Source: Desulfomicrobium sp. ZS1 (GTDB lineage: Bacteria > Desulfobacterota > Desulfovibrionia > Desulfovibrionales > Desulfomicrobiaceae). Taken from it: DNA of 64,000 nt. The translations under genes were made by a program, and so were the position numbers. A model generated the notes under the pieces. That model was not told where the DNA came from. It saw only the letters and a program-made list of their open reading frames with translations, and ran no database searches. Within the stretch, counting starts at the first letter, position 1; each line of letters opens with the position of its first letter. The stretch is taken from positions 186,001 to 250,000 of the forward strand of contig NZ_CP100351.1 in NCBI RefSeq assembly GCF_024204645.1, read 5' to 3'. Below, one piece after another: positions 1 to 64,000 of the stretch.

Positions 1-32
1 CCATGCCCGGCGGGCCTGGCTGTTTTGTAATG

Positions 33-64
33 AAAAAGCCCCCGAACCTTGCGGCCGGGGGCTT
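33..64 (-). terminator. Rho-independent terminator after lpxB and the small ORF
   Basis: An 8-bp stem (36-43 with 57-64, AAGCCCCC/GGGGGCTT) is followed on the minus strand by five T residues (complement of 33-37). It lies just past the 23-codon ORF, so it would end the lpxB transcript. A plus-strand reading frame ends with TAA at 28-30, so an upstream plus-strand gene may share the hairpin; too little of it is present to call. Confidence 0.75.
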
Positions 65-98
65 ATTGCTTACGTGGATGACCGCTTGCGCGGACGCC

Positions 99-170
99 TC
101 ACTCCCCCGGCCGTGATTTTTCAATCACGGAAATGATAATAATGGAAATGGGGGCGATGATGTTTTTCAT
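99..170 (-). CDS. Hypothetical 23-residue hydrophobic peptide
   Basis: The frame opens with ATG at 170 and has a good Shine-Dalgarno sequence (AGGAG, 9 nt upstream). The product starts MKNIIAPISIIIISVIEK and ends in a short charged tail, so it is one hydrophobic stretch able to enter a membrane. It sits 74 nt behind lpxB on the same strand and just before the terminator. An 8-bp perfect hairpin with a GAAA loop (111-130) lies inside the coding sequence. I do not recognise the family. The size and shape resemble small membrane peptides and type I toxins, but no antisense RNA is evident. It could also be untranslated 3' sequence of lpxB. Confidence 0.4.
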   Translation of the reverse strand: MKNIIAPISIIIISVIEKSRPGE

Positions 171-244
171 GGTGTTTTTCTCCTGAAGTTGATGAACAAT
201 GGAGAATCGATTGTCAAGCATGATCTTTGGCTCCAAGCCTCGGA

Positions 245-1381
245 TCAGGCAGGGTTGCTTGGTTTTCGCATGGTCTCCAGCACGATTTTCGCCGCCCGGG
301 CCGTGGCTCCGCCATTGCCGAGCAGGCCGGGCAGGGTGCCCAGCTGGTCCAGAACGCGGGCGCGCGCGGGAGTGTCCTGTATCCATTGCGACATGGTTGC
401 CGCCAGCGCCGAAGGGTTGGCATCGTGCTGCAAAAATTCAGGAAACACGGATTCGCCCAGGATCAGGTTGGGCAGGGAGATGAAGGGCACCTTCACCAGC
501 ATCCGTCCCAACAGATACGTCAGCGGCGAAAATTTGTAGGCCACGGCCGTGGGCACTTCGAGCAGGGCCGTCTCCAGTGTCGCCGTGCCCGAAGCGGCCA
601 TGATGGCCCGGCAGGAGCGCATGAGCTCGTAACGGGATGAACTGTCGACCAGGGTGACGGGAGTCTCGGAGGCCCAGCAGCTGGTGATCAGATCGCGGTC
701 CATGCCCGGAGCCACGGGCAGGACAAATTCCAGGTCCGGATGGCGGGCGGCCAGCAGGGCGGCGGCGCGGGAAAACACGGGCAGAAGGGACGTGATCTCG
801 CGTTTGCGGCTGCCGGGCAGGATGCCGATGCGATTCGCGCGCGGCGTCGTTGCCAGTATTTTTTGCGTTCTGATGGAGTCAAGCAGGGGATGGCCGACAT
901 AGTCTATGGCCATGCCGTGCCGGGCATAGAACTCGACTTCAAAAGGCAGGATGGAGACGAGACGGTCCACGTGGCGGCGCAGGAACTTCACCCTTCCCTC
1001 GCGCCAGGCCCAGAGTTTGGGGCTGATGTAGTACACGACGGGGATGCCCAGGCTTTGCGCGATGCGGGCCACGCGGAAGTGAAAATCAGGGGCGTCGATG
1101 ACCACCACCACATCCGGACGGGTCTTGGCCAGCTGGTCTTTCAGGGTGCGTAAAAGATTCATGATTCTTGGCAGCTGGGCCAAGACCTCGGTGAAGCCCA
1201 TGACCGACAGGGCCTCGGTTCGGAGCAGGGCTTCAACCCCTTCCTCGCGCATGGCCGGTCCGGCCATGCCCATGAAGGAAGCCCCGGGGCACTGCTCGCG
1301 CAGGGCCTGGACCAGAAGCTGGCCATGCAGGTCGCCGGAGGTTTCGCCTGCGTTTATCCAGATGGTGGGCGCGCTTGTCAT
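245..1381 (-). CDS. lpxB: Lipid-A-disaccharide synthase
   Basis: LpxB joins UDP-diacylglucosamine and lipid X to make the lipid A disaccharide at the inner face of the cytoplasmic membrane, which marks an outer-membrane bearing cell. The 378-residue product has the usual family length and the N-terminal signature INAGETSGDLHG near residues 8-19. A PGSRKREI motif and a C-terminal NLILGE stretch are typical of the GT19 fold. The longer frame extends 38 codons upstream, but only the ATG at 1381 puts the signature where the family has it. No strong Shine-Dalgarno sequence is seen there. The gene is divergent from the VanZ-like gene across an 82-bp gap. Confidence 0.95.
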   Translation of the reverse strand: MTSAPTIWINAGETSGDLHGQLLVQALREQCPGASFMGMAGPAMREEGVEALLRTEALSVMGFTEVLAQLPRIMNLLRTLKDQLAKTRPDVVVVIDAPDFHFRVARIAQSLGIPVVYYISPKLWAWREGRVKFLRRHVDRLVSILPFEVEFYARHGMAIDYVGHPLLDSIRTQKILATTPRANRIGILPGSRKREITSLLPVFSRAAALLAARHPDLEFVLPVAPGMDRDLITSCWASETPVTLVDSSSRYELMRSCRAIMAASGTATLETALLEVPTAVAYKFSPLTYLLGRMLVKVPFISLPNLILGESVFPEFLQHDANPSALAATMSQWIQDTPARARVLDQLGTLPGLLGNGGATARAAKIVLETMRKPSNPA

Positions 1382-1463
1382 GGCGTGGCAGTAATTCTTT
1401 GGCGTGAAAATAACAAGAAGCCCGAACCCTTGCCCTGCCCAGACCTTTGGCATAGGTGAGGCC

Positions 1464-1823
1464 ATGCGTGAAAATACGGTCATCTCCCTGCACAAGCTTA
1501 CCTGGGCGGCCTACGTGCTCGCTCTCATCGTGGGATCTTTGGTTCCGGTGGACATGTCCGGGGCTCCGGAACAGAGCGACAAGGCTTTTCACTTTCTGGC
1601 CTATGGCCTGATGGTTTTTTTCTGGCCTGCGGACTGGAAAGGTTTTCGGCTGTCCCCTTTCTGGCTGGCGGCGGGCCTTGGGTTGCTGCTTGAAATCGCC
1701 CAGGGCGCTTTGCCCACGGGGCGATTTATGGATCTCTGGGACGTGGCGGCCAATGCACTCGGTGCCGGAGTCGGCTTGGCGGTCGCGCTGCTGCGTTTTA
1801 AACATGCGGGAAGGTCGGCATGA
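1464..1823 (+). CDS. VanZ-like family membrane protein
   Basis: This 119-residue protein has about four hydrophobic segments and the VanZ-family pattern: a SDKAFHF motif (near residue 39), then a LLEIAQGALPTGRFMDLWD segment followed by N-A-L-G. VanZ-like proteins are small integral membrane proteins; most have no proven role beyond the teicoplanin-resistance namesake. The start at 1464 has AGGTGAG three bases upstream; a longer frame from 1404 has no such support. Its stop overlaps the start of the next gene by four bases (ATGA), so the two are probably co-translated. No resistance function is implied. Confidence 0.75.
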   Translation: MRENTVISLHKLTWAAYVLALIVGSLVPVDMSGAPEQSDKAFHFLAYGLMVFFWPADWKGFRLSPFWLAAGLGLLLEIAQGALPTGRFMDLWDVAANALGAGVGLAVALLRFKHAGRSA

Positions 1824-2770
1824 GCCTGACGGAGTTGTGGGCGCAGATTCTCTGGCCGCTGTGCAAACTCATCGGCCTTGTGTCCGTAGGGCTTTTTGTC
1901 GGCAACCTGATCGAGGCCATGCACTGGACCCGTTTCATGGCTCGGCTGGCCAATCCTCTGACCCGCATCGGGCGCATGTGCGAAATCTCGGCGGCCAGTT
2001 TCTCCGTGGCCTTTGTTTCCGGCGTCACGGCCAACACCATGCTGGCCGAGGCCTATGACCAGGGCAAGCTGTCCCGCCGCGAACTCATCCTGACCAACCT
2101 CTTCAACAGCCTGCCGACCTACTTCCTGCATCTGCCGAGCATGATCTTCATCACCGTGCCCATCCTCAAGTCCGCAGCCGTGGTCTATCTGGGCCTCACC
2201 GTGGGCGCGGCCCTGCTGCGCACGGTGCTGATTCTTTTCATCGGGCGGATTCTGCTTACCGGGATCGACCGCTGCCATGCCATGGACCTGCCCGCCGAGG
2301 AAAAGCTTGTGGCGCGTCAGGTGCTGGAGAAGACCTGGAAGCGTTTCCGGCGGCGCATCAAAAAGATCGTCATGATCACCGCCCCCATTTATGTCGGCGT
2401 GCACTTCATGAACAAGTTCGGGATGTTTACGGCGGTCGAGCATTTTCTGGCCGAGCACATGAGCGCCATGTCCTGGCTGCACCCGAAAGCCGTGGGCATC
2501 ATTGTCTTTCAGCTGGCCGCCGAGTTCTCCGCAGGCATGGCCGCCGCCGGGGCATTGCTTGACGCGGGCTCCATGTCCGTGCGCGATGTGGTCATCGCCC
2601 TTATTGTCGGCAATGTCCTGTCCTCGCCCATGCGCGCCTTTCGGCATCAGTTCCCCTACTACGCAGGCATCTTTAAACCGAAGTTGGCCCTGGAACTCAT
2701 CATCTGCAGCCAGGGCTTCCGCGTGGCCAGCCTGATCTTCTGCGGGGCGGTGTATTACTGGGTAAGTTGA
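1820..2770 (+). CDS. Nucleoside-recognition (Gate) domain membrane protein
   Basis: This 316-residue polytopic membrane protein has two Gate-like halves. The first covers roughly residues 15-140 and includes a VSGVTANTMLAEAYDQGKLS segment. The second covers roughly 185-310 and includes AEFSAGMAAAGALLD and IVGNVLSSPMRAFRHQFPYY. This duplicated layout is typical of the nucleoside-recognition/Gate superfamily found in nucleoside transporters and in spore-maturation proteins SpmA/SpmB. The substrate cannot be told from sequence. It overlaps the VanZ-like gene by four bases and forms a two-gene unit with it. Confidence 0.75.
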   Translation: MSLTELWAQILWPLCKLIGLVSVGLFVGNLIEAMHWTRFMARLANPLTRIGRMCEISAASFSVAFVSGVTANTMLAEAYDQGKLSRRELILTNLFNSLPTYFLHLPSMIFITVPILKSAAVVYLGLTVGAALLRTVLILFIGRILLTGIDRCHAMDLPAEEKLVARQVLEKTWKRFRRRIKKIVMITAPIYVGVHFMNKFGMFTAVEHFLAEHMSAMSWLHPKAVGIIVFQLAAEFSAGMAAAGALLDAGSMSVRDVVIALIVGNVLSSPMRAFRHQFPYYAGIFKPKLALELIICSQGFRVASLIFCGAVYYWVS

Positions 2771-2786
2771 GCGGAAAGAGAAATCT

Positions 2787-2814
2787 AAAACTTCGAACTT
2801 AAAACTTAAAACTT
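2787..2814. repeat. Four tandem AAAACTT-type heptamers
   Basis: Four 7-bp units follow one another: AAAACTT, CGAACTT, AAAACTT, AAAACTT. They begin 17 bases after the stop of the nucleoside-recognition gene. This is a clear AT-rich island in GC-rich surroundings. Function unknown; it could be a protein-binding array or slippage product. Confidence 0.7.
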
Positions 2815-2960
2815 AAGACAAGAATCATTTTCCTGAACGACACGCGGCCCGCTGGGGGCATGGCCTTGAGGCCCGCCGGAACTCCCGCGCGGGCCTCGTA
2901 GAGTTGAATCGTTGCGTGCAGGGCGGTAAATTTATGGCAGCGCGTCAGGCAACGATTCAA

Positions 2961-3148
2961 CAAACGATGCCTGGCTCGGTCAAACAGCCGACGGGTCTCA
3001 AGACCATGCCCCCAGCGGACCTTGAGGCCCCTCGGGATCTTTTTGCCTTTGACGGGCAGGGGGACTCCCCCCTTGCGTACCGCCACAAGCGAGTCGGCGT
3101 GGTCCGGACAAGGGCTGTCGGCTGTCTGACTGAGCCGGGCATCGTTTG
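2961..3148. mobile_element. MITE-like 188-bp element with 37-bp terminal inverted repeats
   Basis: The left end (2961-2997, beginning CAAACGATGC) is repeated in inverted form at the right end (3112-3148, ending GCATCGTTTG) with six mismatches in 37, three of them within the outer 32. The interior has no gene. Parts of the interior recur inverted nearby: 3000-3018 matches the reverse complement of 2849-2867 at 18 of 19 bases, and 3089-3113 matches that of 3237-3261 at 23 of 25. This fits a non-autonomous mobile or repetitive element plus decayed copies. No target-site duplication is obvious, so the mobile reading is an inference. Confidence 0.5.
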
Positions 3149-3304
3149 CTTCCCGGCCGCCTGTCGTGAAGTGTGAACAATCTCCTTCCCTCAAGGCCGG
3201 GAAGCATTACGAGGCCAGCGAAGGAGTTCCGACAGACCTTGTCCGGGCCACGCCGACCCGCGCCCAATCTCAACGCGCCAAACCCCAAGGCTCCAAACAA
3301 AAAG

Positions 3305-3334
3305 AAAAACCCGGGGGGTTAGCCCGGGTTTTTT
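3305..3334 (-). terminator. Rho-independent terminator of the rimP-pnp operon
   Basis: An 11-bp perfect stem (3305-3315 with 3323-3333, AAAAACCCGGG/CCCGGGTTTTT) has a 7-nt loop. On the minus strand it ends in a T run and begins 14 nt past the pnp stop codon. The symmetry lets it work in both directions. Confidence 0.85.
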
Positions 3335-3347
3335 GTGATGGTTGTGT

Positions 3348-5558
3348 TTAGCGGCGTGGTCCGCCGCGATCGCCGCCGCGCGGTCTGTCCCCGCCGCGCG
3401 GCCTGTCGCTGCGCGGGCGGTCGGAGCGGGGCTGAACCGGCTCGGGCTCTTCGCCCAGTTCTTCGAGGATGATGGCCTTGCGGCTGAGCTTGATGCGTCC
3501 GGAAGGTTCGATGTCGATGACACGGACGCGGATGGCGTCGCCTTCCTGGACTACGTCCGTCACCACGTTGACGCGGTCACGGGCCAGCTGCGAGATGTGG
3601 CACAGGCCTTCAAGCCCGGGCAGGATCTCAATGAATGCACCGAAGTCCATGATCTTTTTGACGATGCCGTCATAGTCCTTATTCAGCTCGGCCTTTTGGT
3701 CGTAGTAAAGCACCATTTCCCGGGCCTTGGCCAAGGAGACGGAATCCGGGGCGAAGATGGAGATCTTGCCCGAATCGTCGATGTCGATGTCGGCCTTGGT
3801 TGCTTCGCAGATGGCTTTGATGTTCTTGCCGCCGGGTCCAATGACTTCGCGGATCTTGTCCTGCGAAATGTGCACGATGTCCATCTGCGGAGCAAACTTG
3901 GACAGTTCGCCTCTGGGCGCGGCGATAAGTGCTTCCATCTGATCGAGGATGTGTACGCGAGCGACTTTGGCCTGATGCAGGGCTTTCTGCATGACTTCGG
4001 CCGGGATGCCCGCGATCTTGATGTCCATCTGGATGGAGGTCACGCCGTCGCGGCTGCCCGCGACCTTGAAGTCCATGTCGCCCAAGTGGTCTTCGTCACC
4101 GAGGATGTCGGTCAGGACGAGGTATTCGTCGCCTTCCTTGATCAGGCCCATGGCGATGCCCGCGATGGGGGTCTTTATGGGTACGCCCGCGTCCATGAGC
4201 GCAAGGGTGCCGCCGCAGACGGAGGCCATGGAGGAGGAACCGTTGGATTCCATGATGTCGGAGACGACACGGATGGTGAACGGGAATGCATCCGGATCGG
4301 GCAGAACAGGATTCAGAGCCCGCTCTGAAAGAGCGCCATGGCCGATTTCGCGGCGACCGGGGGCGCGCAGCATGCGGGCTTCACCCACGCTGTACGGCGG
4401 GAAGTTGTAGTGCATCAGGAAGCGCCTGGATGTATCGCCGGCCAGGGTCTCGATGCGCTGCTCGTCGCGGGTGCTGCCGAGGGTGCATGTGCACAGGGCC
4501 TTGGTCTCGCCGCGCGTGAAGATGGCCGAGCCATGGGTGCGGGGCAGAAAACCCACTTCCATGATCAGGGGGCGGACCGTGGTCAGGTCGCGGCCGTCGA
4601 TGCGGATCTTGTCGGTCATGATGCGCTGGCGGACGATCTTCTTCTCCAGCTTTTCCATGATCTCGCCAACGCCCCGGATTCGTTCGGGAGTCTCGGCGTA
4701 CTTAGCCACCAGGGCTTCCATCAGATTCTGCTTGACCTTCTTCTTGGCATCGCGGCGATCCATCTTGCCGGGCACCGCCAGGGCTTCGGTCAGGGGAGCG
4801 GTGGCAAGTGCGGCCACGGCTTCAATCAGTTCCGTGTCTTCGGTCGGGGGAGTGACCGTGAACTTCTCTCTGCCAAGCATCTTGCGCAGCTCTTCCTGGG
4901 CATCGAGCAGGGGGCCAAGCTGAGCGTGTCCCCAGGCTACGGCCTCGGTCATGATGTCTTCGGACAGGAACTGGGCTCCGCCTTCGACCATGACCACCGC
5001 GTCGCGCGAACCGGCCAGAATCATGTTCAGTTGGCTTGTGGCAAGCTCCGTGGCCGTGGGATTGAGGAGAAATTTTCCGTCGCGATAGCCCACGCGGATG
5101 GCCGCAATGGGACCGGCGAAGGGGATCTCGGAGATGTGCAGGGCCGTGGATGCGCCCAGCATGGCCAGGATGTCGGCGGAACGCTCCTTGTCCGAGGAGA
5201 TGACCGTGGCGATGACCTGGATCTCATTGGTGCAGCCCTTGGGAAAGAGCGGACGGATGGGGCGGTCCATGAGCCGTGAGGTCAGGGTCTCGTGCTCGCT
5301 GGGGCGGCCCACTTCGCGGCGAAAATAGTTGCCCGGTACGCGGCCGGCGGAATAGAGCATCTCCTGATAATTGCAGGTCAGGGGAAGAAAATCTACGACC
5401 CGGTCCAGGGCCTGATGAGTGGCCGTGACCAGAACGATGGTGTCGCCCCACTGCACGGTTACGGCACCGCTGGCCTGCAGCGCGAGCTTGCCGTGTTCGA
5501 TGATGATTTCACTGTCGCCCATGGGGATGGTGCGTCTGGTGGTCTGAAAAGCTGCCAT
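3348..5558 (-). CDS. pnp: Polyribonucleotide nucleotidyltransferase (PNPase)
   Basis: PNPase degrades RNA 3' to 5' by phosphorolysis. The 736-residue product has two RNase PH-like halves, a KH domain (IREVIGPGGKNIKAI) and an S1 domain (DYDGIVKKIMDFGAFIEILP). It ends in an Arg/Gly/Asp-rich tail built from RSDRP and RGGDR repeats, longer than in many homologues and probably an RNA-binding extension. Of several possible starts I chose ATG 5558, which has GAGG six bases upstream. It is the last gene of the operon, behind rpsO, with a long hairpin in the 181-base gap. Confidence 0.97.
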   Translation of the reverse strand: MAAFQTTRRTIPMGDSEIIIEHGKLALQASGAVTVQWGDTIVLVTATHQALDRVVDFLPLTCNYQEMLYSAGRVPGNYFRREVGRPSEHETLTSRLMDRPIRPLFPKGCTNEIQVIATVISSDKERSADILAMLGASTALHISEIPFAGPIAAIRVGYRDGKFLLNPTATELATSQLNMILAGSRDAVVMVEGGAQFLSEDIMTEAVAWGHAQLGPLLDAQEELRKMLGREKFTVTPPTEDTELIEAVAALATAPLTEALAVPGKMDRRDAKKKVKQNLMEALVAKYAETPERIRGVGEIMEKLEKKIVRQRIMTDKIRIDGRDLTTVRPLIMEVGFLPRTHGSAIFTRGETKALCTCTLGSTRDEQRIETLAGDTSRRFLMHYNFPPYSVGEARMLRAPGRREIGHGALSERALNPVLPDPDAFPFTIRVVSDIMESNGSSSMASVCGGTLALMDAGVPIKTPIAGIAMGLIKEGDEYLVLTDILGDEDHLGDMDFKVAGSRDGVTSIQMDIKIAGIPAEVMQKALHQAKVARVHILDQMEALIAAPRGELSKFAPQMDIVHISQDKIREVIGPGGKNIKAICEATKADIDIDDSGKISIFAPDSVSLAKAREMVLYYDQKAELNKDYDGIVKKIMDFGAFIEILPGLEGLCHISQLARDRVNVVTDVVQEGDAIRVRVIDIEPSGRIKLSRKAIILEELGEEPEPVQPRSDRPRSDRPRGGDRPRGGDRGGPRR

Positions 5559-5580
5559 AGTATGCCTCATGATGGTTTGG

Positions 5581-5690
5581 GCACTCCGGGAGGGCAGCGG
5601 CGGCGGGTTTGGTGTTTAGGGTATGGTTCAACGCGGGTTGAGCCATGCACTAAACACAAAACCGCAGGCATGAAGTGCTGCCGGGAGTGC
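5581..5690 (-). promoter_or_regulatory. Long stem-loop between rpsO and pnp, candidate RNase III site
   Basis: Nested complementary arms lie in the rpsO-pnp gap: 5581-5587 with 5684-5690, 5593-5598 with 5677-5682, 5603-5619 with 5650-5665 (one bulge), and 5623-5632 with 5637-5646 closing a 4-base loop. Together they give a hairpin of about 110 nt with long helical stretches. In Escherichia coli a hairpin at this position is cut by RNase III and lets PNPase control its own mRNA. Position and shape match; the same mechanism here is inferred. Confidence 0.65.
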
Positions 5691-5697
5691 GGTTCAA

Positions 5698-5729
5698 AAA
5701 AGGGCAGGCGGGACCCCAAGGTCCCGCCT
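5698..5729 (-). terminator. Terminator-like hairpin after rpsO
   Basis: A 10-bp perfect stem (5706-5715 with 5720-5729, AGGCGGGACC/GGTCCCGCCT) closes a CCAA loop. On the minus strand it is followed by TGCCCTTTTTT. It starts 11 bases past the rpsO stop, so it would end or attenuate transcripts before pnp. Confidence 0.75.
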
Positions 5730-5739
5730 TTTAAGATGT

Positions 5740-6015
5740 CTACTTGCGCAGACCGAGTTTTGCGATCAGATCGCGGTAACGCTGAATGTCTTTTTTCTTC
5801 AGGTAGTTCAGAAGCTGTCTGCGTTTGCCGACGAGCTTCAAGAGACCTGTGCGGGAATGGAAGTCCTTCTTGTGACCCTTGAAATGGTCAGTCAGGTACG
5901 TAATCCGCTGGGTCAACAGTGCTACCTGCACTTCAGGAGACCCGGTATCGGTTTCGGTTTTGCCATATTCCTTTACAACTTCAGCCTTGCGTTCAGGGGT
6001 TAAGACCACAGCCAT
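5740..6015 (-). CDS. rpsO: 30S ribosomal protein S15
   Basis: S15 binds 16S rRNA at a three-way junction and starts assembly of the small-subunit platform. The 91-residue sequence is standard in length and includes the conserved [24 protein letters not shown] and LLNYLKKKD segments. The start has CCGGAGG directly upstream. It lies between truB and pnp, the order seen in many proteobacteria, and is flanked by a terminator-like hairpin. Confidence 0.98.
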
Positions 6016-6073
6016 ATCCTCCGGTTATCATGTTTCTTCCACCTGACCATATCCACGTTGCGAACCAGAGCCG

Positions 6074-6997
6074 TCAGGCTTGCCAAAGCCCGCGCAGGAT
6101 GACCCAGGACAGGACGCCCGTGCGCATGCCCGCTTCCATCAGGGCCAGGGGGGCCTGATCGGCAGAGAGCATGAGCGCCCGGTCCCCTTCCTGGGCCGGA
6201 TAATCGGGGAAGAGGCTGGTTGGCAGCCATGCCCCGTTCTGCACCAACGCGGCCTGCTCACGGTCGAGCACGAGTTTGGGCCAGTGGGGCAGAGCCTGGG
6301 TCATGGGCAGGACCAGCTCATGGAGCCGATCCCCGCTTTCCAGCACCGCTTCCAGACTATGAGCCTGGGCGAGGGTGAACGGGTGGCTTGCCTCCCGCTC
6401 CAGTTCGCTGAGCACCGCTCCGCACCCAAGTCGCATCCCCAGGCTGTGGGCCAGGGAGCGGATGTAGGTTCCTGCGGAACAGGTGACTCGAAAATGAACA
6501 CTCGGCAGCTCCATGGATAGAAGCTGCGAGTCGAAAATTGTCACATCCTTGACTTTGACCGGGACCTCTTTACCGGCCCGGTGCAAGGCATACAGGGGCT
6601 TGCCCTGGTGCTTGGCCGCCGATACGGGGGGCACTTCCTGGCTCATGGTCCCCTTCCAGCCGAGGACTTCGCTCCGCACTGCTTCCGGGTCCACGTGTTG
6701 CCAGGGTGCCTCGGAGAGCACCTTGCCCTGCACATCGTAGCTGTCCGTGGCCTGTCCCAGGATAAGTCTTCCCCGGTAGGTTTTGCGGTCATCGCTTAAA
6801 TATCCGGCCAGCTTGGTTCCCTGTCCGAGCAGAACCACCAGTACACCCGTGGCCATAGGGTCGAGGGTGCCGGCGTGGCCGATTTTTTTCTGTCCCAGGC
6901 GGCGTTTGATCTGATTCAGGCAATCCGCAGAGGTCGGGCCTCCCGGTTTATGCAAAACCAGCACCCCGTCAAGTTGTTTCAGGGCCGGAACGCTCAT
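6074..6997 (-). CDS. truB: tRNA pseudouridine(55) synthase TruB
   Basis: TruB makes pseudouridine 55 in the T loop of tRNAs. The 307-residue product carries the catalytic motif GHAGTLDPMATGVL, with Asp46 as the expected nucleophile, a YSDDRKTYRG-type stretch (here YLSDDRKTYRG) and the SAGTYIRSLAHSLG motif. Its C-terminus is a short PUA-like or TruB_C extension. A much longer frame reaching 7777 reads through nrnA in another frame. The ATG at 6997 overlaps the nrnA stop (ATGA), which fixes the start. Confidence 0.96.
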   Translation of the reverse strand: MSVPALKQLDGVLVLHKPGGPTSADCLNQIKRRLGQKKIGHAGTLDPMATGVLVVLLGQGTKLAGYLSDDRKTYRGRLILGQATDSYDVQGKVLSEAPWQHVDPEAVRSEVLGWKGTMSQEVPPVSAAKHQGKPLYALHRAGKEVPVKVKDVTIFDSQLLSMELPSVHFRVTCSAGTYIRSLAHSLGMRLGCGAVLSELEREASHPFTLAQAHSLEAVLESGDRLHELVLPMTQALPHWPKLVLDREQAALVQNGAWLPTSLFPDYPAQEGDRALMLSADQAPLALMEAGMRTGVLSWVILRGLWQA

Positions 6998-7956
6998 GAG
7001 TTGGCCAATTCCTCGGTTACGGCCTGGATCATGGTCGTCTTGGCCTGGTCCATGTCCATGAGCAGGGTCCCGCCGGCCGCGTTGCGATGACCGCCGCCGC
7101 CAAAGCGGAAGGCCACGGTCTGCACGTTGGTGCTGCCTTTGGAGCGCAACGAAAATTTGATGCCCTGTTCTTCCTCGCGCAAACTGATGGCCACGTGCAC
7201 TCCGCTTACATAGAGAACGGTGTTGACCAGGCCCTCGGTATCCTCGGGGCTTGTCCCCGTCTGCTCGAATAATTCCCGCGTGAATGAGATCAGGCTGATC
7301 CGTCCGTCCGCGTACAGGCGCGCCCGTTGCAGGACAGTGCCGCGCATCTGCAGCTGGTTCAAGGTTCCGGTGGATTGCTTCTGCTCGTGGAAAGGCCCTG
7401 GCAAAAGACCCAAACGCAGGATTTCGGCAGCCATTTCGAGCGTTTCGGGGCGGGTGTTGTTGAAACAGAAGTCTCCGGTGTCGGAGATGAGCGCCAGGTA
7501 GACATATTCGCCCAGGAGGCCCACCAGCGGAACGCCGAGCTTTCGAGCCAGCATGCCGACCATCTCGCCCACCGATGAGGCGCGCTGTTCGACCCAGTTC
7601 ACGGTGCCGAACATGGGATTGCCTAGGTGGTGGTCGAAGTTGAACACCTTCTTGGTTTTCAGCCACGGCGCGATGAGGTCTCCGGCACGCTCGGCGCTGC
7701 CGCAGTCCAGAACGATGAGGTGGTCCGGCTCTTCTTCGGGCAGCTGGGTCAGAATTTCGCGTTTGGGCGCAAGCCATTCGAACCGGCGCGGGATGCCGGA
7801 TTCGTTGAACAGACGGACCTTCTTGCCCAGGGTATCGAGCAGCTCCCCCATGGCCAACATGGAGCCCAGGGCGTCGCCGTCCGGGGAAACATGGGCGAGG
7901 ACCAGGAAGTTGTCCGCGTCCCGGATCTGCTCAGCTATCTGTTTCAGGAGGGGCAT
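6994..7956 (-). CDS. nrnA: DHH/DHHA1 phosphoesterase, NrnA type
   Basis: NrnA-family enzymes degrade short oligoribonucleotides and can dephosphorylate pAp; both use metal-dependent DHH chemistry. The 320-residue product has the DHH motifs in order: AHVSPDGDALGS (residues 21-32), LDCGSAERAG, FNFDHHLGN and ISDTGDF. The C-terminal DHHA1 substrate motif is GGGGHRNAAG. It overlaps rbfA by 26 bases and truB by four. The gene order rbfA-nrnA-truB is widespread and suits a role in RNA turnover beside PNPase. Confidence 0.9.
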   Translation of the reverse strand: MPLLKQIAEQIRDADNFLVLAHVSPDGDALGSMLAMGELLDTLGKKVRLFNESGIPRRFEWLAPKREILTQLPEEEPDHLIVLDCGSAERAGDLIAPWLKTKKVFNFDHHLGNPMFGTVNWVEQRASSVGEMVGMLARKLGVPLVGLLGEYVYLALISDTGDFCFNNTRPETLEMAAEILRLGLLPGPFHEQKQSTGTLNQLQMRGTVLQRARLYADGRISLISFTRELFEQTGTSPEDTEGLVNTVLYVSGVHVAISLREEEQGIKFSLRSKGSTNVQTVAFRFGGGGHRNAAGGTLLMDMDQAKTTMIQAVTEELANS

Positions 7957-8275
7957 CGTACACCATGTCCTCGAGAAAGGTGTCCCACTGGAAGCGCAAG
8001 TCCGGGATGCCGCGCAGGTTGAGCTCCTTGCTCAGCCGCGAACGCAGGAAACCCTTGGCGTGGTAGAGCGCCTTGGTGATCTCCGGCTCCGCCGTGCGTC
8101 CACGCAGATGGGTATAGAGCACCTCAGCGATGCTGAAATCCCGGTTTAAACGCACTCCCGTGATAGTGACAAGGGCAAGGGTCGGATCCTCGACTTCCTG
8201 AATCAGGAGCGAGGCCAGGACCTGCATGATCTGATCGCCCATTTGGATGGCGCGTCTCGAATTACTTCTTTGCAT
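7931..8275 (-). CDS. rbfA: Ribosome-binding factor A
   Basis: RbfA is a KH-fold protein that helps mature the 5' end of 16S rRNA. The 114-residue sequence has the family pattern: an N-terminal helix with SRRAIQMGDQIM, the strand VEDPTLALVTITGVRLNRD, and the C-terminal PDLRFQWDTF. It lies between ylxP and nrnA in the infB operon, six bases past ylxP. The 3' end overlaps nrnA by 26 bases. Confidence 0.94.
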   Translation of the reverse strand: MQRSNSRRAIQMGDQIMQVLASLLIQEVEDPTLALVTITGVRLNRDFSIAEVLYTHLRGRTAEPEITKALYHAKGFLRSRLSKELNLRGIPDLRFQWDTFLEDMVYDAPPETDS

Positions 8276-8281
8276 AAAAAA

Positions 8282-8569
8282 TCAGGCTCCAAATACGTCC
8301 ATGTCGGCATGAACAAGCTCGTCGGCGGTGGAAGCTTCCACCATGGCCAGGACTTTGGACAGACGGCTGTGCACGTGTGCCGTGTCGTTGGAAACCGTAA
8401 CCACTCCGAGAACCAGGACCTGATGGGAATCCTGGGCTTCGGTTTCGGCCACGGACACATTGAAAGTGTTACGCAGCTTCTGTTTCAAACTGTTGGCGCT
8501 TTTTCGCTTTTCCTTCAAGGAAAAAACACCATGCAGCCTGAATTCAAGGCGCAGGGTGCCGATGATCAT
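8282..8569 (-). CDS. ylxP: DUF503 family protein (YlxP-like)
   Basis: This small 95-residue protein has the DUF503 signature RLHGVFSLKEKRKSANSL near the N-terminus and the VSVAETEAQDSHQ strand. DUF503 proteins are commonly coded between infB and rbfA, and Bacillus YlxP is linked to ribosome assembly. The neighbours here agree, but the biochemical role is not established. An inverted-repeat element separates it from infB. Confidence 0.88.
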   Translation of the reverse strand: MIIGTLRLEFRLHGVFSLKEKRKSANSLKQKLRNTFNVSVAETEAQDSHQVLVLGVVTVSNDTAHVHSRLSKVLAMVEASTADELVHADMDVFGA

Positions 8570-8611
8570 GACCTGGTACCGTTTGTGAATCCAACGGATT
8601 GCTAAAAAATG

Positions 8612-8723
8612 AAAGGCATGGATTCCCGCCTTCGCGGGAATGACGCACAGGCCGTCCGCGTCAGTTTCGTGTCATTCCCGCGAAGGCGGGCAAAGTCAGG
8701 CTCCGCGTGAAATCCATGCCTTT
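8612..8723. repeat. REP-like double palindrome between infB and ylxP
   Basis: Outer arms 8612-8624 and 8711-8723 (AAAGGCATGGATT and its complement) enclose 8621-8644, which recurs inverted at 8671-8690. Each inner arm is itself a small palindrome (CCCGCCTTCGCGGG). The motif GTCATTCCCGCGAAGGCGGG resembles short extragenic repeats seen in many proteobacterial genomes. On the minus strand it begins 22 bases past infB, and an A/T run borders both outer arms, so it may act as an operon attenuator or mRNA stabiliser. Confidence 0.8.
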
Positions 8724-8745
8724 TTTTTACATTTTAAGTGCTCGC

Positions 8746-11568
8746 CTAGATGGTCCGAGCTTCCTCGACCAGTTCGAAGGCTTCGATGATATCGCCGGAT
8801 TTGACATCGTTGAAGTTCTCAAGGCCGGCGCCGCAATCGTAGCCCTTGGTCACTTCCTTGGCGTCATCCTTGAATCGCTTCAGGGAGCTGAGTTTGCCGG
8901 TGTAGATGACCACGCCGTCGCGCAACAGGCGGATGTTGGAATTGCGCTTCAGCTTGCCGTCACTGACCATGCAGCCGGCGATATTGCCGATCTTGGGCAC
9001 GCTGAAGACCTGCTGCACATCGGCCTGGCCGAGGTACACTTCCTTGATGTCGGGGGAGAGCATGCCGGACATGGCCGCTTTGATGTCATCCACCAGCTTG
9101 TAGATGATATCGTAGAAACGGATGTCGACCTTTTCCTGCTCTGCCACTTCCTTGATCTTGGCCGTGGGACGGATGTTGAACCCGATGATGATGGCATTGG
9201 AGGCCGATGCCAGCAGAATGTCGGACTCGGTGATGGCTCCGGCGCCGCCATGGATGAGGACGATCTTGACCTCGTCCGTGGACAGCTTGCGCAAGGCCTC
9301 GGAAATTGCCTCAAGCGAACCCTGCACGTCGGCTTTAAGGAGCAGGTTCAGGTTCTGGGCCTCTTCACCGGCCTTGGTGGCCAGGAAGCTTTCGAGGGTG
9401 ACCTTGGATTCCTTGGCCAGTTCCTTGTCGCGATGCTTGACGCGGCGATCCTCGGCGATCTTGCGGGCAACCTTTTCGTCCTTGACGATGACGAACTCGT
9501 CACCTGCCTCGGGGATGCCTTCAAAACCCTGGATCTCCGTAGGAATGGCCGGTCCGGCGGTTTTGATCTGCCGGCCCTGGTCATCAAACATGGCGCGGAC
9601 CTTGCCGCTGATCATGCCGCACACAAAGGCGTCGCCCTGGGTGATCTGGCCTTCCTGGATGAGAACCGTGCCCACGGGACCGCGACCTTTGTCCAGCTTG
9701 GCCTCGACCACGTGACCGCGACCGGGTTTGTCCGGGTTGGCCTTGAGGTCGAGCACTTCGGCCTGCAGCAGGATAAGTTCAAGGAGTTCGTCCAGGCCTT
9801 CGCGCTTTTTGGCCGAGACGTGGGCAAAGATGGTGTCTCCACCCCAGTCCTCGGGCATCAGGCCCAGATCGGACAGCTCGCGTTTGACGCGGTCCGGGTC
9901 TGCTCCTTCCTTGTCCATCTTGTTCACGGCCACGACGATGGGAACGCCCGCCGCCTTGGAGTGGCTGACGGCTTCCTTGGTCTGTTCCATGACCCCGTCG
10001 TCGGCCGCTACGACCAGGACGACAATGTCCGTGACCTTGGCGCCACGGGCGCGCATGGTCGTGAACGCCTCATGGCCGGGGGTGTCCAGGAAGACAATCT
10101 CGCCCCGTGAGGTGGCCACATGGTAGGCGCCGATGTGCTGGGTTATACCGCCCGCTTCACCGGAGGCGACGCTTGTGGAGCGGATGGCGTCAAGGAGCGA
10201 AGTCTTGCCGTGGTCGACGTGGCCCATGATGGTCACGACGGGCGGGCGGGGCTTCAAGTCTTCGGCCTTGTCCGCTTCCTTAGGCAGCAGGAAATCGTCT
10301 TCGGAGAAACCGGCCCTCTCCACTTCGTACTTGAATTCGGCGGCCAGAAGCAGGGCCGTGTCAAAATCCAGGGATTGGTTGATGGTGGCCATCACACCCA
10401 GGGAAAAGAGTTTTTTGATCAGATCCTGGGCCTTGATGCCCATCTGATGGGCCAGGTCCGTCAGTCGGATGGTGTCGTCGATCCGGATCTTGCGCTTGGA
10501 TGCCTTGAGTGGTTGCGTGTTCTGAGCCTGGGCCCGGGCTCCACCGGCTCTGCGCGCCTCGGCACGCTGGGCCTTCTTGCCCTTGCCCATGGAGAATTCT
10601 TCCTTGCGGTACAGATCGGCAGCCTCCACCGTGCGGCGGCCCTTCTTTTTCTTGCCGCGGCTGTCCTTGGCCCCTTCACTTTCGGGAGCGGGGCGGGGCG
10701 GAGCGCCGAGGCTGGGCGGACCGGAGGGACGCGGGGCGCTCGGTCGCGGGCCACCGGGGCCACCAGGACCGCCTGGGCCGGAGGGGCGCGCGCCGGGTCC
10801 GGATGGACGCGGGGTGTAGCCTGCCGGTCCCATGGGGCGCGCTGCCGGTCCCATGGGGCGGACTGGCTGACCGTCGACACGGGTATCGGGAAATTCGACA
10901 ATGGTGGGTCTGGAGATGATCTTGACCTGAACGGAAGGAGGAGCGGGCTTGGCCTTTTTGGCCTTCTTGCGGGCGCGCCCGGCTTCTTCCGATTCGCCTT
11001 CGGTTTCCGCAGCGGTTTCGCCGGGAGTCTCAGCGGATGCCGTGACCGTTTCTTCCGCAGCGGCGGGAGCGACAGTGGCCGGTTCCGCAGCAACAGGCTG
11101 CTCAGGGGCCTCTTTAATGGCGGCGGGAGCTTCGGTGACCGGGGCTTCGGCAGCAGGGGCCTCTTCCACCGCAGGCTTGTCTGCCTCGGCTGCACTGCTC
11201 GGGGCTTCCTCGATGATGCGCGCCGGAGTGACGATGACCGCACGTGAGGGCTTGCGCGTCTTGGGCTTCTCCACCGTTTCTTCGGGCGCTTCCACCTCGA
11301 TCGGGGCGGGCTCTTCTGCCGGGGTTTCGGTGGCCGCGACCTTGTGCCGCTTGCGCACGATGACGCCCGTGGTGGCGCGCGTGTCCACAACCTGGGGCGT
11401 TGCGGCCCGGTTCTGGTGGTGATTGCGGACCTGTCCGACTTCTTCGTCGGTCAGGCTGCTCATATGGCTCTTGGCCGGGATTTTGAGTTCCCGCAATAAC
11501 GTCATCAAATCCTTGCTGGAGATATCAAGCTCCGTGGCAAGGTCTCTCACCCGCAATCTAGTGGACAT
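8746..11568 (-). CDS. infB: Translation initiation factor IF-2
   Basis: IF-2 is the GTPase that places initiator tRNA on the ribosome. The 940-residue product has an N-terminal IF2_N module ([17 protein letters not shown]) and then a long low-complexity stretch. That stretch is rich in Ala, Glu and Pro, followed by Gly/Pro/Arg/Ser blocks such as [14 protein letters not shown] second IF2_N repeat and the G domain follow, with GHVDHGKTS (about residue 445), DTPGHEAF and NKMDK. The ATG at 11568 has AGGGGG upstream. Its 5' end overlaps ylxR by 11 bases. Confidence 0.98.
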
Positions 11569-11815
11569 GCCCAACCCCCTTACATTTCTTCTGCCAGCCC
11601 TTGAATCGCTCGAATTTGTTCCGGCACGCCGCATCGCGGCAAAGATAAAAACCCCGTCCCGGTGTTTTTCCGGTGCTGTCAGCGGTCAGAGTGAGCTCTC
11701 CGTGAACAGGGCAGGTAAATCTATATAGTTCGTCTTTGGAAAAGCGCTGCCTGCAAATCACGCACATGCGTATCGGTCCTTGCGTGCAGGCAGTCTTGTC
11801 GTCCGCTGAAGTCAT
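11558..11815 (-). CDS. ylxR: YlxR-like RNA-binding protein (DUF448)
   Basis: The 85-residue product has the YlxR hallmarks: [18 protein letters not shown] at the N-terminus and [16 protein letters not shown] near the end. The family is a small basic RNA-binding fold coded between nusA and infB in many bacteria. The start codon follows the nusA stop immediately (TAG then ATG), and the end overlaps infB. A nucleoid or RNase P related role is reported for some homologues; here only the family and location are clear. Confidence 0.9.
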
Positions 11816-13141
11816 CTATGCTTCGTCTCCGTCCGCGTAATCCGCATCTTCCCCTTCGACCAGGCCTTTTACTTCCGATGGTTCGGATTCTTCCGGGGTT
11901 TCTTCCCGGTTCTGGCTGATGAGGAGGTTCAACGCTCCGCGCAGGGCGCCGATATTTTCTTCACTGATGCCCTGGATGTCGAGCAGCTGCTCGTTGGTGC
12001 AGGCGGCCATGGCTTCCAGTGAATCGAAGCCGGCCTCGGCGAAGTCCGCGATGGAAACCTGGGCCGCGCTGGCCAGCTGTTCCAGCAGGTGGCGGTCTTT
12101 GTGCACCTTGTTGAAGCGGGTGTTGGTGAAAATGTCGATCTTCCAGCCCAGAAGCTTGGCCGCGAGCTTGACGTTCTGGCCCTTCTTGCCGATGGCCGGG
12201 GTCAGCTGATCTTCGGGTACCACGACCTCCAGGGATTTTTCCTCGTCGTCGATGGCGATTTTGGAGATGCGCGCCGGAGACAGGGCGTTGGCCGCGTAGG
12301 TGGCGATGTCAGGGCTCCAGAGCACGATATCGATGCGTTCGCCGCGCAGTTCCTGCACGATGCTGTGGATGCGCGACCCGCGGATGCCGACACAGGCTCC
12401 GACCGGATCGACGTTGGAATCCTGGGACAGGACCGTGACCTTGGCGCGCAGACCCGGATCCCGGGCCACGCCCATGATGTTCACGGTGCCGTCGGCCACT
12501 TCGGGAACTTCACGGCGGAACAGGGCGGTCATGTACTCGGGATCGGAGCGGGTGATGATGATCTGCGGCCCGCGTCCTTCCTTGCGTACTTCGATGATGA
12601 GTCCCTCGACTCGGTCGCCCTGGCGGAAGCGTTCGCGCGGAATCTGCTTGTCCTTGGGCAGGAGGGCCTCGGTCCGTCCGAGGTTGATGATCCAGCCGGA
12701 ACGGTCGCGGCGCTGGATGATGCCGCTGACGATTTCGCCCTTGCGGTTTTTGTATTCCTCGAAAATGATTTCCTGCTCGGCGTCACGCATGCGCTGGATG
12801 ATGACCTGCTTGGCGCTCTGGGCCGCGATACGTCCCAGGTCTTCGACCTGCAGGCGGAATCCGATGGCGTCGTCCAGTTCGACGTTGGGGTCGTGCTTGA
12901 TCGCGTCGACCATGAGAATCTCCGTATCGGGATCCTCGATCTCCTCGACCACGATCTTAAACTGGTAGACTTCGATCTCGCCGGTCTCCTCGTTGAAGGT
13001 GACCTCGATATCCATCTTGTCGCCGTATTTTTTGGTCACGGAGGCCCGAATGGCTTCTTCCAATGTGTCGATCAGCATCTCGCGGTCGATGCCCTTGTCC
13101 TTGCTGATCTGGTCGATGGCTTTTTTGAGTTCCAAATTCAT
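11816..13141 (-). CDS. nusA: Transcription termination/antitermination factor NusA
   Basis: NusA binds RNA polymerase and modulates pausing, termination and antitermination. The 441-residue product has the N-terminal polymerase-binding domain, an S1 domain (KGEIVSGIIQRRDRSGWIINL), and two KH domains (GACVGIRGSRIHSI and IGKKGQNVKLAAKLLGWKID). It ends in a helix-hairpin-helix segment and an acidic tail (GEDADYADGDEA). I chose ATG 13141, which has GGAGG six bases upstream; the longer frame has none. Confidence 0.97.
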   Translation of the reverse strand: MNLELKKAIDQISKDKGIDREMLIDTLEEAIRASVTKKYGDKMDIEVTFNEETGEIEVYQFKIVVEEIEDPDTEILMVDAIKHDPNVELDDAIGFRLQVEDLGRIAAQSAKQVIIQRMRDAEQEIIFEEYKNRKGEIVSGIIQRRDRSGWIINLGRTEALLPKDKQIPRERFRQGDRVEGLIIEVRKEGRGPQIIITRSDPEYMTALFRREVPEVADGTVNIMGVARDPGLRAKVTVLSQDSNVDPVGACVGIRGSRIHSIVQELRGERIDIVLWSPDIATYAANALSPARISKIAIDDEEKSLEVVVPEDQLTPAIGKKGQNVKLAAKLLGWKIDIFTNTRFNKVHKDRHLLEQLASAAQVSIADFAEAGFDSLEAMAACTNEQLLDIQGISEENIGALRGALNLLISQNREETPEESEPSEVKGLVEGEDADYADGDEA

Positions 13142-13189
13142 GAACGTCCTCCGTTCTCCGTGCGGAAACAACCCGCCGTATTCCGAAAT

Positions 13190-13678
13190 TTATCGTTTCT
13201 TGCCCTGGTCGAAGGGCTCGTAGACGAGGTTGGCTTTGCCCACATCGTCCCAGTTCAATTCAAATGTAGTGCTGTCGTCGGATAGCGTAAACATGGGCGA
13301 TTCTATGGAAAGCAGGCGCCCTTTGAAATTTTTTCTGCCCGCCAACGGATTTTCCAGGCGGATGCGCACAGTCTGCCCGACATAGGGCCGCATCTGTTCC
13401 GTAGAGAAAAAGGGCCGCTCAAGACCGGGTGAGGACACTTCCAGGGTGAATGCACCGGGAATGATGTCCTCGACGTCCAGGGCCAGGCTCAGATGTTTGC
13501 TGACTTCCGAGCACTCGTCGATGCCGACGCCCTGCTGCGAGTCCAGGTAAACACGTACGATCCTGTGTCGGCCTCCGGCCGCGAAGAGTAGTTCGATACC
13601 CCAGACCTCGAGATCCCGGGCCTCGCACAGGGGCGTCACCATTTCCATGAGTCTTGCGTGTATTTCGTTTTTGTCCAT
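13190..13678 (-). CDS. rimP: Ribosome maturation factor RimP
   Basis: RimP assists early maturation of the 30S subunit. The 162-residue protein shows the family pattern: a LEVWGIELLF strand, IVRVYLDSQQGVGIDECSEV, and LEVSSPGLERP. It is the first protein gene of the operon. Its ATG follows a tRNA terminator by only 14 bases, so most rimP transcription probably reads through that terminator or begins within it. The leader contains CAGG about seven bases before the ATG. Confidence 0.93.
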   Translation of the reverse strand: MDKNEIHARLMEMVTPLCEARDLEVWGIELLFAAGGRHRIVRVYLDSQQGVGIDECSEVSKHLSLALDVEDIIPGAFTLEVSSPGLERPFFSTEQMRPYVGQTVRIRLENPLAGRKNFKGRLLSIESPMFTLSDDSTTFELNWDDVGKANLVYEPFDQGKKR

Positions 13679-13692
13679 TTTACGCCTGCCGG

Positions 13693-13725
13693 AAAAAAAA
13701 AGGTGGACCACGAAAAGGCCCACCC
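13693..13725 (-). terminator. Terminator between tRNA-Gly and rimP
   Basis: An 8-bp stem with one G-U pair (13702-13709 with 13718-13725) ends on the minus strand in a run of nine T residues. It lies about 40 bases past the tRNA 3' end and directly before rimP, so it must be read through, or act as an attenuator, if the tRNA and nusA operon share a promoter. Confidence 0.8.
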
Positions 13726-13764
13726 CCATCAGCTACCGAATATCAGTATGACCACATACAGGAG

Positions 13765-13839
13765 TGGAGCGGGTGACGAGGGTCGAACTCGCGACTCCAA
13801 GCTTGGGAAGCTTGTACTCTGCCATTGAGCTACACCCGC
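13765..13839 (-). tRNA. tRNA-Gly (anticodon CCC)
   Basis: The reverse complement folds as a full cloverleaf. The acceptor stem GCGGGTG pairs with CACCCGC, and T plus an encoded CCA follow. The D arm contains TAGCTCAATGGCAGA, and the anticodon stem CAAGC/GCTTG encloses TTCCCAA, giving CCC. The T arm contains GTTCGA. The 5' end is complement 13839. It lies just upstream of rimP-nusA-infB, where enterobacteria carry the initiator tRNA gene metY. Confidence 0.97.
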
Positions 13840-13854
13840 TCTGCAACCGTTTCC

Positions 13855-13882
13855 CTTGCATGAGGGGGGGGATGGCAGTCAA
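13855..13882 (-). promoter_or_regulatory. Possible sigma-70 promoter of tRNA-Gly
   Basis: On the minus strand a TTGACT -35 box (13877-13882) is followed after 16 bp by TGCAAG (13855-13860), a weak -10. A start about seven bases on would leave a leader of less than ten bases before the tRNA. The spacer includes a run of eight C residues. The -10 is poor, so the call is tentative. Confidence 0.35.
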
Positions 13883-13931
13883 GTGTTTTTTTAGTGCGCC
13901 CCTTGCGTGCGCTGCCGGTACGCATCTCAAC

Positions 13932-13947
13932 TGGCCTAGTATTTGCT
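13932..13947 (+). promoter_or_regulatory. Sigma-54 promoter of the flgF operon
   Basis: TGGC (13932-13935), seven bases, then TTGC (13943-13946) and T give the exact -24/-12 consensus, with GG and GC ten bases apart. The start site would fall near 13958, 18 bases before the flgF ATG. Flagellar basal-body genes are commonly sigma-54 dependent in this group. Confidence 0.8.
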
Positions 13948-13975
13948 CAATGAGCGTTACCAAGGAGGACCCCAC

Positions 13976-14752
13976 ATGCAAGACAGCAGTTATAGCGCCG
14001 TATTCGGGGCTCTTACCCAGCAGCATCGGCTGGATAGCATCGCCAATAATTTGGCGAACGTGAATACCACAGGCTTCAAGAGCGAAAAATTGGCCTTTCG
14101 GGACACCTTTCGCCGTTACGCCCACGACATGCTCGACCCAAACACCACGCTAAACGAGAAGGTGCCGTGGCCACAGCCCAATCTCCTGGCTCAGCCCAGG
14201 ATTTCCGAGGCGGTCATCGACATGTCCCAGGGTCCTATGAAGAGTACCGGCAACCCGCTCGATCTGGCCATCGCCGGTGACGGTTTTTTCCGGGTTCAGA
14301 CGCCGGAAGGGGAATTTCTGACCCGCCAGGGCGTGTACCATCTTTCGGCCGAAGGCTTTGTCGTGGACGCTCACGGAAACCAGCTTCTGGGCGCGGGAGG
14401 GCCTTTGCAGGTGCCGGAGGGAGGGGCCGTTTTGGTCGATGCGGACGGAGGGTTTTCCGTTAACGGCGAACTGATCGACACCATCGAACTGGTCCGTGTC
14501 GAGGACCCGCGCGCCTTGGAGAAGGTCGGCAACTCTCTCTTGCGTATCCGCCCCGACGCGGACGCGCAAGCCATCCCGGCCGAGGATTCCACCGTGGAGC
14601 AGGGCTTTCTGGAAGCGGCCAACGTGAACGTGGTCTCGGAGATGGTCAACATGATCGAGGCCATGCGCGCTTTCGAAGCCTACCAGAAGATGATCAGCGG
14701 CTCGTTCGAACAGGACAAGAAGGCTATCGCAGAGGTCGGGGCGCCCAGATAA
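13976..14752 (+). CDS. flgF: Flagellar basal-body rod protein FlgF
   Basis: FlgF is a proximal rod protein of the periplasmic flagellar axle. The 258-residue product has the axial-protein N-terminal motif LDSIANNLANVNTTGFKSEK, a central GDGFFRVQTPEGEFLTRQG segment, and the C-terminal heptad-rich EMVNMIEAMRAFEAYQK motif. It starts at ATG 13976 after a strong AAGGAGG. It is the first gene of the operon, 73 bases before flgG. FlgF and FlgG are similar; gene order decides between them. Confidence 0.92.
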   Translation: MQDSSYSAVFGALTQQHRLDSIANNLANVNTTGFKSEKLAFRDTFRRYAHDMLDPNTTLNEKVPWPQPNLLAQPRISEAVIDMSQGPMKSTGNPLDLAIAGDGFFRVQTPEGEFLTRQGVYHLSAEGFVVDAHGNQLLGAGGPLQVPEGGAVLVDADGGFSVNGELIDTIELVRVEDPRALEKVGNSLLRIRPDADAQAIPAEDSTVEQGFLEAANVNVVSEMVNMIEAMRAFEAYQKMISGSFEQDKKAIAEVGAPR

Positions 14753-14825
14753 ATTTCCAGTATGGCCCGCGCTTTGATCGCGGGCGGCAAGAGGGCAGCG
14801 GGTGATCCCGCAAGGAGAAGAAAAT

Positions 14826-15608
14826 ATGATTCGCGCATTATGGACCAGCGCCTCGGGCATGATCGCCCAGCAGCTCAATCTCGACGTCACGGCCAACAAC
14901 CTGGCCAACGTCAACACCACCGGATTCAAGAAGAACAGGGCCGAGTTCGAGGACCTCATGTACCAGAACATGAAGATCGCAGGCTCCACCAATCAGGAAG
15001 GCGATCGCCTGCCCGTGGGCATGCAGGTCGGCATGGGCGTGCGGCCCGTGTCCGTGCACAAGATATTCTCGCAGGGCGATTTCCAGAATACGGGCAACCA
15101 GCTCGACCTGGTCATCGAAGGCGACGGATTTTTCCGTGTCGATCGCAACGGCGAGGAGTCCTACACCAGGAGCGGGGCCTTCAAGCTCGACAGCGACGGG
15201 CGCATCGTGACCGATAACGGGCATCCCCTGCAGCCGGAGTTCATTGTCCCGCCCGAGACCCAGAACATCGTCGTGACCGAGGACGGTCGCCTGACATGCG
15301 TGGACAAGGCCGGAGCGGAGATCGCCGGTACGGACATTCCGGTCTACACCTTTGTCAATCCTGCTGGTCTCAAAGCCATGGGCCGCAACCTCTATGTGCA
15401 GACCGACGGTTCCGGCGAGGCTGTGGAGAGCGTGCCCGGCGAGAACAATGCCGGCACCCTGGCCCAGGGATTTCTCGAAATGTCGAACGTGGAGATCGTG
15501 GAGGAGATGGTCAACATGATCGTGGGCCAGCGCGCTTACGAGGCCAACTCCAAGTCCATCACCACGGCCGACACGATGCTGCAGACCGCCAATCAGTTGA
15601 AGAGGTAG
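14826..15608 (+). CDS. flgG: Flagellar basal-body distal rod protein FlgG
   Basis: FlgG forms the distal rod that passes through the P and L rings. The 260-residue product begins MIRALWTSASGMIAQQLNLD, typical of FlgG. It has the LANVNTTGFKKNRAEFEDLM motif and ends with EMVNMIVGQRAYEANSKSI. AAGGAG lies nine bases before ATG 14826. It follows flgF and is three bases before flgA. Confidence 0.96.
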   Translation: MIRALWTSASGMIAQQLNLDVTANNLANVNTTGFKKNRAEFEDLMYQNMKIAGSTNQEGDRLPVGMQVGMGVRPVSVHKIFSQGDFQNTGNQLDLVIEGDGFFRVDRNGEESYTRSGAFKLDSDGRIVTDNGHPLQPEFIVPPETQNIVVTEDGRLTCVDKAGAEIAGTDIPVYTFVNPAGLKAMGRNLYVQTDGSGEAVESVPGENNAGTLAQGFLEMSNVEIVEEMVNMIVGQRAYEANSKSITTADTMLQTANQLKR

Positions 15609-15611
15609 CGC

Positions 15612-16562
15612 ATGCGTTTTCTGGTGTCCCTGCTCATCCTTCTGCTTTGTCCCGGCCTGGCCGTGGCCCAGGGCCGACTGATTTTGGCCGGGGCCGTGTG
15701 CGTGGACGGGCCGGCCATCACTTTAAACGACCTGGTCCGAGCAGAGGGCGAGGGAGCCAAGACGCTGCTGGCCGGCATCGGCGCGGTGCCGCTGTTGGCC
15801 TCACCCAAATTCGATGGCGCCCGGGTCAATCTAAGCGGCCCCAGGTTGCGCGAACTGATCACGCAGCGGTTCGGGACGGGCCTGCCTCCTCTCGATATTC
15901 CAGATCAGGTTCAGGTTCAGCGCGGTGGGCAGGTGCTCAGCGCTCTGGCCATGCGGCCGGCCATCGACAAAATTTTGACGAGCGCTCTGGCCCATCATGA
16001 GGGCGAGGTGGAAATCCGTGAGCATCGCATGGCGGATTATCTCTTCATCTCCGAAAAGGATCCGGTTCAGATTCGCGTCGTTCCCGTGGGTACGCCCGCG
16101 CCGGGGCGGATCAGTCTGCGTCTGGAGGCTGTGACCGAAGATGGCCGCATGCTGCAGAGCTTCACGGGCACGGTCTTCGCCGATGTCTGGAAAACGGTGC
16201 CCTGCGCCGCCCGTGTCATGAACAGGGGCGATGTGCTGGAGCCCGGGCTGGTCGGTTTTGCGCGCAAGAATCTGGCTTATATGGCGCGGGAGCCATGGGA
16301 TGGTCGCAACCTGCCCCTGCGCATGACTGCGGCGGTGGGCGAGGGACAGGTTATCAGCGCCGACGCGGTGGAGTTCATCCCCGTGGTGGCCAAGGGACAG
16401 ATTTTGACCCTGGTTTATGCGGGGCAGACACTCAAATTGACCGTGCCGGTCGAAAGTCTTGAGGACGGCGGCATCGGCAACACCATCCGGGTCCGGAACA
16501 TGCAGAGCCGCAGAGTGGTGGCCGCGCAGGTTGTCGACGCCGAAACGGTGCGTGTGCCGTAG
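15612..16562 (+). CDS. flgA: Flagella basal-body P-ring formation protein FlgA
   Basis: FlgA is a periplasmic chaperone for assembly of the P ring from FlgI. The 316-residue product has a signal peptide (residues 1-19, cleavage after AVA) and a C-terminal SAF-like domain. That domain contains MNRGDVLEPGLVGFARK and IRVRNMQSRRVVAAQVVDAE, the latter a strong family signature. It is longer than Salmonella FlgA, as usual in this group, because of an N-terminal extension of about 90 residues. It ends 13 bases before flgH. Confidence 0.9.
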   Translation: MRFLVSLLILLLCPGLAVAQGRLILAGAVCVDGPAITLNDLVRAEGEGAKTLLAGIGAVPLLASPKFDGARVNLSGPRLRELITQRFGTGLPPLDIPDQVQVQRGGQVLSALAMRPAIDKILTSALAHHEGEVEIREHRMADYLFISEKDPVQIRVVPVGTPAPGRISLRLEAVTEDGRMLQSFTGTVFADVWKTVPCAARVMNRGDVLEPGLVGFARKNLAYMAREPWDGRNLPLRMTAAVGEGQVISADAVEFIPVVAKGQILTLVYAGQTLKLTVPVESLEDGGIGNTIRVRNMQSRRVVAAQVVDAETVRVP

Positions 16563-16575
16563 GCCGGGAGGAAAT

Positions 16576-17265
16576 ATGCAGAAAAGATGTATGATGTTCA
16601 TGCTGGCGGTGCTGGTTCTGACCGGATGTCGGACCACGAGCCGTCCGCCCATGCCTGCGGCCGTGGTCACACCTCCTCCGCAGGAGCGGGTGTCCGAGGC
16701 CCAGAATCCGGGCTCGCTCTTTGATCCGGACGGGGCAACCATGCTCTTTGCCGATGCCAGAGCCAAACGGGTCGGGGATATTGTGCTCATCAAGGTGGTT
16801 GAGACCACATTGTCCAAGAGCAAGGCTTCGACCACGGCCGACAGGGAAAGTTCCATGAACCTGGGCGTGAGCGCCTATCTGGGCAAGGACAAGCTGCCGC
16901 TCATTCCCGGCGCGACCGTTGGGCCGGATGCACTGGTCAATGCCGGCTCCACCAGCGGATTCGAGGGTGACGGCGAAACCAAGCGTGAAAGTTCCCTTAC
17001 CACCACCGTGGCGGGGAGGGTGACCCGGGTTCTGGGCGGCGGGCTCATGGAAGTGGTCGGAGCCCGCGAAACGCGGGTCAACGGCGAAACCCAGATCGTG
17101 CTGGTGCAGGGCGTGGCCAGGGATCGGGATATCGACGCCGACAACACCATCATGTCTACCAGCCTGGCCGAAGCGCGCATCGAACTTTACGGCGAGGGTG
17201 TCCTGGCCGACAAACAACGCCCCGGGTGGCTTGCGAGGATACTTGACAATGTGTGGCCATTCTAA
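16576..17265 (+). CDS. flgH: Flagellar L-ring lipoprotein FlgH
   Basis: FlgH builds the outer-membrane L ring. The 229-residue product begins with a lipoprotein signal ending in LVLTGC (Cys18), followed by a Pro-rich linker. The L-ring domain contains [29 protein letters not shown] and [24 protein letters not shown] precedes ATG 16576. The 3' end overlaps flgI by 17 bases. Confidence 0.96.
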
Positions 17266-18364
17266 AATCAGACGCTTCGCTTTCCTGCTTCTTGTCCTGG
17301 GCCTGTCCATCGGCCTCGGCCTGCCTGCCGGAGCCGTGCGCCTCAAGGATATCGCCAGCTTCGGCGGCGTGCGCTCCAACGACCTGGTCGGCTACGGACT
17401 GGTGGTCGGCCTGCCGGGGACCGGGGACAAGAGCAGCTCGCAGTTCACGATCCAGTCCATGGCCAACATGCTTGAGAACATGGGGGTCAAGGTCGACCGG
17501 GCAGCGCTTAAACCCAAAAACGTCGCTGCTGTCATGGTCACGGTCAAGATGCCGGCTTCGGCCAGACCGGGATCCCGGCTTGACGCGACAGTTTCCTCCG
17601 TGGGGGATGCGTCTTCGCTGCTGGGCGGCGTGCTGCTCATGACCCCGCTCAAAGGCATTGACGGCAGTATTTACGCACTGAGCCAGGGTGCCCTGGCCGT
17701 GGGCGGATTTTCAGCCGGCGGAGACGCGGCCACGGCGACCAAGAACGTCACCACCGTGGGCCGCATCCCTGGCGGCGCGGTGGTCGAACGCAGCGTGCCT
17801 TTCAGTTTCAACGAGCAACAGGACATCACCATTCAGCTCAGCGTGGAGGATTTTTCCACGGCCAAGCAGGTCGCGGACAGCTTGAACAAGGCCATCGGCG
17901 GCCAGTACGCCCATGCCCAGGACGCCTCCTCCATAAGGCTCGGGGTTCCTCCTCAGTATCAGGGCAATATCGTCGCGCTCATGGCCTCCCTGGAGAGTCT
18001 GGAAGTTCAGCCCGACAGCCGGGCCAAGGTCGTTGTCGATGAAAAGACCGGCACCGTGGTTCTGGGTGCCAACGTCACCCTGGCCAAAGTGGCCGTGTCC
18101 CACGGCAATCTGAACGTGGTTGTGTCCGAACAGCCCCAGGTTTCCCAGCCCGGAGCGTTCTCCCCGGGCCAGACGGCCATCACTCCGTCCACCGAGATCG
18201 GCGTGCGCGAAGAGCAGCGTCGGCTCATTCTCATGGCCGGGGCATCAATCCAGGAGCTGGTCGATGGCTTGAACGCCATCGGCGCCACGCCCCGGGACCT
18301 GATTTCCATTCTGCGGACCATGAAATCGGCGGGCGCTCTGCATGCCGATCTTGAAGTCATCTAG
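17249..18364 (+). CDS. flgI: Flagellar P-ring protein FlgI
   Basis: FlgI polymerises in the periplasm to form the P ring. The 371-residue product has a signal peptide (residues 1-30, ending PAGA), then the conserved [20 protein letters not shown] and [11 protein letters not shown] segments. It ends with [22 protein letters not shown] 17249 lies inside the end of flgH and has GAGG ten bases upstream. Ring genes flgH and flgI are adjacent, as in most flagellar loci. Confidence 0.97.
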
Positions 18365-18378
18365 CCAGCGGAGGCGGC

Positions 18379-18972
18379 ATGAACGAGATTATCACCACGG
18401 GCCTGCCCGAACCTGATACGACGCAAAGCCTGCAGGACAGGCTCCGGAACCTGCGTTCCCAAGTGCAGCCCCAAAAGGGCATGGACGAGGCCAAGCTCAA
18501 GAAAGCCTGCCAGGACTTCGAGGCCGTGTTCATCGGCCAGATCTGGAAACAGATGCGTGCTTCCGTGCCCAAGGAAGGAATGCTCCATTCCAAGGAAGAA
18601 GAGGGCTACCTGTCTATGTTTGACCAGGAGCTGTCGGTCAAGATGTCGCGCAGCGGGGGCATCGGCTTGTCCGACATGCTCTATGCGAATCTTTCAGAGC
18701 GCCTGGTCAACGCCAGTCGCGATACGACCTCCACGGCGCCAATGCATCCCCTGGACCGTTCGGCGTCGAGCACGGCCCAGCCCCGAAATCAGGTTGCGGC
18801 CGTGCAGCCGCGCACGCTGGCCGCCATTACGGCACAGCACGAGGCCGAGATGCTGGCACGACGCATCGAGCAGCGCTCGAATCTGTCCGGAGCGGAAAAG
18901 ACGCAGGCCATGCCCACAGATCTGGAAGATGCCCTGCGCGTTGTGCGCATGGACGGCGAGGACGGACCTTAG
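18379..18972 (+). CDS. flgJ: Rod-binding protein, FlgJ N-terminal type
   Basis: The 197-residue product carries the FlgJ rod-capping domain: KLKKACQDFEAVFIGQIWKQM (residues 40-60), SVPKEGM, and MFDQELSVKMSRSGGIGLSDM. It lacks the C-terminal peptidoglycan hydrolase domain found in the enterobacterial protein. It instead ends in a linker-like, Gln/Ala/Arg-rich tail of about 80 residues. Another enzyme must therefore open the peptidoglycan for the rod. It follows flgI by 14 bases. Confidence 0.88.
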   Translation: MNEIITTGLPEPDTTQSLQDRLRNLRSQVQPQKGMDEAKLKKACQDFEAVFIGQIWKQMRASVPKEGMLHSKEEEGYLSMFDQELSVKMSRSGGIGLSDMLYANLSERLVNASRDTTSTAPMHPLDRSASSTAQPRNQVAAVQPRTLAAITAQHEAEMLARRIEQRSNLSGAEKTQAMPTDLEDALRVVRMDGEDGP

Positions 18973-19076
18973 TGCGCCAGGCCACGGGGAAATTCTTGCC
19001 GGGCGGCCGGGCCTCCTGGGACCGCATCCGGGCGGGAAGTCTCCGCGGCACAGCCCCTGGAGGGCCTGGTGCGTGC

Positions 19077-19092
19077 TGGTCGGGATTTTGCA
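19077..19092 (+). promoter_or_regulatory. Possible sigma-54 promoter before flgN
   Basis: TGGT (19077-19080), seven bases, then TTGCA (19088-19092) keep the invariant GG and GC ten bases apart, with one departure from consensus (T for C). It lies about 90 bases before flgN, in the only gap over 200 bases within the flagellar operon. Confidence 0.4.
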
Positions 19093-19180
19093 GTGATCAG
19101 GGAAAAGAAGGGTACGCCAAGCAGAGATTTCCTGTCTCGGCCATGCGCCCCATGACTTTTCACATGTAAGGAAGCACCAT

Positions 19181-19654
19181 ATGCAACAGATCATTCTTGG
19201 CAGTCTCATCCGTCAGGCCAAAGGCACAGAGCTTCTCTGCCAGCTCCTGCGCGAGGAGTACTCCCTGCTGCGGGCAGGCGCACCGGACAAGGTGACGGGG
19301 CTTGAGATGTGCATTCAGGACCTGATCAGGCAGCTCGTGCGTGAACGCGAGGCGCTGGTCCATCGCCTGCAAGCGGCGGGCATGACCAATCTGGCGGTTT
19401 TTCTGGAGACCCTGCCCGCTGCGGACAGGCGGATCTTTGAAACGTGGCGGGCCAAGATCATCACGCATGAGCAGGACAGCGGACAGCTCGCATCCATCAA
19501 CGCCGATCTGGCCATGGCTCTGTGGAAGCAGAGCGGGGTGCTGCTCAACCATTTTCAGAATCAGGTCGCGCCCAGAGAACGCAACACCTACTCGGCCAAG
19601 GGGACGTGGCAGGATCGCATGGCCACGGCGACACTGGTGCGCGGGAGGCTCTGA
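19181..19654 (+). CDS. flgN: FlgN family flagellar export chaperone
   Basis: FlgN binds the hook-filament junction proteins FlgK and FlgL in the cytosol and delivers them to the export apparatus. The 157-residue product is almost all helix, with heptad patterns in residues 15-70 (ELLCQLLREEYSLLRAG) and 85-130. This matches the FlgN fold, where sequence identity is low. Location directly before flgK is the main support; the stop overlaps the flgK start (TGATG). AAGGA lies upstream of the ATG. Confidence 0.8.
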   Translation: MQQIILGSLIRQAKGTELLCQLLREEYSLLRAGAPDKVTGLEMCIQDLIRQLVREREALVHRLQAAGMTNLAVFLETLPAADRRIFETWRAKIITHEQDSGQLASINADLAMALWKQSGVLLNHFQNQVAPRERNTYSAKGTWQDRMATATLVRGRL

Positions 19655-21759
19655 TGCCCGGTATCGCGTCCCTGTTCAATATCGGGAAGCAGTCCCTTTT
19701 TGCCAACCAATCGGCCATTGAGGTCGTTGGCAACAACATTTCGAACGCCAACACCGAGGGCTACAGCCGTCAGGCCGTGCGCTTCGAGGATGGCTATTAC
19801 ATCAGCTACACTCCGGGCCAGCTCGGCACCGGCGTCAACGCGGCCGAAGTCATCCGATATTTCGACGAATTCACCGAGCTCATGTACAACACCAAAAGCT
19901 CGGAGCAGCAGCGCTGGCAGAAGCTCTACGAGAATCTGCAGAACGTTGAGATGATCTTCAACGAGTCCAACGCGCAAGGGGTCAACTCGGCCTTGTCCGC
20001 GTTCTGGGCGGATTGGCAGACCCTGGCCACCAATCCCGGAGACACTAGCGTGCGTGCGGCTCTGCTCGGGCACGCTTCCAATCTTGAACAGGCCATCGGG
20101 GTCGTGCAGGGTGATCTGCAGCGGCTGCAAGGCCAGACGGACGACACCATCGATGCGGAAGTCAAGGAGATAAATACGCTCCTTACGAGCATCGCCGAGT
20201 TGAACAAACAGATCACCGTGACCGAAGAGACGGGCAAGAACAACGCCAACGGGTTGCGCGACGAGCGTGCAGCCCTGGTCCGTGATCTGGCCGAGAAGAT
20301 CGACATCAATTACATCGACAATGGCCTGGGCAACGTGACCATCACCACCAAGGCCGGGCATACTCTGGTCGATGGCGTCAGCTCTTTTCGACTGGCTTTC
20401 GAGACGGTGCCGTCCATTCCGAATTTGGATAGCACTTCAACCTATAACGGGTTGCCGACTTTTGACGGGGAAAGTTCCAGCGAATATACGGTTAAAATCC
20501 GTAACGATGTCTCTGTGCCGTCAACGCCTCCTGACAAGTTGGAGTTCAGCGTGTCTGTGGACGGCGGCAAGACGTGGTTGACCGACGACGCGGGTACCAG
20601 CAAATTCACGTATACGGGTGAGGCGTTTCTGCTGCCCGACGGCAGGGGTACCCTGACTTTTCCGGACGGTACGGACGGCAATGTTACGCTGCACGACGGT
20701 GACCGTTTCACGGTCCTGCCCAACAAATCGCTGTTCTGGTACGAGACCACCTCCTCCAAAATTAACATCACTCCTCAGATCATGCCCAACGGTGAGGATA
20801 ATGAACGCCGTCTGACTGGCGGAACCTTGGCCGGATATTTTCAGTTTCGGGATGCGAGCGTGGGCGGCTACCTCGAAAAGCTGGACGCTTTCGCCAAGAG
20901 CCTGGCCTGGGAGGTCAATCGCATTCATTCCCAGGGCACGGGACTTGATCGGTTCGAAGAAGTTGTCGGAACCTACGGGGTGACGAACAGTTCCCTCTCT
21001 CTTAAGGCTGGAGCGGGACTGGCCTTTGGCGACAAACTGGAGAGCGGCAATGTCATGATCGGGGTCTACGACAAAGCCACCGGAGCGATGGTGCAGTTCC
21101 AGGGCCTGGATTTCAATGACACATTGGACGGAATCCAGAATTTCGATCCTGAGCAGCACAGTCTGCAGGGCGTGGTCGATGCAATCAACAACACCTTCGG
21201 CGCGCTCACCGCTTCGGTGCTGGACAACCATCTGCAGATTGAAGCCGCGGATGGCTATGATTTTGCCTTTGGATCCGATTCCACCGGCCTGCTCGCCGCC
21301 CTGGGCATCAATACGTTTTTCGACGGCTCCGACGCCCGGACCCTGTCCCTCAACAACGACGTGCGCAGCAACACCTCCCGCATCAACACCGGCCACGTCA
21401 ACGGCGCCGGGGAGATGAACGAGGGTGATAACACCACGGCCGCCGCCATTGCAGCCTTGCAGGCCAAGGCCGTGACCACGCGCACCGTAACTGATGGCGT
21501 CTCGCGCCAGACTCTGGGGGAATATTATTCCACCCTGGTCGCCAAGGCCGGGTCGGACACGCAGACCTCGAAGTTCAATGCGGAATATCAGGAGGCCCTG
21601 GCCAACGATTTGAGGTCGCGGCAGGAATCGGTCTCCGGCGTGAACCTGGACGAGGAAATGACCAATCTGATCAAGTTTCAACATGCTTACACGGCCGCTG
21701 CGAAACTGATCACCACGGCCGAGTCCATGCTGGAAGTGCTTTTGGGGCTCAAGAACTAA
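19654..21759 (+). CDS. flgK: Flagellar hook-associated protein 1 (FlgK)
   Basis: FlgK forms the first hook-filament junction ring. The 701-residue product has the axial-protein N-terminus (VVGNNISNANTEGYSRQ, residues 25-41), a coiled region to about residue 210, and a C-terminal EMTNLIKFQHAYTAAAKLI motif. A central insert contains an Asp-box-like SVDGGKTW (residues 301-308) in a beta-rich stretch, echoing three such motifs in FlgL. ATG 19654 has GGGAGG upstream; the longer frame reads through flgN. Confidence 0.95.
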   Translation: MPGIASLFNIGKQSLFANQSAIEVVGNNISNANTEGYSRQAVRFEDGYYISYTPGQLGTGVNAAEVIRYFDEFTELMYNTKSSEQQRWQKLYENLQNVEMIFNESNAQGVNSALSAFWADWQTLATNPGDTSVRAALLGHASNLEQAIGVVQGDLQRLQGQTDDTIDAEVKEINTLLTSIAELNKQITVTEETGKNNANGLRDERAALVRDLAEKIDINYIDNGLGNVTITTKAGHTLVDGVSSFRLAFETVPSIPNLDSTSTYNGLPTFDGESSSEYTVKIRNDVSVPSTPPDKLEFSVSVDGGKTWLTDDAGTSKFTYTGEAFLLPDGRGTLTFPDGTDGNVTLHDGDRFTVLPNKSLFWYETTSSKINITPQIMPNGEDNERRLTGGTLAGYFQFRDASVGGYLEKLDAFAKSLAWEVNRIHSQGTGLDRFEEVVGTYGVTNSSLSLKAGAGLAFGDKLESGNVMIGVYDKATGAMVQFQGLDFNDTLDGIQNFDPEQHSLQGVVDAINNTFGALTASVLDNHLQIEAADGYDFAFGSDSTGLLAALGINTFFDGSDARTLSLNNDVRSNTSRINTGHVNGAGEMNEGDNTTAAAIAALQAKAVTTRTVTDGVSRQTLGEYYSTLVAKAGSDTQTSKFNAEYQEALANDLRSRQESVSGVNLDEEMTNLIKFQHAYTAAAKLITTAESMLEVLLGLKN

Positions 21760-21771
21760 TGGAGGCGGGTC

Positions 21772-23550
21772 ATGCGCGTATCCCTTCGTAACCAGTACAG
21801 CAATTTTCTGTACAATTTGCAGGACACCCAGTCCCGGCTGATGGATTTGAACATGCAGGCTTCCAGCCAGAAGCGTATCAACAAACCCTCCGACGATCCG
21901 GTGGGTACTGCCCGCGTGCTCAATTACCGTACCTCCCTGTCCTCCATCGATCAGTATCGCAGCAACATCGATACGGCCAAGGGCTGGCTAAATCTAGCCG
22001 ACGAATCCATGATACAGACCAGCACCCTGCTGACTAAACTCAAAGGGTTGGCAGAGCAGGGAGCCACGGGAACCATGACCGCCTCGGACCGTGAGGCCAC
22101 ATCCTACGAAGTGCGACAGATTTTCAGCCAGTTGGTCAATCTGGCCAACACTCGCTACGAAGGTAAATCCATTTTTGGCGGACAGAAGTTCGAGGAGAGC
22201 GCTTTCGAGGAAGCGCTCATGGTTTACGATCAGGATGGAACGAGCCTCGGCCTAGTCACGGGCCAGTCCAGCAGAAGTTTCGTGGTGCAGTTTGTGGGGG
22301 CAGAGGGGGATACCGCCCTGGTGAGCGGCAAGCCTGCGTGCCGCTTCAGTCAGGACGGGGGGGCGACGTGGGAAGCCGGGACCTGGGACGCTAACGGGGC
22401 CCTGAACCTGGGCGGCGTCAGCGTGACCCTGCCCGATGATTACGAGGTGACCCTCTCGCCCGAGTCGAATACGTCATTGGAGAAGGGCTCCTGGCTGACC
22501 ATCGCGCCCACGGCCGTGTACAAGGGGGATCATGAGTCCCAGGCGGCGGTTCATTATTTGGGCGGCAGCCCGTCCATTACAGCGCTGCCTCTGGGAGGGT
22601 TTGAAAAGGACGTTCGCATCAAGATTCTGGACGCCGGCGTGACTCTTACGAGCGATGCTCCGTTCGCCGCACAGTATTCCCTTGACGATGGAGCCACTTG
22701 GACCAACGTCACGGTTGACAACTCCTCGAACACACCGGTCATTCAGACCCCTTATGGTGGAGTGCAGCTATCGGGTTCCGGCAATCTCGATAATTTGGAA
22801 TTCACGGTCAAAGCCGGGTCCACCGGCGTGATGCAGATGGGGGCAGCGGTTAACGCTGAAGGGCGGGGGCTTTTTTCCAGCGATGTCATGGTGCGCATCA
22901 AGACGATCGTTGGATCCAATATCACATACAACTACAGCGTGGATGGTGGAACGAACTGGTCCGATGATCGTGCCGCGTCGATTACGGGCGGCAATTCCTC
23001 CGAACTTTTGGTGCCAGGCGGCAAGCTTGTCCTTTCGGACAGGGCTGGTTTGTTTAACCTGAATACCGGAAATCAGTTCATCATCCATCCCCAGACCGCG
23101 GCGCACAATGTGGAAATTTCCGCCGGGCAATACATCCAGCTCAACAACATCGGTTCAGAAATTTTCGGTGGCTACTATGAAAACGGAACCCAGCCGGTGT
23201 TCTCTGACTCCGATGTAGGCAAGAACATCATGGTGACCGTGGGCAAGCTGGTGGCTGCGCTTGAAAACAACGATCAGCAAGGCTGCGCCGAGGCCTTGGA
23301 CGGGCTGAAGGCGGGGCAGCAGTATTTCACCTCCCAGTTGGCCTCCGTGGGCGCGCGGGAAAATCGGCTCGATGTGGCCGACACCGTTCTATCCGGCCTC
23401 AAACTCAACGAAACCGAGCGCATGAGCAATGTGGAGGATGCGGATCTGGCCACGCTTCTGACGGAGCTGGCCAACCAGCAGCTGTCGTATGAAGCGGTTC
23501 TCAAATCCTCGTCCATGATCATGAAGATGAGCCTGGTCAATTATCTGTAG
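21772..23550 (+). CDS. flgL: Flagellar hook-associated protein 3 (FlgL), enlarged
   Basis: FlgL is the second junction protein between hook and filament. The 592-residue product is about twice the enterobacterial length. Residues 1-165 hold the flagellin-like N-terminal coil (RINKPSDDPVGTARVLNYR), and residues 480-592 the C-terminal coil. Between them lies a beta-rich insert with three Asp-box-like motifs: SQDGGATW (193-200), SLDDGATW (303-310) and SVDGGTNW (389-396). These suggest duplicated surface domains of about 90-110 residues. It starts 12 bases after flgK and precedes csrA by nine. Confidence 0.93.
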   Translation: MRVSLRNQYSNFLYNLQDTQSRLMDLNMQASSQKRINKPSDDPVGTARVLNYRTSLSSIDQYRSNIDTAKGWLNLADESMIQTSTLLTKLKGLAEQGATGTMTASDREATSYEVRQIFSQLVNLANTRYEGKSIFGGQKFEESAFEEALMVYDQDGTSLGLVTGQSSRSFVVQFVGAEGDTALVSGKPACRFSQDGGATWEAGTWDANGALNLGGVSVTLPDDYEVTLSPESNTSLEKGSWLTIAPTAVYKGDHESQAAVHYLGGSPSITALPLGGFEKDVRIKILDAGVTLTSDAPFAAQYSLDDGATWTNVTVDNSSNTPVIQTPYGGVQLSGSGNLDNLEFTVKAGSTGVMQMGAAVNAEGRGLFSSDVMVRIKTIVGSNITYNYSVDGGTNWSDDRAASITGGNSSELLVPGGKLVLSDRAGLFNLNTGNQFIIHPQTAAHNVEISAGQYIQLNNIGSEIFGGYYENGTQPVFSDSDVGKNIMVTVGKLVAALENNDQQGCAEALDGLKAGQQYFTSQLASVGARENRLDVADTVLSGLKLNETERMSNVEDADLATLLTELANQQLSYEAVLKSSSMIMKMSLVNYL

Positions 23551-23559
23551 GAAGGGGTT

Positions 23560-23799
23560 ATGCTCATACTCTCTCGTCGCCCCGGAGAAAGCGTGCATGT
23601 GGGTGATGACATAAAGATCACGATTTTAAGCATCAAGGGGCAGCAGATCAAGCTGGGCCTCGAAGTGCCGGAACACATGCCAGTCTACCGGGAAGAAATC
23701 TATCTCAAGGTGCAGACCCAGAACGCATCGGCCCTGGAACTCGATAACAACGATCTGATGATGGCGGCAGCATTATGGACCAAAAAAGACAAACAATAA
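23560..23799 (+). CDS. csrA: Translational regulator CsrA
   Basis: CsrA is a small dimeric RNA-binding protein that blocks or stabilises mRNAs at GGA motifs. The 79-residue product has the canonical start MLILSRRPGESVHVGDDI and the RNA-binding segment VPEHMPVYREEIYLKV. The C-terminal tail is longer than in E. coli CsrA (61 residues), as is usual where FliW is present. The gene overlaps fliW by 25 bases. A likely target in this window is the fliC leader. Confidence 0.97.
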   Translation: MLILSRRPGESVHVGDDIKITILSIKGQQIKLGLEVPEHMPVYREEIYLKVQTQNASALELDNNDLMMAAALWTKKDKQ

Positions 23800-24245
23800 A
23801 TTCACGCATCGGGCAGCTGGTCGTTTCCGCGGACAAGACCATCCATTTTCCCCGTGGCATCATCGGCTTCGAGTCCCTGCGGGAGTTCGCTCTGGTGGAG
23901 TTCAAGCCCGGAACCCCCTTTCATTTTCTGCAGAGCATGGAGATGCCGAGCATGGGCATGATGCTTGCCGATCCCTTCTCTTTTTTGCCGAGCTATGAAA
24001 TTCGGCTGGCCGCGGCCGAAGAGCGGCTCCTGAAGGTACGCAACATCCATGACCTGTTCATCCTGGTCAGCGTGACCGTGCCCAAAGGCGACCCGCAGGG
24101 CAGCACCCTCAACCTGACCGGACCCATCTGCGTCAATGTTCAAGAACGCTTGGGGCTGCAATCCCCGCAAGTGGAGCTGGGATTTCCGTCGCGGGTTCTG
24201 CTGCGCGACCTTGGAAACGAGGAGAGGCGTTTGGCCAATTCATGA
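23775..24245 (+). CDS. fliW: Flagellar assembly factor FliW
   Basis: FliW binds CsrA and relieves its repression of flagellin; FliW itself is titrated by unassembled flagellin. The 156-residue product has the family motifs IHFPRGIIGFESLREFALVE (residues 23-42), a LPSYEI-type strand, and a C-terminal LTGPICVNVQERLGLQ. The start lies inside csrA, so the pair is translationally coupled. Its stop is followed by back-to-back terminators at 24245-24327. Confidence 0.95.
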   Translation: MDQKRQTINSRIGQLVVSADKTIHFPRGIIGFESLREFALVEFKPGTPFHFLQSMEMPSMGMMLADPFSFLPSYEIRLAAAEERLLKVRNIHDLFILVSVTVPKGDPQGSTLNLTGPICVNVQERLGLQSPQVELGFPSRVLLRDLGNEERRLANS

Positions 24246-24275
24246 AAAAAGCCTGGCCGGGTCACCGGTCAGGCT
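24245..24275 (-). terminator. Terminator of cstA
   Basis: An 11-bp stem with one mismatch (24250-24260 with 24265-24275) ends on the minus strand in six T residues (complement of 24245-24250). It serves the convergent cstA transcript and overlaps the end of fliW. Confidence 0.7.
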
Positions 24276-24285
24276 CAGAACATTG

Positions 24286-24327
24286 ACAAACCCTCGTCGT
24301 GATTTTCGGCGAGGGTTTGTTTTTTTG
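24286..24327 (+). terminator. Terminator of the flagellar operon
   Basis: An 11-bp perfect stem (24286-24296 with 24310-24320, ACAAACCCTCG/CGAGGGTTTGT) is followed on the plus strand by a T run to 24326. It lies 40 bases past fliW. Confidence 0.85.
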
Positions 24328-24341
24328 TATGCGCGGTCAGG

Positions 24342-25802
24342 TCAGCCGATGATTCCGGGAGAGTCGACGGCGTCCACCTCCACCGGGGTGTTGCGGGCCG
24401 CGAGCATGAACCAGACGAAGCAGGCCGCGGCCACGGCGATGCCGATGGGGTAGCCGTAGTCCGCGCTCATGTGCAGCGGGAATTCCGGGGCCACACAGAG
24501 GTAGGTGGCGCAAACCGCGGTCATGAAGGTCGCGGGCAGGCTGGCGATCCAGTGCGCCTTGCCGTGGCGGACCAGATACATGGCCGAAGCCCAGAGCACG
24601 ATGGTGGCCAGGGTCTGGTTGGCGAAGCCGAAATAGCGCCAGATGATGTTGAAGTCGGTCTTGGTGATGATGAAGCCGATGACGAACAGGGGGATGGCGA
24701 TCAGCAGGCGCTTGGCGATGGACTTCTGTTCGACTTTGCTGAAGTCGGCGATGATCAGGCGCGCGGCGCGGAAGGCCGTGTCGCCGGAGGAGATGGGCAG
24801 GATGATGACGCCGATGATGGCCAGAAAACCGCCGATGGGGCCCATCAGGGTGGTGGCGACCTGGTCGACCACTGCGGCCGGGCCGCCGCTGGCCAGGGTG
24901 GCCTGCAGGGCTTCTGGAGTCTGGTAGAAGGTCATGCCCAGGGTGGCCCAGACCAGGGCGATGATGCCCTCACCGATCATGGCGCCGTAGAAGATGGGGC
25001 GTCCGCATTTTTCATCGGGGATGCAGCGCGCCATCATGGGCGACTGGGTGGCGTGGAAGCCGGAGATGGCGCCGCAGGCGATGGTGATGAACATCAGCGG
25101 CCAGATGGGCAGGCCTTTGGGATGCACGTTGGCCAGGCCCACGCCGTTGGGGAAGAAGGTGTATCCGTCCACAATGAGCATGGCCGAGAGGCCGAAGGCC
25201 ATGATCAGCAGACATGCGGTGAAGAGCGGGTAGAGGCGACCGATGATCTTGTCCACGGGCAGGATGGTGGCCAGGAAGTAGTAGGCGAAGATGATGCCGG
25301 TCCAGACCACCACGGCCATGTTCTTGTCCAGGTTGAAGCCGATCTTGACCGCCAGAAGCTTGGCCGGTCCGAGGATGAAGACCACGCCGACCAGGAGCAG
25401 CAGGACGACGGAGAAGACGTTCATGAATTGCTTGGCGAACTTGCCGAGGTTGTGGCCGACGGCGTCGGGGATGGACTTGCCGTCATAGCGCACGGACATC
25501 ATGCCGGAGAAATAGTCGTGCACCGCGCCGGCGAAGATACTGCCGAGCACGATCCAGACCAGCGCGGCCGGGCCGTAGAGGGCGCCGAGGATGGGGCCGA
25601 AGATGGGGCCGAGCCCTGCGATGTTCAGGAGCTGCACCATGTAGATGGTTTTGGGGTTCATTTTGACATAGTCGACCCCGTCTGCGAGGCGGCAGGCCGG
25701 GGTGGCCCGACAGGTGTCGATGCCGAAACTGGATTCGACGATCTTGCCGTAAACGAAATAGCCGGTAATGAGTGCCGCGACGGCGAAAAAGAAGTAAAAC
25801 AA
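24342..25802 (-). CDS. cstA: CstA family carbon-starvation / pyruvate transporter
   Basis: CstA-type proteins take up pyruvate or peptides under carbon limitation. The 486-residue product is a polytopic membrane protein with the CstA signatures NIAGLGPIFGPILGALYGP and GAVHDYFSGMMSVRYDGKS and a GFHATQSPMMARC segment. I place the start at TTG 25802: AAGGAGG lies just upstream, and translation from there gives LFYFFFAVAALITGYFVYGK, the usual family N-terminus. The longer frame to 25853 adds a charged leader with no ribosome site. The two-component genes next door probably control it. Confidence 0.9.
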   Translation of the reverse strand: MFYFFFAVAALITGYFVYGKIVESSFGIDTCRATPACRLADGVDYVKMNPKTIYMVQLLNIAGLGPIFGPILGALYGPAALVWIVLGSIFAGAVHDYFSGMMSVRYDGKSIPDAVGHNLGKFAKQFMNVFSVVLLLLVGVVFILGPAKLLAVKIGFNLDKNMAVVVWTGIIFAYYFLATILPVDKIIGRLYPLFTACLLIMAFGLSAMLIVDGYTFFPNGVGLANVHPKGLPIWPLMFITIACGAISGFHATQSPMMARCIPDEKCGRPIFYGAMIGEGIIALVWATLGMTFYQTPEALQATLASGGPAAVVDQVATTLMGPIGGFLAIIGVIILPISSGDTAFRAARLIIADFSKVEQKSIAKRLLIAIPLFVIGFIITKTDFNIIWRYFGFANQTLATIVLWASAMYLVRHGKAHWIASLPATFMTAVCATYLCVAPEFPLHMSADYGYPIGIAVAAACFVWFMLAARNTPVEVDAVDSPGIIG

Positions 25803-26049
25803 GTCTCCCTCCTTGGAAAAAAGTTGGTTGCTCTTAACGTACCCTTGAATCAACTTTCGGTCATGCTGCCACGACCGGGACGGCGTGCCGAGTCGAACTC
25901 GGCAGATACGCCGCGCTTTAGGTCAAAGAAGGGGCGGGAGACAAGAAGGCTTGCTTCAATTGTCTTTTTTTGCGCCTGAAGTGCGCGTGAAGAGAGGCGA
26001 AACGCCCCGTGTGCGATCAGAATTTGGCTCGAGAAAAGTACACGGCAGC
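25803..26049. promoter_or_regulatory. cstA upstream region with a hairpin
   Basis: The 247-base gap between lytS and cstA holds a perfect 8-bp hairpin with a 3-base loop (25886-25893 with 25897-25904). It is extended by CGGCG/CGCCG arms (25881-25885 with 25910-25914). I could not find a clear -35/-10 pair or sigma-54 box. The region is the natural place for binding of the LytTR-type regulator. Confidence 0.45.
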
Positions 26050-27756
26050 TCAGACCCTGGCCGGCATGGGCAGCATGAAGTCGATGCGCGTGCCCTGGCC
26101 CGGCGCGCTGACAACCGAAGGCAGATAGGCTGGACCGAAAATTTGCTCCAGGCGCTGAAAGCAGTTGCGGACCCCGATTCCGCCTGAGCGGGAATCGAGG
26201 CGCGTCTTGGCGAAGAGCCGGTCAACCTGGTTCTGGTCCATACCCACCCCGTCATCCTTGACTTCCACATGCAGGTGCCCGTCCTGTTTTCGCACTTGCA
26301 CGCGGATCTTTCCGCCGTTTTCATGGGCCAGGATGCCGTGGCGCACGCTGTTTTCGACCAGCGGCTGGATGATGAGCGGTGGAATGGGCCAGGATTCGCA
26401 TCCATCCTGCACGTCGAAGTCGATGCGGATGCGTTCGCCGAAGCGGGCCTGTTCGATGGCCAAATAGCAGCGGATCTGGTCCAACTCTTCAGACAGGGGT
26501 ACAAATCCCCGGCTGGCTTCCAGGCTTTTGCGCAGATAGCTGGAGAGATCCTGCAGCAGGCTGCGGGCCTTTTCCGGGCTGGTGCGGCAAAAGGAGATGA
26601 TGGTATTCAATGAATTGAACAGGAAGTGCGGGTTGATTTGGGCCTGCAGACGACGGATTTCGGCATGGGCGAGCATGCGTTCGGTGATCTGGATGTTTTC
26701 CAGCTCAAGCTGCGTGGAGAAAAGGTTGCCCAGCCCCTTGGCCAGTTCGAAGAGCACCAGATCGAGAGATTTACTGGCCGTGCCGTAGAATTTGAGGGTT
26801 CCGACCACGCCTCCGCCCTTGGTCAGGGGGACGATGATGGCCGAGGCGAAGGGGCAGTCCGGGTGTCCGCAGCCGATGCCTGCCTTGTTGTTCAGAAACA
26901 TGGGCTGTCCTGTTTCGAGCACGGTCCGCGTGGCTTCGGTGACGATGGGACGGCCGGGCAGGTGATGGTCGTCGCCGACGCCGATGTGGGCCAGGACGTC
27001 GGCTTCGCTCGTGATGGCTACCGCGCCGACCGCGACTCGGCTGTGGATGATCCGCGCCGTAGCCATGGCGCTTTCGGCGGTAAGGCCGGAGCGCAGGTGG
27101 CTGACCGTGGAGTTGGCGATGTCGAGTATTTCCTGGGCCTGAACCGAATCCTGCCGGGCCCGGTAGCGAAAGACCACGTTGATGACCTGCACGAAGGTGG
27201 CCGCGCCCAGGGCGTTCAAGAGAATCATGGGCGCGGCGATGATGCGCACCAGTTCCACGGCTTCGGTGAAGGAGTGGGACAGGGCCAGAACCATGCCCAT
27301 GTGCAGGGTCTCGCCGCCCATGGCCAGCCCGGCGGCCCAGCGCCAGTCCACGCTGCGCTCTTTGAGGTAAAGGGTCAAAAGGCCGGCGGCCGCGCCTTCG
27401 ATCATGGTCGCCATGCCGCAGGGGACGGCGCTGAAACCTCCGATATCGATGAGGATGCGATGCCCTCCGGCGATGAGTCCCGAAGCGATGCCGACCACGG
27501 GACCGCCGAAGAGGCCGCCCGTGATCACGGCCATGGCCCGCAGGTTGGCCACGGACTGGGAGACAAGATTGCCCCCGTAGGTGCCCAGGATTCCGGCTGC
27601 TCCGAAGAAGAGGATCTGCAGCAGCGTCGAGCGCCACGAGGGCCCCTGGCGCAGGCGCATTTTGTGGATGGGGGTGATGGTCAGGAGCAGAAAGGCCCCG
27701 GCCACGATGAGCCCGAGGCGTTCGGCCAGGGCCAGGATGAGGGCATCGGAATTCAT
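26050..27756 (-). CDS. LytS/BtsS-type sensor histidine kinase
   Basis: This 568-residue membrane kinase has about six transmembrane segments (residues 1-200, 5TMR-LYT type with GGHRILIDIGGFSAVPCGMA). A GAF-like domain (about 215-350) contains GCGHPDCPFASAIIVPL. A His_kinase domain follows, with phospho-acceptor His in LQAQINPHFLFNSLNTI (near residue 380), then an HATPase domain (PPLIIQPLVENSVRHGI and DDGVGM). Enterobacterial BtsS senses pyruvate and, with BtsR, induces a CstA-family transporter. The adjacent cstA makes pyruvate or a related acid a reasonable guess for the ligand. Confidence 0.88.
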   Translation of the reverse strand: MNSDALILALAERLGLIVAGAFLLLTITPIHKMRLRQGPSWRSTLLQILFFGAAGILGTYGGNLVSQSVANLRAMAVITGGLFGGPVVGIASGLIAGGHRILIDIGGFSAVPCGMATMIEGAAAGLLTLYLKERSVDWRWAAGLAMGGETLHMGMVLALSHSFTEAVELVRIIAAPMILLNALGAATFVQVINVVFRYRARQDSVQAQEILDIANSTVSHLRSGLTAESAMATARIIHSRVAVGAVAITSEADVLAHIGVGDDHHLPGRPIVTEATRTVLETGQPMFLNNKAGIGCGHPDCPFASAIIVPLTKGGGVVGTLKFYGTASKSLDLVLFELAKGLGNLFSTQLELENIQITERMLAHAEIRRLQAQINPHFLFNSLNTIISFCRTSPEKARSLLQDLSSYLRKSLEASRGFVPLSEELDQIRCYLAIEQARFGERIRIDFDVQDGCESWPIPPLIIQPLVENSVRHGILAHENGGKIRVQVRKQDGHLHVEVKDDGVGMDQNQVDRLFAKTRLDSRSGGIGVRNCFQRLEQIFGPAYLPSVVSAPGQGTRIDFMLPMPARV

Positions 27757-27765
27757 GGCTATCCT

Positions 27766-28551
27766 CTACGCAAGCCCCAATTGGTCGCGGAAATCGCGTA
27801 CCCGGGCCTTGCTGATGGTGATTTCGGTGGCCGCATGATCGCGCATGGTCAACAGATATTTACCGTTGAACCAGGGCGCGAAATCCCGGACCTGGGCCAG
27901 GTTGACCAGCTCGCCCCGGTTGGCGCGAAAGAAGGACAGGGCGGCAAGCTTTTCTTCCAGGCGTTCCAGGGTGCCGGGACCGTGGTGGATGTACTGGGCG
28001 TCGCGCGTGTGTACGAACATGCGCCGTTCCTCGGTGCGGATGAGGACGACATCGGCGTGCCCCAGCAGCAGCACGCGGCCCCGGTGCTCCACGGAGATGC
28101 GCACCAGCGGCTGACCGAGTCCCATGCCCTTAAGCAGCTCCTCCAGCTTCGGCTGCACTGCGAGGCCCGCCTCGTTCTGACGCAGCAGGCTGCGCAGGCG
28201 CCCCAGACATTTGGCCAGACGCTCGCGGGAGACGGGCTTGAGCAGATAATCCACCGCATTCTCCTCGAAGGCGCGGATTGCGTACTGGTCATAGGCGGTG
28301 GCAAAGACGAAGAGTGGCGGGCCTGGACATTTGAGGGCTCGCTCCAGAACATGGAAGCCGGTCGCGCCGGGCATCTGGATGTCCTGGAACACAACTTCCG
28401 GGCGCAAGCGCACGATTTCTTCCATGGCCTGTGATGTGGACATGGCCGTGCCGACGATCCGCATGTCCTCAAACTCGGACAGCAGATAGGACAGTTCGTC
28501 CAGGGCAGGGAGTTCGTCATCGACCAGCAGGCATCGGATAGGGGATGTCAT
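27766..28551 (-). CDS. LytTR-family response regulator
   Basis: The 261-residue product has a receiver domain (residues 4-125) with acidic pocket DD11-12, phospho-acceptor Asp57 (VVFQDIQMPG) and Lys in LLKPVSRERL. A C-terminal LytTR DNA-binding domain (about 155-258) contains FFRANRGELVNLAQV. Such regulators bind direct repeats rather than palindromes. GAGAGG lies just before ATG 28551; the longer frame lacks a ribosome site. The kinase gene follows after nine bases, so the two form an operon leading towards cstA. Confidence 0.9.
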   Translation of the reverse strand: MTSPIRCLLVDDELPALDELSYLLSEFEDMRIVGTAMSTSQAMEEIVRLRPEVVFQDIQMPGATGFHVLERALKCPGPPLFVFATAYDQYAIRAFEENAVDYLLKPVSRERLAKCLGRLRSLLRQNEAGLAVQPKLEELLKGMGLGQPLVRISVEHRGRVLLLGHADVVLIRTEERRMFVHTRDAQYIHHGPGTLERLEEKLAALSFFRANRGELVNLAQVRDFAPWFNGKYLLTMRDHAATEITISKARVRDFRDQLGLA

Positions 28552-28859
28552 GGGGCCTCTCATGATGTTTGCTGCGCCTTTATCAGAATCGCCCACAAAA
28601 CGCATCAAAGATGTAACTCTTTGTTTTGAAAAGAGATACTTCTTGTATTGCTGTCCGTTCGATTCTGCGGCAGGAATAATTGCCCTTACGGGACCGCGCT
28701 CCACAATCATTCATGGCTTTGATAAGCGAAGTCTTCGTCATGCGGAACAGTTGCGTTCCAGGAACGTTCCGCATGGGGCGGTGCCGCATGGCGTATTCAT
28801 TGATGCGCGTTGCCGGCGGCATTTCGATCAGGACAGCGAATCAACCGCGAGGAAAACAC
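28552..28859. promoter_or_regulatory. Divergent intergenic region between lytR-like gene and crcB
   Basis: These 308 bases carry no credible gene. An inverted repeat (28740-28748 ATGCGGAAC with 28766-28774 GTTCCGCAT) encloses an overlapping shorter one (28754-28759 with 28761-28766), about 90 bases before crcB. It could be an operator or an RNA hairpin. I compared the region with the fluoride riboswitch consensus and did not find it. Confidence 0.5.
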
Positions 28860-29234
28860 ATGTCGAAAATTGCCTTGATCGCCCTGGCCGGGGCGTGTGG
28901 AACCCTGTGCCGCTACTGGCTCTCGGGCCTGGTCTACGATCTCATGGGCCGGGATTTCCCCTGGGGCACTTGGGCGGTGAACATCGCGGGCTGTTTTTTG
29001 TTCGGACTGGTCTGGATTCTGGCCGAAGAACGAGGGTTTTTGTCGGCGCAGGCGCGGATTCTCATCCTTACGGGTTTCATGGGCGCGTTCACGACCTTCT
29101 CGACCTTCATCTTTGAAAGCGGTGGCCTCCTGAACGACGGGCAGTGGCTGAAGCTGGTCCTTAATCTGGCCGGCCAGAATCTGGTCGGCTTCGCGGCCCT
29201 GTACCTCGGCACGGGTTTGGGGCGGATCGTTTAG
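28860..29234 (+). CDS. crcB: Fluoride channel CrcB/FluC
   Basis: CrcB (FluC) is a dual-topology dimeric channel that expels fluoride. The 124-residue product has four transmembrane segments and the family motifs GTLCRYW (near residue 16), WGTWAVNIAGCFLFG, and GFMGAFTTFSTFIFE with the Phe-box residues. ATG 28860 has GAGG eight bases upstream. It stands alone, divergent from the two-component genes, with a bidirectional terminator behind it. Confidence 0.95.
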   Translation: MSKIALIALAGACGTLCRYWLSGLVYDLMGRDFPWGTWAVNIAGCFLFGLVWILAEERGFLSAQARILILTGFMGAFTTFSTFIFESGGLLNDGQWLKLVLNLAGQNLVGFAALYLGTGLGRIV

Positions 29235-29255
29235 CGTCCAAGCTCCGCGCATCCG

Positions 29256-29286
29256 AAAAAGAAAACCCCCGCCGTGGGCGAGGGTT
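29256..29286 (-). terminator. Bidirectional terminator between crcB and rpe
   Basis: A 10-bp stem with one mismatch (29264-29273 with 29277-29286) closes a 3-base loop. On the minus strand it leads into TTTTCTTTTT, ending the ahb operon; crcB ends 30 bases away on the other side. Confidence 0.75.
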
Positions 29287-29315
29287 GATTGGAAACCAGA
29301 AAAGACGCGGGCCGC

Positions 29316-29981
29316 CTATTTCGCGCGTACGGCATCCAGAAAGGCCTTGTGCCGCTCGGCATACGGGGGAAATCCGAAGAAAGCCGAGCCGGAGACTAGT
29401 ACGTCGGCTCCAAGGTCAAAGAGTTCCCTGGCGTTGCTCAAGGTTACTCCTCCATCGACTTGAATCAGGGTCGACAACCCGCGTGAGCGGATCATGCCGG
29501 ACAGGGCCGCGATCTTGTCTTTGCTGAAGGGGATGAAGGACTGGCCGCCGAAGCCGGGATTGACGCTCATGATCAGCACCATATCCAGACTGGGGAGCAG
29601 GTAGTCGACGATGGCGAGGGGCGTCGCCGGGTTGAGGGCCAGGCCGGTCTTCATGCCTGCCTCGCGAATGGCGCTGATCGTGCGCTCCAGATGGATCGTG
29701 CTCTCGGCGTGGATGCACAGGAGGTCCGCGCCGGCATCGGCGAACTCGCGGATGTAGCGTTCGGGCCGTTCGATCATGAGGTGCACGTCAAAGAACAGCT
29801 TCGAGGTTTTGCGCAAGCGGCCGATGATCGGGGGGCCGAAGGTGATGTTGGGCACGAAGGCCCCGTCCATGACGTCCCAGTGCACCCATTTGAGGCCCGC
29901 GTCTTCCAAAGCGGCCAGTTCGGCGCGCAGACTACCGAAATCCGAGGACAAAAGCGACGGAGAGAGGATGAATTCGCGCAT
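29316..29981 (-). CDS. rpe: Ribulose-phosphate 3-epimerase
   Basis: Rpe interconverts ribulose-5-phosphate and xylulose-5-phosphate in the pentose phosphate pathway. The 221-residue TIM-barrel protein has the family motifs LSPSLLSSDF, WDVMDGAFVPNITFG, FDVHLMIERPERY, MSVNPGFGGQSFIP and QVDGGV. Metal-binding His and Asp residues are in place. The start ATG 29981 overlaps the ahbB stop (TAATG), so rpe is the last gene of the heme operon, with no obvious functional link. Confidence 0.96.
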   Translation of the reverse strand: MREFILSPSLLSSDFGSLRAELAALEDAGLKWVHWDVMDGAFVPNITFGPPIIGRLRKTSKLFFDVHLMIERPERYIREFADAGADLLCIHAESTIHLERTISAIREAGMKTGLALNPATPLAIVDYLLPSLDMVLIMSVNPGFGGQSFIPFSKDKIAALSGMIRSRGLSTLIQVDGGVTLSNARELFDLGADVLVSGSAFFGFPPYAERHKAFLDAVRAK

Positions 29982-30439
29982 TATTCCTCCCGCTCGCCCA
30001 TCTTGAAGTCGACCTGGATTTTATACAGCTTGCTCGCGGGCAGATTGAGGATGGAGATGCCGGTCTTGTGGGTGATCCCGGCCAGGGTCTCCTGTACTTT
30101 TTCCCAAGATGGCCCGATGAACGTGAACCAGATGTTCTGGCGATGGGCGCGTAGGTAGTTGTGGGTCACGCCGGGGAGTTTGTTCACCTCGGTAATGAAC
30201 TCGTCCAGCTTGTCCTCGGGCACTGCCGCCGAGCACAAGGTGGAGTGCCAGCCCAGCTTCTTGGATTGGAAGTTGGCTCCGATGCGGCGAATCACGCCTT
30301 TTTCCGTCAGCGCCCGCACCCGAGCCAGGGTCTCGGCCTCGGTCAGGCCAACCTTGTGGCCGATTTCTTCATAAGGCCGGGCTTCAAGCGGGAAGCCGGT
30401 CTGGATCATGTCCAGGATTTTCTTGTCAAAATCATCCAT
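29981..30439 (-). CDS. ahbB: Siroheme decarboxylase subunit AhbB
   Basis: AhbA and AhbB form the siroheme decarboxylase that makes 12,18-didecarboxysiroheme in the alternative heme route of sulfate reducers and archaea. The 152-residue protein has an Lrp/AsnC-like fold. Its N-terminal winged helix includes YEEIGHKVGLTEAETLARV and IRRIGANFQSKKLGWHS. Its RAM-like C-terminal half includes GVTHNYLRAHRQNIWFTF, where His and Tyr are candidate siroheme contacts. It could be called an AsnC regulator by homology alone; the flanking ahb genes decide it. No ahbA lies in this window. Confidence 0.87.
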   Translation of the reverse strand: MDDFDKKILDMIQTGFPLEARPYEEIGHKVGLTEAETLARVRALTEKGVIRRIGANFQSKKLGWHSTLCSAAVPEDKLDEFITEVNKLPGVTHNYLRAHRQNIWFTFIGPSWEKVQETLAGITHKTGISILNLPASKLYKIQVDFKMGEREE

Positions 30440-30451
30440 GCGTCCCCCGCA

Positions 30452-31654
30452 TCAGGCTTTGCGCCGTTCGGCGAGTTTGGGGATATACGTGCACAAAGGC
30501 TCTTCACCCATGTAGTTGCCGTTCATGGAATAGGCCCTGGCCCGGCATCCGCCGCAGACCTTGTGGTATTCGCAGATGCCGCATTTGCCTTCGTATTCTT
30601 CCTGGGTCCGAAACTGCTTGAATTGCTTTGAAGAACGCCAGATTTCCGGGAACGGAGTGGTGCGGATGTTGCCGCAGTCCAGCTCCAGATAGCCGCAGGG
30701 CTGGACTTGGCCGACATGGGAGATGAAGCAGAATCCCGTGCCGCCCAGGCAGCCGCGGGTCATGGCGTCGAGGCCGAAGTTTTCCGGAGTGACCGGCACT
30801 CCCTCGGCCTTGGCTCGCTGGCGCATGATGCGGTAGTAGTGCGGGGCGCAGGTGGCTTTGAGGTGCATGTTCGTGGTCTTGCGGAAGTCGTAAAACCAGT
30901 TGAGCACGTCCTCGTAGTCCTGCCCCGTGATGACCTCGGCTCCGAGCTGGGCGGCCCGGCCCGTGGGCACCAGCAGGAATATGTGCCAGGCCACGGCGCC
31001 GATGTGTTCGCACAGATCAAATATCTTTTTGAAGCTGCCAAGGTTGGCCCTGGTCACGGTGGTGTTGACCTGAAACTCTATCCCCGCGTCTTTCAAATAC
31101 TGTATGCCGCGCATGGAGGCGTCGAATGCGCCCTGCACGCCGCGAAACTCGTCGTGGCTTTCGGCGTCGGGGCCGTCGATGGAAATGGAGCAGCGCTGCA
31201 CCCCGGATTCGCGCATCTGCCGCGCCGTGTCCGGGGTGATGAGGGTCCCGTTGGGCGACATGACGCAGCGCAGACCCTTGTCCGTGGCGTAGCGGATCAG
31301 CTCGTAGACATCGGCGCGCATCATGGGATCGCCGCCGGTGAAGATGATGATGGGGTTGCCGACCTGCGGGAAGGTGTCGATGAGCGCCTTGGCCTCGGCC
31401 GTGTCCAGCTCGCCCTCGTAGGGTTCCAAGTGCGCCTCGGCCCGGCAGTGCTTGCAGGCCAGGTTGCAGGAGCGGGTTACTTCCCAGGCGATGAGTTTGC
31501 AGGCCGGGGTGCCGTCGGCCAGGGTCGTGATCATGCCGCCAGGATGCCCGCCGGGCTTTGCACCCGGATGTCCGCCGGGATGAGCTCCCGGGTGTCCGGC
31601 TGCAGGTTCGTCCAGACCAGGGCCGCCAGCGGCGTTATGGGGATGTTTATGCAT
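30452..31654 (-). CDS. ahbD: Radical SAM heme synthase AhbD
   Basis: AhbD oxidatively decarboxylates the two propionates of iron-coproporphyrin III to give heme b. The 400-residue product has the radical SAM motif CNLACKHC (Cys63, 67, 70), then FTGGDPMMR, and a SPASM-type C-terminus (CGICEYHKVCGGCR) for extra iron-sulfur clusters. The N-terminal 40 residues are unusual: His-rich, with five tandem four-residue units HPGA, HPGG, HPGA, KPGG, HPGG at 21-40. The ATG at 31654 overlaps the hemB stop (TAATG). An alternative start at Met41 would remove this extension. Confidence 0.9.
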   Translation of the reverse strand: MHKHPHNAAGGPGLDEPAAGHPGAHPGGHPGAKPGGHPGGMITTLADGTPACKLIAWEVTRSCNLACKHCRAEAHLEPYEGELDTAEAKALIDTFPQVGNPIIIFTGGDPMMRADVYELIRYATDKGLRCVMSPNGTLITPDTARQMRESGVQRCSISIDGPDAESHDEFRGVQGAFDASMRGIQYLKDAGIEFQVNTTVTRANLGSFKKIFDLCEHIGAVAWHIFLLVPTGRAAQLGAEVITGQDYEDVLNWFYDFRKTTNMHLKATCAPHYYRIMRQRAKAEGVPVTPENFGLDAMTRGCLGGTGFCFISHVGQVQPCGYLELDCGNIRTTPFPEIWRSSKQFKQFRTQEEYEGKCGICEYHKVCGGCRARAYSMNGNYMGEEPLCTYIPKLAERRKA

Positions 31655-32631
31655 TATACGTGTCCCGCCTTGAGCAGATCTTGGGTGAAGTAGGAAAGGA
31701 TCAAGTCCGCGCCGGCGCGCTTGAAGGCGATGAGGCTTTCGAGCGCCACGGCGGTTTCGTCGATCCAGCCGTTTTGGCCTGCGGCCTTGATCTGGCTGTA
31801 TTCCCCGCTGACCTGATAGGCGGCCACGGGCAGGTCGAAGTTGTCGCGAACCAGGCGGATGATGTCCAGATAGGGCAGCCCCGGTTTGACCATAAGGATG
31901 TCCGCGCCTTCCTCGACATCGGCGGCCGCTTCGCGCAGGCCTTCGCGCCAGTTGGCCGGGTCCATCTGATAGGTCTTGCGGTCCCCGAACTTGGGCGCGC
32001 TTTCGGCCGCGTCCCGGAAGGGTCCGTAAAAGGCGGAGGAATATTTCACCGCATAGGACATGATCGGTGTGTCCAGGAATCCTTTTTCGTCGAGCGCTTC
32101 CCGAATGGCCGCCACGCGGCCGTCCATCATGTCCGAGGGGGCGATGATGTCCGCCCCGGCTTGGGCCTGGGCCACGGCTGTGCGCGCCAGCAGCGCCAGG
32201 GTCGGGTCGTTCCGGACCACGCCTTCGGGCGAGACCAGGCCGCAGTGCCCGTGGGAGGTGTACTCGCACAGGCAGGTGTCCGCGACCACGATAAGTTCGG
32301 GCCAGCGGTCCTTGATGCGGCGGATGGCTTGCTGCACGATGCCGTTTTCGGCATAGGCCTGGGTGCCTGCAGGATCTTTCTCGACGGGAATGCCGAACAG
32401 GATGAGGCTGTTCAGGCCCGCATCCACTGCCGTGCCCACGTCACCCAGCAGCTGGTTCAGTCCCAGCTGATACTGGCCGGGCATGGAGGCGATGGGCTTT
32501 CTGAAATCCGGATCCGATTCAACCACGAAATATGGTTGAATCAGATCCTCGCGGCCCAGCCTGCTCTCCCGTACCATGTCCCGCAGGACTTTCTTTGAAC
32601 GCAGCCGGCGGCCGCGATGGAACGTGTTCAT
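31654..32631 (-). CDS. hemB: Delta-aminolevulinic acid dehydratase (porphobilinogen synthase)
   Basis: HemB condenses two 5-aminolevulinates to porphobilinogen, the first common step towards siroheme and heme. The 325-residue product has the zinc-site motif [14 protein letters not shown] with three Cys, and the Schiff-base lysines in [15 protein letters not shown] and [17 protein letters not shown] lies before ATG 32631. It sits between ahbC and ahbD, placing the early and late steps of heme synthesis in one transcript. Confidence 0.97.
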
Positions 32632-32640
32632 GCAGGTCTC

Positions 32641-33834
32641 CTAGACTTTCTCGCCGCTGATTTCCTCGTCCGTCAGATAACAGGCCGGATCATGAGCCCA
32701 GAAGTCATCATAAAATGCTTCGGCCCGGGCCCGGAAGTTTCCGCCGCAGATATTCAGGAAACGACAGGCCGCGCAGCGACCTGTCACATGTGGGCGCTTG
32801 TCTTTGAGTTTGTGCAGCAGCTCGATCTTTTCGTCCACCCAGATCTCGGAGAAGGGGCGCTCCAGAACATTGCCGAAGGTGTGGTGGCGCATGAACTGGT
32901 CCGCGTGCACGGCGCCGTCCCAGGAGATGCAGCCGATGCCGCGTCCCGAGGAATTTCCTTCGTTCATCTTCAAGAGTTCCATCACTTCGGCCGCGCGCTT
33001 GGGGTCTTCTTTCAGCATGCGAAAATAGACGTAGGGACCGTCGGCGTGGTTGTCCACGGTCAACACTTCCTTGGACTTGCCCTTGTCGTGCAGGGCCCGG
33101 GTGCGGTCCATGATCAGATCGACCACGGCGCGGGTCTCGGCGTGGTCCAGGTCTTCCTTGATCAGTTCGGAGCCGCGGCCGGAATAGACCAGGTGGTAGA
33201 AACAGATGCGCGGCACTTCCAGGGATTCGACCAGATTGAAAAGGTGCGGAATCTCGGCGGCATTGCGCTTGTTGATGGTGAAGCGCAGGCCTACCTTGAG
33301 CCCTTCGGCCTGACAGTTTTCCACGCCTTTCAAGGCCAGTTTGTAGGAACCGCTTACGCCGCGAAACTGGTCGTGCACGGTCTCGGCACCGTCCAGGGAG
33401 ATGCCCACATAGGACAGGCCCACTTCTTTAAGTTCCCGGGCCTTGGACTTGGTGATGAGCGTCCCGTTAGTCGAGATGACCGCGCGCATGCCCGTGGATG
33501 TGGCGTATTTGGCAAGGTCCACCAGATCCTCGCGCACCAGGGGTTCGCCGCCGGAGAAGAGGATGACCGGCGCGCCGAACTTGGCTAGGTCGTCGATCAT
33601 GACCTTGGCCTGATCCGTGGAGATGGGGTCCTTGTGATTGCTCGGCTCCACGGCGTGGGCGTAGCAATGCACGCATTTGAGATTGCAGCGCTGGGTCATG
33701 TTCCAGACCACAACGGGCTTTTTGTCCTTGGCGAACTGCAGCAGGTGAGAGGGGAGTTGGGCGGAATTGCGTCCGTAGCGCAGGGCGTCGGAAGGTTCTA
33801 CCGTGCCGCAGTATAATTTTGAAATACCGATCAT
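32641..33834 (-). CDS. ahbC: Radical SAM enzyme AhbC (12,18-didecarboxysiroheme deacetylase)
   Basis: AhbC removes two acetate side chains from 12,18-didecarboxysiroheme to give iron-coproporphyrin III. The 397-residue product starts MIGISKLYCGTVEPSDALRY, a family-typical N-terminus. It has CNLKCVHC (Cys50, 54, 57), FSGGEPLVREDL, and a C-terminal CAACRFLNICGGNFR cluster. GAGG sits five bases before ATG 33834. First gene of the operon. It is close in sequence to AhbD, but the N-terminus and order assign it. Confidence 0.92.
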   Translation of the reverse strand: MIGISKLYCGTVEPSDALRYGRNSAQLPSHLLQFAKDKKPVVVWNMTQRCNLKCVHCYAHAVEPSNHKDPISTDQAKVMIDDLAKFGAPVILFSGGEPLVREDLVDLAKYATSTGMRAVISTNGTLITKSKARELKEVGLSYVGISLDGAETVHDQFRGVSGSYKLALKGVENCQAEGLKVGLRFTINKRNAAEIPHLFNLVESLEVPRICFYHLVYSGRGSELIKEDLDHAETRAVVDLIMDRTRALHDKGKSKEVLTVDNHADGPYVYFRMLKEDPKRAAEVMELLKMNEGNSSGRGIGCISWDGAVHADQFMRHHTFGNVLERPFSEIWVDEKIELLHKLKDKRPHVTGRCAACRFLNICGGNFRARAEAFYDDFWAHDPACYLTDEEISGEKV

Positions 33835-33910
33835 GGTTGCCTCATGTGAACGCTGGGGTTCGTCGGGGTGATGCGATCCCTGCCGCACGGAATGGCGCGG
33901 CAGGGTCCGT

Positions 33911-33933
33911 AAAAACGAGAAAGCCGAAGGCTT
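33911..33933 (-). terminator. Weak terminator before ahbC
   Basis: A short hairpin (33921-33933, AAGCC/GGCTT, loop closed as C-TTCG-G) is followed on the minus strand by CTCG and TTTTT. It lies 43 bases past the 57-residue ORF and would end that transcript; the short stem makes it weak. Confidence 0.4.
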
Positions 33934-33975
33934 GTCCTAATGGTTGCCATTGTCAAGTCAAGGGATGAAAAACGT

Positions 33976-34149
33976 CTACTGCAGGGTGTGGGTGGGAGGT
34001 TCGGCGCTCAAAAGCGATACCATGCCGTCTTTTAAATTCGTAGCGTTGGGTTCGTGTCGTGGTGCCGGATTGACCGCGCTGACGCGGGACTCAAGGTGGT
34101 CTTCGGGCTTTTTAACGGCCGTGCGCCACCAGGCTTTGAAGTTGCGCAT
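33976..34149 (-). CDS. Hypothetical 57-residue protein, coupled to the zinc-ribbon gene
   Basis: The frame begins with ATG 34149, which overlaps the stop of the upstream gene (TGATG), and has GGAGG six bases before it. It runs 57 codons to TAG. The product starts MRNFKAWWRTAVKKPEDH, so it has a basic aromatic N-terminus, and a hydrophilic remainder with no membrane segment or known motif. Strong ribosome site, coupling and a hairpin 43 bases on all favour a real gene. I do not recognise the family; a partner of the membrane protein upstream is possible. Confidence 0.55.
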   Translation of the reverse strand: MRNFKAWWRTAVKKPEDHLESRVSAVNPAPRHEPNATNLKDGMVSLLSAEPPTHTLQ

Positions 34150-35087
34150 CAGATTCCTCCGGTCAACAGCGCCAGGACAATGGCGACGGCGATGGCCAGG
34201 AGCATGGGCAGTATGAGGACGGCCAGCACCTGTTTGTTCGTGGCACCGTGCACATGGCGCAGTCCCAAAAATTTGTATACGACCACGCCGATCATGGCCA
34301 AGGGCAACCCGATGTACGGGACGATCATGAGCAGCATGGGCGCCGCGCTGTAGGTTCCGGCCCGGAAGGTGCCCTCGAAGCCCTTGGTGTCCGCCTTGAA
34401 GAGCCGCAGGAAGAAGTGGTTCATGGCGGTGTCGAGAAACAGGAAGACACAGACTTCAAGCGGGTACAGAATAAGGGAAAGAGCCGCCTGCAACGTGTTG
34501 TCCAGATTTTCGGTCAATGCGCTCGGGGGGATGATGCCCAAAAGCTGCCAGATTGATTGGGACAGGGCCACGGCCTGGACGATGATCAGGAAAAAAAGCA
34601 GGGGTTTGACGAGCCCATAGCCCACGGGCATGGCCGAGAAAAAAATCTTGGGGTTGGCGAGTACTTCCAGGAAGGTCTGGACGAAAGCGCGGGGATAGCC
34701 GGATTCGACGCGTTCCCATAGCGGCAGGGACGGCTCTGGCCGATGCTCGGTATAGGAACCGCCTTCCTCGTCATCTTCTTTCAGTGCCGACAGTTCATTC
34801 CACAGGTCTTCGTCATGCGGCGGCGCAGACGATTCGACGTGTGAGGTGGTTTCCTGTTCGGCCTCAACGAGACCTGACGCCTGCTTTGGCATGTCCTGGA
34901 TTTCAGGATCGATCGCGGGTGCTGCGGGCGGTGAATCGGTTTTCGGTTCAATATGTTCGAGCGGGGCTATTTCCCGGAATTTGAAGCGATGCCGGCATTT
35001 TGGACAGGTCGCCATGACCGCTTTGGGAGGCAGCTTCTCTTCGTTGACAGCGCGTCCGAATCCGCACTTTGGACAGGTGATATTCAT
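34149..35087 (-). CDS. Zinc-ribbon and Yip1-like membrane protein
   Basis: The 312-residue product starts with an MJ0042-type zinc ribbon (CPKCGFGRAVNEEKLPP, then CPKCRHRFKF), giving four Cys within the first 32 residues. An acidic, Pro-rich linker of about 100 residues follows. The C-terminal Yip1-like domain has about five transmembrane helices (150-310, including FLEVLANPKIFFSAMPVG). Such proteins are frequent in delta-proteobacteria but have no assigned role. It lies 51 bases behind asnB on the same strand and is coupled to the 57-residue ORF. Confidence 0.75.
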   Translation of the reverse strand: MNITCPKCGFGRAVNEEKLPPKAVMATCPKCRHRFKFREIAPLEHIEPKTDSPPAAPAIDPEIQDMPKQASGLVEAEQETTSHVESSAPPHDEDLWNELSALKEDDEEGGSYTEHRPEPSLPLWERVESGYPRAFVQTFLEVLANPKIFFSAMPVGYGLVKPLLFFLIIVQAVALSQSIWQLLGIIPPSALTENLDNTLQAALSLILYPLEVCVFLFLDTAMNHFFLRLFKADTKGFEGTFRAGTYSAAPMLLMIVPYIGLPLAMIGVVVYKFLGLRHVHGATNKQVLAVLILPMLLAIAVAIVLALLTGGI

Positions 35088-35138
35088 GGTAAATGCGTTC
35101 TCCTCTTGCGAGAAGGCTGATACCTGCTCTTGTCTCGA

Positions 35139-37022
35139 TTAGCAACCGCCGGGGGTTTTGGCGGATACAAAGAGATCGTCGAAAAGATGCACGAAGAAGG
35201 CGACAATGATCACGCCGCTGTAGTCCATAGAGCTGTCCGTATCGAACTCAGCGAGCATGTGGTCCGTGAATTCAGGCCTGAAATATCCTTTGTCGCGGAC
35301 GGTGGCGGAAGAGAGGACATCGCCGATCATGTCCCGGAACATGCGTACGAACCATTTACCCGGAGGGGCCAGCGGCTGCTTGCGGCGTTGGCTGATGGCC
35401 GGGGGCAGGAAGGTGCGGAAGCTTTTTTTAAGCAGGTACTTTTCATTGAGGCCGCGCATCTTGAAATGGCTGGGCAGGGAAAAAACATACTCCACCAGCC
35501 GGTGATCCATGAACGGCGAGCGCAGTTCGACGGAGTTGGCCATGCTCATGGTGTCGGCCAGGGCCAGGGTCAGGTTTGGCAGGCGCATCTTGGTTTCCAG
35601 GTACAGAGCCTGGTCCATGAGAGACCGGGATCCCGGAACAACGGGCAATTCCTCGTCCCGCTCGCCGATTATGGGCAGAAGGCGGTTCACGAAGGATTCG
35701 CTCATGAGCTGGTTCTTGAACTGGAATGCCTGGAATCTGTAGGGCAGAGCCGGGTGCGCGGCGGGATATCCCTTCAGCATCGCATACTGCATCCAGGCCT
35801 GCTGCGGCGTGGAAATGCCGGGAAAGACCCGGCGCAGCAGGTTCGCGCGGCCAACAGTCTCGTTTCTGCCGATGAAGCTCATCAGCTTCAAAAGTTTGAA
35901 ATAGTCATATCCGCCCAGGATTTCATCGGCCCCGTCTCCGGACAGGACCACTTTAAAACCCATATCTCTGATTTGTCTGGACAGGAGGTAAAGCGGTAAA
36001 TTCAAAAGGGTGACCAGCGGGCTTTCTAGATGCCAGACCAGTTTTTCGATTTCCCCTTCTGCGATGGAGCAGAGGAATTCGTGATGACTGGTCCCGAACG
36101 AGCTTGAAACCAAGCGCGCGAAATGGCGTTCGTCATAGCCCGCGTCTTCAAAGGCGATGGAGAGAGTATGCACAGGAGCGCTCGAGAGGTGCGCATAAAG
36201 GCCGGTCACGCTGCTGGAGTCGATGCCTCCGCTTAAGTACGAGGCGACGGGCACATCGGCTACGAGCCGGTCGCGCACGGCTTCGACCAGATGATGGCGC
36301 AGACCCTCGGCGGCTTCATCTTCGGAGATTGTCGAGACCGGACTTTCCATGGGGATGTCCCAATAGGGGGCGGTTCGCTGCCCGTTGCGGCCGGCGAGCA
36401 GGGTGTGGGCGGGCAGAACCTGATGGATTCCTTGCAGAAACGTGTCGGGGGCCAAGTTGAATCCGTAGTCCAGCATCCGGTCCATGGCCAGGGGATTCAT
36501 GCGGCGCGGTACTCCCGGAAAGTGCAGGATGGACTTGATCTCCGAGGCGAAGACCAGTGTTCCGTCGGGCAGGAGCGTATAAAAAAGCGGCTTCTTGCCC
36601 ATGCGGTCCCGAGCCAGGAAAAGGGTCTGCTCCCGTGGGTTCCAGATCGCGAAAGCAAACATGCCGACCAGGCGGCGCAGACATGTGTCGCCCCATTGCA
36701 GGTAGGCCGCGAGCAGGACTTCCGAGTCCGAATGCGTGCGGAAAACATGGCCAAGACTGGCAAGTTCGGCCCGCAGCGGCTGGTAATTGTAGATTTCGCC
36801 GTTAAAGACCAGGACCGCGCCGGATGGTTCGTGGATCACGGGCTGATTGCCCCCTGCCAGATCTATGACGGACAGGCGCCTGTAGGCCAGAGCGCAGCAG
36901 CGGTCCTGGAACAGTCCCTGGTGGTCCGGCCCGCGATGGGCCAGGGCCTGGGCCATGGACGTAAGAACGTTGCTTTGCGAAGAGATTCCGCTGGGGTTGA
37001 AAAAGCCGGCTATGCCGCACAT
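35139..37022 (-). CDS. asnB: Asparagine synthase-type glutamine amidotransferase
   Basis: The 627-residue product has an N-terminal Ntn glutaminase domain with Cys2 as nucleophile (MCGIAGFFNP). It has the glutamine-site motifs HRGPDHQG and VFNGEIYNY, then an ATP-pyrophosphatase domain with SYLSGGIDSSSV and LSGDGADEILGGYDYF. AsnB proper makes asparagine; long relatives amidate sugars or peptides in surface glycan loci. Location behind fliC-fliD-fliS is suggestive of a role in modifying flagellin or a surface polymer, but nothing in the sequence proves that. Start ATG 37022 is fixed by the catalytic Cys. Confidence 0.88.
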   Translation of the reverse strand: MCGIAGFFNPSGISSQSNVLTSMAQALAHRGPDHQGLFQDRCCALAYRRLSVIDLAGGNQPVIHEPSGAVLVFNGEIYNYQPLRAELASLGHVFRTHSDSEVLLAAYLQWGDTCLRRLVGMFAFAIWNPREQTLFLARDRMGKKPLFYTLLPDGTLVFASEIKSILHFPGVPRRMNPLAMDRMLDYGFNLAPDTFLQGIHQVLPAHTLLAGRNGQRTAPYWDIPMESPVSTISEDEAAEGLRHHLVEAVRDRLVADVPVASYLSGGIDSSSVTGLYAHLSSAPVHTLSIAFEDAGYDERHFARLVSSSFGTSHHEFLCSIAEGEIEKLVWHLESPLVTLLNLPLYLLSRQIRDMGFKVVLSGDGADEILGGYDYFKLLKLMSFIGRNETVGRANLLRRVFPGISTPQQAWMQYAMLKGYPAAHPALPYRFQAFQFKNQLMSESFVNRLLPIIGERDEELPVVPGSRSLMDQALYLETKMRLPNLTLALADTMSMANSVELRSPFMDHRLVEYVFSLPSHFKMRGLNEKYLLKKSFRTFLPPAISQRRKQPLAPPGKWFVRMFRDMIGDVLSSATVRDKGYFRPEFTDHMLAEFDTDSSMDYSGVIIVAFFVHLFDDLFVSAKTPGGC

Positions 37023-37106
37023 GCGTGTTTTCCCTATTGAGGTGTGGTCTGGGAAATCGTCTGCAGAATGCGTGCCTTACATGCCCACCAAGGCAGGGGC
37101 TCCTGC

Positions 37107-37517
37107 CTATCTGGCGTAATAGGAAGCAGCTTTGGGGGGAGCCTGGTAAGCCTGGTTGTTTGAGATTTCCGAAAAGGCTGATCTGAAGGCAGACAGGATT
37201 CCGATCACCTCGTCCACAATCCCGGTGTCCATCTTGAGGTTGGCCTGCAACAGGCGGGTGTTGCAGTACACGTAGAGCTTGTGCAGGTTCTGGGCGATTT
37301 CCCCGCCTTTATCCACATTCAGGGAGCCGTCGAGCTCCGCGATGATATCGAGGGCCTGAGAGATGAGAATGCCTTTTTTGGCGTAGTTTTTTGCCTGGAT
37401 TTCTTGCTTGGCCTGCTCCAGGAAGGTGATGGCCCCGTCGTAAAGCAGAACCACGAGATGGCCGGGAGTTGTGGTGGTGACCTGGGTCTGCATGTAGGCG
37501 TTGGCGGCTTTGTGCAC
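37107..37517 (-). CDS. fliS: Flagellin export chaperone FliS
   Basis: FliS binds the C-terminus of newly made flagellin and prevents early polymerisation. The 136-residue helical protein has the family motif QTQVTTTTPGHLVVLLYDGA (residues 10-29) and a C-terminal DEVIGILSAFRSAF helix. It starts at GTG 37517 with AGGAG eight bases upstream. It follows fliD by 18 bases, and a short 7-bp hairpin overlaps its stop codon. Confidence 0.95.
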   Translation of the reverse strand: MHKAANAYMQTQVTTTTPGHLVVLLYDGAITFLEQAKQEIQAKNYAKKGILISQALDIIAELDGSLNVDKGGEIAQNLHKLYVYCNTRLLQANLKMDTGIVDEVIGILSAFRSAFSEISNNQAYQAPPKAASYYAR

Positions 37518-37535
37518 TGTGCGAACTCCTTTCTA

Positions 37536-39590
37536 TCACTTGCTGGACAAACTGCTGATTTGTGAGCTGATCTGGGTAGAGATGTTGTTGTAGGTGCCTA
37601 GTACGGCTTCCAGCTTGGCAAAACGCAGCCGAAGGTTTTTTTCCAAGAGAGCCAGGCGGCGTTCTTCATAGGCGATCTTGTTGTCGATGGAATCCATAAT
37701 GTCCTGATAGTTGTCTTTCAGGACTTCGAGAGTTCCGGTCGTTGCGTCTGTCAACCTTTTGAGTTCATCGATCAGTTCCTGGGTTTTGCCGGACTTGATC
37801 TGGACCGTACCGGAATAGGATCCGGCCGTCAGGTTGATGATTTCAAGAGAGAGGCCTCGTGCCGCGTTTCCGTCCCCCTGGGCTACGATCTTTGTGCCGT
37901 CGATGCTGGCCGGGTATCCGTTGATGCTGGCGGATGTGATATCTCCGCTTGCGCCCACGGTATAGTTTACGGAGTATTCCCCGGCTTGCGTGACGCCCTT
38001 GATGGCGGATTCGAAATTGAAGTTCGAGGATTCCACCGCGACGCCGTCCACCATTTCCTTGGTCGAAGGATAATAGTCGGCGCTGAAGAGGCGGGCCACG
38101 GCGTCGGGGTCGGTATTAAGGGCTGCGGTAAAAGCGCCGGAGTCGAAAAGCAGCAGGCCGAAGGTCGGGGAGCCCTGGCTGGTGTCCGTAGTGATGCCGA
38201 CGCTACCCAAAGACACGATGGAGTCCAAGTCGTAGTCGAACCCGACCCCTTTTTCCGCCAGGATATTTTTCAGCTTTTGCTGAATCATCTGCATGCCGTA
38301 GTTGCCGGTCAAAAGGGAACCGGAAACGTTTTCACCAACACTGGTGACCTGGGTCTGGTCCTTGATCTCCTGCAGCACCAGATTCACCGCCTCGACAAAG
38401 GTCTGCACTTTAGCGGTGACCGCTTCCGGATCGAGGCTGGTGGTGATGGTCGAGCTGCCGATGCTGGCCAGGTTCATGGTCACGCCGGAGATGATATCTG
38501 AAATGGAGTTGGTGCTGCGTTCGAAGTAGCCGTCAGTGGCACCCTGGATCTGCGTAAAGGCTCCCGGTTGCAGTTCACCGACGGTGGTCCCGGGGGAGTT
38601 GATAATGGAAATCTGGTTGTCCGAGCCGGCCGCGCCCGTCAGGGTCAGTTCGACATTGCCGGATACATCCGTGGCCGTGGCCATGTTGAATCCGACAGCG
38701 GTGTTGATTTTTCCGGCCAGTGTCGCGTAGGTGTCCGCAGTCGTGACGGCGACGGAATGCAAGGCGCCGTCATAAGCAAACTTGAAGGTTCCGTCGGCGG
38801 TGGCGACGGTGTCGGCTGTCGTTTTACCGGTGAAGGTGGCTCTCAGTATATCCGTGGTCGCGGAGGGAGTAAGCGGGAAACCATCGACCCGAAGCTTGGC
38901 ATTGGCAGCGTTCTGAGTTTCAAGGAACTGACTTTGGCTGAAATTGGGGAGCAGGTCGGCCGAGGTCGCGGCTTCATCGACGATGAAGTCGTTGCCTGCT
39001 CCAAGGTCCATGCCTCGGATCTGCAGGCGGTAACCGCTGCCGTCGTTGACCACGCTGGCGCGCACATAATTGCGATTGTCCGCGTCGGAGTTGATGAGAC
39101 TCGCGAACTGGGCCAGGGTCGTGGTGCTGGTGACGTTGACGCTGATCTGCCGGGAACCGGCCGTGAAGGCATAAATTCCTGCTGCGCCACCGCTTATGAT
39201 CTCGTCGGGGGAGGAAAAAATTACCGACCCCATGTGCATGTCGTTGGTCGCCAGGGACAGTATGTCCACCTGGTGGGTACTTTCTTCCGCGCTGCTCCCT
39301 GCCGTGGCGGTTACGGCTATGGTGTTGGAAGAGACCGCGTTCTTGATCAAAAACTCGTCCGTGGTGTTCATGGAGTCCAGGGACGCGTTGAGGGAGAGCA
39401 TATTCGAAGAGAGCGAATCAAAGGCTTCGCTCTTGGCTTCCCAGCCCGCTCGCCAGTATTCGAGTCGCTTGGTACGAGTCTGTTCAACTTCGATGAGTTT
39501 GGTGACCATGGAGTCGAAGTCCGTGCCCGAGCCAAGCCCCGTAAAGCGGATCGCTCCGGAAACAAGTGAACTGGTCAGGTCATCAGCCAT
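37536..39590 (-). CDS. fliD: Flagellar filament cap protein FliD
   Basis: FliD (HAP2) forms the cap under which flagellin polymerises. The 684-residue product has the N-terminal HAP2 motif IRFTGLGSGTDFDSMVTKLI (residues 14-33), a large beta-rich middle with many Asp/Thr/Gly, and a C-terminal coiled coil. That coil includes DSIDNKIAYEERRLALLEKN and LRLRFAKLEAVLGTYNN, the family signature. AGAGGAAT precedes ATG 39590. A consensus sigma-54 promoter lies 48-62 bases upstream. Confidence 0.95.
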   Translation of the reverse strand: MADDLTSSLVSGAIRFTGLGSGTDFDSMVTKLIEVEQTRTKRLEYWRAGWEAKSEAFDSLSSNMLSLNASLDSMNTTDEFLIKNAVSSNTIAVTATAGSSAEESTHQVDILSLATNDMHMGSVIFSSPDEIISGGAAGIYAFTAGSRQISVNVTSTTTLAQFASLINSDADNRNYVRASVVNDGSGYRLQIRGMDLGAGNDFIVDEAATSADLLPNFSQSQFLETQNAANAKLRVDGFPLTPSATTDILRATFTGKTTADTVATADGTFKFAYDGALHSVAVTTADTYATLAGKINTAVGFNMATATDVSGNVELTLTGAAGSDNQISIINSPGTTVGELQPGAFTQIQGATDGYFERSTNSISDIISGVTMNLASIGSSTITTSLDPEAVTAKVQTFVEAVNLVLQEIKDQTQVTSVGENVSGSLLTGNYGMQMIQQKLKNILAEKGVGFDYDLDSIVSLGSVGITTDTSQGSPTFGLLLFDSGAFTAALNTDPDAVARLFSADYYPSTKEMVDGVAVESSNFNFESAIKGVTQAGEYSVNYTVGASGDITSASINGYPASIDGTKIVAQGDGNAARGLSLEIINLTAGSYSGTVQIKSGKTQELIDELKRLTDATTGTLEVLKDNYQDIMDSIDNKIAYEERRLALLEKNLRLRFAKLEAVLGTYNNISTQISSQISSLSSK

Positions 39591-39637
39591 GTCATTCCTC
39601 TGGTGCGTTGGGTTTGATGAATCTACTCACGCTTTGA

Positions 39638-39652
39638 GCAAACCTGATGCCA
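39638..39652 (-). promoter_or_regulatory. Sigma-54 promoter of fliD
   Basis: On the minus strand TGGC (39652-39649), seven bases, then TTGC (39641-39638) and T form an exact -24/-12 match. The start site would be near 39626, 36 bases before the fliD ATG. Confidence 0.75.
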
Positions 39653-39671
39653 GAATCAATATTGTCGAGTT

Positions 39672-39703
39672 AAAAAAGGCCGGGCCGCTTCCGCGACCCG
39701 GCC
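39672..39703 (-). terminator. Terminator of fliC
   Basis: An 11-bp stem with one G-U pair (39678-39688 with 39693-39703) encloses a 4-base loop and ends on the minus strand in six T residues. It separates fliC from fliD-fliS. Confidence 0.85.
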
Positions 39704-39729
39704 GGGAAAGAGGTTTCACGAAGCAGTCA

Positions 39730-40683
39730 TTATCCCTGCATGAGCTGCAAGGCCATCTGCGGCAGGGAGTTGGCCTGGGAAAGCATGGCCACGGCGCTCT
39801 GGGTCAGGATCTGGTTGCGTACGAAGTTGGTCATTTCCGTTGCGACATCGGCATCGGAAATTCGGGACTCGGCCGCCTGCAGGTTTTCGCCCTGGATCTG
39901 CAGGTTGGTGATGGTGTTCTCCAGCCGGTTCTGCAAGGCGCCGAGGTTGGCTCGGATGTTGTCCTTGGAGGTGATGGCGGAGTTCAGGGCCGCAAGTGCT
40001 TCCTGCGCTCCTTGCTGGGTGGAAATGCTGTAACCGCCGGATGCTACGCCGTGTGAACCGTTTGCCGAATCTGCGTCCGACGCGTTGCCTACGCCAAGCG
40101 CGGAAGCGGTCGCGTTGCCGATGGCGATGTAGTAGTAGTCTTCAGCAGAATCGTTGCCAGTGCCGAAGTGGACCTTCAAGGGACCCTTTGATTGTAAGCC
40201 TTCACCATCGTGATCAATGTTCCAGTCCGCAACGGCCTTGTTGTCGTTAGATGCGGAAAGGTTGCCGTTCAGCAGGTAAATGCCGTTGAAGTCCGTGGCG
40301 TTGGCGATTCGAGTGATTTCCGAGGCCATCTGCTGGTACTCCGAGTCGATGATCAGGCGCTGGTCCGAGTTGTAGGTGCCGGTGGCCGCCTGGGTGGCCA
40401 GTTCCTTCATACGGATCAGCTTTTCGTCGATAACGCCGAGCGCGCCGTCCGCAGTCTGGATCATGGAGATGGCGTCGTTGGCGTTTCTGACACCCTGGTT
40501 CAGGGATGCGATATCCGCGCGCATGAGCTCGCGAATGGCGAGGCCCGCCGCGTCGTCGGCGGCGGTGGTGATGCGCAGGCCTGAAGACAGGCGGCTGACC
40601 GATGTTGACAGGTTGCCGTACGCGCTCGCCAGGTTGCGGTTCGCGTTCATGGCCATCAGGTTGTGGTTGATAATGAGTGACAT
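39730..40683 (-). CDS. fliC: Flagellin
   Basis: Flagellin is the filament subunit. The 317-residue product has the conserved D0/D1 N-terminus (MSLIINHNLMAMNANRNLAS and LSSGLRITTAADDAAGLAI). It has a short variable region (about 140-225, with YYYIAIGNATAS) and the C-terminal coil RISDADVATEMTNFVRNQIL. The outer domains are small. AAGGAGG precedes the ATG within a CAAGGA motif. A sigma-28 promoter and a 77-nt leader lie upstream, and a terminator follows. Confidence 0.97.
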   Translation of the reverse strand: MSLIINHNLMAMNANRNLASAYGNLSTSVSRLSSGLRITTAADDAAGLAIRELMRADIASLNQGVRNANDAISMIQTADGALGVIDEKLIRMKELATQAATGTYNSDQRLIIDSEYQQMASEITRIANATDFNGIYLLNGNLSASNDNKAVADWNIDHDGEGLQSKGPLKVHFGTGNDSAEDYYYIAIGNATASALGVGNASDADSANGSHGVASGGYSISTQQGAQEALAALNSAITSKDNIRANLGALQNRLENTITNLQIQGENLQAAESRISDADVATEMTNFVRNQILTQSAVAMLSQANSLPQMALQLMQG

Positions 40684-40693
40684 AAAAAATTCC

Positions 40694-40719
40694 TCCTTGA
40701 AAGATTAGCGGCTTCCTTG
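40694..40719 (-). promoter_or_regulatory. Two CsrA-type motifs in the fliC leader
   Basis: CAAGGA occurs twice on the minus strand, at 40699-40694 (overlapping the Shine-Dalgarno sequence) and 40719-40714, 20 nt apart. This fits the CsrA core (CARGGA) and the spacing that lets a dimer bridge two sites. CsrA and FliW are both coded in this window. Binding is inferred. Confidence 0.5.
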
Positions 40720-40767
40720 CCTTTGGATCGAGCAGCTTGTGGGCCTTGCTCTTTGGTCTTGATGAGT

Positions 40768-40794
40768 GAATCGGCAGGAAGAAGATTTTCTTTA
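40768..40794 (-). promoter_or_regulatory. Sigma-28 promoter of fliC
   Basis: On the minus strand TAAA (40794-40791), 15 bases, then GCCGATTC (40775-40768) match the FliA consensus (TAAA-N15-GCCGATAA) at ten of twelve positions. The start site would lie near 40760, giving a leader of about 77 nt. Confidence 0.8.
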
Positions 40795-40804
40795 GAAGAA
40801 TTTT

Positions 40805-40825
40805 GTCCGACATCGTATGTCGGAC
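40805..40825. repeat. Perfect 9-bp inverted repeat behind tsaB
   Basis: GTCCGACAT (40805-40813), three bases, then ATGTCGGAC (40817-40825). It sits between the tsaB stop and the fliC promoter. It lacks a T run on the minus strand, so it may be a weak terminator for tsaB or a protein-binding site. Confidence 0.55.
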
Positions 40826-40829
40826 GAGA

Positions 40830-41576
40830 TTATTCGAAATCGGGGATGTGCTTGCGGGCCTCGGCGGCCGGGATGCCGCGCGAGGCGGCGATGAAGACCA
40901 GATTGTCCTCGGCATCGGATTTGCGCAGGTATAACGGCTGGGGGGGGCGGCTTGAGTATGAGGCCGTACAGGCCGCAGCGAGCAGAGCGGCCGGCATGGG
41001 CGTGTCGAGAATCTGCGGCAGGGCTATAGTACCCGGCAGAGTCAGCAATTCGGGATTTTTACGCAGGCCGCTGCCAAGCAGGAAGATACCTGCCGGACGT
41101 GCCTCAAGCTGTTCGTACGCAAGGGCTACGGGCAGCGGACGGACAGGGGTCAGGGGGGCACCCGCGTCAAAACCCTGGATGTAGACCTGACCCTTGCGGG
41201 CGTAGGTCAGAACCCAGAGCTCCCCGCCCTGCGCAAAAGGGCCGGTCTGAGAGGCCAGGATATCCGGATAGTGCAGTCCGGCCATGGGGATGGCGTGCGG
41301 GCGCGACAGCCCGTGCATGGCCGCGTGGGCGATGCGCAGGCCCGTGAACGATCCTGGTCCGCGCACACAGGCGATGCCCGCCAGATCGCCGGCGCGCATG
41401 GCCTGTACCCGCAGCGCCCGCTCGATGGCCGTGGGCAGGTGACGGATGGACTGCCCGGGGCAGTGGATCTCTTCGCTGAACATGACCACCCGGGCCGTGC
41501 CGAGGACAATCTGAATGCGTTCCTCGGCGCAGTTCAGCGCGAGATACCGGCTACTTGAAGTGTCGTAGGATATCAT
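40830..41576 (-). CDS. tsaB: tRNA threonylcarbamoyladenosine biosynthesis protein TsaB
   Basis: TsaB is the TsaD partner in making t6A at position 37 of ANN-decoding tRNAs. The 248-residue product has the ASKHA-type N-terminus (YLALNCAEERIQIVLG) and the family motif VRGPGSFTGLRIAHAAMHGL (residues 71-90). The C-terminal half is variable, as usual. The start is uncertain: ATG 41576 overlaps rseP by 26 bases and lacks a good Shine-Dalgarno sequence. It is the last gene of the rpsB-tsaB row. Confidence 0.88.
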   Translation of the reverse strand: MISYDTSSSRYLALNCAEERIQIVLGTARVVMFSEEIHCPGQSIRHLPTAIERALRVQAMRAGDLAGIACVRGPGSFTGLRIAHAAMHGLSRPHAIPMAGLHYPDILASQTGPFAQGGELWVLTYARKGQVYIQGFDAGAPLTPVRPLPVALAYEQLEARPAGIFLLGSGLRKNPELLTLPGTIALPQILDTPMPAALLAAACTASYSSRPPQPLYLRKSDAEDNLVFIAASRGIPAAEARKHIPDFE

Positions 41577-42618
41577 TGAATGTGGCCAGAACCATGAGCA
41601 TGAGGAGCAGCGTCATGCCGATCTTCAGGGCAACGTGCTGCACTTGCGGGCTCAGGGGTTTTCCGGTGATGGTTTCCAGAAAGAAGAAGAGGATGTGTCC
41701 GCCGTCCAGAACCGGGATGGGCAGCAGGTTCAAGATTCCGAGGTTGATGCTGATCAGCGCGGTCAGGGCCAGCAGGTTGACCATGCCGTTTTGCGCTTCC
41801 TTGTGGATCATCTCGGTGATGAGAATGACCCCGCCCATGTCCGACACGGGGATGACCCGCTCGATGAGTTTGACGATACCCATGACCATCAGCCCGCTGA
41901 CTTCCCAGATCTGGCGCGCGCCCTGAACCGCAGCGTCGATAAGGCCAAGCTCGCGGCTGAGGAGTTCGCCCTTGGGCGCGATGCCGAGCATGGGCATGGT
42001 TTTGACTTCGCCGAACAGGTTGCGTTTTTCCTGCAGCTTCGGAGTGACGTGCACGGAAAAGAGAGCCTTGTCTCGTTGCACGGTCAGGACCATCGGACCA
42101 CCCTCATTGGCTTCGATGCGTTCGACCAGGTCGTCCCAGATTGCGATCTGTACGCCATCGATCTCGATGATGTGGTCTCCGGGCACGATGCCGGCTTCTT
42201 CGGCCGCGCTCGAGTTGGTCACCTGGCCGATGACGGGAAGGAGCTCCTGCACGCCCTGACTGTAGGCCAGGCCCCAGAAAATGAACCAGGCCAGGATAAA
42301 GTTGAATACGGGCCCGGCAAGCACGACCAGCATGCGCTGCCAGGGCGGGCGGCGTGAAAAGGACTCCTCCGGGCCAAAGCCTTCGGGAAGCTCGGCATCT
42401 ACGGATTCGCCGACGAGTTGCACGTATCCACCCAGGGGAAAAGCGCAGACTCGGTAGTCGGTCTTCCCCCGGGTGAAGCCGAAGAGGCGCGTCCCGAATC
42501 CCAGGGAAAAGACGCTCACGCCCATGCCCATGACGCGCGCGACCACGAAGTGTCCGAGCTCATGAAAGAAGATCAGTCCGCCTAGGACCACTACCACCGC
42601 CAGAATACTGGTTACCAT
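41551..42618 (-). CDS. rseP: RseP-type site-2 zinc metalloprotease
   Basis: RseP-like proteases cut transmembrane anchors such as anti-sigma factors and clear signal peptides. The 355-residue M50 protein has the zinc motif HELGHF in the first membrane segment and a periplasmic PDZ domain (about 115-185, with AEEAGIVPGDHIIEIDGVQI). The second metal-site motif is NLLPIPVLDGGHILFFFLE. It overlaps the end of dxr by seven bases and tsaB by 26. The order cdsA-dxr-rseP is common in proteobacteria. Confidence 0.94.
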   Translation of the reverse strand: MVTSILAVVVVLGGLIFFHELGHFVVARVMGMGVSVFSLGFGTRLFGFTRGKTDYRVCAFPLGGYVQLVGESVDAELPEGFGPEESFSRRPPWQRMLVVLAGPVFNFILAWFIFWGLAYSQGVQELLPVIGQVTNSSAAEEAGIVPGDHIIEIDGVQIAIWDDLVERIEANEGGPMVLTVQRDKALFSVHVTPKLQEKRNLFGEVKTMPMLGIAPKGELLSRELGLIDAAVQGARQIWEVSGLMVMGIVKLIERVIPVSDMGGVILITEMIHKEAQNGMVNLLALTALISINLGILNLLPIPVLDGGHILFFFLETITGKPLSPQVQHVALKIGMTLLLMLMVLATFNDILRHFK

Positions 42619-43823
42619 TCGTATTTTCCTATGGCCTCTTCGGACCGAGTTCGTGTTTGCGCATCGAGGTCCAAAATGTCCTCCAGATCATGCATGGAGG
42701 TCAAGGAATGTTTGGCCAGCATTTGTTCGATAAGCCGGGCAATTCCAGGGAAGGAGATGCGACTGTCCAGAAAGGCCTGCACTGCGATCTCGTTGGCGGC
42801 ATTGAGCACTACCGGATGACTTGGGCCGGCCGACAGCGCCTCGCGCGCCAGGTTCAGACAGGGAAAGCGTACCAGATCCGGGGTTTCGAAAGTCAGGGTG
42901 CCGACCTTGGCCAGATCGAGTCGCTCAAGCCCGATATTGAGGCGGTGGGGATAGCCCAGGCAGTAGCCGATGGGGATCTCCATGTCCGGCATGCCCAGGT
43001 GGGCCAGCTGCGAGCCGTCTTCGTATTCGACCAGGGAGTGGACTATGGATTGGGGATGGACCACCACGTCCACCTCGTCCAGAGACGCTCCGTAAAGATG
43101 CACGGCCTCGATGATCTCAAGTCCCTTGTTCATCATGGTCGCGGAATCGATGGAAATTTTTGCGCCCATGGACCAGTTGGGGTGTTTCAGGGCTTGCGCC
43201 GGGGTCGCGGCCTGGATTTCCTGCAGGCTTTTTGCGCGAAACGGTCCGCCCGACGCGGTCAGGATCAGGCGGCAGGCTTGCCTGCCCTCATGGCCTGCAT
43301 AGGCTTGAAACAAGGCGTTGTGTTCCGAGTCGACGGGAAGGATGACGGCGCCGCTGGCCTGGCAGGTCCGGCGGAAAAGGTCTCCGGCCAGAACAAGGGC
43401 CTCTTTGTTGGCCAGGCAGAGCACTTTGCCGGCCCGCGCCGCGGCCAGGGCCGGTACCAGTCCGGCCGCGCCGACCTGGGCGGCCAGGATGAGATCGGCC
43501 TCGGGCAGGGTGGCCATGGCCGTGTACCCATTCTGTCCCACAAGAATGCGCGGGGCGTATCCGCCGGGAAGCAGGGCGCGCAGTTCTTCGGCCTTGTCTT
43601 CGTCCAGGATGCCCAGATACGCCGGACGAAACGTCTCGGCCTGTCTGGCCAGGAGTGCCACGTTTCTGGCCCCGGCCAAGGCTACGACCTTGAGATCGCC
43701 AGTGTTCTTGGCCACGACCCTCAGCGCGCTTGTGCCGATGGACCCGGTGCTGCCCAGGATGGCGAGGGTGCGCTGGCCGGGGCGGTCGAAAACCGGAGAC
43801 GAGAGGCCCGAGATGTACTTCAT
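42612..43823 (-). CDS. dxr: 1-deoxy-D-xylulose 5-phosphate reductoisomerase
   Basis: Dxr makes 2-C-methylerythritol 4-phosphate, the committed step of the non-mevalonate isoprenoid pathway. The 403-residue product has the NADPH-binding ILGSTGSIGTSAL, the metal-binding PVDSEHNALFQ, KISIDSATMMNKGLEIIEA and the flexible-loop HPNWSMG. Start ATG 43823 lies nine bases after cdsA. It feeds uppS in the same operon with isoprenoid precursors. Confidence 0.97.
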   Translation of the reverse strand: MKYISGLSSPVFDRPGQRTLAILGSTGSIGTSALRVVAKNTGDLKVVALAGARNVALLARQAETFRPAYLGILDEDKAEELRALLPGGYAPRILVGQNGYTAMATLPEADLILAAQVGAAGLVPALAAARAGKVLCLANKEALVLAGDLFRRTCQASGAVILPVDSEHNALFQAYAGHEGRQACRLILTASGGPFRAKSLQEIQAATPAQALKHPNWSMGAKISIDSATMMNKGLEIIEAVHLYGASLDEVDVVVHPQSIVHSLVEYEDGSQLAHLGMPDMEIPIGYCLGYPHRLNIGLERLDLAKVGTLTFETPDLVRFPCLNLAREALSAGPSHPVVLNAANEIAVQAFLDSRISFPGIARLIEQMLAKHSLTSMHDLEDILDLDAQTRTRSEEAIGKYEW

Positions 43824-43832
43824 GGTTTTGCC

Positions 43833-44627
43833 TTAGGCGAAAAAGGAGAACAGGGCGGCCAGTCCGCAGTACAGAGGAAGAGTGAAGAGCAGGCTGTCGA
43901 TGCGGTCCAGAATGCCGCCGTGACCGGGTAGAATCCTGCCGGAGTCCTTGATCCCGCGCCAGCGTTTCAGGGCGGACTCGAAAAAGTCGCCAATCTGCGC
44001 GGCAATGTTCAGACCCGCTCCGAGCAGGGCGAAGCGTGTCCAGGATGCGGTTCCGAAAGCAATGCCCATGGCGGCGCAGACGATGACGCTCAGGCACAGG
44101 CCGCCCAGGCTGCCGGCCCAGGTTTTTTTCGGGCTGACCGACGGCCAGATCTTGGGTCCGCCGATCAAGCTGCCCGCGTAATAGGCGCCGGTGTCGGCGG
44201 CGAAGGTGGTCAGCAGCACGAGCCCAATCTCCGGGGCGGAGATGGTCCGGAACAGACGCAGGATGAAGGGCAGATACAGAAGTCCGAAAAGCAGAATCTG
44301 GCTGTCCTGAAAGGCGTCGGGAGATTTTCCCCGGTCATGGGCGATCAGGAACGACACGGCCACGCCAAGCAAGGCCACGCAGACCAGCGCCGCGCCGCTC
44401 CATGCCAAAGGGGCCCAGACCATGCCCAGGGTGAGAATCAGGCCCAGAGCCTTCCAGACGGGCTTCTCCCGGCCTGGCCAGAACATGGCGTAGAATTCCA
44501 TGAGCCCAAGGCCGGCTACGGCTGTTATGCCGATGCTGAGGACCGGGTCGCCGCTGTAGATGGCCCAGCCCAGCAATGGGAGCAGCAACAGGGAGGTCAG
44601 AACGCGCTTGAAATGAGGACTTATCAT
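43833..44627 (-). CDS. cdsA: Phosphatidate cytidylyltransferase
   Basis: CdsA converts phosphatidic acid and CTP to CDP-diacylglycerol. The 264-residue membrane protein has about eight hydrophobic segments and the C-terminal family signature SALKRWRGIKDSGRILPGHG followed by GILDRIDS, with the metal-binding Asp residues. ATG 44627 overlaps the uppS stop (ATGA), so I prefer it over the longer frame to 44720. Confidence 0.95.
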   Translation of the reverse strand: MISPHFKRVLTSLLLLPLLGWAIYSGDPVLSIGITAVAGLGLMEFYAMFWPGREKPVWKALGLILTLGMVWAPLAWSGAALVCVALLGVAVSFLIAHDRGKSPDAFQDSQILLFGLLYLPFILRLFRTISAPEIGLVLLTTFAADTGAYYAGSLIGGPKIWPSVSPKKTWAGSLGGLCLSVIVCAAMGIAFGTASWTRFALLGAGLNIAAQIGDFFESALKRWRGIKDSGRILPGHGGILDRIDSLLFTLPLYCGLAALFSFFA

Positions 44628-45325
44628 GCGGACTCCTCTCCCGTGGTCCCGAAGCGGCGCTGACGGGATGCGTAATCCGCAAGAGCGGCCTTGAGTTGCG
44701 GGGCATGGAAGTCCGGCCAAGCCACGTCGGTGAAATAGAGTTCGCTGTAGGCACTCTGAAACAGCAGATAATTGCTCAGCCGCAGCTCGCCGCTGGTGCG
44801 CAGGATCAGGTCCGGATCGGGCATGCCGGCGGTGTAGAGTTCGGCCGCGAACATGTCCCCGGTCAGCTCCGAAGGTTTGACCTGCTTCTTCAGCAAGGCC
44901 TGGCAGGCGCGCAGGATTTCAAGGCGTCCCGAGTAGTTGAGAGCCAGGTTCAGCGTCATGGCCGAGCAACCGGCAGTCTTCTCTATGACGTGGCGCAGCA
45001 CCTGCCGGGTGGGCAGGGGCAGCTCGTCCAGGTCCCCGAGCACGTTCAGGCGGATGGATTGCTCCAGCAGGGAGGGCAGTTCTTCGGTGAGGAAGTCTTT
45101 GAGCAGGCCAAAAAGGAAGCCGACCTCCTGCTTGGGCCGCGACCAGTTCTCCTTGGAGAAGGTGTAGAGCGTAAGGAAGGGAATGCCGAGTTTTCGGCAT
45201 TCCTTTACGATTTCGCGGGCGGTTTCGGTGCCGGCCTTGTGGCCGTCGCTGCGGTCAAGGCCTCTGGCGCGGGCCCAGCGGCCGTTGCCGTCCATGATGA
45301 TGGCGAGATGATTGAGCGGTGGCAT
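44624..45325 (-). CDS. uppS: Undecaprenyl diphosphate synthase
   Basis: UppS is the cis-prenyltransferase that makes the C55 lipid carrier for peptidoglycan and O-antigen. The 233-residue product has the substrate motif IIMDGNGRWARARG (Asp11 essential), FSKENWSRP, LNYSGRLEI and the C-terminal PDLILRTSGELRLSNYLLFQ. It lies nine bases behind frr. The ribosome site is weak, which suggests coupling to frr. Confidence 0.96.
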   Translation of the reverse strand: MPPLNHLAIIMDGNGRWARARGLDRSDGHKAGTETAREIVKECRKLGIPFLTLYTFSKENWSRPKQEVGFLFGLLKDFLTEELPSLLEQSIRLNVLGDLDELPLPTRQVLRHVIEKTAGCSAMTLNLALNYSGRLEILRACQALLKKQVKPSELTGDMFAAELYTAGMPDPDLILRTSGELRLSNYLLFQSAYSELYFTDVAWPDFHAPQLKAALADYASRQRRFGTTGEESA

Positions 45326-45334
45326 GGACTGGAT

Positions 45335-45889
45335 CTAGATCTCCATGATTTCCTTTTCTTTTTCGGCCAGGATCGCATCAGCCTTTTTCACGAAGTTGTC
45401 CGTGGTTTTCTGGACCTCATCCTGAGCCTTGTGCAGATCGTCTTCGCTGATTTCCTTGGCAGTGTGCATTTTCTTCAGTGCGTCATTGACGTCCCGGCGC
45501 ACGTTGCGGATGGCGACCTTGGCCTCTTCCGTATATTTTTTGGCCATCTTGACCAGGTCCTTGCGGCGTTCCTCGGTCAGGACCGGGATGTTGATGCGGA
45601 TGGCCCGGCCATCGTTGATGGGGGTCAGCCCCAGGTCCGACTTCATGATGGCCTTCTCGATGCAATTGAAGGCGTTGCGGTCCCAGGGGGAGATGGAAAT
45701 CGTGCGGCTGTCCGGGATGGAAACGGACGCAACCTGATTAAGCGGGGTCGGGGTGCCGTAGTAGTCAACCCGGATGCTGTCGACCAGTGCCGTGGAGGCG
45801 CGGCCGGTGCGCAGTTTGGAAAAATCCTTTTCCAGACTGTCGATGCTTTTCTGCATCCTGTTCGTGCAATCCTGTGTGTGCTGTTCCAT
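45335..45889 (-). CDS. frr: Ribosome recycling factor
   Basis: RRF splits post-termination ribosomes together with EF-G. The 184-residue product has the conserved [20 protein letters not shown] and [18 protein letters not shown], and a two-part coiled-coil arm ending [18 protein letters not shown] lies six bases before ATG 45889. It follows pyrH by one base. Confidence 0.97.
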
Positions 45890-45890
45890 G

Positions 45891-46610
45891 TCATTCTCCT
45901 TGAACAATTGTTCCGACTTCTTCGCCCCTGACCACCCGCTGGATGTTGCCGGGTACAAAGAGGTTGAAGACCCCGATGGGGAGTTTGTTGTCCATGCAAA
46001 GGGATATCGCTGCGGAATCCATGACTTTGAGGCGACGCTGCAACACGTCCAGATAGGTCAATCTGTTGAACATGACTGCGTCGGAATGCTTTTCGGGATC
46101 TTTGTCATAGACGCCGTTGACCCTGGTGGCTTTGAGGATGGCCTCGCATTTAAGCTCCATGGCTCTGAGCGCTGCCGCCGTGTCCGTGGTGAAATAGGGA
46201 ATGCCCGTTCCGGCAGCGCAGATAACCACGCGGCCTTTTTCGAGGTGACGGATGGCGCGGCGCCGGATGTAGGGCTCGGCCACTTCCTTCATATCGATGG
46301 CGGTCATAACGCGGGTCGTGATGCCCAGTTTTTCCAGGGCATCCTGTACCGCCAGGGCATTCATGACCGTGGCCAGCATGCCCATGTAGTCGGCCGAGGC
46401 GCGGTCCATGCCCTTGGAGGACACGGAAATGCCGCGAAAAATGTTGCCGCCGCCGATGACCATGCTGAGCTGCACGCCCATGGAAGCAGCTTCGGCAAGC
46501 TCTTGACAAATGGACTGGATGGTCTGGGGTTCGATGCCGAAGCCCTGCTCTCCGGCCAGGGCCTCGCCGCTCAGCTTGAGCATGACTCTGCCGTATCGGA
46601 GTTTCTCCAT
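45891..46610 (-). CDS. pyrH: Uridylate kinase
   Basis: PyrH phosphorylates UMP to UDP. The 239-residue amino-acid-kinase-fold protein has [18 protein letters not shown], the nucleotide motif [10 protein letters not shown], and [22 protein letters not shown] 46610 has AGAGG upstream. A terminator separates it from tsf, so a promoter may lie in the 176-base gap, or some read-through supplies pyrH. Confidence 0.97.
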
Positions 46611-46757
46611 GGATAGGTACCTCTTGGGTAAGCGGTGAACGAAAAGGAGGCAGGGATGCCCCAAGCCTCCTTCTCGGATGATCGTATATCCATTTCGCGC
46701 ACCCGCTGCAACAGGAGGCGTGAAGCGGGGCAGATGCGAAGTTTGACGATCTGAGGG

Positions 46758-46784
46758 CCAAAAAAAAGGGCCTTGCGGCCCTTT
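46758..46784 (-). terminator. Terminator of rpsB-tsf
   Basis: An 8-bp perfect stem (46765-46772 with 46777-46784, AAAGGGCC/GGCCCTTT) with a 4-base loop ends on the minus strand in a T run. It starts three bases past the tsf stop. Confidence 0.85.
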
Positions 46785-46786
46785 GC

Positions 46787-47590
46787 TTATGCGCCGATGG
46801 CGAACCGGAAGAACCGGACAATCTCGGCGTTTTTTCCAAGAAGATCCTTGATGGTCTTCTTGTCGTCTTTGATGAAGAGCTGCTCGCGCAGACAGACTTC
46901 CTGGTAGAATTTGCGGATGCGTCCCTCAACGATCTTTTCGGCGATCTGGGCCGGCTTGCCCTCTTCCTTGGCCTGGTTCAGGTAGATTTCCTTTTCCTGG
47001 GCCAGGGTTTCGGCCGAGATCTGATCCGGGCCGACGCAAAGGGGATTGGCAGCCGCGATCTGCATGGCCACATCTTTGGCCAGTTCAGGGCTAACCTGAC
47101 CGGACAGTTCGACCAGGACGCCGAGCTTCTTGGTGGAATGGACGTAGGTACCGATGGCGCCTTCACCGGAGAAGGACACGTAAGCCAGGCGGCCGACCTG
47201 CATGTTCTCGCCGATCTTGCCGATGAGGCCGGTCAGGTCGGATGCTTCGGCAGGCAGGTCTTCCACCTTGTCGGTCTTCTTTTCCAGGGCGAGGGTGGCC
47301 AGGCCTTCGGCCAGGGCGATGAATTCCTCGTTCTTGGACACGAAGTCGGTCTCACACTTGAGTTCGCTCATGGCCGCGGATTTGCCGTCGGCTGCGACGA
47401 CAACGGTCACCAGACCTTCGGAGGTGGCCCGACCGGCTTTTTTGGCAGCCTTGGACAGCCCTTTTTCGCGCAACCAGGCAATGGCTTTTTCTTCATCGCC
47501 ATCGCATTCGGCCAGTGCTTTTTTGCAATCCATCATGCCTACGCCGGTGCGTTCGCGCAGGTCCTTAACCATCGCTGCAGTGATGCTCAT
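46787..47590 (-). CDS. tsf: Elongation factor Ts
   Basis: EF-Ts exchanges GDP for GTP on EF-Tu. The 267-residue product has the N-terminal UBA-like domain ([19 protein letters not shown]) and the core motif [16 protein letters not shown] with the TDFV signature. A C-terminal [15 protein letters not shown] segment follows. AGAGG lies nine bases before ATG 47590, four bases after rpsB. Confidence 0.98.
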
Positions 47591-47594
47591 CGTA

Positions 47595-48380
47595 TTATAC
47601 CTCTTCGTCTGTATCTACGGATTCCGGCTCTGCGGAACCGACAGGGAGTTCGACTTCGGGAACCTTGTTGGTCTTGGCTTCGACAGGAGCGTCCTTGGTG
47701 CTGGCGGCGCCTTCCATGCAGGCATCGGCCATTGCGCCGGCAAAGAGCTTGATGGCGCGGATGGCGTCGTCATTGCCCGGGATGATATAGTCGATCAGGT
47801 CGGGGTCGCAGTTGGTGTCGACCACTGCCACGATCGGGATGCCCAGCTTGCGGCATTCCTTGACGGCGATCTCTTCGCGGTGCGGATCGATGATGAAGGC
47901 GGCCGCAGGCGGTTCTTCCATGTCCTTGATGCCGCCCAGCGTCAGGTTCAGCTTGGTGACTTCACGTTCCATGCGCACGACTTCTTTTTTCAGGAAGCGG
48001 CTGACGGAGCCGTCTTCGAACATGCCTTCAAGTTTTTTCAGGCGGGTGATGCTGGTGCGGATGGTCTGGTAGTTGGTCAGCGTGCCGCCCAGCCAGCGGT
48101 TGGTGACGTGGTACATGCCGCAGCGCTCGGCTTCGGTCTTGATCACGTCCTGCGCCTGGCGCTTGGTGCCGACAAAAATGATCTTTCCGCCGCGGGCCAC
48201 GGTATCGGCGATGAAATCGTGGGCCTTGCGGTACAGCTTCACGGTCTGCTGCAGGTCGATGATGTGGATGCCCTTGCGCGCGCCGAAAATGAAGGGGCGC
48301 ATCTTGGGGTTCCAGCGGCGGGTCTGGTGGCCGAAGTGGACTCCGGTCTCCAGCATCTGTTTCATACTTACATAAGCCAT
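47595..48380 (-). CDS. rpsB: 30S ribosomal protein S2
   Basis: S2 binds the 30S head-body junction and is needed to recruit S1. The 261-residue product has [46 protein letters not shown] and the C-terminal [19 protein letters not shown]. The extra tail of about 35 residues is Glu/Val/Thr-rich. AAGGAG precedes ATG 48380. The leader between rnj and rpsB is 126 bases. Confidence 0.97.
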
Positions 48381-48505
48381 GGTAATCTCCTTGGTTTTAT
48401 TCCTCCGCCCGCAGGAGCCCGAATGGGCCAAACCAAAAATGCGGACGTGTGGAGTGTTTGAGAACTGAAGTCGGTACGCGAGTGCTTTATCCTTGGCAAG
48501 AAAAA

Positions 48506-48511
48506 ATTATA
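48506..48511 (-). promoter_or_regulatory. Possible -10 box of the rpsB operon
   Basis: A perfect TATAAT on the minus strand overlaps the rnj stop codon. GC-rich sequence lies upstream and the -35 region is poor. A start near 48499 would give a leader of about 120 nt, enough for S2 autoregulation as in other bacteria. Weakly supported. Confidence 0.4.
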
Positions 48512-50159
48512 CCCGGGCGATGAGGGGAATGACGATGGGGTCGCGTTCCAGGACCTTGCGGAAAAAGCGGCGCAGGGAGGACCTGATTTTCTCTTCGAGC
48601 TTGTAGGCCTCGCAGCCGGGGTTGCCTTCCATGACATCTAATATGATGCACTTGGCGTCTTCAAGGATGTGGGAGAAATGCTGTTCAAAGATGAACCCCT
48701 TGGACTGGATGCTGGGGCCGAAGACGATGGTCCCGAATTCGTCCTGCACCAGGAGCACAATGACGAGCCCTTCGCCGCCCAGGATCTGGCGTTCCTTGAG
48801 CACGCTCTGGCCTACGTCGCCCACGCCCTTGCCGTCGACCAGGATGGACTCCGCGAAGACCGCTTCCTCCAGACGGATGCCCGACGTGGACAGGGTCACG
48901 GGGTGGCCGTTCTCCAGGATCAGTGCGCGTTCCGGCGCGATGCCCCGCGAAACGGCCAGTTCGGCGTGCTTGAAAAGGTGGCGGTATTCGCCATGCACCG
49001 GCACGAAAAATTTGGGATGGACCGTGTCGAGCATGATCCGCAGCTCTTCCTTGTGGGCATGGCCCGAGGCGTGGATGGCCTGCACTTTTTCGTAGAGTAC
49101 GCTAGCCCCGTGCCGGTAGAGGTCGTTGATGACCCGGGTGATGGCCCTGGTGTTGCCCGGGATGAAGCGCGAGGACATGATCACCGTGTCGCCCTTGTGG
49201 ATGTTGATCTGCCGGTGCTCGCTCCGGGCCACGCGGCTCAAGGCCGAAAGGGGTTCACCCTGGGAGCCGGTCAGCAGAATGACGATTTTGTCGTCGTCAA
49301 GATAGGCCAACTCTTCCATGTCGCAGGAATTTTCGCGGTTGAAGCGCAGATGCCCGAGATCCTTGGCAACGTCGATGTTGGTGACCAGGCTGCGCCCGGT
49401 GAAGGCCACCCTGCGTCCGTGCTTGGCCGCAAGGTCGAAAATTTCCTGCATGCGCTGGATATGGGTGGCGAAAAGGGTGACCAGAATGCGCCCCTTGGCC
49501 TCGGCAAAGACTTCATCCAGAGAGTCCTGGATTTCCTGTTCCGTCAGGGAGAAACCTTCGCGTTCGACGTTGGTGGAGTCGGAGAGCATGAGCAGCACGC
49601 CCTCGCTTGAAAATTTGGCGAAGGCGTCAAGGTCGGTGGCGTGCCCGCCCTGGGGGTTGCGGTCGATCTTGAAATCGCCCGTGTGCACGATGCGTCCGGC
49701 CGGGGTCTCGATACCGAGCCCGAAGCCCTCGATGATGCTGTGGCAGACGGGCATGAAGGTCACGGCGAATTCGCCCAGCTCGACCCGCTCCCGCGCGCGC
49801 ACCGGGTGCAGCTTCACGTGGGAGTCGAGGGTGCGCTCCTGCAAGCGTTTCATTGCTAGGCGCAGGGTGAACTCGGAGCCGTAAAGTGGGACTTCCTGCA
49901 GGTAGGGGACAAGCCAGGCTAACGCCCCGATATGGTCCTCGTGGCCGTGGGTCAGGATGATGCCCTTCAATTTGTGCTTGCGGCTGACGATGAAATCCAT
50001 GCGGGGGATGACCACGTCCACGCCATAAAGGATGACGTCCGGAAACATGAGCCCGCAGTCCACCAGGATCATGCTCTGCTCGGTCTCCAGGGCCATGCAG
50101 TTCATGCCTATTTCTCCCAGCCCGCCAAGGGGGGTGAGGGTAACGTGCGATTCGGGCAT
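48507..50159 (-). CDS. rnj: Ribonuclease J
   Basis: RNase J is a metallo-beta-lactamase and beta-CASP nuclease with endonuclease and 5' exonuclease activity. The 550-residue product has the zinc motif LTHGHEDHIGAL, VCHSIIEGFGL, HTGDFKIDRNP, LLSDSTNVEREG and the C-terminal ASGHAHKEEL. It coexists with PNPase here. I chose ATG 50159 (GGAG nine bases upstream). A frame to 50204 adds 15 residues with only a weak ribosome site. Confidence 0.95.
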   Translation of the reverse strand: MPESHVTLTPLGGLGEIGMNCMALETEQSMILVDCGLMFPDVILYGVDVVIPRMDFIVSRKHKLKGIILTHGHEDHIGALAWLVPYLQEVPLYGSEFTLRLAMKRLQERTLDSHVKLHPVRARERVELGEFAVTFMPVCHSIIEGFGLGIETPAGRIVHTGDFKIDRNPQGGHATDLDAFAKFSSEGVLLMLSDSTNVEREGFSLTEQEIQDSLDEVFAEAKGRILVTLFATHIQRMQEIFDLAAKHGRRVAFTGRSLVTNIDVAKDLGHLRFNRENSCDMEELAYLDDDKIVILLTGSQGEPLSALSRVARSEHRQINIHKGDTVIMSSRFIPGNTRAITRVINDLYRHGASVLYEKVQAIHASGHAHKEELRIMLDTVHPKFFVPVHGEYRHLFKHAELAVSRGIAPERALILENGHPVTLSTSGIRLEEAVFAESILVDGKGVGDVGQSVLKERQILGGEGLVIVLLVQDEFGTIVFGPSIQSKGFIFEQHFSHILEDAKCIILDVMEGNPGCEAYKLEEKIRSSLRRFFRKVLERDPIVIPLIARV

Positions 50160-50245
50160 TAAGGGGGCTCCGGTTTGTTGAGGTACGATGTGATGCTCGC
50201 GCATCCTGACGGAAACTAAGGGAAGTGGGGCGCAAGGACAAGACT

Positions 50246-50290
50246 AAAAAAAAGCCACTGAAACGCGGCTTTTGAACCTTGTCGTGGCTT
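50246..50290 (-). terminator. Second terminator upstream of rnj
   Basis: On the minus strand AAAAGCC (50273-50267) pairs with GGCTTTT (50256-50250) before eight T residues. AAGCCAC (50290-50284) competes for the same right arm (GTGGCTT, 50258-50252). No annotated gene ends here. Confidence 0.55.
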
Positions 50291-50417
50291 AATCAAGAAT
50301 CAATGAGGGTGGCAATGTTGCGGCGGAGGTGATTTTTAGGAACCAAACGCTCGATACAGACAAATTCGAATTTCAGCTGTCTGTGTTCCGCTCTGCGCGA
50401 TATGCCGCTTAAATTAC

Positions 50418-50445
50418 AAAACCCCCGTCAAGTGACGAGGGTTTT
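50418..50445 (-). terminator. Terminator of flgM
   Basis: A 12-bp stem with one mismatch (50418-50429 with 50434-50445) ends on the minus strand in GGTTTTG. It lies about 75 bases past the flgM stop. Confidence 0.7.
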
Positions 50446-50518
50446 GAGCTGGTTTGTCGGCATTCGGGACCGGCCGGGGTGCGGGTCGGGCGTTTCCTGC
50501 CGCCGAGCCGGGAATGGG

Positions 50519-50821
50519 TCAGCCCCAGATATCCAGTTCCTGCCTGAGCAGGCTGGCCGCGATATCCTTGCCGTTTGCCTCATACTCTCCCGCCTCGATC
50601 CTGGCCTTTACGTCGGCGACCTTGTCGGCCCTTACCCCGTCGTCTTCCTGGGCAGTTCTCAGCATGCTCATCTTGAGCCGCGCTTCATCGGAAATGGAGA
50701 TGCGGTCGGTGCCGCTGTCCTGATTGGCGACGGGCTTCTGGTGTTCCTGGCGCTGCTGCTCCAGATGGTCCAGTCGCGTAGACTCGTAACCGCTGAATGG
50801 TTTGATAGTGTTGATCGTCAT
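50519..50821 (-). CDS. flgM: Anti-sigma-28 factor FlgM
   Basis: FlgM binds sigma-28 until it is exported through the finished hook. The 100-residue hydrophilic product has the family motif DRISISDEA (residues 39-47) followed by the sigma-binding helices RADKVADVKARIEAGEYEAN and IAASLLRQEL. GGAG lies six bases before the ATG. It is the second gene behind a sigma-28 promoter, which gives negative feedback. Confidence 0.92.
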   Translation of the reverse strand: MTINTIKPFSGYESTRLDHLEQQRQEHQKPVANQDSGTDRISISDEARLKMSMLRTAQEDDGVRADKVADVKARIEAGEYEANGKDIAASLLRQELDIWG

Positions 50822-50897
50822 TTTTCGCTCCTGCCGGTTATTCCGGCCGCACTGGCTTTTTCCGTCATCCGGGAGGCATGTGCCTCGGGGGGAAAGC

Positions 50898-51314
50898 CTA
50901 GAGCATTGTTTCGTTGACCCGGGTCAAGGCAACTTCCCACAAACGGCGCATGAAAGCATCCTTTTCGCCGTTGGTCAATTCCGCGACACCCTGGTCTGTT
51001 TTTTTCAGTATTTGAAGGCCGCTTCCGTCGGATGGATACCTAAAAAGCACGTCCTGTCCGAATTCCTTGGCCATCTGCGTCTTGATTTCACGGACTACCG
51101 GGTTTGCGGTGTCCGAGCCAATGAGGTTGTCCACGATTTCGCCTGCGACTTTTTCAACCAACTGGCGCCTTTTGGCTTCCTTGGAAATGGAAACGGAATC
51201 CTGCTGCCCGCCGCGGTCCATGTATTTTTTGAACCTGGCGATACGCCGACCGGCTTCTTGGTGCTGATCGTACGTGCGCATCACGCTTTTGACGAGAAAG
51301 GGATTCACTGTCAC
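50898..51314 (-). CDS. FlgM-like hypothetical protein upstream of flgM
   Basis: The 138-residue product starts at GTG 51314 with AAGAGG eight bases upstream. Its N-terminal half carries DSVSISKEA at residues 39-47, the same positions as DRISISDEA in FlgM. The C-terminal half (VREIKTQMAKEFGQDVLFRY) is unlike FlgM. Similar genes lie beside flgM in other Desulfovibrio-type genomes and are unnamed. It could be a second anti-sigma factor or a FlgM partner; function is unknown. Confidence 0.8.
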   Translation of the reverse strand: MTVNPFLVKSVMRTYDQHQEAGRRIARFKKYMDRGGQQDSVSISKEAKRRQLVEKVAGEIVDNLIGSDTANPVVREIKTQMAKEFGQDVLFRYPSDGSGLQILKKTDQGVAELTNGEKDAFMRRLWEVALTRVNETML

Positions 51315-51336
51315 AGGGCATACCTCTTATTTCTCC

Positions 51337-51363
51337 CTATCGGCCAGTTATATGCGAACTTTA
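51337..51363 (-). promoter_or_regulatory. Sigma-28 promoter of the flgM pair
   Basis: On the minus strand TAAA (51363-51360), 15 bases, then GCCGATAG (51344-51337) match the FliA consensus at 11 of 12 positions. The start site would lie about 15 bases before the GTG start codon. Confidence 0.85.
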
Positions 51364-51464
51364 GTTTTATTTACGAAAAAAATCCGCCCACGCTCATGGC
51401 CCGGCTTCGGCGAACATTGCTCCTCTCCTTGAATACGCGGCACCTTTTGCTTACACTCCCGCAA

Positions 51465-52313
51465 ATGGGAAAAATCATCAGCAACATAGTCATCGTCCAT
51501 AACGTCGAAAATGAACTGGCGGCCAATATGGCCCAGCAAATCCGGCGCTGGCTCGTGGGCGAGGGCCGCTCGGCACGGATTGTCGTGTCCTCCAAGGAGA
51601 AGGTGCACTGCGTCTCGACCTGGGGGGATGCGGACATGATCCTGACTCTGGGAGGGGACGGGACCCTGCTCGCCGTGGCCAGGGCCGTGCAGGATCTGGG
51701 TATTCCCATTCTGGGGCTCAACCTCGGCAAGGTGGGATTTCTGACGGAACTCTCTCCCACGGACTGGCGGGAAACCCTGACGCTCATTCTGCGCGGGGAG
51801 TACGACATGTCCCGGCGGCTGGTCATCAGTTTTCACGTACTTCGGCGCGGTCAGGAGTATTACCGGGGCTATGCCATAAACGATCTGGTCATCAGTTGCG
51901 GGAGCTTGGCGCGCATGATCCGGCTCGACATGTGGTACGGGACCGACCACCTGGGCACGGTGCGGGCCGACGGCATGATCGTGGCTACGCCGACCGGCTC
52001 CTCGGGCTATTCCATTTCCGCCGGTGGCCCGCTCATCTACCCGGAGCTCAACGTCTTCGCCCTGACCCCTATCTGTCCTTTCCTGCACGCTTTCAGGCCT
52101 ATGGTCCTGCCTTTCGAGAACGCCCTGCGCGTCCTGGTCCTCGACGCTGACCCGGATGTCTACCTGACCCAGGACGGCCAGACCGGAGTGGTCCTGGCCG
52201 CCGGAGACAATATTTTCGCCTCCAGAGCCGAAAAAAGACTCAACCTGATCCGCCCCCTGCACTCCCAGTACGCAGACAAGCTCAAGTCCAAGGGGTTTGT
52301 GCGGGAGAGTTGA
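51465..52313 (+). CDS. nadK: NAD kinase
   Basis: NadK phosphorylates NAD to NADP. The 282-residue product has the ATP motif LTLGGDGTLLAVARA, LGLNLGKVGFLTEL and the NAD-site TPTGSSGYSISAGGP. I placed the start at ATG 51465, which gives the family-like N-terminus MGKIISNIVIVHNVEN. No Shine-Dalgarno sequence is visible there, so translation may start at another codon. It is divergent from the flgM pair and convergent with the molybdopterin-domain gene, 15 bases away, with no terminator between. Confidence 0.93.
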   Translation: MGKIISNIVIVHNVENELAANMAQQIRRWLVGEGRSARIVVSSKEKVHCVSTWGDADMILTLGGDGTLLAVARAVQDLGIPILGLNLGKVGFLTELSPTDWRETLTLILRGEYDMSRRLVISFHVLRRGQEYYRGYAINDLVISCGSLARMIRLDMWYGTDHLGTVRADGMIVATPTGSSGYSISAGGPLIYPELNVFALTPICPFLHAFRPMVLPFENALRVLVLDADPDVYLTQDGQTGVVLAAGDNIFASRAEKRLNLIRPLHSQYADKLKSKGFVRES

Positions 52314-52328
52314 AAAACGACCGCGCTC

Positions 52329-53348
52329 TTATTTGCCGAAGCCGCACGCGGGATAGCGGCACGTGACGCAGTTCTCGCAGAATCCGCCATGACCGAGGGC
52401 GATGATGTCGCGGCGCTCGATTTTCTCCCCGGCCAGAATGCGGGGCACGATCAAATCGAAAATGCTGGCCTTGTAGTACATGACGCAGCCGGGCAGGCCG
52501 AGCACGGGGATACCTTCCAGGTAGGCCAGCATGAACATGGCTCCGGGATATGTCGGCGCGCCGTAGGAGACGACCGAAGCCCCGGTTTTGCGGATCGCGG
52601 CGGGGGTCTGGTCGTCCGGGTCCACGGACATGCCGCCGGTGACCGCGATGAAGTCCGCGCCCTGCCGCACGAGCGAGAAGATGGCGTCCACCGTCATGTC
52701 CACCTGATCCGAAACAAAGACCTGATCGATCACGGAGCTGCCGAGGTCCTCGAACTTGGCCCGGAGCAGGGGGCCGAAGCCGTCCTTGATCCGGCCATGA
52801 TAGACCTCGCTGCCCGTGGTCACCACTCCCACCTGTGCGGATTTGAGCGGCTTTACTTCAATGAGGGGGCGATGCTGCCTGCAGACGTCTTCCGCTTCGA
52901 GCAAAAGCTCTTCCGGAACAACGAGCGGGATGACCCGCGTCCCGCCCAAGACCCTGCCCGCCTTGACGCGTTGATTGCGGTGGATGGTCCCGAAGCTCAC
53001 GTCCTCGATGCCGTTCAGACGGTCAAGGCCGTCCACGTCAATGGACAGCAGGCCGTCGTAGGCCGCGGACAGGGTCACCTTTCCCTCTTTTGGTTCGCTG
53101 AAAACAATCCCCCGGCCCGCCGCCCCTCGCGCCAGACGGATGGCGGCTGTGTCCTCGTGCACAAAGCCATCGGCAGGATCAAACACATACAGGTTGGCCT
53201 TGCCGATATCGAGCAGCGCCGGAATATCCTCCTCCCGAACGACATGCCCTCGCCGGAACGCCGGTCCTTTCTCGCCGCCAGGCACAATTCGGGTGACATC
53301 ATGGCAAAGCACTGTTCCTACCGCATGTTCAACCGCGATCGTTTTCAT
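52329..53348 (-). CDS. Molybdopterin-binding domain protein with C-terminal Cys cluster
   Basis: The 339-residue product has a MoaB/Mog-type domain (about 165-310) with VGVVTTGSEVYHGRIKDGFG, a TGGMSVDPDDQTP motif and a GLPGCVMYYK segment. The N-terminal part (about 1-160) is a linked SAF-like or novel domain. The C-terminus holds four Cys (324, 327, 330, 335) in CENCVTCRYPACGFGK, a likely metal or iron-sulfur site. Such proteins accompany selenium-type molybdenum hydroxylases. It probably acts in cofactor insertion or sensing; the exact role is not known. Confidence 0.8.
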   Translation of the reverse strand: MKTIAVEHAVGTVLCHDVTRIVPGGEKGPAFRRGHVVREEDIPALLDIGKANLYVFDPADGFVHEDTAAIRLARGAAGRGIVFSEPKEGKVTLSAAYDGLLSIDVDGLDRLNGIEDVSFGTIHRNQRVKAGRVLGGTRVIPLVVPEELLLEAEDVCRQHRPLIEVKPLKSAQVGVVTTGSEVYHGRIKDGFGPLLRAKFEDLGSSVIDQVFVSDQVDMTVDAIFSLVRQGADFIAVTGGMSVDPDDQTPAAIRKTGASVVSYGAPTYPGAMFMLAYLEGIPVLGLPGCVMYYKASIFDLIVPRILAGEKIERRDIIALGHGGFCENCVTCRYPACGFGK

Positions 53349-53364
53349 CGACAACTCCTTGGTT

Positions 53365-53976
53365 TCAAGGTCTGAAAATTTCGTCCCGGCATGATTCCCC
53401 CGTCGCAAGCAGCGCCAGGTAATCCTCCATGGTGTCCACGTCCCGCAGGATCGCGGAGTCGTCGACCTCGACCCTCCGTACGAACTGGCTCTGCCGCAGC
53501 AGGCGGCGCGCACCGATGTCGCCGCAGAGGGCGGCCAAATCCGCCATCAGCGGACGCCCGATGATGACCGGATTGCCGGGCTGACCATGGTGGACCGGCA
53601 CGGCGGCCCAGGGTCGCTCGCGCAGGAAACAGTCGATGAGCGTGTTGATGGTGTCCGCGTTCAGCAGGGGCTGGTCCCCAAGCAGATACATGATGCCGTC
53701 GGCATCGGCGCGATGTTCCAGTCCGGCCCGCACCGAGGTGCTCTGCCCTGCGGCGAAGTCCCGGTTCACGATCACCTCAAGGCCGTGCGTGTCGAGCTGC
53801 GGCAGCACCTGGTCATGGGCATGACCGAGGATCAGCAGCAGGTTTTCGAGGCGGGAAGCCCGTGCGGCGTCGATGACGTGCTGCAGCAGCGGCCTGCCGC
53901 GAAAGGGCAGGAGCTGCTTGACGGTGCCCATGCGCCGTCCAAGCCCGGCCGCGAGGATGACGCCGCGTACGGTCAT
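53365..53976 (-). CDS. mocA: Molybdenum cofactor cytidylyltransferase (MocA type)
   Basis: MocA attaches CMP to molybdopterin, the cofactor form used by xanthine-dehydrogenase-family hydroxylases. The 203-residue product has the nucleotidyltransferase motif ILAAGLGRRMGTVKQLLPF (residues 6-24), then LLGDQPLLNADTI and GQPGNPVIIGRPLM. ATG 53976 overlaps the yqeC stop by four bases (ATGA). The specificity (CTP rather than GTP) is inferred from the neighbours. Confidence 0.87.
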   Translation of the reverse strand: MTVRGVILAAGLGRRMGTVKQLLPFRGRPLLQHVIDAARASRLENLLLILGHAHDQVLPQLDTHGLEVIVNRDFAAGQSTSVRAGLEHRADADGIMYLLGDQPLLNADTINTLIDCFLRERPWAAVPVHHGQPGNPVIIGRPLMADLAALCGDIGARRLLRQSQFVRRVEVDDSAILRDVDTMEDYLALLATGESCRDEIFRP

Positions 53977-54746
53977 GGCTCCCAGACCTCCATCACGCAG
54001 GGGGCGCACATGGCCACGCCCACAACCACGCGTCGTGGCAGGCAATCGCCCGCGCGCAACCGGCCCAGGATTTCAAGGCCGTGCGCCAGCGCGTCCGGAG
54101 TGTCGGCCTGGTTCAGCCAGAGCAGACACCGCGCTTTCGCGGGCGCGCCCTTGAACATGCCGTCCGGATGGTTGCAGACCCTGGCGACGGAGTCCGGGGT
54201 GACCGGGGCGCTCGGGAGCAGGCCGCTTAGCTCCGCATAGCGTCCGCTTCTACAGATGTGGTCTTCGTCCAGAGCTGTCCCGATGGCCGTCAGGCCGGCC
54301 AGGGCCAGCACATGCGTGCTGCGTTCGGGAATGACCGGTTCGTGCTTGGCCGGAGCCTTGAGGGGCAGCCCGCGCGCGCCGTCGGCCTCCACCAGGATCC
54401 AGTCGCAGATTCCGGAATCGAGCAGCCTGTGGATGAACTCCGGCGGCAGCCCCAGAAGCTTGCAGTTCTCCATCCGCCAGGCAACGCAGACCGGCCTCCT
54501 CTGAGCCATGGACTCGCGGCATGCGTCAAGGAAATGCTCGTTGTTCTCCGCCAGGACAAGGCGAGCCTGGTCCGGTGTCGGCGGAAAGATCTTCGTCGTC
54601 GTGGCGCAAGCGACACGCAGGCCCCGCGCGGTCAACTCCGCGGCCAGCCGGAACATGACCGTGGTCTTGCCGCCCGCCCCGACGAGGCTGAGGAGCCCGC
54701 GCTCGGGCAGGCCCAGGGCCTCGGCGATGGTCTCCGGCATGGTCAA
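53973..54746 (-). CDS. yqeC: YqeC, selenium-dependent hydroxylase accessory protein
   Basis: The 257-residue product has the YqeC-family P-loop-like motif LVGAGGKTTVMFRLA (residues 21-35), ATTTKIFPP, and DWILVEADGARGLPLKAP. YqeC is a genomic marker of selenium-dependent molybdenum hydroxylases; its reaction is not proven. The start is TTG 54746 (GAGGG seven bases upstream, overlapping the yqeB stop). ATG 54740, two codons on, is possible. Confidence 0.87.
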   Translation of the reverse strand: MTMPETIAEALGLPERGLLSLVGAGGKTTVMFRLAAELTARGLRVACATTTKIFPPTPDQARLVLAENNEHFLDACRESMAQRRPVCVAWRMENCKLLGLPPEFIHRLLDSGICDWILVEADGARGLPLKAPAKHEPVIPERSTHVLALAGLTAIGTALDEDHICRSGRYAELSGLLPSAPVTPDSVARVCNHPDGMFKGAPAKARCLLWLNQADTPDALAHGLEILGRLRAGDCLPRRVVVGVAMCAPCVMEVWEP

Positions 54747-55546
54747 TTGTAGGCCCTCATGATGGATTCCAGCACGGCCCCGCCAATGGCGCGGCCCTTG
54801 TCCGAGATGGTGTGCAGAAAGGCGGCGTCCCCACGCGGGTCGATGTCGCCGAGCTTGAGGCCCTGCGGCACATGACCGTTGGGCCTGATCTGACCCCGCA
54901 GGAGCCCGGCGATTTCGGCCACCACAGGCTTCCCCGAGACCTGGCCCAGGATCTGCCCCGCCTGCACCAGATCCCCGAGCAAGCAGTCCCAGGTCAATTT
55001 TCCGGCCACCGGAGCCCGCAGCACACGTTCCCGTGCGTAGCCGCCGATGGCGCCGGGGATGCCCGTGTTGGGGGCTGCCGCGCCCTGGGTGATGATGCGT
55101 CCCAGATCATGGCCCCGGTTTGTTTCGATGACGGTGTGCACGTCCGTGCCGGCGTCAAAACCGGGGCCGAGGCCGATGACCAGGTGTGAATCGGTCATGC
55201 GGGTGCCCAGGTTCCGTTTGGCGATGATGGCATCGACAAGCACGTCCGGCTTGATGAAGGGGATGCTGTCCCACTTTGGGTCGATCAGGACGGGCAGGGC
55301 GCCTTGGGCCCAAACCTCCCCGACTTGATCGGGGCGCTGGGTCCGCACCGCCCGCACTCCTTCGACTCGGCATTCTCCGTCGAGCACCGCCTCGCAGAAG
55401 CTGACCGTCCTCCGCACCGCCAAAGGATGCGCCGTCTCCAGGATTACGATGCGGCGCAGCCTGGCCTGGTACAATCGCCAGGCCACGGCCGTGCCCATCT
55501 CTCCGCCGCTCTTGATCACGATGACCCGCTCGCTCAAACTTTGCAT
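54743..55546 (-). CDS. yqeB: YqeB, selenium-dependent molybdenum hydroxylase maturation protein
   Basis: The 267-residue product has a Rossmann-like N-terminus (VIKSGGEMGTAVAWRLYQAR) and a C-terminal half with GRIITQGAAAPNTGIPGAIG and APVAGKLTWDCLLGD, the latter resembling a lipoyl or biotinyl hammerhead. YqeB-family proteins occur almost only with selenium-containing molybdenum hydroxylases and are thought to help insert labile selenium. AAGGAGG precedes ATG 55546. It lies 53 bases past the NfnB-like gene. Confidence 0.87.
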   Translation of the reverse strand: MQSLSERVIVIKSGGEMGTAVAWRLYQARLRRIVILETAHPLAVRRTVSFCEAVLDGECRVEGVRAVRTQRPDQVGEVWAQGALPVLIDPKWDSIPFIKPDVLVDAIIAKRNLGTRMTDSHLVIGLGPGFDAGTDVHTVIETNRGHDLGRIITQGAAAPNTGIPGAIGGYARERVLRAPVAGKLTWDCLLGDLVQAGQILGQVSGKPVVAEIAGLLRGQIRPNGHVPQGLKLGDIDPRGDAAFLHTISDKGRAIGGAVLESIMRAYN

Positions 55547-55599
55547 GAATCCTCCTTGCACCACGTCGTCAATGTGAAGGGGGCACGGGCCCCCTCGTG

Positions 55600-57000
55600 T
55601 CACCATCCCCAGGTCAGGTATTCATGGATCGAATCCGCCGCCTTGCGTCCCGCGCCCATGGCCAGAATGACCGTGGCCGCCCCGGTGACGATGTCGCCTC
55701 CGGCCCAGACGGCTTTCTTGCCGGTCTTGCCGGTCTCGGCGTTGGCCGTGATGTAGCCCCACTTGTTCAGCGGCAAATCCGGGGTGGAGCGGGTCAGGAG
55801 CGGGTTGGCCCCGGAGCCGATGGCCACGATGGCCAGGTCGCACTCCAAGATGAACTCCGAGCCGGGCACGGTGACCGGACGCCTGCGCCCCGAGGCATCG
55901 GGTTCGCCGAGCTCCATGCGCACGCATTCCATGCCGGTCAGGCGGCCCTTTTCATTGCCCAGGTAGCGTACCGGGTTGACCAGCAGTTCGAAGTTCAATC
56001 CTTCCTCTTCGGCGTGATGGATTTCCGCTCCACGGGCCGGCATCTCCGCCCGCGAGCGGCGATAGACGATGCTGACCTTTTCCGCGCCCAGGCGCATGGC
56101 CGTGCGGGCGCTGTCCATGGCCACGTTTCCGCCTCCCAGCACGACCACATGGCGGCCCTGGGGGATGGGCGTGTCCACTTCCGGGAAGAGGTAGGCCTTC
56201 ATCAGGTTAGCGCGGGTCAGGTATTCGTTGGCCGAGAGCACGCTGACCAGGTTTTCGCCGGGGATGTTCATGAACTTGGGCAGACCCGCGCCGACACCCA
56301 GGTAGACGGCGTCGAACCCTTGCTCGAACAGTTCCTCCACGGTCACGGTGCGGCCCACGACCACGTCGCATTCGATGCTTACCCCTTGCGCTCCGAGGCA
56401 GGACACTTCCGAGGCGACAATGTCCTTGGGCAGGCGGAATTCCGGGATACCGTAAACCAGCACGCCGCCCGGCTTGTGAAAGGCTTCAAGCAGGCTGACC
56501 TCATGGCCCTTGAGCACCAGATCGCCTGCCACGGTCAGGCTGGACGGCCCGGAGCCGACCACGGCCACCTTCTTGCCCGTGGCTTTTTCCCTGGAGGGCA
56601 GCTCGCAGACGTGGTGCGCCCGCTCCCAATCGGCGGCAAAGCGTTCCAGGTTGCCGATGGCCACCGGCTCGCCTTTGCGGCCCAGCAGGCAGTTGCCTTC
56701 GCACTGGATTTCCTGGGGGCAGACCCGCCCGCACACGGCGGGCAGGCTGTTGCGTTCCCAGATTTTGCCGATGGCCTGGTCGAAACGGCCTGCGGCGATA
56801 TGTTTGATGAAGCCCGGAATATCGACATTGACCGGGCAGCCCTGCACGCATGTCGGGTTCTTGCACTGCAGGCAGCGACCCGCTTCGGCAACGGCCATCT
56901 CCGGGGTGTAGCCGAGCGGCACCTCCTCGAAGTTCCTGGCCCGCACCTGCGGATTCTGTTCAGGCATGGACTGGCGCGGAGTCTTGTTCGTGCCGGTCAT
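55600..57000 (-). CDS. nfnB: NfnB / glutamate synthase small-chain type flavoprotein
   Basis: The 466-residue product has two N-terminal iron-sulfur motifs (CLQCKNPTCVQGCPVNVDIP, then CGRVCPQEIQCEGNC). It has an FAD fold (VVGSGPSSLTVAGDL, Ser-Ser in place of the usual Ala-Gly) and an NAD(P) fold (VVLGGGNVAMDSARTAM). With the next gene upstream it matches NfnAB, the bifurcating NADH-dependent ferredoxin:NADP oxidoreductase, and also sulfide dehydrogenase SudAB. The pair sits inside the hydroxylase cluster, so it may pass hydroxylase electrons to ferredoxin or NADP. The start overlaps nfnA by four bases. Confidence 0.85.
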   Translation of the reverse strand: MTGTNKTPRQSMPEQNPQVRARNFEEVPLGYTPEMAVAEAGRCLQCKNPTCVQGCPVNVDIPGFIKHIAAGRFDQAIGKIWERNSLPAVCGRVCPQEIQCEGNCLLGRKGEPVAIGNLERFAADWERAHHVCELPSREKATGKKVAVVGSGPSSLTVAGDLVLKGHEVSLLEAFHKPGGVLVYGIPEFRLPKDIVASEVSCLGAQGVSIECDVVVGRTVTVEELFEQGFDAVYLGVGAGLPKFMNIPGENLVSVLSANEYLTRANLMKAYLFPEVDTPIPQGRHVVVLGGGNVAMDSARTAMRLGAEKVSIVYRRSRAEMPARGAEIHHAEEEGLNFELLVNPVRYLGNEKGRLTGMECVRMELGEPDASGRRRPVTVPGSEFILECDLAIVAIGSGANPLLTRSTPDLPLNKWGYITANAETGKTGKKAVWAGGDIVTGAATVILAMGAGRKAADSIHEYLTWGW

Positions 57001-57833
57001 GAGTGCACCCCCTCGCATTTGCAGCGGCCGTGGCTCAGCCGCTCCTGCTCCGTGTAGGCCTGCAGGCGCAGGATCAGTTCGTCGAAATCCACTTTGTGTC
57101 CGTCGAATTCCGGCCCGTCCACGCAGCCGAACTTCGTTTCGCCCCCGACCGTGACCCGGCATCCGCCGCACATGCCCGTGCCGTCGATCATGATCGGGTT
57201 GAGGCTGACCATTGTCGGCACGCCGAAGTCCTTGGTCAGCAGCGACACGAACTTCATCATCGGCACCGGGCCGATGGCCACGACCTGATCGACGCCGCCA
57301 CGGGTGAGCTGTTCTTTGAGCACTTCGGTCACAAACCCCTTGCGCCCGTAGCTTCCGTCGTCGGTGCAGATGTGCAGGTCAGTGGAGGCCAGGCGCATCT
57401 TGTCTTCCAGGATGAGCAGGTCCCTGTTTCTGGCCCCGATGATGGACGTCACCCGGCAGTCCGCGTTCTTCATGCCGCGGGCGATGGGATGCAGCACCGC
57501 CACGCCCGTGCCCCCGCCCACGCAGACCACGTTCTTGCCGGGCTCGATGTGTGTAGGCTGGCCCAGCGGGCCGATGACGTCCTGGTAGGCGTCGCCGACC
57601 TGCAGCCGCCGGAACAGCTCCGTGCTCTTGCCGACGACCATGTAGATGACCGTGACCGTCCTTTTTTCCGGATCGGTTTCGGCCATGGTCAGCGGTATCC
57701 GCTCGCCATTTTCGTTGGCCTTCAAAATCAGGAACTGTCCCGGACGAGCCTTGGCGGCAATGCGCGGGGCTTCGATCTCGTTCAGGACGACCGTTCCGGA
57801 GGCCATCTCTTCGCGTTTGACTATTTTGAACAT
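56997..57833 (-). CDS. nfnA: NfnA / ferredoxin-NADP reductase-type subunit
   Basis: The 278-residue product has the ferredoxin-reductase layout: a FAD-binding barrel (RPGQFLILKANENGERIPLT) and an NAD-binding half (VCVGGGTGVAVLHPIARGM). A C-terminal [2Fe-2S] cysteine cluster follows (GMCGGCRVTVGGETKFGC and DGPEFDGHKVDF). These are the features of NfnA and SudB. AGGAAAGGG precedes ATG 57833. It is coupled to nfnB by an ATGA overlap. Confidence 0.87.
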   Translation of the reverse strand: MFKIVKREEMASGTVVLNEIEAPRIAAKARPGQFLILKANENGERIPLTMAETDPEKRTVTVIYMVVGKSTELFRRLQVGDAYQDVIGPLGQPTHIEPGKNVVCVGGGTGVAVLHPIARGMKNADCRVTSIIGARNRDLLILEDKMRLASTDLHICTDDGSYGRKGFVTEVLKEQLTRGGVDQVVAIGPVPMMKFVSLLTKDFGVPTMVSLNPIMIDGTGMCGGCRVTVGGETKFGCVDGPEFDGHKVDFDELILRLQAYTEQERLSHGRCKCEGVHS

Positions 57834-57848
57834 GCTGTCCCTTTCCTG

Positions 57849-58745
57849 CTAGAATGCTTTCATGATCATGAGCGTGGTCACGTTGCCCTGGGAACCCAGC
57901 TTGTTTTCAAACTCCCACAGCGAGCGCAGTGACACGCCCAGCCCATAATTCGGCATGAAGACGCTCACTTCCGGTCCGATGGCGTAGGCTTCCTCGCGGT
58001 CATCGACGGAGCCGGAACCGCTGTCGTCGGTGACCTGCCAGCGGCAGTACCCGGCCAGACCCACATCCCAGATTTTGTCCAGCGTCTTGCCCAGGCCCCA
58101 TTCAAAGTGAAAGTCGTTGCCGGGGGTCCAGTCCGTGTCTTCCTGCTCAGAGTGGATCTCGTAGCGGGAGAGAATGGACGCCGACCAGGTCCTCTGTTCG
58201 TCGAAATAGAACGTTGCGCCCGCCGTGAACATGCCGGTCCAGAATCCCTTGCCGGGGCTCGCCGGTTCGTCGGCGTCGAAGTCGCCCGTGGGCATGTACG
58301 CGCCCACGCCGACCGCGGCGTCGTATCTGGGGCCGTGCCAGGCCAGGAGCAGCGGTTCTATGAGGATGTCGCCCAGTCCGAATTCGTTGTCGCTGAAGGA
58401 GTACGGGCCTGCGCCCTGCAGGGATATGTCGGTGTATACCAAGGGGACGCAGATATCCGCGACGATATTTCCGCCGAGGAATTGGATGCCGGATGAATAC
58501 ACAAGGCGGTTGACAAGCGCGTACACGTTGACGTCGAAGTCGAGGTCGACATCTTTTCCGTTCTTGTCTTTAAGTTCATCCGCTGTGTAAAAAAGATTAT
58601 AGACCCGCCAGTAGACACCTTCCGGAGGGAGCGTTGCGGCCTTGATTCCTTCGGCGCCATTCACATAATGCCCTGATCCTGCATAAGCGCTCGCACTTGC
58701 CATCAAAAATACCGCGACCATCACGACATGGATCAACTTTTTCAT
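57849..58745 (-). CDS. Outer-membrane channel, phenol-degradation MetA type
   Basis: The 298-residue product has a signal peptide (residues 1-22, ending SAYA) and the beta-strand pattern of the Phenol_MetA_deg family, with alternating aromatic and polar strands and a C-terminal Phe. Members form outer-membrane channels for aromatic or other hydrophobic substrates. AAAGGGG precedes ATG 58745. It lies between the hydroxylase large subunit and NfnA, 64 bases past the former, so it probably admits the hydroxylase substrate. Confidence 0.72.
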   Translation of the reverse strand: MKKLIHVVMVAVFLMASASAYAGSGHYVNGAEGIKAATLPPEGVYWRVYNLFYTADELKDKNGKDVDLDFDVNVYALVNRLVYSSGIQFLGGNIVADICVPLVYTDISLQGAGPYSFSDNEFGLGDILIEPLLLAWHGPRYDAAVGVGAYMPTGDFDADEPASPGKGFWTGMFTAGATFYFDEQRTWSASILSRYEIHSEQEDTDWTPGNDFHFEWGLGKTLDKIWDVGLAGYCRWQVTDDSGSGSVDDREEAYAIGPEVSVFMPNYGLGVSLRSLWEFENKLGSQGNVTTLMIMKAF

Positions 58746-58767
58746 TCTATGCCCCTTTGGATGAGAA

Positions 58768-58804
58768 CCGGCGCAGGTACTCCTTGCGAGTGGCCCTGCG
58801 CCGG
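58768..58804. other. Intercistronic hairpin between hydroxylase and channel genes
   Basis: CCGGCGCAGG (58768-58777) and CCTGCGCCGG (58795-58804) form a perfect 10-bp stem with a 17-base loop. There is no T run. It may stabilise the upstream hydroxylase mRNA. Confidence 0.65.
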
Positions 58805-58809
58805 CGTGG

Positions 58810-61149
58810 TCATGAATTCAAGGCCTTGAACACGCGCTCCGGAGTCATGGGTATCTCCTTGAAGCGATGCCCTGTCGCGTTGGCCACGGCGTTGGCGATG
58901 GCCGAGGCCGGGCAAACCAGACTGCATTCTCCCGCGCCCTTGGCTCCGAAGGGGCCTGTTGGATCGCTTGATTCGACGATGATGGAATGAATCTCGGGCA
59001 TGTCCTCGGCGGTGGGCAGCATGTAGTTGTGCATGCTGTACTGCTGCTGGCGGCCCTTGTCGTTGTAGGTGATCTCTTCACTCAGCGCGTAGCCGATGCC
59101 CTGGGCCGCGCCGCCCTCGATCTGGCCTTCGACGATCATGGGGTTGATAGCGCGTCCGACGTCATGGGCGGCGGCCAGCTTGATGACCCTGACCTGACCC
59201 GTGCGCGTGTCCACTTCGACATCCGCGAAGCACGCATGCCACGGCGGGGCATTTGGCGGCACAATGCGGCCAACGCCGATGAACTGCTTGTTGCGCACAT
59301 GGGCGTGGTAGGACAATTCCTCCAGGGTGACGGTGTTGCCCTTGCCTTCCTTGACCTCTTCGAGCTGGCAGAGCCCGGAGCCGGAACATTCGTCCATGCT
59401 CGAGGTGACCGGCGTGATCACCCCTTTGTGGATCTGCAGGTGTTCCGGGGCGATGTTGAAGAACCCGGCCGCATATTCGAGCACCTGGCGGCGCGCGTCC
59501 TCGGCCGCGGCCTTGATGGCCGTGCCGGCGGCGTAACAGGTCCGGCTGGCATGACTGCCGATGTCGAACGGGGTCCCTAGGGTATCGCCGTAGGTGAGGC
59601 TGATGTGTTCCATGTCCAGGCCCAGGGTTTCGGCCGCGATCTGAACCAGGCTCGTGCTCGTGCCCGTGCCGATATCCGGCACACCGGAGGCGACATGGGC
59701 GGACCCGTCGGGCTGAATGGTCACGTAGGCGTTGTCGTAATCAACGCAGAAGGGCCAGGCGTTGCTGACGTGCGTTCCCACGGCCATGCCCAGGCCGCGC
59801 AGCTTGGTGCTTCCGGGCTCGTTGAAGGTTCCGCGTCGTTCCCAGCCGATGCTTTCCGCGCCCTGGCGCATGCATTCGGCCAGCTCTGTGGAGCCGCAGG
59901 CATAGGGCAGGCACCAAGGGTCGCCGACCTTCATGATGTTCTTGCGGCGCAGTTCGAGGGGATCCATGCCCAGCTTCTCGGCCATCAGGTCGACGGTCTG
60001 CTCCATGGCATAGTTGCCCTGGGGGTTGCCGAAGGCGCGCATGGCGCCGCAGCTGGTCGTGTTGGTATAGACGCTGTGGCCGTGGTAGCGCTGGTGGGGG
60101 ATGCGGTAGATGGCCAGAGTCATGGCTCCGCAGACTCCGGGCAGTTCCGCGCCGAAGCTGCAGTAGGCTCCCGTGCCGAGCACGGCCTTCATGTCTAGGG
60201 CCTGAAAGGTGCCGTCCTTCTTGGCGCCGAGCTTGATGGTGATGTATCCGGGGTGACGGGTGTCGGAGGCGATGAAGTCTTCCTTGCGGGTATAGATGAG
60301 TTTGACCGGCTTCCTGGCCAGCAGGGCCAGGCCCATGGCAATGGGTTCGGCCTTGGCGCTCAGGCCGATGCGCACCCCGAACCCGCCGCCCACATACGGG
60401 GGCGCGAGGACCCGGATCTTGCTGGAGGGGATGTCGAAGATCTTGCCCAGAATCGATCGGGAGGGGTGCGGGGTCTGGGTGGTGGACCACACGGTCACGT
60501 CGCCGTTTCCATCAACTTGGGCCACGGAGGCCTGGGTTTCCATCTGGACCTGCTTCTGCACCGGCAGCTTGTAGGTCTCCTCGATGATCACATCGGACTC
60601 GGCCAGCCCTGTTTCCACGTCATGATAGGGGATTTTGACGATCTCGCCCGGAATGTTCTTTCCTTCGGGCGTGCAGCCCTTGCCGGGGTGCAGTTCCGGA
60701 GCTTCGGGTTTCAGGGCTTCCAGCGGATCGAATACGGCGGGAAGAAGCTCGTATTCGACCTTGATCAGCTCCAGGGCTTTGGCCGCGATGGCTTCGTTTG
60801 TGGCCGCGACGGCCGCGACTTCGTCACCGACGTAGCGGACAACGTCGTCGAAGAGGTATTGATCGAGCACCCGTTCCAGCTGCGGGATGGTCAGGAACAT
60901 GGGTACGGACGCATTGAAGAGATTCTTCGGACCGTTCTTGTGGCACATCACCGCTTTGACGCCGGGCAGCTTTTCCGCCGCGGAGGTGTCGATGCTGACG
61001 ATCCGGGCATGGGGATGGGGGCTGCGCAGTACTCTGGCAAAGAGCATGCCCGGCAAAAACATGTCCGTCGTGAACAAGCCCCGACCCGTGGTCTTATCCA
61101 CGCCGTCGCGTCTGAGGACGTTTTTTCCTACATATTCGAACTGGCTCAT
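58810..61149 (-). CDS. Molybdenum-binding subunit of a xanthine-dehydrogenase-type hydroxylase
   Basis: The 779-residue catalytic subunit holds the molybdopterin cytosine dinucleotide cofactor. It shows GGGFGVRIGLSAKAEPIAMG, CGAMRAFGNPQGNYAMEQ, GTGTSTSLVQIAAETLG, a cofactor motif GSHASRTCYAAG, and the catalytic base in GAKGAGECSL (Glu). No in-frame selenocysteine codon is needed: in this family the selenium is a labile ligand. The substrate (purine, nicotinate, aldehyde or other heterocycle) cannot be read from sequence. ATG 61149 overlaps the small subunit by four bases. Confidence 0.9.
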   Translation of the reverse strand: MSQFEYVGKNVLRRDGVDKTTGRGLFTTDMFLPGMLFARVLRSPHPHARIVSIDTSAAEKLPGVKAVMCHKNGPKNLFNASVPMFLTIPQLERVLDQYLFDDVVRYVGDEVAAVAATNEAIAAKALELIKVEYELLPAVFDPLEALKPEAPELHPGKGCTPEGKNIPGEIVKIPYHDVETGLAESDVIIEETYKLPVQKQVQMETQASVAQVDGNGDVTVWSTTQTPHPSRSILGKIFDIPSSKIRVLAPPYVGGGFGVRIGLSAKAEPIAMGLALLARKPVKLIYTRKEDFIASDTRHPGYITIKLGAKKDGTFQALDMKAVLGTGAYCSFGAELPGVCGAMTLAIYRIPHQRYHGHSVYTNTTSCGAMRAFGNPQGNYAMEQTVDLMAEKLGMDPLELRRKNIMKVGDPWCLPYACGSTELAECMRQGAESIGWERRGTFNEPGSTKLRGLGMAVGTHVSNAWPFCVDYDNAYVTIQPDGSAHVASGVPDIGTGTSTSLVQIAAETLGLDMEHISLTYGDTLGTPFDIGSHASRTCYAAGTAIKAAAEDARRQVLEYAAGFFNIAPEHLQIHKGVITPVTSSMDECSGSGLCQLEEVKEGKGNTVTLEELSYHAHVRNKQFIGVGRIVPPNAPPWHACFADVEVDTRTGQVRVIKLAAAHDVGRAINPMIVEGQIEGGAAQGIGYALSEEITYNDKGRQQQYSMHNYMLPTAEDMPEIHSIIVESSDPTGPFGAKGAGECSLVCPASAIANAVANATGHRFKEIPMTPERVFKALNS

Positions 61150-61643
61150 AGATCTCCTCCCTTGACTGCGGACGCCCGAAGCTTGACCGCGGCATCTTCC
61201 ACGGCTTCCTCGATTTTGACGTAGCCGGTGCAACGGCAGATGTTTCCAGACACGGCTTCCCGGATCTGATCCTTGGTGGGGGATTTGTTTTTGTCCAAGA
61301 GGGCCTTGGCGGACATGATCATGCCCGGAGTGCAGAAGCCGCACTGAACCGCCCCTTTCTCGATGAAGCTTTGCTGCAGCGGGTGCAGCCCGTGAGCGCT
61401 CTCCACGCCTTCGATGGTCTGAATGTCCGCGCCCTTGGCACGCATGGCGGGGATGAGGCAGGCGTTCATGGCCTTGCCGTTGAAAATGATCGTGCACGCA
61501 CCGCACTCACCCTTACCACACCCTCTTTTGGTGCCTGTCAGGTGCATTTTTTCGCGCAGGACATCGAGAAGCATTTCCGAAGGGGACACGGCAATCTCGA
61601 CTACCTCTCCGTTTAAGCTGAATGAAATGGTCTGGTTCGTCAT
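61146..61643 (-). CDS. [2Fe-2S] subunit of the molybdenum hydroxylase
   Basis: The 165-residue product binds two [2Fe-2S] clusters that carry electrons between molybdopterin and FAD. The first site is the plant-ferredoxin type (Cys42, 47, 50, 62 in GCGKGECGAC and MNAC). The second is the four-helix type (Cys101, 104, 136, 138 in CGFC and CRC). Length and motifs are standard for CoxS/XdhC-type subunits. CCGGAG precedes the ATG. It is coupled to the catalytic subunit. Confidence 0.94.
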   Translation of the reverse strand: MTNQTISFSLNGEVVEIAVSPSEMLLDVLREKMHLTGTKRGCGKGECGACTIIFNGKAMNACLIPAMRAKGADIQTIEGVESAHGLHPLQQSFIEKGAVQCGFCTPGMIMSAKALLDKNKSPTKDQIREAVSGNICRCTGYVKIEEAVEDAAVKLRASAVKGGDL

Positions 61644-61657
61644 AGTTTGATCTCCGG

Positions 61658-62527
61658 TTACGCCTTGCGGGCATCCTCAACTGCTGCATGAAGGACCCGT
61701 TCAACAAAAACGGGCAGAACTCCCATCCGATATTCCTTGGAGCCGCGGATGGCGCTGCTGCGGAACATGGCCTGGTTGCGGGCCAGTTTTCCGGCTTCGA
61801 CGATGGTGGCCTCGCTTACGGAGGCCCCTTTGAGAAATTCCTCCGCGTCCTGGGCATGCTGGGGACCCGCGCCCACGGGGGCGACGATGAGCCTGACCCA
61901 TTCGAACGTGTCGCCACTCAAGCTGACCATGGCCGAGACATTGAGCATGGGCAGGGCCAGCGCCTTTCGCTGCTCCATGCGCAGGTAGGCGGAGCCCTGG
62001 TTCTTCTTCTTCACCGGGAATTTGACATGGGTTACGACTTGGCAGCAGCTGTCGATGCAGGACAGGCACACTCCGGCGTACATGTCCTCCAGCGGCATGG
62101 TTTGCATTCCCTCAAGCGTGGTCACTTCCGCGGTTGTTTCCAATGCCGTCAGGGCCACGGCCGCATCCGCGGCGGGGTTGCCGGTGACGATGTTGCCGAC
62201 GATCGTGCCCATGTTGCGGATCTGCAGGGAGCCGACCTTGCGGCAGGCCTGGGCCAGGGCCGGGGCGTGCTTGAGGATGAGGTCGGACTTTGCGGCCTGG
62301 GCGTGGGTCACGCTGGCGCCTATCCGGATGTAGCCGTTCTCCTCCGTGATGTTCTTGAGTTCCGCGATCTGGGTGAGATCGACCAGCACATCGCAGGTGT
62401 TCTTTCCATCCTGCAACTCCAACATCAGGTCGGTGCCGCCGGCAATGATCCTGGCTTTTCCCCTGTTGGTACTGAGGAATGTGACCGCTTCGGACACAGT
62501 CGCCGGAAAAACATAGTTCTGAACCAT
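61658..62527 (-). CDS. FAD-binding subunit of the molybdenum hydroxylase
   Basis: The 289-residue product has the CoxM/XdhB-type FAD motifs ARIIAGGTDLMLELQDGKN (residues 24-42) and MGTIVGNIVTGNPAADAA (near 105-122). A C-terminal CO_deh_flav_C domain follows. GGAGG lies six bases before ATG 62527. It is the first structural gene of the cluster. A Cys-rich LSCIDSCCQVV stretch near residue 160 is unusual for the family and may bind a further cluster or metal. Confidence 0.92.
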   Translation of the reverse strand: MVQNYVFPATVSEAVTFLSTNRGKARIIAGGTDLMLELQDGKNTCDVLVDLTQIAELKNITEENGYIRIGASVTHAQAAKSDLILKHAPALAQACRKVGSLQIRNMGTIVGNIVTGNPAADAAVALTALETTAEVTTLEGMQTMPLEDMYAGVCLSCIDSCCQVVTHVKFPVKKKNQGSAYLRMEQRKALALPMLNVSAMVSLSGDTFEWVRLIVAPVGAGPQHAQDAEEFLKGASVSEATIVEAGKLARNQAMFRSSAIRGSKEYRMGVLPVFVERVLHAAVEDARKA

Positions 62528-62591
62528 AGCTGTCCTCCGTTGTATTTTCAGACGCGGCCGGGATGCCGTTACCGAAATTACGGGGAGCAAT

Positions 62592-62606
62592 GGAAGGAAC
62601 ATGCCA
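62592..62606 (-). promoter_or_regulatory. Possible sigma-54 promoter of the hydroxylase cluster
   Basis: TGGC (62606-62603), seven bases, then TTCC (62595-62592) resemble a -24/-12 element, except that the -12 GC reads CC. Start near 62580 would leave a 53-nt leader. It is supported by the sigma-54 regulator next door and by the palindrome about 95 bases further upstream. Confidence 0.35.
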
Positions 62607-62660
62607 ATATGCTCGTTTTCAATATGCTGATTTTTTTATCTTTATTGGGGCATGAAAGAG

Positions 62661-62690
62661 AAGAGGCTATAACCTGGGTTATGGCCTCTT
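62661..62690. promoter_or_regulatory. 30-bp palindrome, candidate activator site or terminator
   Basis: AAGAGGCTATAACC (62661-62674), two bases, then GGTTATGGCCTCTT (62677-62690) pair at 14 positions with one G-U. Its place between the sigma-54 activator gene and the possible promoter suits an upstream activator site. Lacking a long T run, it is a poor terminator, though it could serve as one for the activator gene. Confidence 0.5.
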
Positions 62691-62778
62691 GCTGGCGGAT
62701 AGAGAGAAGAAATCAATTTATGGATTGTTCACGGATAGATGGAGGCGATAGTTCGTTCGGAATACCCTATGCAAAGAG

Positions 62779-64000
62779 TTATAGGTCATTTCCTTTTTTC
62801 AAGCGCTTGCTGAGCGCGGGTTGGGAGATGCCGAGCATGCGCGCCGCCACGGTCTGAACACCGTGCGCCCTCGCCATCGCTTCCCGCACCAGGGCCTGCA
62901 CCGCGTCGTCAATGCTCGGCAGGGTGGCGGGGAAGCACAATTCTTCGGCGCCCCCGAGCAGTCCGGGGGCATCCGCCTCCGGCCCGCAGGAAAAATCCCC
63001 GCCATTCCAGCGCCCCATGGCATCAAAGACCAGGGCGCGCAGTTCGCGGACATTGCCGGGAAAGGGATACCCGCTGAGCCGGTTCAGCAGGCAGCGGCTC
63101 GGCACAGGCGCGGTCTTGCCGAAGTTGGCCGCCGCCTGCCTGAGGAACAGGTCCAGGAGCACGGGAATGTCTTCCATGCGCTCGCGCAGGGGAGGGATGC
63201 GGACCAGATGCGTGCACAGGCGGTAGTAGAGGTCTTTGCGGAAGCCTCCGTCGCGGGTCATGGCCTCCAGATCGCGGTTTGTGGCCACGACCATCCTCGC
63301 CTCGGAGGGGCGGGGCACGTCCGCCCCCAGGGGCAGGTATTCCCGTTCCTGCAACAGGCGCAGCAGCTTGACCTGCGAGGACTCGCTCAGGTCGCCGATC
63401 TCATCCAGAAACAGGACTCCGTCCCCGGCCTGCTCCACCAAGCCCTTGCGGGCGGTCATCGCCCCGGTGAAAGCGCCCTTGCGGTGTCCGAAGAGGGTGT
63501 CGCTGAAAACCATGTCGTCGAGCCCGGCCACATTGACCGCCACGAAGGGCTTTTGCGGGCAGGCGATCTTGTGCACCGCCTGGGCCATCAGTTCCTTGCC
63601 AACGCCTGTTTCGCCGGTGATCAGGATCGGCTCCGAGGAGCAGCCGACCGCTTCGATATATTGGAAGATCTGGCGCATCTTGAGGCTTGCGGTGCTGAAG
63701 TGCGCGAAGGCCTCGGGTTTTCCCAGACGGTCGACCACAAGGCATTGGCGCAAGGAGGAATTTTCCCGGCGCAACCTGCTCATTTCCAGAGCCGTGCGCA
63801 CGGAGGCCGCCAGGCGCTCCTCCTCCACGGGTTTGGCCAGGTAGTCCAGGGCGCCAAGTTTCATGCACGCGACGGCGGATTCGATGGTTTCAACGCCCGT
63901 GGCCACAATCACGGGCAGTTCCGGGTGTGTCTCACGCACCTTTGTTAAAATTTCCTGACCGCTGACCCCCGGCATGCTCAGGTCGAGAATCAAGGCACCA
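62779..64000 (-). CDS. Sigma-54-dependent response regulator, N-terminus beyond the window
   Basis: The visible 407 or so codons begin inside the receiver domain (LILDLSMPG, with the phospho-acceptor Asp) and run through an AAA+ domain. That domain has GETGVGKELMAQAV (Walker A), FGHRKGAFTGAM (the sigma-54 contact loop) and GVLFLDEIGDLS (Walker B). A Fis-type helix-turn-helix (AARMLGISQPALSKRLKK) ends the protein. It is an NtrC-family activator upstream of the hydroxylase genes, probably their regulator. The start codon lies outside the window. Confidence 0.93.
   Translation of the reverse strand, partial: GALILDLSMPGVSGQEILTKVRETHPELPVIVATGVETIESAVACMKLGALDYLAKPVEEERLAASVRTALEMSRLRRENSSLRQCLVVDRLGKPEAFAHFSTASLKMRQIFQYIEAVGCSSEPILITGETGVGKELMAQAVHKIACPQKPFVAVNVAGLDDMVFSDTLFGHRKGAFTGAMTARKGLVEQAGDGVLFLDEIGDLSESSQVKLLRLLQEREYLPLGADVPRPSEARMVVATNRDLEAMTRDGGFRKDLYYRLCTHLVRIPPLRERMEDIPVLLDLFLRQAAANFGKTAPVPSRCLLNRLSGYPFPGNVRELRALVFDAMGRWNGGDFSCGPEADAPGLLGGAEELCFPATLPSIDDAVQALVREAMARAHGVQTVAARMLGISQPALSKRLKKGNDL

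Follow-up and report, generated by a model that had tools for sequence, protein, structure and literature searches.

The window, a 64,000-nucleotide stretch of the Desulfomicrobium sp. ZS1 genome (G000), contains at 2842–3262 two separate hairpin elements of ~180 nt, A and B, which lie in opposite orientation, as resolved by their repeat arms and by folding. Both are placed between the convergent 3' ends of a plus-strand gene (1820–2770), which has no NCBIfam match at 1e-10, and of pnp, the PNPase gene on the minus strand (3348–5570). In agreement with an earlier note on this DNA, which put the repeats at the end of the pnp operon, the minus strand carries NusA, IF-2, S15 and PNPase, identified in this order. 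Between pnp and B lies a Rho-independent terminator-like hairpin of pnp (3305–3333, minus strand), outside the element, and the 3' end of pnp contains a tandem 18-nt repeat (3370–3405) that encodes an Arg/Gly-rich tail behind the S1 domain. A scan of 2700–3400, around A and B, found no sigma-70 promoter-like site.

Element A (2842–3022, minus strand) is a long hairpin, recognised by folding and repeat arms, with an outer stem, a conserved core, an inner stem and a loop; its strand was set by G.U tolerance, and by analogy with other copies its full extent is ~2833–3040, the ends being uncertain. Its arms, 2846–2879 and 2988–3021, match at 30 of 34 positions. Conserved columns place the 5' core strand (CUGUYUGACYGAGCC..AUCGUU) at 2963–2987 and the 3' core strand (UACGAGGCCNGCGARGGAGUUYC) at 2878–2900, both on the minus strand, and in the latter GCGCGGGAG stands in place of the GCGARGGAG found in most copies. 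The inner stem and loop occupy 2903–2961 (minus strand), where 2903–2918 pairs with 2946–2961 as judged by the inverted repeat and by covariation in helix 4. Element B (3089–3262, plus strand), likewise a long hairpin by folding and arms, belongs to the same family and has another inner-stem type; its arms, 3089–3121 and 3229–3261, match at 30 of 33 positions, its conserved 5' and 3' core strands lie at 3122–3146 and 3208–3231, and its inner stem and loop at 3147–3206, with 3147–3158 pairing with 3195–3206 as an inverted repeat (all on the plus strand). The covariance model R1, described below, matches A at genome positions 188866–189003 (window 2866–3003) and B at 189106–189242 (window 3106–3242).

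The best inverted 32-mer match within 2842–3262 reaches 29 of 32, against a maximum of 25 in 100 dinucleotide shuffles, and folding of 2840–3270 yields two separate long hairpins (z = −11.3; none of 100 shuffles equally stable). Folded singly on their presumed RNA strands, A and B give z-scores of −7.9 and −8.3, unequalled in 200 shuffles each. This architecture changes how the repeats are to be read. The earlier note had described a 188-bp element with ends at 2961–2997 and 3112–3148, flanked by decayed copies. The inverted match of 31 of 37 between these segments was reproduced on recount, but it compares the same core strand in two opposed elements and not the ends of one element; the proposed unit joins halves of A and B, its ends being the same arm of both, and the supposed decayed neighbours are the other arms of the same two elements. 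Accordingly, the inverted pieces seen at 2849–2867 and 3237–3261 are real and form parts of the longer arms given above. The palindromic nature of the DNA, as the note proposed, explains the open reading frames on both strands.

A dispersed hairpin family with a conserved core

A BLAST search at DNA level returned 134 pieces from G000. R1, built from 32 copies, gave 56 matches at 0.01, three of which are weak reverse-strand matches to other copies, leaving 53 copies (weakest E-value 7e-5), so that the sequence indeed recurs; some copies stand in tandem arrays with units of ~240–296 bp, one array at genome 657.7 kb having three copies. At loci around arrays in this genome (such as L008, L012 and L023), other dispersed palindromes adjoin the hairpins: GGGGTGCAGGGG..CCCCTGCACCCC with GCCGGAGGCA; CACCCCTCCTTGGCAGGAGGGG; and ATTCCCGCCTGCGCGGGAATGAC. 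R1 matches occur in 23 of the 61 genomes searched, G000 included. The family is present in 11 of 16 genomes of the window's genus, with at least 3 to at least 53 copies among the matches listed per genome (at most 54 candidates scored in each), in every one of eight genomes sampled from a second genus and in a single genome from each of four further genera. With a broader model, R2 (26 sequences), three second-genus genomes have 75 (G024), 79 (G041) and 7 (G029) copies, and in a thin sample of the phylum, with the best eight candidates per genome scored, 3 of 395 genomes match including G000, among them two AT-rich carriers outside the order.

Named records matching a scan for the core pattern come from Desulfomicrobium and unclassified relatives. 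A core-pattern scan of viral contigs found no match, and neither A nor B matched plasmid and phage collections or any of 4227 Rfam families at gathering score, the latter giving only sub-threshold chance matches. A literature search, with most subscription journals outside its scope, found no description of this hairpin family, and the available text of a 40-genome survey of stem-loop repeat families contains neither Desulfo- nor Geobacter (PMC2267715).

On the presumed RNA strand, family members consist of an outer stem of ~34 pairs (mean 33.6 in 50 copies), followed by the conserved core, then by an inner stem of ~13 pairs and by a loop that varies. The sequence of the outer and inner stems is free to vary while complementarity is kept: 91.6% of alignment cells are paired, 226 cells are double-changed where shuffles have a mean of 66, and slid stem alignments never exceed 45% paired. 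The family core reads CUGUYUGACYGAGCC..AUCGUU in its 5' strand and UACGAGGCCNGCGARGGAGUUYCG in its 3' strand, and an asymmetric internal loop holds most of the invariant columns. A T-A/C-G pair in the core co-varies in 30 of 32 copies, apparently flanked by two tandem G.A steps. CUGUYUGA and GAGUU are kept even in the most distant relatives listed (seven loci), except for one copy starting with UUGU. We considered a standard kink-turn reading of the core; the tandem G.A pairs and the 3-nt asymmetry would fit it, but the pairing expected beside the bulge does not.

MITE ends and target duplications in a related genus

How the family spread is best seen in G024, a genome of the second genus, in the same order. 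Of its 75 copies, 61 were examined, and 52 of these have both 13-bp terminal inverted repeats (TIRs), GTAACTAYTCAGC, at no more than 4 of 13 mismatches per end; the elements are ~223 bp long, most measuring 222–225 bp end to end. Target duplications of 8 bp flank 29 of the 52 (19 exact and 10 at 7 of 8), and when left flanks were paired with right flanks of other G024 copies as a control, no pair reached 7. TIRs together with target duplications indicate that the family spread by transposase-type insertion. Its members are also dispersed, non-coding and numerous (53 in G000, 75 in G024, 79 in G041), and the hairpin family is a MITE family. At least one G024 copy has another end type, a longer end CAGGGCAATTTTG.. 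with a 10-bp duplication. At L224 (G024 C12:63207), L072, L077 and L078 the ends are a longer repeat, CAGGGCAWTTTTGTTCTCAC, some with a GTAAC-like stretch just inside; these copies carry the same hairpin core within a second type of end. In addition, G024 has paired 13-bp TIRs 150–174 bp apart, with no hairpin-core match among the matches listed (C1:292845-293018, C2:148780-148929 and C15:58423-58588), which are probably shorter elements mobilised by the same enzyme.

IS66-type MITEs have GTAA ends and 8-bp duplications, and the family resembles them in both respects. The IS66 transposase (PF03050, at 1e-10) is found in 4 of 10 genomes, but we reject it as the mobiliser: it has no match in the rich carriers G024 and G041 (75 and 79 copies) or in G029 (7 copies), nor in G053, G015 and G007. 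A search for an autonomous partner by exact 13-mer TIRs in G024 and G041 gave none that was convincing; in each of the five plus-to-minus TIR pairs 0.5–8 kb apart, the first TIR belongs to a short element that has a nearer partner of its own.

Palindromic sequence, high copy number and strand specificity would also suit an element of the retron, group II or RAYT type, moved by a reverse transcriptase or by a Y1 transposase. Y1_Tnp/RAYT has no match in G003, G008, G014, G041 and G053 (6–53 copies), and RVT_1 none at 1e-5 in G001, G007, G012, G014, G015 and G041 (21–53 copies), some of these assemblies being incomplete. Presence of Y1 and reverse transcriptase genes thus does not follow copy number, and both were rejected as mobilisers; TIRs with target duplications fit neither. 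As a general mechanism this explanation is refuted unless the gene was lost repeatedly, and we consider it extremely improbable. REP/BIME sequences are intergenic palindromes; from those that go with RAYT the present family differs in its length of ~180–223 bp, its TIRs and target duplications, and its lack of dependence on Y1_Tnp. G000 itself has three equal-scoring reverse transcriptase genes with 500 aa frames (C1 1681818, 2421866 and 2687292), which are likely to have arisen recently by copying of one mobile intron or retroelement.

Age of the copies in Desulfomicrobium

In Desulfomicrobium, the copies look old. When the 53 copies of G000 were compared with the G015 loci available for comparison, 42 matched the surroundings of a G015 copy on both flanks, six on neither, and five on one side or in a split fashion. 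Target duplications were not seen by eye in Desulfomicrobium copies, and TIRs are not recognisable in them. We found no clean empty site in the genus; in both differences examined, an old copy has been partly deleted, G015 having lost element B via a deletion between GCCAC repeats, and only outer remnants being left in G015 and G007 at the site at genome position 2584987. Arrays differ in copy number. The Desulfomicrobium copies are thus mostly common in place to the two species and seem immobile.

At the pnp 3' end, copies occur in 6 of the 14 genus genomes with at least 1.2 kb fetched (G000, G015, G007, G013, G002 and G001), and the models have no match there in the other eight (G003, G004, G005, G006, G009, G011, G012 and G014, at least 1.2 kb each). 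G010 has no match in the ~340 bases at its pnp 3' end, and G008 has no pnp match. In two small hairpin-free genomes (L149 in G011, L150 in G006), the sequence after pnp is unlike that of copy-rich genomes.

The earlier note had weighed a MITE moved by a transposase in trans against a family of structured repeats, and both alternatives hold in part. The MITE class is borne out by clear TIRs and 8-bp target duplications in the related genus, but the boundaries proposed were wrong, neither target duplication nor recent movement was seen in Desulfomicrobium, and the IS66, Y1 and TIR-pair searches yielded no transposase acting in trans. Copies retained at the same sites in close relatives, with compensatory changes, speak for structured repeats. 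Conservation of this kind in all relatives, which the note had named as refuting its reading, holds only in part: at the pnp end copies are present in the six genomes listed, and 8 of 14 have no model match there.

Substitutions are filtered for pairing on one strand

If no strand were selected, strand symmetry would make the numbers of G.U and A.C juxtapositions in the stems equal. The outer stems of 50 G000 copies (the core could not be located in three of 53) contain 1507 Watson-Crick pairs and, counted on one strand, 106 G.U against 15 A.C (binomial p 5e-18); 42 G015 copies give 82 against 10 (binomial p 3e-15). Copies in the minority replication orientation share the asymmetry, with G.U:A.C at 15:2 and 8:0, which argues that replication-linked mutation bias is not the explanation. 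In G024, the standing asymmetry is weaker (53:23 overall; 30:13 in young and 17:10 in older copies).

Changes that occurred in place follow the same rule. Among 24 orthologous copies of G000 and G015 with both flanks matching, single changes distinguish a Watson-Crick pair from G.U in 41 cases and from A.C in 8 (p 2e-6), and of the double changes 10 keep pairing and 2 involve a non-pair; a further 22 single changes distinguish it from other mismatches, which shows that the stems do decay. One locus (1150444) supplies 4 of the 10 paired doubles, leaving six without it. With G015 as reference, the counts are 40:8, with 10 paired doubles and 3 others. The result is similar in the larger sets from which the 24 were drawn. 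The 28 orthologous pairs, with 3541286 skipped (stems not located), give 47:9 and 21 paired doubles; 26 copies, also without 2701681 (an array member of doubtful orthology with nine double changes), give 44:9 with 12 paired doubles and 2 not; and the set of 24 further leaves out 903670 and 2800501, which match on one flank only. Stem substitutions since the split of the two species have been filtered for pairing on one strand, with G.U kept, A.C avoided and double changes compensatory. Judging from these patterns, the constraint most likely acts on a one-strand hairpin, as RNA.

A simpler account would be a functionless, decaying MITE whose arms stay complementary through template switching during replication. 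Such switching between hairpin arms could generate compensated doubles without selection, and several of those observed are two transversions, as it could give; insertion with TIRs and target duplications in G024 and losses by partial deletion at two sites are likewise what a plain MITE would show. Template switching, however, has no preference for G.U over A.C, seen here both in place (41:8) and in standing stems (106:15), and it should erode the asymmetric internal loop, the site of most invariant columns. The G.U bias therefore disfavours this account, template switching explaining the compensation only, and we regard it as unlikely.

Orientation and gene context

Chromosome arms of G000 and G015 were assigned by the GC skew of fetched loci. 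In 45 of 53 G000 copies (33 of 41 sites with arrays merged) and in 37 of 42 G015 copies (32 of 37 sites), the strand presumed to be the RNA is directed against the fork; in the skew-positive arm of G000 the count is 28 to 1, the lone departure being element B. With local skew in G024, 33 of 45 informative copies agree, 16 being too weak to call, as do young copies with target duplications (18 of 22 informative, or 18 to 4). This orientation bias could stem from an insertion bias or from strand-dependent loss.

Replication orientation brings in a further explanation, in which the selected structure is a strand-specific hairpin of single-stranded DNA that a recombinase, or else the machinery of replication or repair, would recognise. 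One strand of the integron attC site is recognised as a hairpin in this manner, and G.T, G.A and G.G are the better tolerated mismatches in DNA. The mismatch tolerance of the family would fit: in 42 majority-orientation G000 copies, purine-purine mismatches outnumber pyrimidine-pyrimidine ones by 43 to 6 on the same strand. The orientation counts of G000 and G024 would fit as well. Yet in most copies the tolerant strand is the leading-strand template and not the exposed lagging-strand template, and minority-orientation copies have the same asymmetry. Moreover, insertion with TIRs and target duplications does not need folded single-stranded DNA, and a DNA hairpin would not account for the constraint on stationary copies. 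We judge this possibility very unlikely.

Gene context, obtained with a codon-usage gene finder made for this analysis and with every array member counted, is convergent for 24 of the 53 copies and divergent for 2; 12 are co-directional in sense and 11 in antisense orientation, and 4 were not assigned. The abundance of convergent over divergent sites would be expected of a BIME-like 3'-end element that stabilises or attenuates neighbouring mRNAs. Co-directional sites, however, have no sense preference, and this 12:11 ratio argues against a simple role as a 3' untranslated region. In the neighbour-strand test, which took in 48 of 53 copies, the asymmetry persists in the 10 copies whose presumed RNA is antisense to both neighbours (19:5), and pnp already has a terminator-like hairpin ahead of B, making a 3'-end function quite unlikely. 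By eye, no conserved promoter lies upstream of the copies.

Discussion

Taken together, the data make it probable, in our view, that A and B are both old members of a dispersed family of non-autonomous DNA transposons (MITEs) of Desulfovibrionales, whose one-strand hairpin has been retained as a MITE-derived RNA. The family spread by transposase-type insertion, with the transposase presumably supplied in trans, and its copies look immobile in Desulfomicrobium, where arrays vary in copy number and partial deletions have removed some of them. The G.U-tolerant strand would be transcribed to give a hairpin RNA of ~180 nt, in which the conserved asymmetric internal loop CUGUYUGA/GAGUU may be a binding site for a protein or a processing site. 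Such RNAs may have been kept much as BOX repeats were in pneumococci or ERIC repeats in enterobacteria.

BOX of Streptococcus pneumoniae is likewise a multi-copy small repeat with a predicted RNA stem-loop, an old spread and slow present insertion, and some of its copies have open frames on both strands, as here (PMC3049150). BOX differs in its modular boxA-B-C structure, in sequence and in host, and several BOX copies have been shown to be transcribed (PMC3049150). ERIC, Correia/NEMIS, YPAL/RU-2 and the Caulobacter CIR repeats are also small repeats of mobile type with long RNA stem-loops close to genes, but are ~100–170 bp long, with other termini and without GTAACTAYTCAGC ends (PMC2229807). 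Set against these repeats, the Desulfovibrionales family is marked by its conserved asymmetric core.

A more far-reaching extension, which we offer as a tentative speculation rather than an expectation, is that these are widespread domesticated transposon RNAs: 50–80 loci per genome might each produce a long hairpin RNA presenting the tandem-G.A motif to a dedicated protein, each copy being selected singly long after movement ended. The core would then be carried by different ends and in distant lineages and, set against replication, may have a chromosome-wide role. The orientation relative to replication, seen also among young G024 insertions, makes replication-coupled insertion or strand-dependent loss directly testable. 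Finally, we note that the count of wobble asymmetry names the functional strand without RNA data and may be applicable to other bacterial repeats. The family thus pairs a clear MITE anatomy with in-place evidence that single, immobile copies are constrained as a one-strand fold.
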